From Panopea generosa (taxonomy: Eukaryota; Mollusca; Bivalvia; Adapedonta; Hiatellidae), in contig CM055903.1 in NCBI GenBank assembly GCA_029582155.1, forward strand, positions 43,105,769 through 43,169,768: a stretch of DNA of 64,000 bases, given 5' to 3'. Position 1 is the stretch's first letter. Each line of letters opens with the position of its first letter. The notes beneath the pieces were generated by a model. It ran no database searches. It had not been told where the DNA came from and saw only the letters and a program-made list of their open reading frames with translations. This document shows, in pieces, positions 1 through 64,000 of the stretch. The translations under genes and the position numbers were made by a program.

Positions 1-302
1 CAATGTCAATGGCGCGAAATTTAAAAGTGTAAATCTCACCATTCGAAATTTTGGTTAAAGTTTTTAGTTCAATGTATGAGTATTGCAGTTATAAGGCCTG
101 TTTGTTTGTTTGTTTGTTTGGATTGATTAGCAGCCGCAATCAAATTTGTACTTTTGTGACAAATATCGAAATATTCGAGCGCGCTGTCCCTTCGACAATT
201 CTTGCTTTTATTAAGATCCTTTTCAACAAGGACCTACATTTCTATCTAATTCCTTGCTTTCAATTATACACCCTGTACAATAAAATAAATATTGAGAATC
301 AG
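1..302. other. AT-rich leader, no gene seen
   Basis: No coding signal was recognised. A short GTTT microsatellite lies at about 98-120. The last bases already resemble the minisatellite that follows. Confidence 0.5.
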
Positions 303-1085
303 TGGTGAAGGCCATTCCCTGGCTATGATATAGTGGAGAATGTTGTTTAGTATGACATACTTGTGGAATCTGTTACCGGTATTTGGAGAGTGTTGTTTAG
401 TGTGGTGTAGTTGTGGAATCCGTTACCGGTATTTGGAGAGTGTTGTTTAGTGTGATTTAGTTGTGGAATCCGTTACCGGTATTTTGAGAGTGTTGTTTAG
501 TGTGACTTAGTTGTGGAGTTCGTTACCGGTATTTGGAGAGTGTTGTTTAGTGTGACTTAGTTGATGAATCTGTTACCGGTATTTGAAGAGTGTTGTTTAG
601 TGTGACTTAGTTGTGGAATCTGTTACTGCTGTATGGAGAGTGTTGCTTAGTGTGATTTAGTTGTGGAATCCGTTACCAGTATTTGGAGAGTGTTGTTTAG
701 TGTGACTTAGTTGTGGAGTTCGTTACCGGTATTTGGAGAGTGTTGTTTAGTGTGACTTAGTTGTGAAATCTGTTACCGGTATTTGAAGAGTGTTGTTTAG
801 TGTGACGTAGTTGTGGAATCTGTTACCGCTGTATGGAGAGTGTTATTTAATGTGATTTAGTTGTGGAATCTGTTACCGGTATTTGGAGAGTGTTGTTTAG
901 TGTGATTTAATTGTGGAATCCGTTACCGGTATTTGGAGAGTGTTGTTTAGTGTCATTTAGTTGTGGAATCCTTTACCGGTATTTCAAGAGATTTGTTTAG
1001 TGTCATTTAGTTGTGGAATCCGTTACCGCTATATGAAGAGTGTTGTTTAGTGTGATTTAGTTGTGGAATTCGTTACCGGTATTAT
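303..1085. repeat. 50-bp minisatellite, about 15-16 copies
   Basis: The phrase TTGTGGAATC recurs exactly every 50 bp (for example near 361, 411 and 461). Each unit carries the 8-bp palindrome TACCGGTA followed by ATTTGGAGAGTGTTG. Units differ by scattered substitutions and keep register throughout. There is no coding potential. Confidence 0.95.
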
Positions 1086-1104
1086 ATTAGGTGTTGTCAA
1101 AGTA

Positions 1105-1745
1105 CAGTGTGTGGTCTATAATTAAGGATTCTTCCCGGTTTGTGATAAGTTTAGTCATAAGAGTCGTTCCCGTGCTGTTATAAAATATAGTATGTGATTT
1201 AGAGTTTTTTCCATCCCGGGTTATGATAAAGCGAAGTGTGTAAAGTCATTCCCGGGTTGTGATAGTGTACAGTGTGTGGAAGCCGTTCCCGGGTTTTGAT
1301 ATTGTACAGTGTCTGAAAGTCATTCCCTGGTTGTGATATTGTACAATTAGTGAAAGCCATTCCCGGGTTGTGATATTGTAGAGTGTGTGGAAGCTGTTCC
1401 CGGGTTGTGATATTGCACAGTGTGTGAGAGCCATTCCCAGGTTGTGATATTGTACTGTGTATAAACCATCCCTGGTTGTAATATTGTACAGTATGTGAAA
1501 GCCATTACCGGGTTGTGATATTGTACTGTGTGTAAGCCATCCCGTGTATTGATATTGTGCAGTGTTTGAAAGCCATTCCCGGTTTATGATTTTGTACAGT
1601 GTGTGGAAGTCATTCCCGGGTTGTGATATTGAACAGTGTGTGGAAGTCATTCCCGGGTTGTTATATTGTACAGTGTGTAAAAACCATTTCCGGGTTGTGA
1701 TATTGTACATTTTGTGTTCTATGGATAATTGCCCCATCTTGAGTC
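1105..1745. repeat. ~37-bp minisatellite related to the previous array
   Basis: About 13-15 units of 36-38 bp have the core TTCCCGGGTTGTGATATTG followed by ACAGTGTGTGGAAG. The array from about 1215 is regular; 1105-1215 is more diverged. The unit resembles a shortened form of the 50-bp unit upstream (shared TGTGGAA, then a palindromic CCGG core, then a TTG-rich stretch). A 163-codon minus-strand frame across it is judged to be a by-product of the repeat, because the unit length is not a multiple of three. Confidence 0.9.
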
Positions 1746-2242
1746 GTGATAAAATGGAACATATAATATAATGTAAAAATTGTTTCTGCGCTGTGATGAT
1801 AAATTGTAATGTAGTCTTATGTGCGATTTCGTTTGTGAATGCGCATAACCGGATGTATTGTGAGAGCGCCCTTATAATTTAAAACGAAAAGGCTTGTAAA
1901 TTTGTGAGAATAATAATTGATATATATTTTGGTGAAAGCGCACATATGATGAAAACGGAAACTACCGTGTAAGCTTTGAAGGGTGTTATTACAATACACT
2001 CAAAGATATATGAAAACGAAACATAGTTATCATGAGTGTATATACCCATATCCTACAATTTGGTATTATATCTAGTGTGTAAGTTTGGTGAGGATTCAAT
2101 GACAACTTTGATTTTTTTATACTTCTTCTCTATTCCTCCTCCAGGTTAATTGATTTTAAAGCTAATGCGTGATTTGGTTAACCACATTGCATGCAGTCAA
2201 GCTAATACCATATTGAACTCTGTTGACGCAGCAAATATATAT
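1746..2242. other. Unannotated AT-rich spacer
   Basis: No gene, repeat family or RNA gene was recognised between the minisatellite and the left end of the DNA transposon. Confidence 0.5.
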
Positions 2243-2277
2243 GGGCCGTTCTCCAGGAAAACCGGGCTTAATGACAT
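2243..2277 (+). repeat. Left terminal inverted repeat of the DUF7869 transposon
   Basis: It begins GGGCCGTTCTCCAGG and pairs with 6725-6759. Confidence 0.88.
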
Positions 2278-3104
2278 TTTTTGACAATTTTTTTTTTTTT
2301 ATTTTCGTATTAAACAAAGTTTCCTGAACATAAAACTGCTTTCATTTTTATTGTACGACGATTATTTTTTCTTATTTCAACGTTTTTCTGCGAGAGGTAT
2401 AATAATGCACGACGTCAATGTGCAACGTCAATGTACGACGTTTTACGTTATGTTTCAGAAAATAAAATGACGTTATTTTGCGCGCAAACAATACCGCGAT
2501 GGCAATAACAACTCTTAGTAATTCTGTATACCTTGATGATTGAAAAGAAATTGACACAACGTATCGAATCAAGCACAAATTCAAAGATGTGAATAAAAAA
2601 ATAATCAAAACTGTACTTGTATTTCTTCAACGATCATAACTGTAGTTATATATAAACATACAAGATGACGATACATATAGGTTTTGCTTTTATAATAACC
2701 AAATCACCATCAACGCTCAACATAATTTCACATCACATTTACCCACTTATCTCATAGAAGGTAGATAACATTTACGTCGGAAATCAAGAGTACAGTTCCC
2801 GATATTTTCAAACTACCAAATGAAAGTTATAACGAATATACAATGATAATGAACTTGCATAAATTTCACATTCAGATCATAACTACCCTATCGCGTAGAG
2901 GATGCTCATATACTCAATATAGTTATGTGTATGTTACTGACTTAATTCAAACGCTTATTTATAAATTAAAACATTGAAATTCATCATGTTTAATGTAGTT
3001 TTAATTGATATTGTTTTATTTTGAACGAAACCAAGTGATCATGGTGACATTGGCCATACAAATCAGATACACTTTTTAAAGTCTGTCAATAGGCGCTGGG
3101 CACG

Positions 3105-6100
3105 TTAAGTCTTGGTACGTCGAGCAAACGGTCTGACAACTCTATGGAAGTATTGTTGACGCTCCCTGGACAAGCCCTCGGGAGCGATAATATCTGGCAT
3201 AGCATCTTCTTCGAAGGTGAAGTCACGAGACTTTAACAAATTCAATAAAGTCTCGTCGGCGTCGAAGGCTTTCTTTACTTTCACAACACCGGGCTCTGCA
3301 GACGTCATCATGAAGTATTGGTATTGCCTGTATGAATAGATCATTTCAAACAATAAAAAAACGCAATCTGGTGAAATAATCAAATTATATTTTCCATTAA
3401 AGATCCGTCGTTACAGCATTTATTTTGATAAAATAATATCACTATTTTTAAGTGATAAATCATGTCTTTATTTTTCATAAGGAATTCTCTCAATAAGGTC
3501 TATTTTATTTACATAAAATGTGTATTAAAATAATAGCTATATTTTTATAATATAATACCTGAAATTAGTTGTCGAACTTCACTTTTTAAACGACAAAGGT
3601 TAGTAGTCTAATGACATTTATTTTTCTATCAAATCTATTATTTCAGAAATGGTGTTTCACTAAAAACTAATAAAATCATGTAACCTAAGTAACTAAAATT
3701 TAACACATGCGACGTTTATGTGTTTACAAGCGTTAAATATTTTTCTTTTTTGGTTTTATGCTATTGAAATACGTTTTTTCATTACTCAGTATATAACTAG
3801 GAAGACATACTGTGTGTATGAAGTAAATGTTTAGGTAAACTATACCTTACTACTCGTAACGGGCGGAATACTAGTCCGAGAAACGATTTCCAGTCACGCC
3901 ATTGCCAGGATGGATACCGGACCGCAACATTTGTTGACGATGATTTGTTGACAACATCTTCAAGCTGACCTATGGTATCACAGTCAGTACGTCGATAGAG
4001 TTTCTTCAAAGAGGCAAAGCCACTGTCCACCGAACAGCGTGCATGGCCGGGCACTTGCATCATGTACTCTATGCGTTGGTGTTTTCTGGTCATTACTCGC
4101 CACATAAAATAACCAAGTACATACTGGTTTTTGTTCTGACCTGAAGTTAAAGTATGTGAAATAATAATTTATTTAAAATTTACATATTTTGTTAGCTCAC
4201 TTATCATTAAATAATAGTGTTTTTCCTTGAAAACTTACAGGGTAAATTTACATGCGTGTTTCCAATTACATGTAGTTATAGTAATAGTGTAATCGTTAGC
4301 CAATATGTTCGTTGTACTCCAAGTTCATTATCATTGTATACATTTATAGATAACCAAAAGTCAAAATGAATTTTACATGCTAGATAGTAATGATGAAAAA
4401 TAAGTCGGACATAAAAGAAAAAAATCTAAAATTTACCTGGGCAGTTGTCTGCATGTATAGTACAAGTTGTCTCGCCACTGCCGTGCGACTGTAAAGCCCA
4501 GTCGATCATCGATATTACAGAGTTCGGATCGTGAGTTGATGTTCCATCTTTTCCAATCGTCTCGTTTTCATCGATTAAGAAATTCAATTGCCGGGGAACT
4601 CCGTCCAGACGAAATCGAAATATCTGTATTTTTCTAAGCGTTGTAAAATACAATGGGCCCATGTGCCTGGCGCGATGGGGTAAACATACATTTTGGCTGA
4701 AATCAAACGTATAGTGTACATATTGTTCTGCCTCAGAGATGCCATTGGCTTGTTTGGCTAATTTAATACATGTGTTATATACTTCTCTTTCTGTTTGCGC
4801 CTGCAATATATGTTCTTTCATTTTGTTTGTAGATTCCAACTTTTCTTCTTCAGTAACAGAATCCATTATGCCTTTTCTCATTTTCTCACAAGAAGCACAT
4901 ACATCGCCTCTAGGTGTCGCTATTTTTAAATGAGAAAGACATGTATTCTATACATTGCAAAATGTGGTATATTTTACAGAACGGCATTCTGGGCTCTTTT
5001 CAATACAACCAGCAACATATTTTTCATGGACACATTTTTTTGTTGTATCACTTGGCAAATAAATTGGAGGTATATTATCCCGTCCCCTTGGAGCAGCTGG
5101 CTGTGGCATCCCGAATTCGTCTGCGTAATTCGAAATGAATTGAACGACCTATTTGATGTCATCAAATTTAAGGGGCTTAGCTGGTTTCTGTCCTGTATTT
5201 GCATGTGTTCTTGGGATTGCGCCGTGTTTACTGATGAGTGTCATAATGTTTTGAAGGCTGTGTTTACCTATGTCAAAAACAAGTTTGAATGTGTTCCCAC
5301 ATACATGTTTTCCAAGAAAAAAATACTCATTTCTTACTCTCTGTCTTTTCTTTCCACGTTTTGTTGATTCATTGTCTGAACAATCAACCAGTGTTGCCAT
5401 AATGTGCATTTCTTTGTCACTTTTTTCCATTTCACGCACATCCAATACGTGTTTGTAATTATCTCGCTCTTTAAAATGTGTATGACAGTTGTTATGGCAA
5501 CCACACCCAGTAAACATAAATTGCCTAATTCTCTGTACATCTTGGTCACCCTCTAACATTACATTATCATCTTGAGGGTCATGCTCTCTTTCTTCGTCAC
5601 TATCTGAATTCGCCCTTTCTTCACATACGGTTGCTAGAAAGTGTCTTGCTCGTTCATCAACATTCAGTTGCATGTCATTTTCATCAATGAAACCATCATC
5701 ATGAACGGCTTCATTGTCCTCACTGTCACTGGCTTGTGAAGCAAATGGGGTAGAAATTGGTGTTTTCCCAAAATGTTCGGAGAACAAACTCTCTAGCTCC
5801 TAAAAATAGAAACAAATAAAAGACTGATACAATATGTAATAAAAATCGATAGTATGTTAGATGTGTTAACGAAACTCATAATCTATATTTTGGAATCAAA
5901 TGCCACATATTAACATTTAAAATGAGTCATTATAAAACTAATTAGGGTTTGAGATATGAAAAAAAAACAAAGTAAAAAAAAATTAATTTGCATCTCATGG
6001 CATCCGAACTCGACTTTCCTGGACAACAGTCCATGGCTATAACCACTACGCCACCGCGCCTATTACGTCAAAATGGAATCGTTAGCGATTGATATTATGT

Positions 6101-6590
6101 ACAGATGTAACGGCACGTCATAAATTCATATGCAGTTTTGTTTTTTCATTTTTTTAATATATATGCATTACATTTACAATAAAAAATGTTTCATTTAAAA
6201 TCGTAACGATGGCACGATTTAACTTTCTACTAGGTCTAATGAACACGTTTTTGTACATTTTACATACTGCATAGTTGGTGGGTGGGGAGTGCTAGGATTC
6301 ATTATCATTTCAATGCCATTTTTAAATATTTTAGTGTCATTTTAAAGACAGTTTATATGTACACGATTTCAAATTGAATTCATTCCTTAGTTTATAATTT
6401 ATCAGATAACATCGCAGATTTTTATTTTATAACAAACAATTTACCATACATGTGTAAATGAATCGACAATTTACTGGCCAGTATTGCAAAGTGTAAAACA
6501 CTATTAACATTAAAGTCCTTATGTAAAATTAAATATTTACTTAAAAAATACAAATGTTAACTGTTAGCTTACCTCTATATCACTGTCCAT
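3105..6590 (-). pseudogene. DUF7869-family transposase, four exons, two in-frame TAG
   Basis: Exons read 6590-6573 (MDSDIE), 5799-4437, 4140-3846 and 3327-3105, all bounded by GT/AG with phases that join exactly, giving 1,899 bp or 632 codons. Residues 1-80 are acidic and low-complexity. A cysteine cluster CGCHNNC lies at residues 105-111, followed by a basic stretch and an HVC motif near 173. The C-terminal half shows an RNase-H-like pattern: LIDE (D416), HADNCPGQNKNQY split across the intron (D457), and GHARCSVDSGF (D499), so D416/D457/D499 are the likely catalytic acids. The end carries GLSRERQQYFHRVVRPF, typical of the family. TAG codons at 5149-5151 (residue 223) and 4948-4950 (residue 290) are the only interruptions; the frame is unbroken between them. 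The second stands where W is plausible (TGG to TAG). Function: cut-and-paste transposition of the surrounding element; family assignment rests on motif recall. Confidence 0.82.
5990..6062 (-). repeat. tRNA-derived SINE head in the transposase intron
   Basis: On the minus strand a box A-like TGGCGTAGTGG and a box B-like GAGTTCGGATGCC are spaced as in a tRNA gene. The arms do not pair well enough for a functional tRNA. It lies inside the 773-bp first intron of the transposase, so it inserted into this copy or came with its ancestor. Confidence 0.5.
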
Positions 6591-6724
6591 CTAGAAAATC
6601 CGAGTTATCCTTGATAAATTTATAATATAAAATTTAAAAAGACACATTCAAAGTTTATGTTAGCGAAATGTTACGTGTTTTATGACGTCGTTACTTTGGC
6701 CGGGATTTCCTCGACGTCATAACT

Positions 6725-6759
6725 ATGTCAATAAGCCCGGTTTTCCTGGAGAGCGGCTC
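6725..6759 (-). repeat. Right terminal inverted repeat of the DUF7869 transposon
   Basis: Read on the minus strand it begins GAGCCGCTCTCCAGG and matches the left end over 35 bp with about three mismatches. Confidence 0.88.
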
Positions 6760-7892
6760 ATATGTAATATGTAACAATGATAACTTGCTGCAGTCATAAC
6801 TATGGATATATAGGGATTAAGTTAGGGTATATTTATATAAATATATATATTTGTTTTGCGATAATATTTCCTCTGTATATTAATGTAATTTTTATTTGAT
6901 AAATAGTAACATGTGTACATAAAGGCCATTGCAAACGTGTATACGATGTAGTAATCATTGTATAATGTTAAAGGTTTTGACATCGTTTGGAAAGCACTAA
7001 TTGATGCTAAACACTGTATACTATGTGGAGTTCAGTGTATAATGTTTAAGTACTGATCTTGTATTTCAGTAACAAACAAAGTGCCATTCCTGTTAGATGA
7101 ATTCAACACCTGACCAATGACACAATCAGAAGTATTTCATATTGTTTAATCATAGCTACAGTATGTTTATGTAATAATTACGTTATTTGATGACATTCGC
7201 GAATATAAATTATGGTCATACATTTATCATTGTTGTCTTTCATCACCATTTGTGACAAAATGACCAAGGATTGACAACCCGCTAGCATAGAATACAAATA
7301 TACTCAAAAATAAAACTTGCAATTATATTACATATATATCTACATAAATTTTTCATGCTAAGCATAAATTAAGTATCCATACAACGTATGCCATTAATTT
7401 ACATTTAAGGCTAAATGAAATATAAATTATTGTTGCAAAATTAATTGTGCACAAATCCTTTATAATTACATTTATGCAATAAACGTCACAAGGACCTATT
7501 ATTCATACTGAACATGAATATTATAAAACATCTTTAAAATCTACCAAGCAAAAAGTTTAAAAAACGTAATCAATTTTTATTACCTGCTCTTATGAAATCT
7601 TGTTCTTACTGAAACCGATAATTTAGGCAAAGTAAACTAAGATCTATATATTTTATTACACCATTAAACATTAATGTAGTCTGATCATTGTATTGTTATT
7701 TCCAAAATATATATCATTTGTTTCACACACGTTGTACTGGACTAATATTAATGAAAATCAGGAAACTAAGTAATGTGTTGTTGTATAAACGCAATCAAAT
7801 TGTAAATTGAACCATTTTCTTAAATCAAATATGCTCGGAAACCAGAGCTCTGTATATCTTTTCAGTCGAGAATTAACAGTTTTAGCGACGTC
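6760..7892. other. Unannotated AT-rich DNA
   Basis: Nothing was recognised beyond AT-rich sequence without long frames. Confidence 0.5.
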
Positions 7893-8276
7893 GATTTTAA
7901 TTAGTCTACAAGACGTTTGCATGCACCACGTATGCTAGTTTCAAGTTAGCAATGTGATCCTAATTAGTCTACAAGATGTATGCATGCTACACGTATGCTA
8001 GTTTCAAATCAGCAATGTGATCCTAATTTGTCTAAAAGATGTATGAATGCTACACAAATGCTAGTTTCAAATTAGCAATGTGATCCTAATTAGTCTACAA
8101 GATGCATGCATGCTACACGTATGCTAGTTTCAAATTAGCAATGTGATCCTAATTAGTCGACAATATGTATGCATGCTACACGTTTGCTAGTTTCAAATTA
8201 GCAATGTGATCCTAATTAGTCCACAATATGTATGCATGCTACATGTATGCTAGTTTCAATTAAATTAGCAATTTGA
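7893..8276. repeat. ~63-bp minisatellite, six copies
   Basis: The unit contains TAATTAGTCTACAAGATG, TATGCATGCTACACG, TATGCTAGTTTCAAATTAGC and AATGTGATCC in order. The six copies are close to identical apart from point changes. There is no coding potential. Confidence 0.93.
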
Positions 8277-8589
8277 TTTCTTTCTGAGCGTTCAATAACT
8301 TCTTTCCAATTTTAGTAAGAGCGACCTAAAAACTGTGTCATTTCTAACCACAACTAAATAGTCTTAATGTTTTGATGGTTATAACATTCAGATAATCAAA
8401 CTCAAGGACAAAAAACTGAAGGTGTATCTGTGTAACCCATGTAATAACAGCATTTTACAATCAAGCAAGTGCTTCAAGAACTTGTTTTGTATTTTACCCT
8501 TATAGACATTAATACCAGATTTAGTTCGAATCGTGTGAAAACTGACACTGGTGCTGTTTACAATGCAAACATCAGAAAGTTTTGCGTAG

Positions 8590-9375
8590 CCTTAGAACAA
8601 TAAATATGATTTATTTTCAACAATAATCACGTAACCCTGGGACAATAACTATGCATGTTCATTATTCGTTATTCAGAGATGTTCATGTAATCCTAGCACA
8701 ACCCCTATGTCTGCATACACTCGTTATTCAAACAAGTTTATGCTATCCTTAGAAATATCTCTGTCTGCATAAACGGTTTATTCGGAACTGTTTTATTAAC
8801 TCTGGGTCAATAAATATATCGATTCGTTATTCAGAAATTGCACGTAACGCTAGTGAAATATATATGTATCAACAAACTCTGTGTTTGGAAATTAACTCGT
8901 AAACCTTGGTTAGGTAAACGACAATAATCACGTATCCCTTAAACAATAACCATGTCGATTCATAACTCTTTATTCAGAAATAGCACGTAACCCTAATGAA
9001 ATATTTATGACTGTTCAAACTCTTTGTTTGGAAATTTACTCGTAAACCTGGGTTAGGTAAACGACAATAATCACGTATCCCTTAAAAAATAACCATGTCG
9101 ATTCATAACTCTTTATTCAGAAATAGCACGTAACCCTAATGAAATATTTATGACTGTTCAAACTCTTTGTTTGGAAATTTACTCGTAAACCTGGGTTAGG
9201 TAAACGACAATAATCACGTATCCCTATGACAATAACCATGTCGATTCATAACTCTTTATTCAGAAATAGCACGTAACCCTAATGAAATATTTATCACTGT
9301 TCAAACTCTTTGTTTGGAAATTTACTCGTAAACCTGGGTTAGGTAAACGACAATAATCACGTATCCCTATGACAA
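8590..9375. repeat. Satellite with 55-bp monomers and a 143-bp higher-order unit
   Basis: From 8918 the phrase ACGACAATAATCACGTATCCC returns at 9061, 9204 and 9347, exactly 143 bp apart, with nearly identical copies. Within each 143-bp unit two diverged sub-units (about 55 and 88 bp) share CACGTAWCCC, an AATA-rich centre and an ACTCTTT(A/G)TT word. Upstream, from about 8590 to 8830, more diverged ~55-bp monomers follow one another singly. This is the layout expected when a monomer array gives rise to a higher-order repeat. Confidence 0.85.
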
Positions 9376-9550
9376 TACATATGTCTATTCAGAAATGGTC
9401 GGATGCCGGATGCTGACCTGAAAAGGTGGAATTATTCGGCCATTTTTATTTTTTGTCAATAGATCAAGCGATTTGAAAAAATAACGCTTTAAAATGAAGC
9501 GTGTGCATTTTAAATATAAACCTCCCAAAATAAAAAGACTTACGTTTGAA

Positions 9551-9672
9551 GGCAACAGGTCAAGGCTACGGATGGTGCGACGAGAGGCTGTGTAAATAGC
9601 TACTGGCGCTGCAAAATTCAAAACTGAATCGCAAGAGCCGTCGGCTAGTGACGCTATCATGCAAGAATCTAC
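9551..9672 (-). CDS. Candidate coding exon of unknown function
   Basis: This stretch is richer in GC and CpG than its surroundings. On the minus strand it is open, containing CMIASLADGSCDSV and APVAIYTASRRTIRSLDL, and ends at a strong donor, AAAC followed by GTAAGTC. The acceptor is not clear (an AAAAAG upstream is weak). I do not recognise the peptide. It could be an isolated exon of a host gene, a gene fragment or chance. Confidence 0.3.
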
Positions 9673-10585
9673 AGGCACTTCTTTTTATTTAACTAAAGGT
9701 ATATGCTATAAATAATATATATATATATATATATATTTAATAATATTAAATCGATATATGTCATTTGACCTGCTATATGGGATTCGATTATCTCTACCCA
9801 TTTGCGATGGTCGCCATAATTTATCTAGTAGATTTGATTAATAAAACTGGATTTATTGTGTTCAATATAGGGTTAACAAAAAACATTTGTCTATGTTAAC
9901 AATAAAACAACTTTAATAACTTCGTATATGACAGATAAAGAAAATGATGCTCTGAAACTACACAATCCAAAAGTGTTATATTCCTCAAATTACCCCACCC
10001 ACTTTTTTACCATTTACTCGTAAATATTATGTTAGCATTTTTACAGTAGAACATTTAAATACATACTGTTCCAATTTAAAATCACCATAAACTAGCATTG
10101 ACATTATACGATTTGTTTACAGAAACATAAATATATCATGTATATTTTCCATGCGACGCTATTGCGAAAACACATCTCTGCACCGTTTAATATGATAATT
10201 GCTGTGTTGATTGTTTATTGGGGATAGAAGGGGGACAGTCAAATTGAAAAGCCTATCTAGCACAGCATTTTGCGAAATGTCGATCTATAAAATTTTACAC
10301 CTTACTTTAAGAGTGGTAGCTGGTCTTGAAAAGCGGTATATTTGGCCTCCCGTTGGTTGGATCACACGTATAGTAATTCTTACAGATTTATATTTTTATA
10401 TGGTTATATACCCATAAATGTAAAGATTGATCAGGCTCGTAAATATGAATTAAGCTCTTTTTAAACCATGTGTCCTTTTAAATCGGCCCATGTGCATAAT
10501 TTGTTAAATGATTTTTACTATAACGTTTGAGATTTGAGAGGTTTCTTTTTATAAAGATTTCATTAACATGTGTTTTTTTTTGCAG
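9673..10585. other. AT-rich spacer with a TA microsatellite
   Basis: A TA run lies at about 9713-9736. No gene or repeat family was otherwise recognised. Confidence 0.5.
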
Positions 10586-11707
10586 ATAGCAGTTCTTACA
10601 TAGAGAAGAAAAGGAAGCTGTTACAGAGATGAGAGGGTATCCGTACAGATTTATTAAATACAACGGTGGAAGAGATGTCTCCTGCACCATTTATATGTTA
10701 CTTTTGTGGTGTTGTTGAAGAAAAGATTTTGCACTGCTGGGATTGTGGTTCAACAGCATATTTTTGTGTAGACTGTTGCAGAACTGTCCACAAAGGTATG
10801 GCTTTCATAATCCCAATAGGTGGAATGTATCTTTGTATATTCATTGACCAAACATTTACGTTAACTAATCAATAGAACAGCACTCTAGATAAGTTGCATT
10901 TTTGCGAACGCAAACAAAAATGATCATGTATGACCTTATTTTGAAGATCAAGCGTATTAATACTCCACAAAGAAACTTAATGTACGCACTGTGTATCGTA
11001 ATAATTACCGTAAAGTAAAGTATTCAAACAAAAATTGACCAAAGCGATTGAAACGGGTTATCAATTTTTCGTCCTTTACATATTCTTAAAGTTTATCAAA
11101 AAGTTATAAACTAGTCAATGTTTTTTTTTTTCAAAATGGCGTCGCAAATGCGGAGAAACGTTGCAAGGTACAACAAACAAAAACTTTACTCGATTATTTC
11201 GGAAATAATCAAAATCATATCTCGAAACATAGAGTCAATGTGGAAAAGTATGTTATAATGCCATTATTAAATGAGTTTATTGATAAATATGTATCATGAT
11301 CTGACAAGAAATGAAATAAACAACATGATGGGCAAACTGAACGATAAGACATTGAATGGAAAGACAAATTTCCATGGTTTGTCATCAAGCTTAATTGCTA
11401 TTTTTTCATTCTAGTCAATTTGTTTTGGTATGTTCCTAGTCAGCTAATATTAAATGCAGAAGATTAAAATGATATTTGTTGTTTATGTAACCTGTTTTAC
11501 AATCGCTGTCTAAATAGTCAAATTTATTTGGTAATCAAAATCACTGATAAAAGTAAAATACTCCATTGGCTAAAACTTTATCTAGAGTTCTGTAGAACCG
11601 TCACAATATGCTTTAATACAATATATAGCTACATGTATTCATATTAGTTCCTCTTACTTATACTATTACCGTTGACCTGGATAACTATTCCAGCTGAACT
11701 TGCTTTT

Positions 11708-12041
11708 AAGCTCACCTGAGCAATGCTCAAGGTGAGCTTTACTGGTCGCCTGTTGTCTGTCGTCCGTCCGTGAATATTTTGTTGTGTGCATTCTGTCACC
11801 CGCATTTTTTATTGGAATCTTCACCAAACTTATATTGTATTTATATAACCATAATATCTTGATCAAGTTCTTGAACTGGCCATATCGGATAATCAATGTC
11901 AGAGTTATGGACCTTAAAACAAAAAACATGCACCAAATTTAAAAGTCTGAGGTATGGCCCTTGTATTATCAAAAATTACCTTCTTTGTCATTGTCTCCTC
12001 GGCAACAAGTGAGCTCTTTAGGGCCAATCTGGCACTCTTGT
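11708..12041. mobile_element. Short non-autonomous element with hairpin end
   Basis: It starts with AGCTCACCTGAGC and a complementary GCTCAAGGTGAGCT, followed by GTCGTCCGTCCG, and ends near GGCCAATCTGGCACTCTTG. The same hairpin end occurs in the opposite orientation at 17696-17720 and near 18400-18427. The element sits in a KDZ intron; its right end stops about 10 bp before the acceptor of exon B, so it contributes pyrimidine-rich sequence to that splice site. Confidence 0.6.
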
Positions 12042-12326
12042 TATTTTACAGACTTCGTTATCCAGTTCACATTTTGAAGCATGTGTTGGACGAAAGAACA
12101 GAACCACTGACTGTAATGTATGACATAGCATGTATTTTGCATAGACATTTACAGATTTGTTCATATTTTTATGTTTTTAGCACACATGAGCAAAGGTGAA
12201 GTTGAACTGTTCTGATTGCCTTGTGTTTTGTCCATTTTCGGCCATCCATAAATATAAAGGTTGCATGCACTAAAACTGCACTTTTTGTTAGAGTAAATCT
12301 GTTGAATTGTCTATAGTTGCACTATA

Positions 12327-13008
12327 TTTGTCGAGCCCGCTTGCAGTGAGCTCGACATAGTCGTCACAATGGTAGTTCGGTGTATGTGCGACTGTACGTC
12401 CGTCCGATGTTATGGGGAGGGGGAGGGGGGATAATCCAGGCTATTAATATCTCATACATTGAGGGCTTTTGAAATCACAAAGCACAAATGTTCACTATAA
12501 TGAGATAAAGTGTCGTGCGTAAGACCCAGGTCTATAGCTCAAAGGTCAAGGTCACACTAAGAGGTTCATGGTCAGAAATAGGTACACAATTTTGTGTCCG
12601 CTCCATATTTTGTAAACCACTTTACAGATTTTGAATTAATATGGCACAAATGTTCACCATAATGAAACGTGTTGCACGCAAGACCCAGGCTCGTATCTCA
12701 AAGTTCAAGTTCAAACTTGCAGGTTTAAGGTCAGAAAAAGGTACAGAAAAAATTCGTGTCTGCTCCATATCTTGTAAATCACTTGACAGAACTTTACATA
12801 TTTTGCATTAACATGACACAAATGTTTACCATAATCAGATGCTGTGTCACGCGCAAGATCCAGGCTCGTAGCTCAAATGTCAAGGTCGCATTTAAGGTCA
12901 CTTGACAGAATTTGAAATAATATGCCATAAATGTTCACCATAATGGGACAATGTTCAATCTCAGATCTGTAATAGCGGCCTCGACAATGTAGCCCTTGGG
13001 CATCTAAT
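12327..13008. mobile_element. Non-autonomous element with internal ~180-bp repeats
   Basis: It opens with a hairpin, GTCGAGCCCGCTTGC then GTGAGCTCGAC, and ends near GCGGCCTCGACAATG, GCCCTTGGGCATCTA. Inside, three to four imperfect units repeat the words CACAAATGTTCACCATAATG, AAGACCCAGGCTCGTA and CTCAAAGGTCAAGGTC. It lies between KDZ exons B and C and has no coding capacity. Confidence 0.6.
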
Positions 13009-13334
13009 ATTGTGTATACTCTCAAACACCAGAGTATCAATTTTAATTCACCAAACTTAGTAATATAAGCAGTCTCTCAGGAGTAAATGTTGAATTGGCA
13101 AAATCAAATAATTATAACAAGGCTTTTGCTTGTATTCTTTGGAATTGGGTTGAGGCCTTGACTTTGTAAAACTATTGTCAGTTTAAAAGAAATTGGGAAA
13201 ATAATAACAATCGAACTGTTCGATATTGCTATGGCTTACTTACTCTTGATCCTTCAGTTTGATTGCACTAAACTCCATTATGCATTCATACCTATCAATA
13301 GTTTTTAAATAGCAATGAACAGGGACTGTTGTTT

Positions 13335-13885
13335 TTTATGCTCCCTGAAGGTAGTACATAAAGCTACCGCTTTGCCGGTCTGTCTGTTTAGTCCAAAACA
13401 TTATCTGGAACATAACTCATAAAGTATTGAAGAGAATTTAATGACACTTTGGATATAAATAGAGGGCAATATGTGGAAGTGCAGAGCGAAATAACCATAA
13501 CTCTACTTTGAATATTGACATAATTATCTCCCTATTTGTACTTTTTTATTGTTTATTTTTGCTTGTCCGGAGCATATTGTAAAATATATTGAAGATATCC
13601 AATGTGACTTGGTACATGAATAGAGGGTAAGGAACATGGATATAGGGTACAGTGTGGATGTCCAGAGCAAAATAACCCTAATTTTATCTAATGACAGTAT
13701 CATCACCCTTTTTGTACTTTATTTTCAATTATATTTTATCTTTCAGAGTATATCTTCTAAAGTATGGAAAAAATATGACAAAACTTGGAACATGAATAGA
13801 GGGCAATGTGTGGTAGTGCAAGAACCAAAAGTCTATTTTGAATATTCTCAGAAATGTATTCCATTTACAGACACAATGTAGCTAC
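13335..13885. repeat. Repeat with ~190-bp internal units
   Basis: It opens with TTTTTTATGCTCCCTGAAGG. Words such as GAATAGAGGGCAATGTGTG, GTCCAGAGC and AAATAACC recur two to three times at roughly 190-bp spacing. No protein frame of substance is present. Confidence 0.5.
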
Positions 13886-14060
13886 TACTTAATCAAGTAC
13901 ATGTTTGAGGAGCATCTATCGATACCTTTGTAATGTTACTAGTTTTAAACCTGACACTTGTATTTTTTCCTTTCAGAAAAACAACAATACTGACCTTGTT
14001 GAAAGATGTACATTCGCTGTTCCTGTATTTCATAGTTTTGCACATAATGTGCCGTGTCAG

Positions 14061-16344
14061 GTGAGTAACATACATATTGTTATAACATTTTGTTATTAAA
14101 GGGAACTGTTGAAAGTAAACATTTGTGAAAACCATCAGAAAGTTGGCATTTATCATGTTTGTTCTGGAATATTTTAGCACTACTGGCCAAAGGAAAGTGT
14201 TTGTCATCCATTGGCTGTCAACTCTTTTCTTAAATTTATTACTATCGGGTACTGTTCAGGTGATTTTAACCAAAACAGACTTAAAAGGTAATTCTTTTAT
14301 GTTGATACAAATTGTGTCCGCAGGATCCCAATGGGCTTCTAAAATGCATCTGGACCTGTTAAGCCGAAAATTTGTATGGTAACAATTCGAATGTAATCAG
14401 TTCGGTTGGAATTCAAGTCAAATTATAAATAATTCAGTTTTCTTAGTGATATAAATGATGGACATAAGATACAGAATAAAAATATATCAGCCTTTTGAAT
14501 TTTAATGAAATGAATGATAGTTTAAAAAAGGTCTCTTATGCAACAATTGGGTAAATATGGAACTCTTTGTTAAGCAATACAAATTTCGTTTACTTTTATA
14601 TCAAGATCCATATTTCTTTCTCGCCTTGTGTCCGTCGTCCGTCCGTTCTTAACTTAAGGTTTAAACGACTTCATTTCTGAAACCACTTGACAGATTTTTA
14701 TTAAATTGTGTGTGATGCATTCAAACATGCTCTCTTAAAAAAAGTTAAATCATGACCCAGGGGTCAAATATGGCACTGCCACAGGCCTACCATTTTTTTT
14801 TCTTTCAAATTTTAAAAAACCTTCTGCGATGTGATGTCTTGAGCTTTGATATTTCACATGTAGTATCACCTAATGATTTGTTCTCATGTTTGTTCAAGCC
14901 ATGATCCTAAGATCAAATTTGGCTGCCCCAGGAACTTACCAGCTTATACGCTAAAATTTTGTGGACAAACAATGAAGAGTAAGGGGTACAATTACTACGA
15001 TAGCCAGTTCTGAACAATACAGATAACATTGTCAATTTTACGCTGCTCCTCAAAAGAAAAAACACAAAAATAAGTCATTAATCGGACAAGATCAATGATT
15101 ATCACCAATAACTATCCTTCAGTCGCCGAGTGCCAAGCGAGGAAGCTTCTATGACCCGATCAGGTATTGAACCCCTGACCTTCAGCTTGTGGGTTACTAG
15201 ACCATTGCTGGGGTTTGGAAGCTAGTGTAGAGCTTAAATTATGACATGAAACAATGTTTGAAAACAAAATGTTTCTGGGTGTAAGTAAAACCATTTTGTA
15301 AAATTAAATTTATAAATATTTCAGCAAAATGGAACAGCAAAAATCTAACAAATAATATCTTTATAATATACACTTCAAGGCCTGTTTTCAAACTTTCCTC
15401 TTGATGCTCTGTCTCACACATTTCCCCCCTTTGACTTCATTCCATTTAAATAAAAATTCACCAATATCTGGCGATTTTCTTCAGAGGTGAAAATTCTCTA
15501 AAATAACAAGGTTAATTTTATAAAAAAATATTACAAAATCATGTATCGCATAAAAAAGGTCATGTTAAAAAAGCTTAAATTTAAAAAAAAATAACTCAGC
15601 ATAAAAACCAGTTAGGGTGTAGAATTGTAGTGCACACGTATTTCAATAGTATTCTAAGAGTTCTAAGATCCATAGTCCGTCCTCAATCTGATTCCTGGTT
15701 GTATTACTCACACAGAGCCTTCAATTCTCGTGTTCATAATACTGGCAAGGGCGTGTTGCAATATGAAAATATGGAAATATCTATTGATTGATCTATACTA
15801 GATATATTGATTTATATTTTTTAGAAAAACAACTTAAAATTAATCGAAATTTCTGCTTCTCTTGAAACAAACAATTAGTTGCAACTAAATGCCCAAAGGC
15901 TACAATGTCGGCATTCCACAGACCTGTGATTGAACGTGGTCTCAAAATCACATCATTACTTTTATAAAAAATTAATACAGACTATATATTTGTAATATTA
16001 ATCTCTTTCGATGCACACACATTGTGTTTAGGAAAATTTGGAGATGGCGAGGGAGTATTTAAGATTTTTGGGAGAAGCTTTTTACAATTTAGAGGGCATA
16101 TCTGAACATATGGGTCTGACATCAGTTCTTGAGAAGATTTTTGAAAATTCACAATTTTATCCCATTTTGACATTTGGCTCTATTTTTGAAGATTCAATGA
16201 CCACATCTTCAAAATTACCAGTTCAATAACCTGTTAAAGAAAACTATTGTTCAAATTTTATGAGGATCCTATCAGAACTGCTTGACCAAATTCTATGTGA
16301 AGCATCTATCAAGTTTGTTCATATCATGACCTTGGGGTCAAATT
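14061..16344. other. Degenerate repeat-derived DNA
   Basis: At 14620-14980 there are pieces of a common repeat (GTGTCCGTCGTCCGTCCG, then CATGACCCAGGGGTCAAAT). Related sequence returns at 16250-16350 and again at 18570-18700. No gene was recognised. Confidence 0.45.
15125..15215 (-). repeat. tRNA-derived sequence, probable SINE head
   Basis: The minus strand shows GGTCTAGTAACC and a box B-like GGGGTTCAATACCTG about 40 bp apart. The acceptor strands do not pair, so it is not a functional tRNA gene. Confidence 0.35.
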
Positions 16345-16442
16345 TGACCCCATTCAGGGCTCGAAATTAACGCTAGCCCGAGGCTAGTAGAATTATGCTC
16401 GGGCTACCAAAACTGTCTATCTGGTAGTCCGTGTGGCTAGTA

Positions 16443-17722
16443 AAACAAGAGGGTCACAATGGCCCATTTATCGCTCATCTGTGTCAGCTGACCTAATTAA
16501 CTGATCATGTCTGTGAAATTATTCTGAAATTTTACAATGTTATTCGCTGGACATTGCTAAGGGGCCTAAAGGCAAACATGGCCCTAATTTGGTCATCTGA
16601 TTTAATATTCTGCGAATGGCTTAATTGTTCATAAGTATAATACAAACATATTCAAAGTGTTTAGTTATGGTTATATAATTACTATGTAGTGGACATCAAA
16701 TGAAAGCTGCGAGTACTAGAATGCACACAACGTCAAATAATGCAATTTCTGATGATTCAAGGGCAACAACTCAGACATTAATTACCCGATTTGACCAGTT
16801 CAAGAACTTGTCCAAGATATTATTGTTATATAACTACTGTGTAAGATTGGTGAGGATCAAATAAAAAATGTGGGTGCTAGAGTAAACACAACATCAAATA
16901 ATGCAATGTTTGATGATTCGAGGGCCATAACTCCGACAATATTTATCCGATTTGGCCAGTTCAAGAAATTGTCCAAGATATTATGTTTATATAACTACTA
17001 AGTAAGTTTAGTGGACATCAGATGAAAGCTGCCAGTACAAGTGTGCACACAATGTCAAATTATGCAATTTTTGACGATTCAAGGGCCATAACTCAGTAAA
17101 TAATTACCCGATTTGGCCAGTTCAAGAACTTGTCCAAAGTATTAGGGTTATTTAACTACTGCGTAAGTTTGGCGCGGTTCAAATGAAAAATGTAGGTGAT
17201 AGAGTGCACACAACATCAAATAACGCAATTTTTCAAGGGCCATAACTCCCATGATATTTATCCGATTTGGCCAGTTTAAAAACTTTTTCAAGATATAATG
17301 TTTATCTAACTACTATGTCAGTTCGATGGACATCAAAAGAAAGCTGCGAGTACAAGAGTGCCCACAACGTCAAATCATGCAAATTTGACGATTCAAGGGC
17401 CATAACTCAGACATAAATGACCCGATTTTGCCTGTTCAACAACTTTTCCAAGATATTATCGTTATATAACTACTGCGTAAGTTTGGTGAGGATCAAATAA
17501 AAATGCGGGTGTTAGAGTATACACAAGACATTAATAATTCGATTTGGTCAGTTCAAGAACTTGTCCCAGATATTATGATTATATAATTACTTTGTAAGTT
17601 TGGTGAAGACCCAATAAAAAATGCGGGTGCTAGAGTGCACACAACAAAAAGTTCAGGGACGGACGACGGACTGACACAGGGCGATCGGAATAGCTCACCT
17701 TGAGCTTTGCTCAGGTGAACAA
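16443..17722. mobile_element. Hairpin-ended element with ~165-bp tandem units
   Basis: It begins AACAAGAGGGTCACAATGGC and ends with GGACGGACGACGGAC followed by a hairpin (TCACCTTGAGC ... GCTCAGGTGA). Between are about six or seven imperfect units of ~165 bp carrying CAAGGGCCATAACTC, ATCCGATTTGGCCAGTTC, AAGTTTGGTGAGGATCAAAT and GAGTGCACACAACGTC in order. This is a common non-autonomous bivalve repeat type; it has no protein. Confidence 0.65.
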
Positions 17723-17734
17723 AAAAGAAACCGA

Positions 17735-18427
17735 AATATTAAATCTCAATGCTGTGCAGTTGTATAATGTTCACAGCCGATATACTAGATCTGAATAGAA
17801 AATTGACGATTCAATGGCCATAACTCCGACACTAGTTGTACGATTAAGGCAGTTCAAGAATTTGTCTGAGACAGTATGGTCATATAACTACTGTGAAAAA
17901 TGCAGGTGCTAGAGTGTACACAATATCAAATAATGCAATTATTGATGATTCAAGAGCCTCAACTCCGACATTATTTACCGGGTTTTGCCAGTTTAAAAAC
18001 ATGTCCGAGATATAATGGTTATATAACTAGTGTAAGTTTGGTGCTAATCAAATAAAAAATGTGGTATTAGGGTGCACACGGTGTTGAGAGTGCACACAAT
18101 GTCAAAAAGTGCATTTTTATGATTCAAGGGCCACAACTCTCACATTATTAACCCGATTTAGCCAGTTCAAAAATTGTCCGAGCTATTATGGTTATAAGTC
18201 TACTGTGTAAATTTGGTGAAGATCAAATGAAAAATACAGGTGCTAGAGTGCACACAAGGTCAAAAAGTGCATTTTTGACGATTCAAGGGCCCCAACTCCG
18301 ACATTAACTATCTGATTTGGCCAGTTCAAGAACTTGTCTGAGATATTATGGTTATATAACTATCGTGATGACGGACGGACGCGGGGTGTTCAGAATAGGT
18401 CACCTTGAGCTTTGCTCTGGTTAGCTA
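17735..18427. mobile_element. Second copy of the hairpin-ended ~165-bp-unit element
   Basis: It holds three or four further units of the same kind and ends GACGGACGGACGCGGGG followed by a degenerate hairpin (CACCTTGAGC ... GCTCTGG). It lies directly downstream of the first copy in the same orientation. Confidence 0.55.
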
Positions 18428-18774
18428 AAAATGTGAACAGTGTACTGTTTTAATAAGTTTTAGTTGCATTTTGTATTGGAGCTAGTGACATTTGAGCTGG
18501 GCTAGTGACGTTCAAAGTCTTGTGGTCTAGCAGATAAAAGCTGCTTATGTCTAGCCCTGTCATCCCATGGGCTTATCAGTTCTTTTTTGAAAAATATAAA
18601 AAATCTTCTCTGGTAGTGCAAGGCCTGGAGCTTCGATATTTTGCATGTTATATCACCTAATCATTTGCTCTCAGGTTTGTTCAAACCATGACCCTACGGT
18701 AAAAATCCCTTTTATTTTATAATCTATTTATCCAATCTAGCCCCTTGAAGAAAGTGTCTGAGATAACTACCGGT

Positions 18775-19115
18775 ATTGTTGAAGTTTGGTGAAAATAAAA
18801 TGAAAACTGGGAATGCTTCAGTAAACACATTGTCAAATAACCTATTTTTTTGATGATTCAAGACCCACAAGTCAACATTAATTATCATATTTGGCTTTTA
18901 TACTAAAGTTAGGCCTTTTCCAAAACTATGCTGGATCTAAGGTATAAGGAAACTTATGTGTAAGTTTGGTGAAGATTCAGTGAAACATGCACACGCTATA
19001 GAGAACACTTCCTATAGGGCCATTTTTGACGATTCAAGGGCCATAACTTTAACCATGATTTGGTCTGTACAAGATCTTAGACTTGACCGAGATTTACCAG
19101 TGATAGTCCAGTTAA
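18775..19115. repeat. Degenerate ~165-bp-unit sequence
   Basis: Two worn units (GTAAGTTTGGTGAAGATTC, CGATTCAAGGGCCATAAC) lead up to the SINE fragment that follows. Confidence 0.5.
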
Positions 19116-19117
19116 TA

Positions 19118-19235
19118 GTGTTGGCCGCTCACGTTAGAGGTTGCGGATTCGATGACCAGCTTAACCTCTCCAAATCAACACCAGTACTAGTTCTACCCAG
19201 GAAGCGAACTTGAGACAGTTCTTATATATCATGAA
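19118..19235 (+). repeat. SINE family A, 5'-truncated copy
   Basis: It contains TTGGCCGCTCACGTTAGAGG, a box B-like GCGGATTCGATG and the conserved tail CTAGTTCTACCCAGGAAGCG. The same tail occurs at 33790, 40905 and, inverted, at 56070. Confidence 0.6.
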
Positions 19236-19514
19236 ACTAATATTGTTACTGTTATATAGCATTACAAAACCACTGACTGCGATATGATTCTGTATATATC
19301 ATTATTCTTATTCGTATTATACTACAACTGGATATGTAAAATCAAATACAGGGGAACGCGATACTCGTGTACTTTATTTAGAAAAACAATGAATAGATAT
19401 TTATAAATAATTAGTGTATCTAAATGAAGTTTTCGCAGTGAATTACTTAAAAAATGTCCCTATTTAAATAGTGTTTTGATTATAATGATATTGCCGCTGT
19501 TTTCTATTATAATA

Positions 19515-19865
19515 TAAGCCGCTGCGGTGGCCTAGTGGGTCTAGAACGTCATATATTCGGCATGGTACTCAAGTGTACCAGCACTGAACAGTGTTGAAAA
19601 CGGCAAAAAACACCCGAAAATACGATACATTTAGTAAAATAGTAAAATATCACTTAAAGGCTGAAATTGTTCACTCTTTTCTTACCATTTGATTGAAGCG
19701 TAATTGTTATGCTATCGAGAGCTTATAGACGATCAGAGGGTCGTGGGTTTGATCTTCCGCCACGGTTATGTGGGAGACGGACACTATATATGTATATGCT
19801 TAATACTGGTTCTACGCAGAAATACATCGAGGGTGATTTGTCTAAGTTATAGTAACTTGTGTCAC
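19515..19865 (+). repeat. Two SINE-like tRNA-derived fragments
   Basis: At 19518-19580 a head with GCGGTGGCCTAGTGGGTC is present. At 19700-19850 there is a second piece with GGTCGTGGGTTTGATC, TCCGCCACGG and an ACTGGTTCTACGCAG tail. The two may be separate insertions or one SINE interrupted by about 120 bp. Confidence 0.45.
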
Positions 19866-20299
19866 AATCAAAGAGAAATAAATACATTTTAAGATGATCA
19901 TTTAACTCATCTGCGCATCTAACTGATATTTTTCCCGTTTGAAAGGGTACAGGAAATCTATGGTATTTCCAATTGAACTGTTGAAGGAATACGTCAGAGT
20001 AAATATGACTAGAAACACCGTCCTTCCAAAGGACCACAATGGTCATTGAACGGCAGCGCCTTGGACCACTTAACCAAGGAGGTCCAAAGTTATTGATAAA
20101 ATAGTGGAAAATGGATTGACTGGTTGAATATTTAGCGTCAATTTTATGTCATCAAGGGCTAACAGTACTCGAGCACAACCCATCTCCGCAAACGATGGAA
20201 TATGATATAATGTTATTCCATTGAATTTAACTGAAAAGAAAATCATTGAAACTATGATGATATAGTTTGTTTGTACTAGTTTTTGTAAATGGGCTAGAT
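19866..20299. other. Unannotated DNA
   Basis: No gene, RNA gene or clear repeat was recognised. Confidence 0.4.
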
Positions 20300-21690
20300 G
20301 CTTTCAAACTGTCGAGTCTCAAGTAAGACAATTAAGTGTCAAGTAAGGACAGTCGAGTAAGAAAGTCGAGTGTCGATTAAGGAAGTCAAATATCGAGTAA
20401 AAATATTAGTGTTTAGTAAGAAAGACAAGTGTCAAGAAAAAAAATTGAGGGTCAAATAAAAAAAGTAGAGTATTGAGTAAAAAAATTAAATGTCGAGTAA
20501 GAAAGTAGAGTGTCAAGCAAGAAAGTCGAAATACTTTAACATATGAAAAGCTTATTGATCTAATGCTATTGGTCACAAGCTATTATGAAAATAAACTATT
20601 CAAGAAGGTCAAATATTTAAATAAACAAATTAAATGTTTTATATCAAAAAAAAAGTTGTTTTACTACATTTTTATTATAAATGAAACACTTAGCAGTAGA
20701 TTTAACTACTTTATAAAAAGAAACAATGATCAGCAATTAACGTTTTATCCATGACGGGGTGTCAAAACAAAAGCTAGTGAGACAGAGACATTAATGTATA
20801 TATTGAAATTGCCAGGGTTTGCTTACAAAACAAATTCTCTGCTGCGTTTATAACCCAAAATAATTAAAAGTGTAAAATCAGTTTCTCATCTATATGGTAT
20901 CAATTGAAAAACAAAATAAATTATATTTGAGGTAGATTTTAAGATGAAAACCATCAATGTGTATTCTTTATTTTGAACCGACAGTTTTGAATGACAGACA
21001 AAATTGCAGACATCTAGAATATAGTAAGGTATGTGAAACAAATATTTTTAAATATGTTCGGTTTGAATTTAAATAGAAGTTGTAACTGTTGAGTTAAGAA
21101 ATTGAGTGTCGAGTTGAAAATCAAATGTCTGAGTGTCATGTAAGAAAATAAAGTGTGATTAAGAAAGGCGAGTGTCGAGTAAGAATATAGAAATCTATCA
21201 TTAGAATTTTGTATGATAGAATAAAGTCACACATTTGTTCAAACTTACATGCAGAGACAAGACTCTACCAAGTCCCCTGTAATTTTGACCAAGACTGTGA
21301 GATTTGCATATTCCACACGAATGAACTGATGATGGATTTCTTCTCCAATTCAACTCATACAAATGATAGACCCTCGATAATGGCCGTCATCAAAAAAATA
21401 TTCTATTTTTAATTGGGTGTTTTACAACCATTACCATTTTCTTACTCGACACTCGATTTTCTTACTCAATACTCGATTTTCTTACTCAACAACTGACTTT
21501 CTCACTCGACACTAGACATTCTTACTCGACAGTCTTATTAGACATAAGACATTCGCCTTACTCACTCGACACTCAACTTTCTCTCTCGACACCCGACTTC
21601 TTACTCGACACTCGACACTCGACACTCGACATTCTCACTCGACACTCGTTTTTCTTACTCGCATTTCTTATTCGACACTCGACACTCTAC
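20300..21690. repeat. Inverted arrays of a TCGAGTAAGAAAG microsatellite
   Basis: At 20310-20530 and 21085-21190 the words GTCGAGTAAGAAAGTCGAG and GAGTGTCGAGTAAG repeat in one orientation. At 21435-21690 the complement (CTTACTCGACACTCGACTTT) repeats in the other. The outer arrays therefore form an inverted pair of about 220-250 bp arms around some 900 bp of AT-rich DNA. The arms are too irregular to call a defined transposon. Confidence 0.75.
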
Positions 21691-21721
21691 CAATTGTGAC
21701 ACACTGCCCAGCCAAAGTCTC

Positions 21722-21905
21722 TGTGATGACTGACTGATATACGGCATTGCGCCTTATTGTCATTTGCCTCACACCGCTGATTTAAATCGGAAAGTCATCA
21801 GTTACCTTTAGAGATAGGTGTGCTCGAGTACTAGTTGACCTTCTAGGATCAAACTTACTGGTCGCCTGTAAGCCCTCGATGGCGTAAACATGCTACTAAA
21901 TATTC
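21722..21905 (+). repeat. SINE family B, 3' part
   Basis: It contains CTCACACCGCTGATTTAAAT, TGTGCTCGAGTACTAGTTGA and CCCTCGATGGCGTAAAC, matching the body of the fuller copy at 36525-36790. The tRNA-like head is missing. Its 3' end runs into the CAGA microsatellite. Confidence 0.7.
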
Positions 21906-21959
21906 AAACAACAAACGAAAGAACAAACGAACGAAGAAGGCGGACGGATTGACGGACGG

Positions 21960-23694
<1,735 letters not shown>

Positions 23695-24714
23695 ATGTTG
23701 ATATTAAAGAGAAGGAACATTTGTGCAGCAGTTGTTTTACTGGTCATCCCGGTACTGTGTATGCATTTGAGTAACTTGTATACACGAATTCAACGTCAGT
23801 GTTTACAAAAATCTTTTCCTTATGTATTAATAGCGAAGGATGAGAATTTAAATAAAATAACTGAAAGTTTGGATACTGATAAAATCAATTTTAAGAATGT
23901 TTGGATATCTATGGGTCTGTGTCATTCGAAGAATACCCACCTTCGGGGAAAAGCAAACTTTCCGTACGCAGACGCAGCTGTATTGTCGTCCCGACTTTGG
24001 CGATTATTATGATTTAAAGTACGAATAAGATTGCACATGTACATAGTTCACACATCAACTGATTCTGGTGTTGAGGATTATATCAAACGTCTCGAAACAG
24101 AAGGTGTGGTTGTCACGACCATTGTTACAACCGAAGAAATGTGCGTGTTGCTTGCTCAAACCAGCAGATTGTTTGCCTATAGGAATGAACAAATACAAAA
24201 CAGTGATGTCATTATTACAAGTGATGTAGAGGCATTCCCCACGTCAGCATTGTTATTGAAACCATTGGAAGGCAAGACACCAATAAATATATGACAATAC
24301 AGACGTGCAACAAATGGATGGAGCATACCAATGTGTTTTATATCAATGGACAAACAATATTGGGAGAGTGTTATGGACTGTCATGCAACTATTGAAAGTT
24401 GTGTCACGCCTTTCAAACAAATATTTACCTATGGATTTGGAATTGATCAATTACTAATTACTCACCATTTATTGCAAAAGAAGAAATGTTTCATTGATTT
24501 CATCGATCGCAAGCAATTTGATAATTTGAGGGTAATACGAGAACCGTTTGATGATACAGCAACATGTGGTCGTTACACGTGTCGCTACAGTCATGCTTTA
24601 GACAACTTACATTTCTGGACCCACTTCAAAACTAATGCTACAATTAAAACTCTTTATTCCATGTACTATGGAATTCTTAAAAAAAATGGTATATCAATAA
24701 CGCCAGCAGAATAA
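23695..24714 (+). pseudogene. Intronless type II membrane glycosyltransferase-like protein
   Basis: One reading frame of 340 codons runs from ATG to a TAA at 24712-24714, broken only by TGA at 24010-24012 and 24292-24294. Residues 8-26 (ICAAVVLLVIPVLCMHL region) form a single N-terminal membrane anchor after a basic start, the layout of a Golgi type II enzyme. The luminal part has WISMGLCHSKNTHLRGKANF, then IVHTSTDSGVEDYI, and a SDVEAFP motif at residues 176-182 that resembles the metal-binding DxD of GT-A glycosyltransferases. The second TGA stands where a Trp would fit (NI-stop-QYRR). No introns interrupt it, so a retrocopy or an intronless tandem family member is possible. AATAAA overlaps the stop and recurs near 25425. 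Function is inferred from layout; I cannot name the family with certainty. Confidence 0.6.
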
Positions 24715-25875
24715 ATAGCTATCCCACAACAAACACTTGATGATTTCGGGAATCAGCAGAGAGCCATTACAGGTTCATGGATATATAAAATACGGACAAA
24801 ACTGTGAAATGAATGGAAGTGTATAATAGGAATTAAGATACTGTCAATGACTTTATATGTCTCTGTTATTGTAATCAAACAGAACTGTTGGTATGTCTTT
24901 GTCAGCTTCCTCTCTTCTGTTTCATTATTATCAACACACCATATAACAGTTTAGTCCAAACTGGTTGTCTGTATGTATTCAGGTAATAATTCTACCAGTA
25001 CAAATAGGCATATTCTGTTTTATGTTTTATTCTGCATTATATTGCTTTAAAAGTTCATATCCATTCTAGTCTTGCATTATATATAGGGTTATGGTATCTA
25101 GTGCATGTCCCGATTGATATATGTGATAGTTTAAACATACTGCCATATAACACGTATGCAGTTTTATTCAAATTACATGTATATAGTTTTTGTTTAGAAT
25201 GGTGTCATGAATATATGTCGGCGTTTAAAAGTTCTTCATCAACACTTCCCACAATTTTATTTTCATTCGCACGTATTTGGAATCATGTAACCATTCTGTA
25301 ACCTCGCACTGTATCATAGTTTATATTTGCAAACTAGCTCCATGCAATCACACATTAACTTTAAATCTTTATATATGATATTTTTCATAATAATTAATGT
25401 AATTATTATGTTCATATTTACACAATAAATAGAAGTAATGTGTCTTAAAGTTCAATTCCATTTATATAGTTCTGGTTTGATATTTAGTTTATAATAAAAG
25501 TCGGCGTACGAATGTCTTTCAAATACAATGGAACATGTCTGCAATTCTATTTTTATCCATGCCCCCTCAATTGCTCTGCCATTCTTTAATAAGATTTGTT
25601 CTTGAATTACTGCAGCGGTTAAGAAAAAATTGTGACATATTCCCATCAACTTGCCACGGAAAAACGGTGAAAGGGAATTGTTTTTGTTTTCGGTTACGGA
25701 AACTACAACCATTTATAGTGTTAACCAGCCCTGGCTCGTGGATAAATCTCATAAATTTGATCGGTGAAATAGTTGAATGCAGATGGTGTAACCATGGCCC
25801 AGTGTGAAGTTGGTAACCTTGTACATGTATATATATCTAAATCCAAACCCAACATTTTTTTAGCTATATGGGTTA
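24715..25875. other. Downstream AT-rich region
   Basis: Possible 3' untranslated sequence of the preceding frame (AATAAA near 25425). No further gene was recognised. An ATC/AGC trinucleotide run lies at about 25905-25945. Confidence 0.4.
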
Positions 25876-26149
25876 AGGTTAGGGTAAGGACTATATAAAA
25901 ATAAATCATCATCATCATCAGCAGCAGCAGTAGCAGAAGCATCAAATCATACGTCATAATGCTACATGCCTCTCAGGTCCGACAAGTAGTCTATCGTTAA
26001 CCCTCCATCATAAGACACAGAGGTTCAACTTGCAATGTATCAGACTTACACAATTGCCATTAATCAATCCACACATTCCAATCATATCATAAAAACCAAC
26101 GTATTTCCTTCAGGTATAAGAATTTTACATGGTTTTTAGGTTCGATCCA

Positions 26150-26592
26150 TTACCATCATGCCATCGTACCATCACCATCGTGCTATTGTACTATCGTACC
26201 ATCAACATCGTGTCACCGTGTTATCGTAGCATCGCCTTCAAGTATTCGGGGTTATTTCATAATTATATCAATTAATCTGCTTTCTTCGTCGGACGACATC
26301 ATGATGCAAGTGTGAGTTTAGACCGACAGGAAGGCGATGCTACGATAGCACGATGGTGATTGCACGATGACACGATGGTGAAGATGCGATGCCACGACCG
26401 CACGATGGTGATGGTACGATGAGACGATGGTGACGGAGCGATGCCAAGACAGCACGATGGTGATGGCACGATCGTGATGGAGCAATGACACGATGATGAA
26501 GATACGAAATGGAGCGATGTCACGACAGGACGGTGGTGATCGTACAATTGCACGATGGTGATGGAGCGATGGCACGATGGTTCGGAAGATCG
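26150..26592. repeat. ACGATGGTG minisatellite with inverted arms
   Basis: At 26335-26585 the words CACGATGGTGATGG and GCGATG repeat irregularly (about 10-21 bp). At 26150-26245 the complement (CCATCACCATCGTGC, TATCGTAGCATCGCC) is present. GGCGATGCTACGATA at 26331 pairs with 26225-26245, so the two parts form a hairpin with a loop of roughly 85 bp. Confidence 0.75.
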
Positions 26593-27052
26593 TAGAAATC
26601 CTTGTCCGGCACGAAAGAAAAAATATATTTCATATGACATTTTCTGAATTGAACCCTAAAGTCACCGCAGAACCGTGAGAGTTCTTCATCATTAAATATT
26701 TAGCTACAAAATCACTCGAACTGGCGCAGTCGTGTCACTACACATGTCTGGCGTACACAAACTTCTGCGATTGCTTCCCTTCACTTTAGTTGCTAAATGG
26801 GCAAGAATTAAATGACGAGGTTATACGATGACTATTATACCCATTTAATAAGAATACAAAAAAAATAATAATGAAAAGTACAGAGTTTGATTTTATATAT
26901 TTTCAATAAATCTAGAGAGGCCGCACCGTTACAGGTGACACGCCTCAGTCAACAATAACAGTAATCATGTTTAACCCACATTTAGTCTAATTACTTGCCA
27001 TGACATATAACACACTCAAATGTATTATCCAACAGAAAACAAGCACTTTTGT

Positions 27053-27128
27053 AGTATTTCATCGGGTTACAGTGGAAAGAGCTATTGACTTCAACTCAGG
27101 CGATTCGGGTTCAAATCCCGTGATGAGC
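27053..27128 (+). repeat. tRNA-like sequence
   Basis: A T-arm with perfect CGGG/CCCG pairing around TTCAAAT is present, and the outer strands TTTCATC and GATGAGC pair at six of seven positions. The anticodon loop reads CTTCAAC, which would place TCA at positions 34-36. The D-stem and anticodon stem each contain one mismatch. It is better explained as a tRNA-derived pseudogene or SINE head than as a working tRNA. Confidence 0.4.
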
Positions 27129-27589
27129 TCATCTTTTTGTTCATTTCACTAGCAACAGTTCCCGTTATTCAAACACTTCAGGTTTAAACAAAAAAAGAAT
27201 AACTTTTGTATATAACTGATATTATAGCTTTGAACGTATTCAGCAGAAGTTCTGTGTTAAATTTGATATTTTGTGCCACTTTAACAAAAAAATCACCTTA
27301 TTTTCAATATATTCAATTTGCCATGATGCTGTATATAAAGCGAAAAGTCAATAAACAATGAGCGGAAAGAGACACAATCTAGATTATTTTGCGTAATTCG
27401 CCGGCTGGGATGAATGAAATAGTGCACGAAGGACGGTGTTTTCTGTAACATATATTAACGTTCTGGCCCCTTATTCACCAACACCAATTCGCGAATTTCC
27501 ACAGAGACAAGCTTATACTGCCCGATAAATTTGCAATAACCGTGTCAATAGTTCCGAAGATATTCACAAAAATAATATATTAACATACT

Positions 27590-27655
27590 CAGACAGGGCA
27601 GGGCAGAGCAAGACAAGGCAATGCAGGGCAGGACAGGGCATGACCGGACAGAGCA
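27590..27655. repeat. Short GC-richer AGGGC-type microsatellite
   Basis: CAGGGCAGGGCAG, AAGGCAATGC and AGGGCAGGACAGGGC repeat about every 5-10 bp over 65 bp. Confidence 0.7.
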
Positions 27656-27721
27656 GATAATTTGTAATTACGCAACTATTCCTCGCACCTCTCACTGTAT
27701 CAGACTTTAGTTTTGCACACA

Positions 27722-30318
27722 AGTTCACCAAAGGAAGTGTCAACAATCTAATAGCCATCACCAAATGGAGTGTCAACAGTAATACAGCCATCACCAGAAG
27801 GAAATGTCAACAGTCTTAAAACCATCACAAAAGAAAATGTCAAAAGGCTTTTAACCATCACCAGGGGGCAATGTCAACAACCTTATAGCCACCACCAAAA
27901 GGCAGTGTCAACAGTCTTACAGACATCAACAATGGAAATGTCAACAGTCGTACAGGCATCACCAAAGGAAGTGTCAAAATTCTTACAGTCTTTACTAAAA
28001 GAAGTGTCAACAGTTTAACAGCTCTCGCCAAAAGAAGTGTCAAAAGTCTTACAGCCATCAAAAAGGCAGTGTCAACAGTTTTACAGCCATCACCAAAGGA
28101 AGTGTCATCAGTCTTACAGCCATCACCAAAGGAAGTGCCAACAGTTTTACAGCCATCACCAAAGGAAGTGTCAAAAGTCTTACAGCTTTCACCAAAGGAA
28201 GTGTCAACAGTTTTACAGCTATCACCAAAGGAAGTGAGAACAGCTTTACTGCCATCACCAAAGGAAGTGTCAACAGTCTCACAGCGATCACTAGCCAGGG
28301 GGAAGTGTCAAAAGTCTCACAGCCATTACCAGCCAGGGGTAATTGTCAACAGTCTTACAGCCATCACCAAAGGAAGTGTCAACAGTCTTACAGCAATCAA
28401 CAAAGGCAGTGTTAACAGTCTTACAAGTTTCATCATTGGGAAGTGTCAATAGTCTTGCAGCCATCACCAAAGGAAGTGTCAACAGTCTTACAGCCATCAC
28501 CAAAGCATGTGTCAACAGTCTTACAGCCAACAACAAAGGCAGTGTCAACAGTTTTACAGCCATCACCAAAGGAAGTGTCAACAGTCTTACAGTCATCACA
28601 AAAGGAAGTGTCAACAGTCTTACAGTTATCAGCAAAGGAAGTGACAACAGTCTTCCAGCTATCACAAAATGAACGGTCAATATTTTTCTTGCCATCACCA
28701 AAGGCAGTGTGAACAGCTTTAGAGCCATCACCAAAGGAAGTGTCAACAGTCGTACAGCAATCACCAAAGGAATTGTCAACAGTCTTACAGCTATCACCAA
28801 AGGCAGTGTCAAAAGTCTTAGACCATCTCCAAATGAAGTGTCTACAGTCTTCAAGCAATCACCAAAGGCAGTGTCAACAGTCTTACTGTCATCACCAAAC
28901 AAAGTGTCAACAGTCTTACAGCCATCACAAAAGGAAGTGTCAACAGTTTTAGAGGCATCGCCAAAGGAATTATCAACAGTCTTACAGCCATCACCGAAGG
29001 CAGTGTCAACAGTCTTACAGTTAGCACCAGGGCAAAGTGTCATCAGTCTTTCCGCCATCAACAACGGCAATGTCAACAGTCTTACATCCATCACCAGGGG
29101 TAAGAGTCATCAGCCTTACAGCCATCACCAAAGAAAGTGCAAAAACAGTCTAACAGCCATCAACAAAAGCAATATCTTCAGTCTTACAGCCATCAACAAA
29201 AGAAGTGTAAACTGTCTTACAACCATCAACAAAGGCACTGTCAACAGTCTTACAGCCATCAACAAAAGCATTGCCAACATTCTTACAGCCATCACAAAAG
29301 AATGTGTCATCCGTTTTACAGCCATCAACAAAAGCAGTATCAACAGTCATACAGCCATCAACAAAGGAAATGAAAATAGTTTTACAAACATCAACAAATG
29401 CAGTGTCAACAGCCTTACAACCATCAGCAAAGGCATCGTCAACAGTCTTATAGCCATCACCAGGGGGGAAGTGTCACCCGTATTACAGCTATCATCAAAG
29501 TCAGTGTCAACTGTCTTACAGCCATCACCAGGGGGGAAGTGTTAACATTCTTACAGCCATCGACGAAAGCAGTGTCAACAGTCTTACAGCCATCACCAAA
29601 GGAAGAGTCAACAGTCTCACAGCCTGGGTGAAATGTCAACAGTTTACAGCCAGCACCAGTGGGAAGTATCAACAATCTTACAACCATCAATAAAGGCAGG
29701 GTCAAGAGTCATACAGCCATCAACAAAAGCAGTGTCACCAGTTTTGCAGCCATCACCATGGGTAAGTGTCAACAGTCTTACAGCCATCGCCAGTGGGAAA
29801 TGTCATCAGTCTTACAGCTATCAACAAAAGCAGTGTCAACAGTCTTACAGCCACTATCAAATGAAGTTTAAACAGTCTTACAGCAATAACCTAGGGAATG
29901 TGTCAACAGTCTGACAGCCATCACCTGGGGAAGTGTCACAGCCATCAACAAAGGCAGTGTCAACAGTTTTACAGCCACCATCATAGGAAGTATAGATAAT
30001 CTTACAGCCAAACCTAATGCAAATGTCGACAGTCTTACATCCATCACCAAAGGAAGTGTCAACAATCTTACAACCTTTACCAAAAGCAGCGTATACAGTC
30101 TTACAGCCATCACTAAAGGCTATGTCAATAGTCTTACAGTCATTGCCAAAGGAAGTGTCAACAGTTTTACAGCCATCACCAAAAGCAGCGTCAACAGTCT
30201 TACAGCCATCAACAAAGGCAGTGTCAACAGTCTTACAGCCATCACCAAAGGCAATATTAACAGTCTTACAGCCATCACCAGGGGGAAGTGTCATCAATCT
30301 AACAGCCATCAACTGCCA
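27722..30318. repeat. 33-bp minisatellite, about 79 copies
   Basis: The unit is made of TCAACAGTCTTACAGCC followed by ATCACCAAAGGAAGTG. Because 33 is a multiple of three, five of six frames stay open for long stretches. Plus-frame unit peptides are GSVNSLTAITK, VSTVLQPSPKE and KCQQSYSHHQR; minus-frame ones are DGCKTVDTSFG and MAVRLLTLPLV. The longest frames are about 270-280 codons, and small insertions (for example AGCCAGGGG segments near 28295 and 28330) shift frame along the array, so one continuous protein is not maintained. Sub-families are visible: ATCACCAAAGG units dominate 28080-29030, ATCAACAAAAGCAG units dominate 29150-29450. No promoter, start context or splice sites were recognised, so it is called a satellite. 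Confidence 0.93.
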
Positions 30319-31337
30319 TATTTTTGTTCTTTTACGAACTGTCTTTGAAAAGTGCTGCATATTTTATGTGCAGATACATTCCTGCTATAAAACTTCATAA
30401 AACATTCATATATGATACAAATTTTGTTTACTGTTGAAATCTTAGACCTTTTTTTATATAGACCAAAAAAAAATTCAAAAGTGTAGTGGGACCTGAAGTA
30501 ACATCCACGACTGACAAATATACTTTTCTTAAGCATCCTGCAATTGTCTCCCTTTTGAAAAAAAAATGTGTAACCTCACAATTATCCAAACCGAAAACAA
30601 TTATGAAAACAACAAAAAAGTAATTCTTTTAATAGTTAAATACTAATGAAAAAAACATATCCGCACATAAATATCAAACAAATATGTGTGATACAAACAA
30701 AACAGAAATAAGATTAATTTATTTATTTCACATCTTATTTACAGTGATTATTCTATTCATGAACATATAAGTACTTATTATATAACATATTGATACTTTT
30801 GATGCATATTCACACGCCTTTCTTTTTTGGTTGATGTAAATATAAGTCTTGTTTATTTTATGGCAACATTTTTAAAGATGACACTCTACAATGTCCATAA
30901 TATATTTTTATTGTTTGATTTGTTGCTTATATAAAATGATATTCGACAAATAAAAAAAAACTATTGCGAATGATCAGTTTAACTCAAGGCTCCGTGTACT
31001 TTAGTTAATATAATAGTAATTTTAAAGCACTTTAAAGTTTTAATATTATTTATGACTATGTTTTATATAAAATGATCAATATCATTATATATTCACCAAA
31101 TAATGCATCACTACAATAACCATATAACAAAGACAGCAAAACGACTAATGTAAAACCCGACAAAACATAACTAACATTACGCGTTGTGTGCGAAAGGCAC
31201 ATCATTTTTAGAAAATCGTCACTATACGTTATTGGTAACTTAATAGTTTAATTAAGAGTCATTAGTACAAATTAAAAATATATAATTGATATGTCAGAGT
31301 ACCAATGCCGATAATATTTTATTTGTCTTTAAAAAAA
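30319..31337. other. Unannotated AT-rich DNA
   Basis: No gene or repeat was recognised between the 33-bp array and the LINE. Confidence 0.5.
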
Positions 31338-31351
31338 AAAGACGTGTATTT

Positions 31352-33024
31352 CCCGTTTTTAATTTTTTTTATTATTTCATAATACATACATTTTACAAAT
31401 ATATTTGATATAATACATACAGTTTAAAATGAATGTATTCTATGAAATAATGCTTTACTAAGAAGAGACGGGGAAATAAAAGGAAAAGGGAAAAAAAAGA
31501 AGGAAAGGAGACAGTTGCAGACATGAAAAAACATTAAGGTGCTTTACACTGTCAATTTGAATTTAAGTTCAGTTGTGAGATTTTTATTAGAATAATTGGA
31601 GTTGATTCCATTTATTTTCATGTTGTGTCACTTTATCTTTTATACTCGCTATTATTTTTTCTAAATTTTCATGATATTTTAAGTTTTTTATAAAATTGTT
31701 AAACTTTGGAATTGTCTGTTCATACTTATTTTTGAAAAGAAAATATTTTCCATAAACCAATATACAGTTTAATAAACTTGAATAACTGCACTGGTCAAGA
31801 TTCCCAAGAGAAATCGTTGAATAATCCAAATCTATTTCAATAAGGTTTTCATTCAGATACATTTCAAGTTCTGTTCAAAAAACCCTCGAAATGTGACACT
31901 CCCAAAATAAATGTTCGTTTGTTTCGGCATGCCTATTGCAAACATCGCATAAACGTGTATTATAAATATTACAATTGTACAGAAATTCATAATTAGGTAA
32001 GATTCTCATTATGTATTTGTATTGGAATGCTCTTAATTTTGTATTTATTAAACATTGAAAGGGTAGATTATGTATAATTTTCCAATTTAGATTTGCTATT
32101 TCTTGTTCCCATTTAATAATTATGCGATTTAATAGTTAAGTCGCTTTCAATATACTTTAACTGTTTATTATATAAATATTTATTTGAACTTTTCGCATTT
32201 ACAATTTGTTCCATTAAGTTATTTTGTGTATTATTGTTCGGTATATCTTTATTCTTAAGTTTAGAATTCCATGAATTTGATATACTTTGAATAAGAGTAT
32301 AATATTTTAGAAAATCCGAATTTTTTTAAGTTGTGTACCGTTTTGATATGCTGAAAAGTATAAAATACTATTTGTCTATTGTCAAAAATGTGTTCAACAT
32401 ATTTAATTCCTTTGTCGAACCAAGGTTTATAGAAGATTGTTTTATTATCATTTTTGATGTTTGAATTATTCCATAGTATTTGTTTGTTTATATATTCAAC
32501 ATTTTCTTTAAAACTAATACTTGACCAAGATTGTACAATTTCTGATAAAAAGTTTGAGTTTATCTGTGTTGCATTATTAAAGTCATTTTTATTAATATTA
32601 CATTCAAATATTAATGGTCCTCCTACTTTTGCTAGTTGGCCCATGTATATGTGCTTCCAATCACCTGTATTACTCTGATTGATAATTCTTTTCACCCAAC
32701 CAGCTTTAATTGACTTAATTAACATATTCAAATCTATCATTTTTAATCCCCCATTTTCGTAATTTTGTATAATTGTCTTTCTACTTATTTTGTCTGGTTT
32801 ATTATCCCATAGAAAGTCAAACATGCTTTTATTTATAATATTAAAATGTTCTGTTGATGGATTTTCTAAAACAGTTAAATAATATATAAGTTTTGGTAAT
32901 GCAAAGGTTTTAATCACTGCAATTTTACCAATCATAGATAATTTATGTTTTCTCCATTTATCAAGACAGTGGCAAAATTCCTTAATTTTTGGGAGAAGAT
33001 TTATTTCATGATAAATGATACAAG
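31352..33024 (-). mobile_element. 5'-truncated LINE, C-terminal part of ORF2
   Basis: On the minus strand the frame from 33024 to 32261 encodes LPKIKEFCHCLDKWRKHKLS, GKIAVIKTFALPKLIYYLTV, FLWDNKPDKIS and GGLKMIDLN, the region after the reverse transcriptase fingers/palm in L1- or Tx1-like LINEs. A zinc-knuckle-like RLCDVCNRHAETNEHLFWEC follows near 31890-31960, and a final 91-residue piece ends at 31587. Frameshifts or stops near 32260-31990 and 31875 break it. The 3' end is A-rich. AAAGACGTGTATTT occurs directly on both sides (31338-31351 and 33025-33038), a 14-bp target-site duplication that defines both ends. The reverse transcriptase core and ORF1 were lost by 5' truncation at insertion. 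Confidence 0.82.
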
Positions 33025-33339
33025 AAAGACGTGTATTTAGCACACATGTACTACGTACTAATTGCATACAGAATGGTGTACTCTGTGAACAGTATTTTAT
33101 TTATTTCATTAGTTCCTCAACAAAAGAAATGTAATAACAATGCAATAAAAAATAATAAAAAATAACGCCTTAAAATACTTTCACTTAATTATCAGTATGT
33201 TTCGAGATCATTTAAACCATTGTAAAAGTAAACATGAATGTTACTAGATCGTTCATCTGTGGCAGAGGAGACAATGCCAATGAAAATATTGTTGATAATG
33301 CAAGGGATATACCCCAGATATATAAATTCAGTCAGTTAA

Positions 33340-33490
33340 ACTACAACTACATGTACTGTGTAAATTTATTGAAACTCAAGTGAAAACTGCAGGTGCTAAA
33401 GTGCACATACCATAATATAATACACTTTTGACAAAAAAATGGGCCGTAACCTCTACACCAACACTTATTATCGTATTTGGTGCATCGCGT
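33340..33490. repeat. Single degenerate ~165-bp unit
   Basis: GTGAAAACTGCAGGTGC, AAGTGCACATACC and GGGCCGTAACC match the units at 16.4-18.4 kb. Confidence 0.5.
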
Positions 33491-33696
33491 GATCACGCCG
33501 ACATTAGCAGGACTTTGCCTTTGGCATAAAACTCGACAAAAAAACTGTTGTTTTTGCTCCTTGAAATTTAGTTCATTATTGTTTAAAAATGTCATATTAA
33601 TTTAACAGCATTTCATAATTTTATCAATGGCACTTTTGTTATAAAATGATCAAAAATAATACATTTCATCAAAAATACAACATCGCTATAACAAGA

Positions 33697-33870
33697 CAGC
33701 GGGGCGGTGGTCTAATGGATAGAGTGTTTGCCGCTCACGCCAGAGGTTGCGGGTTCGATCCCGAGCTCGGCCCTATGCCTATCATAAAACAGTACTCAGT
33801 ACTGGTTCTACCCAGGAAGCGGACTCGAGAGCGATTAATATAAACTCTGAGCTTTCATCGCAATCGAGCT
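33697..33870 (+). repeat. SINE family A, full copy with tRNA head
   Basis: The head has box A GGCGGTGGTCTAATGG and box B GCGGGTTCGATCCCGAG with a good T-arm. The body carries CAGTACTCAGTACTGGTTC, TACCCAGGAAGCGGAC and TCGAGAGCGATTAATATAAA. The conserved tail is shared with copies at 19190, 40905 and 56070. An AAC/AAG-rich 3' tail follows. Confidence 0.78.
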
Positions 33871-34009
33871 AAAACAAATTAGTATAAACTAAGACAACAA
33901 AGACAACAAAACGTCTAAGACTACAAAACAGAACATTGCATGGTGTGCACGGAAGGAATCATAGAGCAACTTAAGTTAATTTTCTCAAAACATTATTTTT
34001 GACCGAGTC

Positions 34010-34360
34010 TAAGAAGTCTTAAATGTCGTCCAAGATTTTGTTATGTAACTATTTGGCAAAAATCTAGTGAAAACACGTGTGTTAGAGTTCACTCAATGTC
34101 TAACAACTCAATTTTCTATTATAACTACAAAATTTATTATTTAATTTGTCAAATTCAAAATCTCTTCCGATGATATTTTTGTTTTTAAGTCAACAACTGT
34201 GTAAGTTTGATGATGATGATGATGATTATATGAACATTACGTGAGCCAGAGTGCACACAAGGTAAAATTGTGCATTCTCTTATAATTCCATGTCCATAAC
34301 GATGGTCGACTTACTCAGGGCTATAATAGCTCGACTTCAGCTTTGCTCAGCTGAGCTAAA
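34010..34360. repeat. Degenerate hairpin-ended repeat end
   Basis: Two worn ~165-bp units end in AGCTCGACTTCAGCTTTGC and TCAGCTGAGCTAAA, the same type of 3' end as at 17.7 and 18.4 kb. A short GAT microsatellite lies at 34210-34226. Confidence 0.5.
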
Positions 34361-36524
34361 ATGGTCTGAAATACAATGGACGATCAACATATGGCACGCC
34401 ATACACCAGAAGATAGGTAATTGTAGTAATACTGTATATATCTTTCTATATATATATCTGTATGATTTTTTATTGTATTGACTATAATACGAAATTAATA
34501 ATTATATTCTTTTGAATTCTATTATTTTAACCTACTAAATCCTTACTGGAGAAATAAAAAATAAAGAAATATAAAAGTAACTTGAGACGTAGCATTCAAA
34601 GGTCACATACATTTAACAGCATGGCACATTTAATATAAGAAATACTTGCAATATACAAAATATATACATAGATAAGAAATAACAACATGGATCAACGCCT
34701 AAATATTACATATTTTAAGAATGTAACATATCAAGATAATAAAACAGTATAAACCTTATTTACAATATGGCATTCTAATCAACATTAGCATTATACAAAC
34801 ATAGAAGAAATGAAAACTTAGAAAAGAAATAACAACAGAGCGCAACGCTTTAGAACGACCCGTAGCAAAAGACGCACTGGGGACATTTAACTTGATTGAC
34901 GTGTAAATGTAACCTCGCTCTTATCCCGTCGTCATACCAATATCATAAGATGATACAGTGTAAATGGAATTATCCTCGCCAGGCTATTCTCTTACAAATA
35001 CTGCAGCATTCATTTGTTGTTATTGTAAAATACAGAAATAAGTTTAGCAAGTATTTCCATATGAATGTGTTTGCAATAAAAAATTATTAAAATATTTATA
35101 TAAATCGTTTTTTTTTTTTTATATTTGCCAAAGACTTATTGTTTTGATTTTTTTTCACGTAAAACAGTATTTTATGAGATAAATTTGCTAGATTTTTATG
35201 TCTGCACAGAACTTTGGCCAAGGAATAAAACGCTGCACAGATTGTTTCCAAACAGGAATCCCAATTCTTGTTTTAGGTATAATCCGAAGTTCGAATGTAA
35301 GTAATCACCTCCGTTTGTATTAAAAATACATGTTTTGAAGTGGAATAATATCGGAAGTGATATAAAACTAGCTTAATATAGGAAAGAAACAATTTAAATT
35401 GACTTTTAAATCAATGTTTTATCTTTGTTGCTCCACATATTCAATAAATTAAATATATGTTTTAATGTTAGTTAATTACAAAACTAGCTGGGTTCGTTTG
35501 TACTGATAATGTTTTTAATTTAATAGTGAAGACCACTTGATTCTCGTTTGAATGTCTGGAGTATTTCATCACACCATTATCTGTTAACGAGTCATTAGAT
35601 TAACAATAATCGTTGCACACATGCATACTGTAGGTAGTGGGTTTGTCGCACCGTTCAAATCATCTGAAAAGTACATAATTATGATTATAATGACATAAAT
35701 ATCATGACTCTACAACTTATAAATACTGATTTTGCAAACAGTAAATGTCGAATCTCTCAGATTTGCAATAATAATATCATAATTATATAGCATCCGTAGG
35801 CAATAAAATTTGTATTACAAGTAAATGCAATTTTATTTTCCTAAATTCTGCAAATACATGAAGAAATAATGGCAATAGCAGACACCATATTGTTTCGCTT
35901 AGAGGCGTAGTATTATAATTAGAAGCATAAATGCTTCCGAAGGGTAGTCGAATATTGACAATTATAAATAATCATTGTTTCTTCTTTTTTTAAAATTCTC
36001 CTTATTCCTTATTTCAATGCGCATTGTTTGAATGACATTATTGATACATTTTGAAAGTATCACATGTTTGAGTTCAGAAAAATAAATGATGCTTGGAAAT
36101 TGGGTTATGAATACATGATTTTGGCGACTACTTTCACTTTGTTAACAGTGTACACATTGGTCAGAAAAAAAATCTTGGATGACAATTGACCACTACTTTT
36201 CGCATCATATTTCGATAGTGCAAAGATTGACAAACAATAAACTATCAGTTTCACTTCTTTTATTTTGGTCTCTCAATGAATGACAAACATGTACGTAAGT
36301 GTCATAGTACTTTGCGTCTTGGCCGAATATATTAATGACGTTAATTTGTCATTCTAAAGTTACACGTGCCCGTGACAATCCAACTGTTTCTTGTGCTACG
36401 TTGTCTTTTATTGTAATGTTCTGTACCTTTATATGCGTTTTATAAGACTTATAAGAGGATATTAGTATATTAGCAGTAACGTTACGTCTTTACTTACCAG
36501 CAGCACTTTAAATTTGCTGCCGAG
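34361..36524. other. Unannotated AT-rich DNA
   Basis: No exons, RNA genes or repeat families were recognised; a T-run lies at 35108-35121. Confidence 0.45.
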
Positions 36525-36800
36525 CCCAATTAGCTCAGTCATTAGCGCGTCTGACTGTGAATTCAGGGTTCGTGAGTTCGAATCCCCGCCCGGCCACAAT
36601 CACCGTGATGTTTGATGAACGACATTACGTCTATTATCATTCGTCTCTCACCGCTGATTCAAGTGGAAAAGGTATCAGTTAATTGAGGAGATGGGGTGTG
36701 CTTGAGTACTGGTTAACATTCCAGGATCACAGAAATCGTCTGACAGGCCTCGATGGCATAACAATGACGCTAAATTTTCAATTAATCAATCACTGTGGTT
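36525..36800 (+). repeat. SINE family B, full copy with tRNA-like head
   Basis: The head (36532-36598) has TTAGCTCAGTCATTAGC and a consensus box B GAGTTCGAATCCCCG; an anticodon-like loop CTGTGAA sits in a 4-5 bp stem. The body has CTCACCGCTGATTCAAGTGG, GTGCTTGAGTACTGGTTAAC, CCAGGATCAC and CCTCGATGGCATAACAATG, matching the truncated copy at 21722-21905. The tRNA part lacks matching acceptor strands, so it is a SINE rather than a tRNA gene. Confidence 0.75.
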
Positions 36801-37964
36801 CAGCTTAGATTAGCAGCAACGTTGTGGTGTTGACATGCCGGTTACCCTGTTGTTTTGCTTAGTTTAACAGCTTCTATGAAGCATGTAATTACCTGTGATT
36901 TGTTGCTTTTTGAACTACGATGCGACATGCACTCACGGTCTCACTTAAGACTTATCTCGCTTACTTGACGGTAGGAGTATTCTTGTGCCCGAGAAATAAT
37001 AGCTGTGTAAATCGGTTGGGCATTATTTTTTTTATGAAAATGCATAAAAAATTTATATTTCGTTGTGCATATGAAAACATTGGAACATTTTTTTGAGTTC
37101 TGTCCAGTTTGAATGACATTGTGCACTGTTTAATTAACATAAGATAACAGTATTGCATTTATATAACAGCAACAGCAAGCAAAACTCCATGTTGTTTTTG
37201 CTTATTTGGGCCAAAAGAGGACTATCTATAGAAATAAGGCACTTTTAAAGCCATTGGTAATGTGTTCAATGTTCAAGAAGTACGTTCCTCTATATGTAAT
37301 ACAGTAAAAAGTTAGTTGTTGTTTTTGCGTTAACTGTCACACTGTTGTTTTATAAAGTTCGACAGCTACGCTGTGCTGTATACATAGAGTCACACTTAGA
37401 TTTTCTATTAATTTGGCAGAGATGTTGCCGTGTGCGTCCACCCGTCATAGTAAGGGTTTGTTTATGGAATAGTTGATTTTACTTCAACAGCTGCTACACT
37501 ATGGCGTGCATTTACCAAAGGTATACACACATTTATATACGCACCTGTCACATAGTAAGTAGTCACATACTCTGTTAAAGGCTCGTCCGTGCTTTCTGTT
37601 TGTGTCACTGTCAATTGCAATAATTATGAATTGATTAATAATTAGAAATAACATCCATTTCAATATTTTAAAACGTTACGTATGATTTACACGTGGCACG
37701 AACATTCTCAGTGTTGATGGGGTATAAACAATAAAATAGTTAAAACATGTAACACAATACTGCTAGTTCAAAATAAATAATAAGGTTACTTACTGTGTTC
37801 ATATACAATTTAACGTAACTATATCCATATGTGAAAGAACATAATATAACAAACACTAATTCTAGATACTCGCACGGGCAAAACAACAACAACAGCAAAT
37901 ATGCAAAAATACATTTATAATAAAGTAAAACTACATAATAAACAAGGGATACATCCTATTACCG
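36801..37964. other. Unannotated DNA
   Basis: No gene was recognised. Confidence 0.45.
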
Positions 37965-38690
37965 ACTAAAGCACACGCAGCTGTCCATCATCATATAACA
38001 TTCCAAATCATCCATACACGACTAAATCACACACAGCTGTTCATCATAATATAGCATACAAAAACATCCATACACGACTAAAACACACACAGCTGTTCAT
38101 CATCATATAACATACAAAAACATCCATACACGACTAAAGCACACACAGCTGCTCATTATAATATAGTATACAAAATCATCCATACACGACTAAAGCACAC
38201 ACAGCTGCTCATCATCATATAACATACAAAAACATCCATACACGACTAAAGTACACACAGCTGCTCATCATCATATAACATACAAAAACATCCATACACG
38301 ACTAAAGCACACACAGCTGCTCATCATCATAAAACATACAAAAACATCCATACACGACTAAAGCACACTCAGCTGCTCATCATATTAAAACATACAAAAA
38401 CATCCATACACGACTAAAGCACACACAGCTGCTCATAATCATAAAACATACAAAAACATCCATACGCATACAAAAACAGCCATACACGACTAAAGCACAC
38501 ACAGCTGCTCATCATCATATAACATACAAAAAAAACCATCCATATACGTCTAAAGCACATACAGCTGCTCATCATCATAAAACATACAAAAACATCCATA
38601 CACCACTTAAGCACACTCAGCTGCTCATCATCATATAACATACAAAAACATCCATACACGACTAAAACACACAAAACACTATATACAACA
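37965..38690. repeat. 56-bp minisatellite, about 12-13 copies
   Basis: The unit holds CACACACAGCTGCTCATC, ATCATATAACATACAAAAAC and ATCCATACACGACTAAAG. Copies vary by small indels, including one short duplication near 38456-38480. A 99-codon minus-strand frame across it is a repeat artefact. Confidence 0.93.
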
Positions 38691-40045
38691 TAAAACTTTA
38701 CAGTTAAAGACATCTAAGATGGCATAGTATAGTTTGATACAAATATGAGGAGGTTTCGAAAAGTTCGCGGAAAATATTTTTAACAAGTTATAAGTTGTTA
38801 ACAAGTTCCGTTTTATTAATAGAAATTCGTATTGATAGAAATCCAAACTAGTATTCCGACAAATAGCACAATAAATTTCACCGATACAGTTTTAAACTGA
38901 AAAGTGTTACTGTTATTTCAATAACGCATACCAAGCGTGACCGGATTAAAGTCAAAATACTCTAAATTAATTAACGTCATTTCATTCTCAAATTACATTA
39001 CTTCAAAATCATATGGTATTACAATGATAAAACCAGAGTTATGGTTCTTGTCTGTGTGTGTTCCATTGATAATGGTGAACACTATTGCGAAGTTTCATTC
39101 ACATCCAATGGGTGATTACATAGATATCTAAAACTTAAACGTAAAAGTTTAACCTGGGTGTCTACAGACGACGCCGACGACGACGCCAGGGTCATGGCAA
39201 TAGCTCTCCTTGGACTTGGCGAGCTCACAATCCGCATTGGTAATGGGGATGCCGGTGTTTTCTAAATTGATGACATTTGTTTGATTTGTTTAGTTTTAGG
39301 ATCGAACGATGATACCCATGTCTCATCAACTGTCACTATCAAGACCCACCGAGCGATTTTCGTTATGGCTTGGAAATCCAAGTTGGTCGCCAAAATGGTC
39401 GCCATATTATTCAAATTTCACGTTTGTCATTTACAGTATTTTATCACATATTTTATTTTTTTATGACAAGTGTTATCACATTATACTTGTATTTAATAAT
39501 CTTAATAGTTTTATGCGACAAAATATTCTAAAGAGAAAAGAAATGCAAACTAATGGCTAAACCTGTAAAAATTACAAACATTTCCATTATTCAAATATTA
39601 TGTTATACGTTTGCTCAACATTTTCATCGAATTTTACAAAAATACATGCTTACATACGTGCGATAAATATGTTTTACAACAATGCTTTAAACAAAGCAAA
39701 TGTTTGTATCTGTATGCAAATTAAAGTGGTTTGGGTAAATCAATATGACATTATGTAACCGCTTTTGGTATATTACTATGATGTGCACAATACTTTGCCT
39801 TTGTACATTACCTTGTACATTTACATAATTTTAAATACCATTTTTCAGCATGTAGACAGACGACAGACATGTTCAAATATTTTTCCAAATCTTTTTTTTG
39901 GCTTGGAATGGTGATAGGAAAATAACTGGTAAACTGTTCGTTTGGTGCTTTATATCTTAGCTGCCGATATAAAGGTTGGTCACCTTAATGTGTGAACAAT
40001 ACCTTTAAGGACTTTACATTTGAAGAAGTGCTTGTTGGCACAAAT
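38691..40045. other. Mostly unannotated; repeat fragment at 39150-39250
   Basis: 39155-39240 contains GACGACGCCGACGACGACGC followed by CATGGCAATAGCTCTCCTTG, a word set that looks repeat-derived. Nothing else was recognised. Confidence 0.4.
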
Positions 40046-40054
40046 ACAAATTAC

Positions 40055-40260
40055 TTGTGGAGTGCGTGATCTAGTGATAGAGTGCCGAATTTATGGTCGT
40101 ATGGTCGTTGGTTTGATCCTTCACCACGGCGTTGTATGGTGTCCTGTGCTTGGAAACACACCATGAATGAATGGAATGCTGGAAAGGATCACGTCCTCGT
40201 TTTATCAAGTTGATATGAAACGGTATGCATGCATACGAGAAGTATTTTCCAGCTGTAAAC
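40055..40260 (+). repeat. tRNA-derived SINE copy
   Basis: The head has GTGATCTAGTGATAGAG and a box B-like GTTGGTTTGATCCTTC. The body continues through GGAAACACACCATGAATGAA to about 40260. It is a third SINE type, related to the fragment at 19700. Confidence 0.5.
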
Positions 40261-40789
40261 CCAACTTAATTCACACTCGAACAAGTTTGTAAACTTAAAT
40301 CAATCGCTTATACAAGAACGCATGTATCAACAGTTATTGCTTTCTATCTGACCTTTCATATACATTTAGTCGAAGACCATAAGTGCGCTTGTCTGAAACA
40401 CATATACTGTCTATTGTTGTGAAGAACAGAAATATTGAACTAGTTCTATCTTGTTGTCATCAACCCGAAGAAATGCGTCCCGGACGTTTTGGAGCTTTGC
40501 ATAGCTATGTATCTCGTTTCCTATCGTAGATCATGCTAAAGACTACAGTGCACATACCCAATCGCTACAAATCTGCTGACTGATGGGAGAGTTCTCTTCT
40601 TATAGTTATAGTTTTAACACACTTTAACTCTACTTTTAGAATGTCAGGCATGTTATGTTTTTAACTTAAACTGTGCCACCAAGAATAACATAGTTTACCT
40701 CGTGTTTTCCTAGTTGTACACTGGACTTAGTTTTAAGATCAGATTAAATCCAATGCGAATGTTGCCCTTGATGAAGAGGCACTGGCGTT

Positions 40790-40945
40790 TTTGGTGTCAG
40801 AAAAACTAGGCAGGATCGGCCTTTTTCACTTGACTTGGCACACGGAGTGGTAAATCCTTTGATATCATTGGCTGCTTATGTCTCTGGTCTCTCAAAACTA
40901 ACTCTTGTTCTACCTAGAAGAGGGACTCCTGAGTGATTCATATAC
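40790..40945 (+). repeat. SINE family A tail, degraded
   Basis: CTTGTTCTACCTAGAAGAGG, GACTCCTGAGTGATTCAT matches the tail of the copy at 33790-33840; the head is not recognisable. Confidence 0.45.
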
Positions 40946-41762
40946 ATTCTGATCTTGCTTCATAGTCTAGTTAACTAAATTGAACTAAACCTATATTAAC
41001 TATACCAACGTATTTCCAAAGTGCTCTACAAATAGATTTCCCATTGCTTCCATAGTACACATTTACTCATTTACTTCTAGCTATAATAAACACATTTGAC
41101 CCGTTTGCGATGTTCAACATTTGCTCCTTTTCTCTATGTTTTTTTTTTCTTTATTTTCTTGTGACGTCTTTAATTAAACTGCTTTCCCCATTACAGATCC
41201 GAATACCACTCATATATAAAGCTTGTTATCTGATTTATATGCTTTATCTGTTGGTTCTCAAGAAAATAATGATATTATATTAATTGTTCACTACACTTTT
41301 GCCATTTGCAATTTTTTTTTGCTATCTCGTCCATCAAAGTCGTGTCATAAACACAACAAGATACCAAGTAAAAGTTCAGCAAGAGTCATTTGTTAAGCTG
41401 AGATTGCCTTCTTACCGCGATCTGACGAAACTTCAGTGTAACAGATCAGTGGAAGTTCAAATATTGTTCCAAGCAGTTATTCCAATGGGAAGCTTTCCAA
41501 ACAACACTGAATACTTATACCTTCGAATATACTTGGTCTGTTTTATTGATTTGTTGGATGCTGATCACAAGCAATACATGTAGTTTGGTCGGGATTAAAA
41601 AAGTCTGCAGACGCCCTATGATGTTTAATGTTTGATGCATTCGGTTAAAAATGTTAATCATGAAACTAACGATGGATTTGAATTCTAAATTTGCAAAATG
41701 CTGAATAAGCAACAACTTGTGACTGAAAGTTTTGAGACAGCATTTACCACTTTGGAGATTCG

Positions 41763-42419
41763 AAACGCTGACTTTATATCAATAAAATTAAATGAATATA
41801 TTAACTATAGTATCACTCAATTTATAGATAAAGCACTGTTTCAACAATTAAATATAACAGTATAGATTCGAACCCACGGCCCCTTCGGTATCAGCGCCTA
41901 GCACATTAATGACGACGTCTCTACCGACTGCGCCACCGCAACAACATATTTCCGAAATGGCGTTGTTGCGGTGGCGCAGTCGGTAGAGACGTCGTCATTA
42001 ATGTGCTAGGCGCTGACGCCGCAGGGGCCGTGGGTTCGAATCCCCAAAGTGGCAAAAAAATATTTCCGAAATTGTCCGTGGTCAGGTGAATAAGACATGT
42101 GTCGCTCCTCTCCATTGAGTCATTAAAAGTAGGAATAATACAAAATATTGAATGTAAATATTATAAATCCCGCCTATGTCCTGTGTACATTAATGGCGAC
42201 GCCAATATATGCGCTATTTGCGCAACGTTATTTGGCGTTATTGCGGTGGCGCAGTCGGTAGAGACGTCGTCATTAATGTGCTAGGCGTTGACGCCGCAGG
42301 GGCCGTGGGTTCGAATCTATACTGTTATATTTAATTGTTGAAACAGTGCTTTATCTATAAATTGAGTGGTAATATAGTTAATATATTCATTTAATTTTAT
42401 TGATATAAAGTCAGCGTTT
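41763..42419. repeat. 183-bp inverted repeat made of two head-to-head SINEs
   Basis: The left arm (41763-41945) is the reverse complement of the right arm (42237-42419) with only a few mismatches. In each arm the inner half is a tRNA-like head (box A GGTGGCGCAGTCGG, box B GTGGGTTCGAAT) and the outer half is an AT-rich body containing ACAGTGCTTTATCTATAAA. The heads face each other, so polymerase III transcription would run outward in both directions. The spacer holds a third tRNA-like head. It may be two SINE insertions or one fold-back element that captured a tRNA. Confidence 0.88.
41959..42059 (+). repeat. Retroposed tRNA-like sequence with target duplication
   Basis: A ~90-bp tRNA-like sequence with perfect box A (TGGCGCAGTCGG) and box B (GGTTCGAATCC) ends in CAAAAAAA. 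It is flanked by direct copies of ATATTTCCGAAAT at 41946-41958 and 42060-42072. Its length suggests a long variable arm, as in Ser or Leu tRNAs, but no clean anticodon stem was found. Confidence 0.75.
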
Positions 42420-43469
42420 GGTGTGTGACAGCCGCGTGTAAATGGAGATCAACATATATTGAGACAGATAAAGCATGTTTCCAAAAAGAAAATATGAAAT
42501 GTATGGGTTTGAAATAATAGCATATGAAGGAATAGTTTAATTTACCTTTCCTTTTATCTTGAAATAACGAATAAGAGAGTAGTCTTATTTGGCAAATCAA
42601 ACTATAATTGCATAACGCAGTCACGAGAAGTAAACACAATACTAATACAGCAACTGTGGAGGTTGCTAGGATTGGAACAAAAAAGGCGTTATATTCAGGT
42701 TCGACCGTTGTTTAAACAATAGCGACATATATAAGTTACATTTATGATACATTTAAAGACGCCAGACTTCGTGACGTTGAGAAATGTACCATGTGAAAAG
42801 CTCGCCAAACATATATATGTATATATATAATAAATGGAGATAATTATTTTGTGAATAACCAAACATAAATGTACAGACCAGACTAAGTCGAGCGCGCCTA
42901 CCTACAATGCAAACAATAAACACAATATCAGGGCATCTGCCAAACCAATAAATGGTGTCAACCATGACTTATGTACTATGGTTTTTCATTCAACATATCT
43001 GGACTGGACAGACAATTAACATACATGAACTGATAGTTTATATGAGTAAGATTCAGTCAAAGAGATTTGTGACTACTCACATGCTATATAAAGGACATGT
43101 GTATAAATCATTTCGATGTATTCTAGTAACATTTTAGATCTACTAAGAAAAAAAACCAACACAAAATGTTTTAATTGTTGAGTGACTGAATGACCGTCAC
43201 ACATCGTGTAAATACTTTGTTATTATATTCACTGTTGTAAAAGTAGATACCAGTTTATTTTGACAGAACAGCAACATAGTCTTATGTGACGTCACTCAAT
43301 ATCCGACGAAGAAGCTAGAACAAAGACCATATATATTTGGCTATAAGTTATTTGGCTATTTGGAAGGTACTGATACAACATTCAGCTGAGTCAACGTGGT
43401 TACACGATTACACAAACATTGTAGTAATAGGTTATAAGAGTCCTCGAATAAATCAAAACAAACGTATAC

Positions 43470-43596
43470 CTGTCCGTTCCGAACATTTTGGAATATCACA
43501 AGACTTTAGTTTGCGGTTGACGACACACCAGAATCCAATTCCATGAGGTAGAGAACGGCAGAAATTATGATTTATATTGTATCGTACCAGGTGACC
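43470..43596 (-). CDS. Kringle 2, second exon, of an EGF-kringle gene
   Basis: Follows an acceptor CTATTTGTTTCAG and ends at donor CAG then GTATAC. In phase 0 it encodes NFCRSLPHGIGFWC and LKSCDIPKCSERTG, the classical C-terminal half of a kringle domain with the WC and CDIPxC motifs. It joins in frame with the exon at 47523-47617 to give all six kringle cysteines. It ends in phase 1, as every module of this gene does, so another module could follow, but no further exon was recognised between 36 and 43 kb. Product: probably a secreted or cell-surface protein binding other extracellular proteins. Confidence 0.78.
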
Positions 43597-43965
43597 CTGA
43601 AACAAATAGTCCCCATATAGAAATACCATATAATACATGATATGCATTTATCATATTTCGTCTTTTATCACTACTGAAATGAGTTCGTAACCAAAGACCT
43701 CGCATAATTCCTGAACAATGCATATCATAATCTAGATCTCATTTAGGCATTGCGTTATCATTTGAATTTACTAAGAATCTTCTTGGTTACAGTCCCGGTC
43801 AAAGGCCAATGACATGGGGAAGGAAAATGTTCATAGGAACATTATATGCCATCTCTCTATGACAGAACAAATATTCACTGTCTGATTATCTCAGTTACTA
43901 CATAGAGAGTCATGTAAAGAAGCGTCAAATGGAAATAGGGGAGTTATTTAAGATGTCACATTACT

Positions 43966-44010
43966 TACTGTGACTTATTGTGACTTATTGTGACTTATTG
44001 TGACGGTATG
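43966..44010. repeat. 10-bp tandem repeat, four copies
   Basis: TGACTTATTG repeats four times in an intron of the EGF-kringle gene. Confidence 0.85.
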
Positions 44011-44284
44011 ATAATCAGTAAAGCTAAACTGAAATTGAAGATGTAATTTGTCAGATAAAATAACAACATTTGTTTGCATAATAAAATACAGACAGGTTTA
44101 TAATAGACAGACGTTTTTATTCATAATATTTTGTTGTTTTTTTTAACGAGGTTTAACGCCGTTTAAACACATTTCAGGTTATATATGGCATTTCCAGTTT
44201 CATTGAATGAATAAATAAATCTGAGTAAACCATCATTCTACCGCATGTTACTTGCAAACTTTCTCACATAAAGTTTATTTGAAG

Positions 44285-44372
44285 CATGCGGGTCTCGAAC
44301 CTACAACCTTAGCGGTGAGAAGTAAATGATCTTTAGACAGCGCCTTAGACAACTCGGCCACGGATAAGCCAT
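44285..44372 (-). repeat. Leu/Ser-like tRNA-derived sequence
   Basis: On the minus strand box A GTGGCCGAGTTGTCTAAGG and box B GGTTCGAGACC are present with the spacing of a long-variable-arm tRNA. The acceptor strands do not pair, so a pseudogene or SINE head is more likely than a working tRNA-Leu. Confidence 0.45.
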
Positions 44373-44929
44373 TTTTGTAAGAAATAATGTAAGAAAGACA
44401 AACAAAGATACACATAAATAGCATGTGTTTGCATACATTTTGAGTTTTAATTTCAATGCCGTTTCCAATTTAAACAAATCAAGTTAACTGTTCACAAATT
44501 TAAAACACCCTAACCCCATCCCCACAAAGAAATAACATAATAAAATATTATGGTAGCATCAATTAATATTCTGGAATGCTACAGTTGTGATTAGCAGTGC
44601 CTTGTTATGACGACAGCCTTGGAAAGTGATAAAATACCTTATTCCATTATCACTAATCGAGTTTATCTTCATATTAACCTCTTATTATTTTTTAAACAAA
44701 CACAACCGTCTATAAATGGTACATTTACAAAGCGGGTAAGACAGAGAGTGTAACCGCTGGCAAAAACATCAGTGTAAGACAATTCATATAAATCGATATA
44801 AATAAATGCAGAATAGCCAAAAGTAGAAATAACAGGCAAAAGGCGTCAAAAATGGATGAAATGAAATATAAAAAAAACTAGAGAATTATGAAAAATGTAC
44901 AAATTAGACACCCCAACCAAACAGTAATG

Positions 44930-46480
44930 TTAATTTGGCTGGTTTTATTACTATTTTAAAGATTCATCTTCGGTATTCAAAACTGAACAGGATACAAGAT
45001 TTCTGTATAATTTTGATAACAATGCAGACAAACGTTAAATTGATGAACTAGATTTACCATTTACTATAAAAGAAATTAGGAAATCAATTAAGTTAGTAGG
45101 TACAAATAAATGTTGCTCTTTTTAAAAACATAATAAATTATACGAATATTTTCAAGGAAAGACTAAACATATTAGATAAGCTTTAGGCATTTTTATTCAA
45201 TTATATCCTCTATAAACAACGTTTCCCCAAATCATGATCTAAGGGAGTTGTTATCCCAGTTTATAAAAAAGGAAGAATCTAATGACCCCGCCAACTATAG
45301 AGAGATTGCACTAGTATGTCGTTTCGCCAAATTATCCACTGTTGTTATAAATGGAAGATTAAAAAAAGACATAAGGCAAAGAAATCGTTACAGATGACCG
45401 ATTTGATTTTGAAGGCAAATTATAGCACTGTAGATGCGATATATATTTAAAATTATTTTATATATATTTATAGAAATTCTCCTTGGTCGAAATTAATAAG
45501 AGCAGGTATAAATGGTGCTTTTCAAAGCTATTCGGTCGTTGTATGATGATGTAAACGTGTGTATTCTGATCAGATGTTTACAACTGTGACTTGGATTGTT
45601 ACAATTGGAAATAATTTCGCCATTTTTTTACTTTCATTGTTCGTTAATGATATTGAATTTTTATTCAACGTGATCAGAATACGAGCTTGACTTTAAATTA
45701 ACCTTTTATTTGTATATTACTGAAATATCAAGCAGACTTCAAATGTTATTAAATAATCTAGAAAACTATTGCACCAAATTAAAAATTAAAGTAAAAAACA
45801 ACAAAGGTAATTGTACTCAGAAAAGGAAAAACAATTAATAAAAATGATGTTTTCAATATAATGGGGAAGCATTTGAAAGAGTTCCTAGTTTTAATTATTT
45901 AGGAGTGTCTCTACAAGTGAAGATTCATTTTAAAATGCTACTAAAACGTTGACGGGGAAAGTTTTGAAAGATATTGGTTCTTTGTTAATATCACACAAAT
46001 GTTAGACGTATTGATACATATTATGTTGATTGAATTTGATGCTTATGTAGCTTCTATATTAAACTATTCGTATGAAATATGGGGCTTTGATAGGACGAAT
46101 AATATAGAACGGCTACACAGGACATAAAATATGGGGTTTCGATAGGACAAATAATATAGAACGGCTACACAGGACATAAAATATGCAGTTTTGATAGGAC
46201 GAATATTATAGAACGGCTACACAGGACATAAAATGACTACTTCATGTTAAAATGTCAACAAGTAGTTCACTATTGTATAGTGAGTTAGGTAGTTACCCAT
46301 TGTATATAGTAAGACAAATAAGAATAATTACATACATTTGTATTTCCTTGGGTTGTGTTCTGCTAAAACATAGTAATTATATATTGTCTAATGTATTAAC
46401 TACGCTTATACTAAATTGTGATAAAGATCCAGCTATAATAAAATTGGGCCTCTAATGTTTTAAAAAAGTGATGGTTTCAT
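44930..46480 (+). mobile_element. Decayed LINE reverse transcriptase fragment
   Basis: Broken frames contain recognisable blocks in order: KGVVIPVYKKG (45240), an FxLKANYSTVDAI-type block (45405), VNDIEF after a GxNLSPF-like region (45645), LNNLENYC (45750), FNYLGVSL (45890) and an IWGFDRT-NIERLHR block (46080). SELGSYPLYIVRQIRI lies near the 3' end (46285). Many stops and shifts interrupt it, so it is an old copy. A 54-56-bp stretch around the IWGFDRT block is present three times in tandem (46070-46235). It lies in an intron of the minus-strand EGF-kringle gene, antisense to it. Clade not assigned. Confidence 0.7.
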
Positions 46481-46499
46481 GAAGTTTGGTTGTTTACTT

Positions 46500-47522
46500 C
46501 TTCAGTAAAAATAAACATATTTATACAATTCGTACGGAAAAGGTTGTCGATATATGTATATATACATACTGATTAGGAATTGTAATATGTAGATAAGCTG
46601 CTCCGCTTACAGAACTAATTGTAAAATTTCGATTTTATCGTACATAGTCGCTAGCCTTCCTTTTAGGTCGCATATAGTTTTAAAATGATCTCAAAACAAA
46701 TGCTTAACAAGCCAGAGGATAGGTTATATGATATTGTACTCAACTGATTTAAATTTTGAACAATGAGTTTGCACGTTCATAACTGCAAATATGGATATTA
46801 TCATTATACTTTTAGATATCATTGAGGCGTCGAGCCCGGTTTCACCCTACATATACTGAACGTAACTGCTAACCCGCCACTTTTATATTTCCAGTATCTA
46901 TGAATAGCAGTGTCGATATATTGAGAAGTGTAATCAAAATTTATTGTTGTTTTATTTTATAAAGCATTATTGTTGTTTTTTTATCCAAGTCAAAATTTCA
47001 ATGAAATTGCGTTTATAATGTTTGAGAAAATTCATGAAATGTCCGGTACATAAAATGTCAGGTGGCGGGTTAGCTGTTCCGGTCATTATAAAACTTAAGA
47101 TTTTCCTTAACGGTTTTTTATTGAATACTGTTACCTCACTTAAATTGATTATGTCGCATGATATATTTACCAATAAATGCATATGTGTTATGAATGTACA
47201 TATGTAATTGTCTTTGGTTAAGCAATTTTGTTGGGAAGAATTCAATTTAAAAGTATGTTTTCTAAAACTACGTGAAACGGACCCCTTGACTCTGAGTGGC
47301 ACAAAATATAATTTATAGATAAAGTAAGTGATGCTTGTTACTCAACCATTTTTCTCCGGCACGTATTGGCTATCAGAAATTAGTAAATGTACCAACAGGT
47401 CTGAATTTGAACAACTATGCTTAATAAAAACTAACCGATTACCGAGTTTAATCAATATTATGTAATCTGCATTGCTTTAGTTGATTCATCAAATATTTTT
47501 AGCATACCGCACGATTGTATAC
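46500..47522. other. Intron of the EGF-kringle gene, nothing else recognised
   Basis: AT-rich sequence between the LINE fragment and the kringle 2 first exon. Confidence 0.45.
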
Positions 47523-47617
47523 CATTCCAAAACGCCATGCATCACATGTTTCGCCGTCAGCGGCAGTATTCCATGTTCCGAAGTACACATCAACATCCTC
47601 AAGCACACAGTTAGTTT
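47523..47617 (-). CDS. Kringle 2, first exon, of the EGF-kringle gene
   Basis: After acceptor AAATTCTAACAG it encodes TNCVLEDVDVYFGTWNTAAD followed by GETCDAWRFGM and ends at donor ATG then GTATAC in phase 0. The spacing Cys, YxGxxxTxxxGxxCxxW is that of a kringle N-terminal half. It begins with two bases of a split codon, matching the phase-1 end of EGF-like exon 2 (51664), and joins exon 43470-43596 without shift. The joined kringle keeps all six cysteines and the Trp after cysteine 2. Confidence 0.75.
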
Positions 47618-48224
47618 CTGTTAGAATTTAAAAGAATTAAAAATGATCAGTTTGATTAAACATCGCTAATTCTAACTTTATTTCTATAAAACATTATAAA
47701 GGACAACACAGCATTTTTTCTATACTTATATTGTAATTATTTAGGATTTATTCGTTTGCATTTCTAGATTGTAAATGTCTACTACCTCAAGTTAAGGCGT
47801 ATACATAACTACATGTAATAATACACATCGCATATCATGTTTTAAAACAAATATATCAAAGTAAATGTAGGCTACCGTAGGCAGAGAACATGCATGAAAA
47901 CGATGTTTTATAGGGAAAGCAAATAAATCTATATTTAAAGGGCAGAGCGAAGCTTGTGTAACCTATTTTGATCATTTAAAACTGTATATTACGGTGTTCA
48001 ACGATACAACGCTGACGTTACCGACATCTCACCATGAAAATGTAGATGGCCTGCTTGGCATATGAACTAATTGTGTGGATAAAGTACACATCCTTTTGGA
48101 ATAAATTACACATCCTTTTGGAATAAAGTACACATCCTTTTGCAATACGCTTTGGATCTGTATATACAAGTCGTATGATGCAGTTGTCATACCTGTCTCC
48201 AGTCGAGGCCGGGAAACATTACTG

Positions 48225-48253
48225 TGTGCGTATATATATATATATATATATCT
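48225..48253. repeat. TA microsatellite
   Basis: A GTATATATATATATATATAT run of about 26 bp. Confidence 0.9.
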
Positions 48254-48588
48254 CGGTAACATCATAACAAGTTATAACTGCGTTTATTTGTGTAAATAAT
48301 GAGGATTTTATTGGCCACCATAATATCCAATACAGACGAATAAAATCAGTATGTATACATTCCGGTTATATTATAGTCCACCTGTTATCAGTTAATCAAT
48401 GGTTTAAGCGGTGCCCTGTGGCTTTGTTGTTGTTATTGTTGTAGTGATTTTTTCTTGTTGTATCGTCTGAGAATAGAGCAAGTTTGTATTAAAAATATAC
48501 TCCAAGTAATATTAAATGAACTTTTATTTTGTTGATAAAGTTTTACAAAGATTCAAAATAAAAGACAGAATAGACTGCCGTATTAGAA

Positions 48589-48880
48589 TTACTTAGAGAT
48601 TGTATTCCCTATTCTCAGTTCAGTGAACAAACCAATGAAAACTGGTGGCCCCGGACCGACAATGAGAGATGGGCTAAAGATCAACGCGTATGCCATTACG
48701 CAGCTTACCTGTAAGGATTTTGTCTTCGAAGAAGTTGTGTCAAGGAAGTGGCCGAACAAAGAAAGCCATAAATTGGAAATCGCATTACAATACAGAAATA
48801 GTTGTCTTTTTATCAAACAGCTGACGGCATACTTATCAGTATAAACAAAGAGACCAGGCGTTGTTTTTGAAATCAACTAT
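48589..48880. other. Open stretch on both strands, function unknown
   Basis: The plus strand is open for 73 codons (GGPGPTMRDGLKINAYAI) and the minus strand for 95 (GPGPPVFIGLFTELRIGNTI). The minus reading follows a possible acceptor (GATCTTTAG) and is faintly reminiscent of a beta-strand region in the extracellular domain of Cys-loop receptors. That resemblance is weak and could be chance. The segment lies in the intron after EGF-like exon 2. Confidence 0.25.
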
Positions 48881-48894
48881 TTATACTTAAACGT

Positions 48895-51663
48895 ACTTCA
48901 GATAAAAGAAGATGACCTTTGTCACATTTTTTCTCCAGTTCAGCCAGGAGAACACTATTCTGTTCATATTCCGGTTATTATTATTACACGTCTGTTACAA
49001 CTAGACCTCTATGTGTATAAAAGATGATAACCTCTAATTATTGTTACAATTAGACTTTTCTCTGTATAAAATAAGCTTACCGTGGTCCATCTGAGCCACG
49101 AGAACATCCTTCTGGGTACATTCCGTTACATTATTACACGTTTGTTAGAACAAGACTTCTCTGTGTATAATAGACGATTACCGTCGCAACATTTTTTCTA
49201 GCCAAGCCAAGAGATCATCCTTCAGTACATACTCCGGTTACATTATAACGCGTGTTTTACAACTAGACATCTCTGTGTATAAATGACGATTACCTTTGTC
49301 ACATATTTCTCCAGCCCATCCAGGACAACATCCGGTTACATTATAACACGTGTTTTACAACTAGATATCTCTGTGTATAAATGACGATTACCTTTGTCTC
49401 ATTTTTCTCCAGCCCATCCAGGAGAACATCCTTCTGGACACATTCCAGTTACATTATAACACGTGTTTTACAACTAGACCTCTCTGTGTATAAATGACGA
49501 TTATGTTTGTCTCATCTTTCTCCAGCCCATCCAGGACAACATCCTTCTGGATACATTCCGTTTACATTATTACACGTCTGTTACAACAAGACCTCTCTGT
49601 GTATAATAGATGATTACCTTCCTCACATTTTTTTAGCCCATCCAGGCGAATATCATTCTGGACACGTTTCGGTAAAATTATAACGTGTCTGTTACAACAA
49701 GACTCTCTTTGTTTAAAAGAAGGTTACCCTAGTCATATTTTTTATCCAGCCCAATCATGAAATTCTTCTTCTAGACACATTCAGTCACATTATTACACAT
49801 ATGTTGCACCTAGACTTCTTTGTGTATGAAAAAAAAAAACGATTACCTTTGTCCCACTTTTTCCAGCCAAGCCAGGAGAACAGCCATCTGGACACATTCC
49901 AGTAACATTATTACACATATGTTATAACTAGACTTCTCGATGTATAAAATAGGCTCACCTTCGTTACATTTTTCTCTAGCCCAGCCAGAAGAACAACCTT
50001 CTTGACACATTCCAGTTACATTATTCCACGTATGTGATAACTTAACTAGACTTCTCTGTGAATATAAAAAGAAGCATACCTTCGTCACGTTTTTCTCCAG
50101 CCCAGCCAGAAGAACATCCTTCTTGACACATCATTCCAGTCACATAATTACACGTATGTTATGAATACACTTCTCTGTGAATACAAGAAGCTTACCTTCG
50201 TCACATTTTTCTCCCGCCCAGCCAAAGGAACAGCCTTCTTGACACATTCCAGTTACATTATTACACTATATGATAAATTACACTATATGATAACTATACT
50301 TCTTTGTTAATAAAAGAAGCTTACTTTCGTCACAATTTTTCTCCAGCCCAGCCAGAAGAACATCCTTCTTGACACATTCCAGTTACATTATTCCATGTAT
50401 GTTATAACTAGACTTTTCTGTGAATAAAAAAAGTTTGCCTTTGTCTCACATTTCTCCAGCCCATCCAGGAGAACATTCATCTGGACACATTCCGTTTTCA
50501 TTATTACACGTCTGTTACAACTAGACCTCTATGTGTATAAAAGATGATAACCTTCCTCACATTTTTCTCCAGCGAATAACATTCTGGACACGTTTCGGTT
50601 AAATTATAACATGTCTGTTACAACAAGACTCTCTTTAAAAGAAGGTTACCCTCGTCTTATCTTTATCCAGCCTAGTCATGAAATCATTCTTCTAGACACA
50701 TTCAGTTACATTATTACACGTATGTTACACCTATACTTCTTTGTGAATAAAAGAAGCTTACTTTCGTCACATTTTTCTCTAATCCAGCAAAACAATAAAC
50801 TTATTGGCATATTCCAGTTATATTATTCCACGTATGTGATAACCAGACTTCTCAGTGAATAAAAGAAGCTTACCTTCGTTACATTTTTCTCTAGCCCAGC
50901 AAGAGGAACGGCCTTCTTGACACATTCCCGTCACATTATTACGCGTATGTTATACCAAGACTTCTCTGTGAATAAAAGAAGCTTACCTTTGTCACATTTT
51001 TCTCAAACCAAGCAAAACAATAAACTTATTGACACATTCCAGTTACATTATTCCACGTATGTGATAACTAGACTTCTCTGTGAATAAAAGAAGCTTACAT
51101 TTGTTACATTTTTCTCCAGCCCAATAAGAGGAACAGCCTTCTTGACACATTCCCGTCACAGTATTACACGTATGTTATAACAAGATTTCTCTGTGAATAA
51201 AAGAAGCTCACTTTTGTCGCATTTTACTCCAGCCCAGCCAAAGAACAGCCTTCTTGACACATTCCAGTTACATTATTACACGTAATACAATGGTATAACT
51301 GAACTTCTGTGTGAATAAAAGAAGCTCATTTTTCCGTAGCCCAGCCAGAAGAACAACCTTCTTGACACACTCCAGTTACATTATTACACGTATGTTATAA
51401 CTAGACTTCTCTGTGAATAAATAAAGTTTACCTTCGTCACTTTTTTCTCCAGCCCAGCCAGGAGAACATCCTTCTAGACACCTTTCGGTTACATTATTCC
51501 ACGTCTGTTGTAACTAGACTTCTCTGTGAATAAAAGACGCTTACCTTCGCCACCTTTTTCTCCAGCCCAGCCAGAGAAACATCCTTCTTGACATATTCCA
51601 GTTACATTATTACACGTAATACTATGTTATAACTAGACTTCTCTGTGAATAAAAGAAGCTTAC
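48895..51663 (-). repeat. ~112-bp tandem array derived from an EGF exon
   Basis: About 25 units follow one another on the minus strand. Each contains TGTAATAATGTAACTGGAATG and TGTCCAGAAGGATGTTCTCC, which read VTGMCPEGCSPGWAGEKC, then a GAAG/GTAAGC donor, then about 44 bp of intron-like DNA (AAGCTTCTTTTATTCACAG, AGAAGTCTAGTTATAACATA). The intact source is EGF-like exon 2 at 51664-51801, which starts the array. The units are not exons: the would-be acceptor TTATTCACAG lies only about 15 bp after the donor, and TAA stands in frame just before the EGF part. It is an intronic satellite born from the 3' half of an exon plus its donor. Confidence 0.85.
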
Positions 51664-51801
51664 CTTTGTCACATTTTTCTCCAGCTCAGCCAGGAGAACA
51701 TCCTTCTAGACACATTCCAGTTACATTATTATACGTCTGTTTACACTGGAAGCATCCATGCTGACATCGTTTTCCAAAGTAGTACTTCGGGCAATGATAT
51801 T
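51664..51801 (-). CDS. EGF-like domain 2 exon of the EGF-kringle gene, with TGA
   Basis: Follows acceptor TTTATGTTTAAG and ends at donor AAAG then GTAAGC. It encodes a complete EGF-like domain: CPKYYFGKRCQHGCFQC, YNNVTGMCLEGCSPG and AGEKCDK. It begins with two bases of a split codon and ends in phase 1, fitting kringle 1 exon 2 upstream and kringle 2 exon 1 downstream. A TGA at 51686-51688 replaces the Trp of the GW motif; the neighbouring array copies that can be read there keep TGG. One expected cysteine (TY where domain 1 has PC) is also changed. The gene may therefore be a pseudogene, or this may be a recent null allele or a sequencing error. Confidence 0.75.
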
Positions 51802-51881
51802 CTTAAACATAAATTGCACAATCTAAACTACGAACTAAATATTTGAACTGGATGATAGAACTGCAATAGCATAAGAATTCT

Positions 51882-51925
51882 CGGGGGGGGGGGGGGGGAG
51901 GAGGGGGGGAGGGGGGAGGGGGGCA
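51882..51925 (+). repeat. G-rich run, quadruplex-prone
   Basis: A run of about 15 G is followed by GGAGG and several more G runs separated by single A. Four or more G tracts lie within 45 bp upstream of EGF-like exon 2 in gene orientation, where the transcript would be C-rich. Confidence 0.85.
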
Positions 51926-52024
51926 GAAATAAAGGTGAATGAGTAACAGAAACTTTGATTAAATAGACGTTTAAATTTAATTTACGTGTTTTTGTTTAAC
52001 TATTCATCATAAGCATTCTCAGAA

Positions 52025-52156
52025 ATACGTATTATGTTAAATCAAACATGTTTCACGTATTATGTTAAATCAAACATGTTTCACAGATAATGTTAAATCA
52101 AACATGTTTCACGTAATATGTTGAATCAAACATGTTTCACGGATTATGTTAAATCA
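52025..52156. repeat. 28-bp minisatellite, left part
   Basis: Units of ACGTATTATGTTAAATC followed by AAACATGTTTC repeat every 28 bp and stop abruptly at AAATCA (52151-52156), where a TIR element begins. The array resumes at 53394. Confidence 0.9.
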
Positions 52157-53393
52157 TATGGAAGGGTATCACCGCCATAACTTTTAGTCTGAAATCTGTC
52201 GTTTGTTATTTGTGCAATGGGTGTAAATGTTTCTTTCTTCTTAGTTCTTTGTGGGAAATGAAAAAGTTCACCTTTGTAACTTTGCTATTTGTCTATCCGA
52301 CTATATCCTATCATAATAAAAGTTACATACGTCTTGTCTCTTTGTGTCAGATTAAACATTACTTGCTGTGTAAAATTTATTTTTAGAATTTGATGTATGT
52401 TTCGATATGTGTTTCGGCTGCAGTCAGTCACGTATCTATTTTTATGCCAATGTTCTATCCCTTTGTAATGAATGTAGGGAATGTTTTTGGACAGGGTATC
52501 AGACTGTTTCGACTGTGCTGCCGCTGAACGTCATCATTGTAATAAATCACAACTTCCCTTTATAACGTTCAGTTACAGACATGTCTCCTGTAAACAACCC
52601 AAGAAGTTGCGAATGGAAATATTTGCTGTAAACAATCATCAGAATTCGCGACTCTAAATACAGCCTTACTTTAAAGTACCACTGTTTACCACTTTTTGCC
52701 CCCTGAAGTTGGGTACCCCCACTTTCAGCATAAAAAAAATAAATTTCACCAATTTTACTTTTCATACAGTTTCCTTAATAAAATGAATTTCGTCTGTCAC
52801 AGAAACATATTTTTTTTATTGACACAAACATAATATATATTTTATTGTGATCATGTGACAGTTTGACATTTTCATCCAACCAGAAATAAGCTTTCTATAA
52901 AAGTATATGCTCTGAACATCCCCTATACTTTTTTCAGCCGATCAGAGAGATCCTTTTAATGGTGGTAGCTGACCATATGTTCCATATGACTAACGATGAA
53001 AACAAAGCAACACCGATTCTACTAGGGACCAGTCGTTATTCTTTTATATATTTTTAGCGGCACCTGTCGTCATAATTGACAATGCAAACTGTGTATTTTG
53101 CATTGTTACATATGCCTAAGTGCATTGTACAACATGCTTACTGCATAGTGAAACGTTTGCACAATTCGAATCCTTTTGAAACACGTGATTATGCTGAACT
53201 CGTTATATTATGACAGGAAGTATGTAACTTTTACAATGATAGGATATAGTAGGATAGACAAATTGCAAAGTTACAAAGATGAAATGTTTCATTTCCCACA
53301 AAGAACTAAGAAGAAAGAAACATTTACACCCATTGCACAAAGAACAAACGACAAATTTCAGACTAAGAGTTATGGCGGTGATACCCTTCCATA
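52157..53393. mobile_element. 1.24-kb TIR element inserted in the 28-bp array
   Basis: The arms 52157-52337 and about 53213-53393 are inverted copies, roughly 180 bp each and about 90% alike, starting TATGGAAGGGTATCACCGCC. AAATCA stands directly on both sides (52151-52156 and 53394-53399), a 6-bp target duplication inside a minisatellite unit, which restores the unit exactly when the element is removed. The interior shows no convincing protein; a 72-codon minus-strand frame at 52547-52765 is unrecognised. This is a non-autonomous element. A 6-bp duplication does not identify a superfamily with confidence. Confidence 0.87.
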
Positions 53394-53490
53394 AAATCAA
53401 ACATGTTTCACGGATTATGTTAAAGCAAACATTTTTCACGGATTATGTTAAAGTAAACATGTTTCACGTATTATGTTAAATCAATAACGG
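53394..53490. repeat. 28-bp minisatellite, right part
   Basis: It continues the array from 52156 in the same orientation (AAATCAAACATGTTTCACGG, then ATTATGTTAAAGC). Confidence 0.88.
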
Positions 53491-55448
53491 TATCACGATT
53501 ATGATTTACTGTTCCGTTAAAAATTGAAGTAATATTATTTCCTATTATTTCCTATAAAAATAGTCTTAGAATTCAATTTGCAATACAATACAGCATTGTC
53601 ATTACAAGAGTGGTCCAGGTTACATAAAGGCTGTATAAATTGTCAGTTACATATGCAGTACAATATATTTCAGTCATCTTAACTGCTTTGCATCAATATT
53701 TTCTTGTAACAATTTGTCAAGAAACTCTTGTTCAAAAAAAGTTGAGAAGTGTTTAATAATTAACATATATATTTGTTTTTTTTTCATTTTTGATATCGAT
53801 TTGATTGCTGAATTACGAAATCCGAAAACTTTGAAAGTAAAATAATGAATGAATGAATGGTGTTTTACGGCACGTCGACACATAAATAGGTCATTTTGTG
53901 CGCGCATAAATTGAAATAAAATTTGATATTCATAGTATAATGTTTCATTATGAAATTTTTTATTAACATGTTTTGCATATCATTGAATGGAAAGGTAAGT
54001 CTTTGAATGTTGGACGGGAACGAAGCCAAAAATAATGAATAAATTAGGATGTATTCTAAGGTCTATTGGATGAAAGGAACAGCGCAGGCGCTTGATTATC
54101 CTACGGAAGTTACCATGAAAAGAAGAAAACGCGTATTCAAAACAAAAGACTTAATGAATTGACATGCTTTTAACTAATAAGAATTTGTCAAAATTTGGTA
54201 TATACACATTTGAATAGAAAAGCACTTTAAGAATGAAAGAGTATATACCATGTGCAATTATTAGCATATAAAATGAATTGCACTTTATTTTAATGTTTTG
54301 AAGTACGAACATATCATCTGAAATTATGTTAAAAATTGTATGTTAAAATACATGTTTTTATAGAAATATAAAGGCTCGCCAAATCTAACAAATTACTCAA
54401 AAGACGCATTGATTTTACAGTCTGAAACGCTGTATATTTAATAAAGGTTTGTCTACAGAATGACTCGTAACAAAATTTAAGCTGTTTGTTACCTGTGGCC
54501 ATATGTTAAAATGTTAATTCCGACATGCTTCACAATATATTTTGATTGTTTGATAAGTTACATGTATAAAATATAAGTAAAAGTGAAATTAGACTAATAA
54601 AAAGTATTCCTGTTACGTATATTCATTTTGGTGGTGACCTGGACTGCAAAGCTTGATCACGCGGACATAAACGGTGTTATACGATTGACATTATGTCCAA
54701 CTGGTTATAGTTTCTATTTTTTATATATATTTTATTCAATAATTTTGTGTGTACATATTAAAATATATGTCCCACTTCACAGTTACGCCCCTTTTTTCAC
54801 GGTAACATGATTCTTACGCTGATAAAAAGGCCTTTATAATTTGGTTTTGAATTTTTTCAAAATTGTTCAATAAGACATCGCTGGTGTTAAAAAAGTGAAT
54901 TTTTATACGATTTCAACATGTATTTATGAGTATTTGAGGATTTCTTTTTTAAAAAAATCTGTAGGTGTCTCTGCATCCTCTTTAAAAAATACAACCTGGT
55001 CAACCTACCAGTAATTGTGCATTTTTATGTAGGTATACATTCCTGCTATAAAAATTTATATGTGGAATTCTTTTTTTACCACGGAAATCCTAAACCTTAT
55101 TTTATATAGAACAAAAAACAAAATTCAACTGTGTAGTGAGATCTTATACAGAACATAACGTAATTATACATTGTTACATATGTAATATATAAGCTGCGCA
55201 TAAGAAATATGACTTACATAGCAGGGATGTTTTTAGTTTAACTACATTGTATAATCATACGTATCGTACAGTATTTCCTTTAGTTATGTTATTAATAAGT
55301 TACCTTGAACTACATTCCACCTTGCTTTTATATTATTAGATTTTTCCAAGTGGTACATAAATGTTGAAAACAAATTTAATATTTCTATAACATTTTACTT
55401 TTTCTTAAACACTGAATATATATGAATAAATATTGTTTGTATGATTAC
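53491..55448. other. Intron of the EGF-kringle gene, nothing else recognised
   Basis: AT-rich; no gene, SINE or tandem array stood out. Confidence 0.4.
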
Positions 55449-55574
55449 CGTGATTACTATAAGGACATTGCTCAATATCGCAGTAATCGATATCAATAAC
55501 ACCTCGCCCCTTGTCAACAATGCAATACGTTGTGTTGTTTCCACTATAATTGCGGCAGTAGTTATGATATTTTC
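55449..55574 (-). CDS. Kringle 1, second exon, of the EGF-kringle gene
   Basis: After acceptor TTATAACCAACAG it encodes KYHNYCRNYSGNNTTYC and DIDYCDIEQCPYSNH, a clear kringle C-terminal half (NYCR, then CDIxxC), ending in phase 1 at CACG then GTAATC. The end phase fits EGF-like exon 2. The start needs one base from the previous exon, whereas the kringle 1 first exon ends in phase 0, and the exon is 126 bp where the equivalent exon of kringle 2 is 127. A one-base loss at its 5' end would explain this. Confidence 0.75.
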
Positions 55575-56047
55575 CTGTTGGTTATAATAATAATTCATAA
55601 TCAAATAAACTGAAAACTGATAGATATGAACAACACTACACATTCTGGGTTCAGTATCTGTTTTTATTCTTTTGAGCCCAAACAAGTTTACATGGGTCAT
55701 AGTAAAACAGGACAGGTAGGACAGGTGGGACAACAGGTAGCATTTTCGCACTATATTACCGACCATCAGTATGGCAAAAGGCAGTCAATATATTGCAAAT
55801 ACAATACACTCTTTGTTTAATATCGAGTTTTTTTTATATATATCGATGGCAATTTAAGAAACCAGATCATATTATGTATAGTTATAGTTTTATGAGAATC
55901 TATATGTACATAACTTTTATTTAGAAGAAAGTTGTGTTCAAGTGGTTTAATAAATTAAGATATCAGAAGCCTAGACTGGAGTTTTTTTATATTTTAGTTT
56001 TAAACGTAATTGCTTGACGTCGATTCTGAAACAAGTTCTGGCAACTT

Positions 56048-56095
56048 GAGCAAATCACGTTCGAAGTCTTCCTGGGTAGAACCATAACTATATGT
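56048..56095 (-). repeat. SINE family A tail
   Basis: On the minus strand GGTTCTACCCAGGAAGAC followed by TTCGAACGTGATT matches the conserved tail of family A. Confidence 0.5.
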
Positions 56096-56819
56096 ATTTG
56101 TAGACATCCTATATTTGGATACTGTTTCTACACATTTAATGTTGAGTTAAAATTTACTAATATTGGTGTATGTCTCTATAACTTGATGGAATATATACGC
56201 CAAATATGGAATCATCTAGACGATTCCGGTTTGTTACGGTCAGTTCGAAAACGCCCTTTTGTCAAGAAAATCATTGTACTTTATATAAATATTGAAATAA
56301 GGTTTTTAATGCAAAATAACATATCAAACTACAACTCATAGTTGAAATATGTTTGATTTAGATTTTCAAATCCACCATAAACGTGACGAATATTAAATAA
56401 TATTTTAACGGATTTGCTAAAGGGAATTATTATATAATATTTAAATAAATATATTCTGATTGGCAAGAATGATACCTCATTGAACAAAATACTGTATGGT
56501 ATTGAACAGATTTTACTTTGGTTTTTGCAAAACTGTGCATAAAATTACGATACACGGTTTTTAAAAATAGCTGCTGGATAATTCAAGTGTAAGCCAAATG
56601 CAACGATGAAAACTGAGATATTCCGAATGCGGCGTTGTTTTCAACTTGCTATCAACAAGAGATTTGCGTCCGATTTGAGCAAAATTATCGATAATAAAGA
56701 TGCCGATACGACAACAATGGCAACTGTTCCATTAATACATATATGTCGTCAGTATTAACAAGAAAAACACAAACATTCAAATAATTAGTTTAAATATAAA
56801 TATAACAACCATTTATCAA

Positions 56820-56895
56820 GATGTGTCTGTGGCAGAGTGGTGTTATGCAAGATTTTGTTTTTTTCCGTCATGGTTCGAATCCCACCTGAGGAATT
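56820..56895 (+). repeat. tRNA-derived sequence
   Basis: Box A-like TGTGGCAGAGTGGTG and box B GGTTCGAATCCC flank a T-rich middle. The arms do not form a full cloverleaf, so it is a SINE head or pseudogene. Confidence 0.45.
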
Positions 56896-56973
56896 TTATT
56901 TTCAATATATTTTTTTATGTTGATCTAGTAAAGTAAACTAACTCATTTATTTTTATTTTATATAATAAAACAG

Positions 56974-57076
56974 TTATGGAAATTTCACCTGTGCAATATG
57001 ATGTTCTATGCGCCAGAAAAACAAAAACAAATTCTGGTGCATAACACATCATATTGCACAGGTGAAAAGTCCATAA
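56974..57076. mobile_element. Fold-back element with 45-bp arms
   Basis: The arms 56974-57018 and 57032-57076 are inverted copies with about five mismatches and a 13-bp A-rich loop. TATAAT occurs just outside both ends and may be a target duplication. It is too short to code. Confidence 0.75.
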
Positions 57077-57398
57077 TTGTATAATGTAATGTCACCTCAA
57101 AAGCTAGTTAGTCGCACTGTTAGACAACGTCCACCTCGCCATAGAGGTTGCTTCTAAGATAAACCAAAGTCTACAATATGTAAGAAATTTGACTGTGGCT
57201 GTGGTATAATCCTGTTTTGCACAACCTAAAATTTTGTTCTGACACCATCCTAATCTACTGTCCATTGAAAATAAACGTTTTGTTATATTGCAACACACAC
57301 CCTGTATGCAATCAATACGCTGATAAAGTTGGGATAAAACTGCCAATGGGTAAGTCACGGAGTATCGTATAAAATATTTTACTAACACCATATCATAC

Positions 57399-57508
57399 CG
57401 TGTTCTTTGCGGCTTGTTCTGGATGGTCACTCCATCGTAGACACGTGTACCCGTTAATCGATGTTGATTTAATTCCACGGTATAGTCGACCGTCTCCAAT
57501 TTGGCACT
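57399..57508 (-). CDS. Kringle 1, first exon, of the EGF-kringle gene
   Basis: After acceptor TCTCAAAACAG it encodes ECQIGDGRLYRGIKSTSING followed by YTCLRWSDHPEQAAKNT and ends at ACG then GTATG. This is the N-terminal half of a kringle (C, GDGxxYRGxxSxTxxGxxCxxW). It begins with two bases of a split codon, which fits the phase-1 end of EGF-like exon 1 at 61180. Its phase-0 end matches kringle 2's first exon but not the present start of 55449-55574. Confidence 0.8.
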
Positions 57509-57589
57509 CTGTTTTGAGAAAACAAAATGTAACTTGCTGGGATATACAGATTGAAACATATTTAAATGCTGTAAAAATATTATTGTTGT

Positions 57590-58175
57590 TATTATGATTC
57601 TTTATTATTTTTGTTACTATTGCTATCATCATTAATATCATTGATATCAACCACTACTTATTATTAATATTATTATTATTATCATTTATATCATTATTAT
57701 AATTATAAATATAATAGCTATTTTTATATTACTATTATTATCATTATTATTTTTTAATAATATCATTTTTATAATTATAAATATAATAGCTATTTTTTAT
57801 TATATTGTTATTATTAATATCATTATTATAATTAAAAATAAAATATCTATTTTTATTATATTATTATTATTATAATATCACCAGTATCATTAATATATAT
57901 ATCATAATTATACTTATAACTATTATTACATCATCATTATCATTGATATAAATATCATAGTTATACTTGTAACTATTATTATCATCATTATTATCATTAA
58001 TATAAATATCATAGTTATACTTATAACTATTATTATCATCATCATATCATTGAAATGAATATCATAGTTGTACTTATAACTATTATTATCATCACCATTA
58101 TCTTTAATATCAATATCATAATTATACTTATAACTGTTATTATCATCATTATTATAAAATTCTATTATCATTCTT
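57590..58175. repeat. AT-rich ATT/ATC trinucleotide region with ~57-bp sub-repeats
   Basis: ATTATTATC-type simple sequence fills the stretch. From about 57930 to 58150 a longer unit (TATAAATATCATAGTTATAC, then TATAACTATTATTATCATCA) repeats four times. Confidence 0.85.
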
Positions 58176-58811
58176 ATTATTGGCAATTTTTGAAAGACTT
58201 GTAAATTATTATTGATAGAATGTTGTCCAGAATGTATGAATGTGGTGTTACACATGTTATATATTTACCAATGACTTACAACGAGAAAAAAATACAACGC
58301 ATTGTGACTTTAAGAGAGCCCAAGTTTGAACGCAAAACATAGCGAAATCTCATTATCATTACATTCAACTTCGATGAAACTTTGGGATGCATCTAAAATT
58401 TATAACTTTGGAAAGTGGAAATTCCGACATAAAAGAGACAATGAAAGCAATGTGTTTTTATATCCGAATGTTTTATTGATTTGAAACATTGCAAACTGCA
58501 ATGGGTATAATTTAAGACCATTTTTCAAGATGAAAATATTATGAACATTAACGCTTATGTACATTTATGTTCAAGACATCAGATACGAGTACATGGCATT
58601 TTGAATGATTTGATATACTCTAAGCCAACTAAGATGCAATTATTATAATTCTCTATGTAAGTCATTACTAGTACATTGTATGTACCGTAAATATATTGTC
58701 AACAAAACGAATAAATATATGCATACATTTTCATAATAAAGTATAAAGACGGTCAACAATCATTAACTCAAAGTCGCTTAATGCAAATACTCCGGTTATT
58801 CGAATTGAAAT

Positions 58812-59070
58812 CCAGGGGTCGTATTCACCAACCATTCTTGAGAATATTCTAATACTTGAGCTTGAAAATCCAAATTTCAACCTTAGAGATCTAGTTTACC
58901 ATGACAGGTAGGGTCGTTGTGGGAGTTGTTTTGACCATGCATTAGGTGTCCCTACATGCTTGCAAATTAAGGTCTCAAAAACGAGTCTCTAAATGTGTGT
59001 TTTTTTTAAAATCCATTCTAGAGTTCAATTCTAAGAATATTCCTAAGAATGTTGGTGAATACCAACCCTT
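58812..59070. mobile_element. MITE with ~30-bp inverted ends
   Basis: It begins GGTCGTATTCACCAACC, ATTCTTGAGAATATTC and ends with the complement (GAATATTCCTAAGAATG, TTGGTGAATACCAACC). About 255 bp, no coding capacity. Confidence 0.65.
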
Positions 59071-59439
59071 GTCTCGTTTTAAATTATTATATATCTATAT
59101 AAAGGTAGAATGATACTTTGCCTCCCAGATCAGAAAGGAACTGTGAGACAACTTAATATAAAAATGTTCTGCTTGAAACCGACGATACCATTGCAAACAA
59201 GAATTATATTTTTGTTGATGATCATGGCATTTTTATGTATATAATGAAAGCTGTATGGACGATAAATAAGCATGTGTTCGTATGGTGTTTAACGCCACTT
59301 TCATCAATGTTTCAGCTTTATTGCGACTGTGTCCACTTAAGACGCATTTTACAATATGTAATAACAGGGAAATAAGTCTGTGTGAGTGAGTATCTTCAGG
59401 AAGTCATATACCAGCGCCTAAAAGGCAAGATCCGATATA

Positions 59440-60370
59440 TCTGTTAACAAAGCGAGAGTGGGCCTGTTTGGTTACTATCCATCAAAAACGGTTTAAACAG
59501 ATAAACAGTTTCGATTGGATTATTTGGCTTTCCGTTTTACTTATTCTGTCAGGTGACGTCCACGAAAATCCAGGTCCAGCTTCATCTAATACATCCGATA
59601 TGAGTTCCGGCTCGTCCTCAACTATGCCTAACGGATCATTTGACCTTTCAGAACTTATTTTTAGCCATCTCTCATTTATTCATTATAATTTCTAAAGCTT
59701 TGCCCCAAAGATACACCAAATGTATGCTGATGTATGCTCTTTTGAATTATTGGCTGTCACTGGTTTAATAACATTACATCTACATCGGATCTTGCCTTTT
59801 CTAACTACCAAACAATCTTCCATAAGGATCGCCTGACTAATAGATATAGCGGTTTCCCAGTTTATAATAAGGATACGATCACTGCTCGCCGAGGGCAAGA
59901 TTTAGAGGTAAACGTCATTAAATGTATATGCTTAGACATGAAGGTGAAACATCAACCTATTCTGTATGGCGTTTTCTACCGTCTACCGTATTCCATTGCT
60001 GATGTCCTTTCGTGAATTCAGGATTCCATAGCCGTATCTGTCGATACCCATATTAAAGACATAGGCACTACGGTTACTGGTGATTTTAATCTCGACTGTC
60101 TCAAATCTGCATCTCGATTGAAAATTTGTATGCAAATCGGCATTTCCCAACTTATTTCAGAACCAACCAATTTCACCGAGTCTTCACAGTCCATTATTGA
60201 CATTTTTCTTGTATCCTCCCCCAATGTATTATTCATTTGTGGTGTAGGTAAACCCTTTTTTGAGCAGAATATTCACTACCATTGTCCAGTTTTTGTTGTA
60301 CCAGATACCCTAAACCCCGACACAAACCATTCAAGCTCAAATTGGATATTTAACTTGGTGTTAGCATAAT
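59440..60370 (+). mobile_element. LINE 5' part: N-terminus and endonuclease of ORF2
   Basis: A hydrophobic start (DWIIWLSVLLILSGDVHENPGP-type, here FDWIIWLSVLLIL then SGDVHENPGP) is followed by a Ser-rich linker and an apurinic-type endonuclease: FIHYNF at 59678, FELLAVTGL at 59740, a YGVFYRLPY block at 59965, VTGDFNLDCL at 60073 with catalytic D and N, and LISEPTNFTESSQSIIDIFL to HYHCPVFVV at 60145-60295. This is the layout of CR1/L2-group LINEs. Several stops and shifts break it (for example a TAA after IHYNF). The reverse transcriptase is absent after 60370, so the copy is 3'-truncated or interrupted. Confidence 0.75.
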
Positions 60371-61179
60371 CAAATAATATAAATACATGTAACTTTAATT
60401 CCTCCATTAAATCATCCTGAATGTCAAATTTGAGTTCAAGTCAAGTGTTTCTTTAATAGCTGGCTTTTATATGAATCATGCAAATTGTATTTGAGTTCAG
60501 CAAAATGATACTTTAATATTTATTCAAAATTTTATGTTTTTTTTTTTATTTTAACTGATTTTTTTTCCTTTTAAAATTTTGTTTTTCAATTTTATTCTTT
60601 TGCTTGATACAATTTCATATCATATCATCTATAAACTTTTGTTTCTACATTTTAAATCATTTAAGGTTAGTATACCATGTGTTAACAGTAAAGACATTCT
60701 TGCCACAAGATAACATTCATACACATTACTCAGAGTGTACCAGACAATTATCAGCATAACTATCTTGTGTGGTAAGAATGCATTCAACATTATTTTTTTT
60801 ATTTAAATGGGGGAAATTGAACAGTTTCTTTAATTTTACCCTCTTAGGAGTCAACATAAAATTAAAAGATAAAATATACACATTTTGGGAGAATAAAGTA
60901 CATTTGAAACAAACACATCAAACTTTGAAGAAAACAATATTTAAAAGAAATGCGTTTACAGGGCCGATATTGCAACATGTAACTTTAATCATGTATCATG
61001 TTGTTTCAAAATAGTTTGATTTAAAAAAATAATTGACATTTGATGAGATTTGTTGAGAATAAATTCAATGCTTATTTGGCTAAAACCATTTATACTAAAT
61101 CATGGAATTTTAATAATTAAAAAAAGCATTTTGTTTCAATATTGACCACATATGTATGTCACTTTGCAAATGTTAGCAC
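60371..61179. other. AT-rich intron sequence
   Basis: A T-rich stretch lies at 60530-60600; no gene was recognised. Confidence 0.4.
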
Positions 61180-61311
61180 CTTTTTCGCACCGATCACCAA
61201 ACCATCCAGGTAAGCATCCATCCATGCATAAACCGGAAACGTTGTAACACGGTTCCTGACAAAGTACGCAGGGCTTTAAACACTTCTCGCCATAATAGTA
61301 AGGCTCGCATT
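61180..61311 (-). CDS. EGF-like domain 1 exon of the EGF-kringle gene
   Basis: After acceptor ATTTACGTAG it encodes CEPYYYGEKCLKPCVLCQEP, CYNVSGLCMDG and CLPGWFGDRCEK, an intact EGF-like domain with eight or more cysteines of the CxPxYYGxxC ... GCxPGWxGxxC type found in MEGF- and receptor-like proteins. It ends in phase 1 at AAAAG then GTGCTA and joins the kringle 1 first exon in frame. It begins with two bases of a split codon, so at least one more exon lies upstream (above 61311); none was recognised before the window end. The set EGF-kringle-EGF-kringle is visible, every module bounded by phase-1 introns. Confidence 0.8.
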
Positions 61312-62035
61312 CTACGTAAATAAGATGAAAAAAAAAAAAGAAAAGAAAATCATCTTGAATAAGTTTTTACATATCGTTACGAAAGGAGGTATAGTGCATT
61401 CAAATCTTGCGAATATTCATTTTTTTAGAATTCGAAACATTGTTGTTTTCTGAATATAATGTATAAAATAAATTTTATACGAAACATTTTTTTTCTATAT
61501 TCGCATATATAGTATTCCTTTGCATAAATATCTTCGAGGCTTGACAATCAACGTTTAAACGTCGCCATGAATTTAAACTAGTGTTATCTATAATGCAATT
61601 TATATAATTTTAATAAATTCAATTTACATGTGTGAAACAAAGTATGCAACTAACAGGAAACGTTAAAGCCTAAAAATCTACACCCATACTCTTTATAAAC
61701 AGAACAATAAAAAAAAACGAAAATACTGTAATTCAAGACAGGAGTCACCTCCTTGGAATTATCAGAAGCAAAAGACACCACTTAGGATTTTAAACATGGA
61801 TAACGGGTAGAGCCCAAGCCCCAACTATTTTCTTACCAATACGGCAGCATTTACATTTTGTAACGTATAGAATGCTCAGGTAAATAGATATAATTTACAA
61901 TACATGAACAGTATACGTGAAAGGTCAAGGTCATGTCAATGTGAGATGGTCGTGTAATTTTAGCAAGAAGCGTTAGTTTGCCTAGTATTTTCGTAAGGTT
62001 TTGCGTGTCAGTTGTGTGTAGCGGATATAATTAAC
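61312..62035. other. Presumed upstream intron, no exon recognised
   Basis: AT-rich sequence; no EGF or kringle motif was seen on the minus strand. Confidence 0.4.
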
Positions 62036-62299
62036 AGCATGGATATGAAAAACAGTATAGTCGGGACACAAAATGTGACTTTTGATTTTCCAAACAAACA
62101 ATCGCTTTCAACACCTTCTGTAGGAGGGGAACGAACATTTGGCGCGAAATGAGGAAAACAATTGAACGACCACTCAATCTATCAGGTAGCGTTAACTCTT
62201 CAAATTCGTTAAATTCTCTATCACAGTCATTATTACTGTCATAGGACGATAAATAATTAATCATTCTGGAGAAAATAAAGCAACTTGAGAAAAGTAACA

Positions 62300-62660
62300 G
62301 TTGTATCATGTCAATGGCCGCCAAAATCAATCAAACCCAAATAAAGGTAAACTCGGTCTGGCGGATATTGAACACGAGGATACAGATCAAATGTTACACC
62401 GGTTTTTTGAAGACCATTTAGATATTGACATGTCTGATATGTACATACAACGGGTTCATAGACTGGGCTCTATACATAACGCACGACGAATAACACAGAC
62501 TCCCAGACGGCCGGTTATTGCAGCTTTACGTAATTGCAGAGACACGGAATTAATTTTGGAACAGGCTGGAAAATTACGCGGCATCGATATGGTAATGACC
62601 TCGACAACCCAATATAGATATCCGCCACTAGGAAACGACACTGGAATGGATATAAAGTAG
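62300..62660 (+). mobile_element. LINE ORF1-like fragment
   Basis: The frame encodes GLADIEHEDTDQMLHRFFED, MYIQRVHRLGS and RRPVIAALRNCRDTELILEQ, then AGKLRGIDMVM. This follows the order seen in L1-type ORF1 proteins: a DTExxL block, RVHRLG, then RPxIA-F-xxxxD. The frame begins without a convincing start and ends at 62658-62660. The following 300 bp (open again at 63001-63216, no recognised motif) may be the rest of ORF1. Confidence 0.55.
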
Positions 62661-63521
62661 CCAAATAAAACCCGGGGTCAACGGTCAAAATTGTCTTTCC
62701 GGCAAAACAGTCAAGTAGTAGCAGACGAATTCCCCGACTGGCAAGGAATCATAAACCGTTACAGGTGAGCCATGTTCAAAAGTGCTAATGTTTATCGGAC
62801 GGATATAAACTGTAGCGTCTATTCGGCAGCTACATAAATAGATAAATGAAACCAAAGGGCAAGTGTGGCAGTTAGAGTCGCGACGCCGCCCGAAAACCAA
62901 CAGCAATCACTACATGTGGAAATATCACCGCGACGCGACCAGCTCCTAACTCACACCAGCAAGCTCGTTGTCACTCATGCGCCAGCCGTGGATAATATGA
63001 TTGCTAGTCAACCGCACTACCCCATCGCAGCCATCGCAAATTAGTGATTCTAAATTTATCCCGGCGCTGGTTGATCAAAACGCTTATAGGCACAGTGTAA
63101 CACCATATGTGCATACCATATCAAAACGAGAAGACTCGCACGGGATCGGAGCAGAGATTGCCACGCAGGTTCATAATCATCCGCCGGTCAAAACAGCAGC
63201 CGAATTTAAACTTTAAAGATTGTAACCAAAAATGTTAATTAAGTACAATCTTAAGAAATGAGAGATATTTGCACAAATGATTTTTTTATTAAAGGAAACA
63301 ATAACGAATACATCAACTGATTTAAATGTTGACGGGTTCACAATATTCCCGCTACACAGAACAGAGAAAAAAAGCAGGCAGTTAACGTGACTCGGGGGTA
63401 CTGCTTGTTAAATTAGAAATTGTTTATTGGGTGACGTTGACTTGAATAGTAGTGACATTGATGCTATTTTATGGTTTAATTGTAGAGTTTTAATCTTGAG
63501 ACGGATGTTTATTTATGTTTA

Positions 63522-63850
63522 ATATGTTATGTGATACCACGAGGCAGTTCCCGTGAAGTATTTGTTGAAACAAACGTTTATGACAGAGTTCTGAATAAGA
63601 TAGAGTCAATAACAAACTTATCAAATGAAAAGTGTAATTTTGTGGTCCTTGGGGATCTTAATAGTAATATAGGACAATTAAGTGATATATGTTGAACACG
63701 ATGAAGTTGATCCGATATGGGAGTACTTCCGGAACACTATCACCTAGACTCGCCAATTGCAAGAGCTTCACAAGATAAATTTACAAATCAAAATTGGTCA
63801 TTGCTTTTGTACTTTTGCAAAGAAACCGGCTAACGCATGCTTCATTGGCG
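63522..63850 (+). mobile_element. LINE endonuclease fragment
   Basis: ICYVIPRGSSREVFVETNVY, DRVLNKIE and NFVVLGDLNSNIGQLSDI form a LINE apurinic endonuclease block with catalytic GDLNS. After a TGA a second piece reads DSPIARASQDKFTNQN and LLLYFCKETG in shifted frames. It lies downstream of the ORF1-like fragment on the same strand, so both may belong to one element. Confidence 0.55.
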
Positions 63851-63857
63851 TATAAAT

Positions 63858-64000
63858 GTAACACCCGAGTACAGGTATGTATAACACAAGTGCAGGAATG
63901 TATAACACAAGCGTAGGAATGTATAACTCAAATGCAGGAATGTATCACACAAGTGCAGGAATGTATAACACAAATGCAGGAATGTATAACGTTAATGCGG
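63858..64000 (+). repeat. 21-bp minisatellite running off the window
   Basis: The unit ATGTATAACACAAGTGCAGG plus A repeats about six times. In one frame it reads MYNTSAG heptapeptides (MYNTSVG, MYNSNAG, MYHTSAG, MYNTNAG) without a stop up to the window end. The first unit has lost a base, so the frame does not continue upstream. Confidence 0.9.

Follow-up and report, generated by a model that had tools for sequence, protein, structure and literature searches.

An intronic minisatellite most likely derived from the end of an EGF-like exon and its splice donor in the bivalve Panopea generosa

Ordinary intronic minisatellites and VNTRs have grown from local tandem duplication, and the arrays of the Dscam type are tandem exon duplications. 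In human IFI6 (6-16, G1P3), a minisatellite with a unit of 12 bp reportedly supplies several splice donors, as Turri, Cuin and Porter are said to have found in 1995. To our knowledge, the start of a tandem repeat is rarely seen, since most arrays have lost their parent sequence. For IFI6, one report describes downstream repeat units that serve as donor sites (PMC4526556). In the literature, searched at the level of titles and abstract openings and with most subscription journals outside its scope, no array like the one analysed here was found to be described.

The window, i.e., the whole stretch of 64,000 nucleotides that was analysed, corresponds to C10:43105769-43169768 of the 1.47 Gb assembly of Panopea generosa. 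A sequence-only reading of this stretch had proposed a satellite that is built from half an EGF exon and its donor and lies inside an intron. This proposal is borne out. A profile built from the array itself gives 26 matching rows on the minus strand, one in EGF-like exon 2 and 25 below it, down to 48900, and Tandem Repeats Finder, which works without the profile, reports 49331-51738 with a period of 113, 21.2 copies and a score of 1854. Two of the 25 unit matches are fragments (48987-49033 and 48900-48977), and the mutual divergence of the units is ~20%. The array fills ~2.76 kb of the 4.05 kb intron (47618-51663), and it has the make-up of a minisatellite, in which units with a length of tens to ~100 bp are repeated head to tail at one locus. 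Each unit does combine exon, donor and intron as had been claimed, but the lengths of ~70 bp of exon and ~44 bp of intron have to be corrected to ~80 bp of the exon 3' end (starting near CAGTGTAAACAG) and ~30 bp, respectively. Similarly, the claim of a GTAAG donor in each unit stands for the GT, which is found in 23 of the 26 rows with the exon row counted, but not for the longer motif, as GTAAG or GTGAG is found in just 11 of them.

The exon at the 5' end of the array had been called intact. Actually, it reads TGA in place of a Trp codon and TAT in place of a Cys codon; the exons of all eight other C10 copies have TGG and TGT there. Since the TGA stands where these eight exons read TGG, the window copy of the exon is broken. 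The suggestion that the units keep the older state TGG proved right: 17 of the 25 units have TGG (TTG in 3, TAG, TCA and TGA in 1 each, and 2 gapped), and the eight paralogous exons confirm it.

Table 1. Features of the EGF/kringle gene and of the array in the window, with positions counted from the first letter of the window.
Feature	Position	Strand	Remarks
EGF-like exon 1, open, upstream	61181..61312	-	EGF1
Kringle-like half-domain exon, upstream	57429..57512	-	Pfam Kringle 25.2 bits, cut-off 34.3
EGF-like exon 2 (EGF2)	51664..51801	-	138 bp, phase 1-1, EGF/kringle gene; in-frame TGA and Cys-to-Tyr codon
Minisatellite	48900..51663	-	25 matches to the ~113-bp unit, which comprises the 3' part of the exon, the donor and ~30 bp of intron with acceptor-like CACAG
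Exon-proximal units with derived marker base	50717..51663	-	T in TTATTCACAG
Interruption of derived-marker units	50507-50714	-	marker line of L009
Four units with derived base again	50027-50504	-	distal to the interruption 50507-50714
Ten distal units with ancestral marker base	48987..50024	-	A in TTATACACAG, as in 11 of 12 C6/C18 exons
Next exon downstream, first half of kringle-like domain	47508..47615	-	Pfam Kringle 16.3 bits, cut-off 34.3; query with 4 wrong tail residues
ORF with hydrophobic, perhaps transmembrane segment; possible downstream exon, putative limits	42397..42711	-	

On the minus strand of the window, the exon order is EGF1, kringle half, EGF2, the array in its intron, and second kringle half (Table 1). 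When EGF2 is read from the paralogous locus L012, it scores 18.5 bits against Pfam EGF_laminin (cut-off 21) and 15.3 bits against DSL (cut-off 24.2), both sub-threshold. Elsewhere the window contains a 33-bp minisatellite of ~78 copies (27725-30311) and a 161-bp tandem repeat of ~5 copies (16695-17526), which we take, by its length and text, to recall a conserved bivalve repeat. There is also an ORF at 59390-59695 containing SGDVHENPGP, presumably a 2A-like motif and perhaps the start of a non-LTR retroelement.

We have searched the genome with 37 residues of the exon and obtained 73 matches (94 of 94 candidates scored), from which the 21 with E <=6.2e-7 were kept; weaker EGF matches (E 2.7e-6 and above, on C6, C8, C10, C18 and C19) lie outside this set. 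Nine of the 21 loci are located on C10 within 1.2 Mb, one on C18, and eleven on C6. Counted with the window-trained profile and with the exon included, there are 26 rows in the window, 17-32 in the nine C10 copies, 10 in L019, 9 in L020, 7 in L022, 6 in L024, 4 each in L018 and L021, 2 each in L023 and L028, and 1 each in L025, L026, L027 and L029. Rows of 16-35 bits that stand apart from the main array, in L010, L014, L019, L020, L022, L024 and L028, do not enter the contiguous counts. By these counts, all nine C10 copies have 16-31 units beyond the exon, L019 and L020 have 6 each, L024 has 4, and L018, L021 and L022 have 3 each, while five C6 copies (L025, L026, L027, L028 and L029) have zero. 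In L023, also on C6, one partial row is followed by a 500-base assembly gap (~1834-2333 in gene orientation). That is, the unit number varies between the locus copies as in a minisatellite, from 0 to 31 extra units over the 21 paralogous loci. The equivalent intron of L025 measures ~0.41 kb. Within the C10 arrays, a 688-bp block is apparently present twice in L011, and L013 has fewer units, so block changes seem to be ongoing there.

When 781 bp of the array were compared with the whole genome, all 68 matches listed (best candidates only) fell at these 21 gene loci, and no array copy outside them was among the matches listed. A dispersed satellite, or satellite DNA in the strict sense with large arrays at many loci, was rejected on this result.

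Overall, we consider it very probable that the array is a neutral intronic minisatellite, born from the 3' part of the exon and its donor by way of a direct repeat. Graded array sizes at one place, a gradient of marker bases along the array, and the absence of a coding signal are all observed. As to the gradient, the distal units of all nine C10 arrays carry the A of TTATACACAG, which is found also in 11 of the 12 C6/C18 exons and in most of their units, and the T of TTATTCACAG is found in the proximal units and in the own intron of the C10 exons. In the window, 7 of the 26 rows contain TTATTCACAG exactly, and 5 contain TTATACACAG exactly. Since the ancestral marker is distal and the derived marker proximal in nine of nine C10 arrays, growth should have proceeded in phases, with the latest one next to the exon; these markers support such phases, though they do not prove them. 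Eight of the nine C10 arrays show in addition a short stretch of the old base within the young part, as after a block duplication, and this stretch is absent in L013.

The intron part of the units points the same way, as its identity to the exon's copy drops with distance in all nine C10 arrays (rho -0.59 to -0.75); for the exon-like part alone, a significant distance trend is found in none of the nine. The small C6/C18 arrays vary in this trend, and no drop is seen in L018 and L021, which have 3 units each. A unit tree was calculated for 12 of the 21 loci (rows with at least 75 letters). There, the C10 exons are nested among proximal units of the C10 arrays, and five C18 and C6 arrays have their first units placed together. 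Judging from these patterns, the array appears to consist of an older distal part and a younger exon-proximal part. The distal end of the C10 arrays gives no match to the other copies over ~500 bp, and so it should have been rearranged later.

The copies with zero extra units are informative on the birth of the repeat. The introns of L025 and L029 contain a direct repeat of the exon middle, over 31 and 40 columns, respectively, and the score is reached by 0 of 2000 shuffles in either case. In both loci the exon copy and the intron copy are 113 bp apart. As this spacing equals the unit length, one unit corresponds to the stretch from one direct repeat to the next. The same direct repeat is visible by eye in L026 and L027. 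The repeat in L028 is weak and non-significant (209 of 2000 shuffles reach its score), and its sequence agrees at 88% over 34 bp with the L024 array at its end. The exon has GTAAACA at the join, but this motif was scored in none of 284 rows; RTAACA is read in 147 rows, RTAAAACA in 28, RTCACA in 21, and 88 are other or cut short. The loss of one A, which is common to about half of all rows, in all 21 loci, supports a single origin without proving it.

Two trees were calculated, from the upstream flank plus exon (21 loci) and from the kringle flank (18 loci), both with midpoint roots only. In both of them L025, L026, L027 and L029 stand apart from the rest and L028 is grouped with L018/L021 (0.785 and 0.896, respectively). 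The attachment of the L025-L029 clade is weak, with 0.132 in the first tree (node with L024) and 0.890 in the second (node with L024 and L019-L022). Because L028 groups with L018/L021, zero units can be reached by loss, and L028 itself has probably lost its units. For L025, L026, L027 and L029 the seed state may be old, or it may result from loss too. L029 also has a 20-bp tandem duplication inside the EGF exon (~1560-1605 in gene orientation), which shifts the frame; lying within the exon, it suggests that the same segment is prone to slippage there as well.

According to the preferred explanation, a minisatellite of exonic parentage, an early event would have left a 31-40 bp direct repeat of the EGF-exon middle in the intron, at a distance of 113 bp. 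The two copies could then have undergone slippage or unequal exchange, by which the exon 3' part was duplicated together with the donor and the first ~30 bp of the intron. Through repeated exchange, a few units would have arisen before the C10 cluster was formed; the C10 lineage would have gained many more, next to the exon, and the array would have been carried along as the locus multiplied to nine copies on C10. As the process, we infer slippage or unequal crossing-over.

These nine copies are found in both orientations at C10:42256854-43430143, with a spacing of 92-104 kb in five of the eight intervals and 196-268 kb in the other three. The EGF2 exon has stops also in L013 and L016, so that three of the nine C10 exons are broken, and L010 has a stop in the kringle exon. 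EGF1 is found at no less than four of the nine loci, and is open in all four (E up to 1e-10; best 150 of 695 candidates). With stops in several exons and EGF1 found at four loci, the C10 copies look like a decaying cluster of duplicated genes.

The units might serve as poison exons or decoy donors and so reduce the amount of functional transcript; the more units there are, the more often the EGF exon would be spliced into them. In the window, 23 GT donors (the exon's own counted) and 17 acceptor AGs are predicted to delimit 15 acceptor-to-donor pseudoexons with a median of 92 bp, and all 15 contain a stop in the exon's phase (phase 1). Of 127 pseudoexons in the nine C10 arrays, 125 have a phase-1 stop, and one, in L012, is predicted to be harmless. 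If an array donor were used to lengthen the exon, the reading would end at a stop, which lies 62 nt beyond the exon's donor in eight of the nine C10 copies, including the window, and 41 nt beyond it in the ninth. Use of the predicted sites would thus be mostly harmful. Were the units to work in this way, loci with 0, 3-6 and 16-31 units should differ in their output, and the expansion of the array should have silenced C10 copies before they decayed. However, the stops follow from the structure of the unit and are expected without selection, and several C10 copies look decayed. Moreover, the distance from a donor to the next acceptor is mostly 20 nt; normal introns are longer, and adjacent units would therefore get in each other's way. 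The donor GT also shows no special conservation, even though its variability ranks 18th lowest among 110 dinucleotides in L009, 38th in L014 and 23rd in L017, a point against neutrality. Taken together, we regard a role in tuning the transcript as quite improbable. Recursive splicing, judged from sequence only, was rejected as well, as the unit donor is not preceded by a pyrimidine tract.

Across the C10 copies, codon positions 1, 2 and 3 of the array have 44/508, 45/503 and 37/509 variable sites, respectively, the intron part has 55/763, and the donor GT has 4/46. There is no codon-position signal in the units across these copies, and no sign of selective upkeep of unit donors or reading frames. 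The window differs from L010 by 1.2% in the upstream intron, 1.1% in the array and 1.0% in the downstream intron; these values are 0.7%, 1.3% and 1.1% for L012, and 0.6%, 1.2% and 0.9% for L013. With L012 and L013, the difference in the array exceeds that in the upstream intron, which counts against neutrality, though it is close to that in the downstream intron. In this alignment, the upstream intron of L011 and L014-L017 (25-27% different, which looks misaligned) and the downstream stretches with 12-56% for L014, L015 and L016 were left out.

Summed over the C10 copies, variable sites are somewhat denser in the array (203/2545) than in the 561 bp just downstream (33/561), and this too counts against neutrality. 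Variable sites are denser still in the exon, at 18/138 (P 0.054 against the array and 0.006 against the downstream intron). Pairwise counts in the C10 exons, in which the pairs are non-independent, give 160.5 nonsynonymous versus 8.5 synonymous differences (pN/pS 4.3). Under the same dependence, pN/pS is 2.4 for pairs within L018-L024; comparing these with eight C10 copies (window omitted) gives 0.76. L025-L029 are omitted from these counts, L028 with an extra base and L029 with its 20-bp duplication being out of register. The variability fits relaxed constraint in a decaying cluster, and diversifying selection is possible. One EGF2 codon occurs in six states (Gln, Leu, Met, stop, Arg, Lys) across the 19 copies L009-L027, with Gln the commonest.

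As most differences between the C10 exons change amino acids, it could also be argued that the units form a silent store of half-exons which rewrites the EGF exon by gene conversion, as in the templated diversification of immune receptors. Of the 10 private changes that C10 exons have within the 66 nt homologous to the array, 8 are found at the same position in the exon's own units, where 4.0 are expected if the bases are equally likely, and both private changes of the window exon in that stretch co-occur in the last unit. Yet chance expects 6.06 of 10 once the kinds of change are considered (P 0.146), and the last unit and the exon differ between those two changes (TGAACT versus TGAGCT). In L015 and L017, no unit has all three private changes (2 and 1 at most, respectively), and the array-homologous part shows no significant excess of changes (14 per 85, versus 5 per 53 in the rest; P 0.31). 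Such a store is therefore very unlikely, and conversion from unit to exon is not supported (P 0.146), though the cruder expectation, 4.0 of 10, points in its direction.

We give just as little credit to an assembly artefact, i.e., a repeat falsely expanded or collapsed. Tandem arrays are hard to assemble, and L023 does have its 500-base gap, but the units of the array are far from identical to each other (~20% apart), corresponding units stand in the same order in the three C10 copies of the unit tree, the marker pattern recurs in all nine C10 copies, and the C10 loci contain no N. Finally, it is scarcely credible that the units serve as genuine exons, whether alternative or mutually exclusive: exon-like sequence does lie between AG and GT at 15 places, but a unit holds only half a domain, 14 of the 25 units are frame-gapped and 3 have stops (8 are open, with 21 codons tested), every pseudoexon of the window has its stop in phase, codon positions vary alike, and the units lack the domain in an open frame kept by selection that defines an alternative exon array.

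The array is thus most likely a neutral intronic minisatellite of unusual parentage, with a rare series of birth and growth within one genome. Its parent exon is still attached, and the 21 paralogs show the seed repeat, small arrays and large arrays at one place, together with an age gradient. The birth of a seemingly neutral repeat from coding DNA can be observed here within a single genome. In addition, copies with 0, few and many units are present in the same cells, which would allow a direct test of whether splicing is harmed by numerous pseudoexons with donors inside one intron.

Like the IFI6 minisatellite, the array is a tandem repeat at the end of an exon whose units carry a donor. On the other hand, IFI6 has a short unit and reported use of its donors, while here the unit measures ~113 bp and includes an acceptor-like site in addition to half an EGF exon and a donor; if the array sites were used as predicted, the result would nearly always be a stop. 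With intronic minisatellites and VNTRs it shares local, head-to-tail units in variable number, no dispersed copies found, and no coding signal. It departs from ordinary intronic VNTRs in that its parent is the end of a coding exon with the donor, which is still the first unit, and in that the paralogs range from 0 to 31 extra units. Like the arrays of the Dscam type, it repeats exon-derived units within one gene, but its units are half exons without a usable frame.
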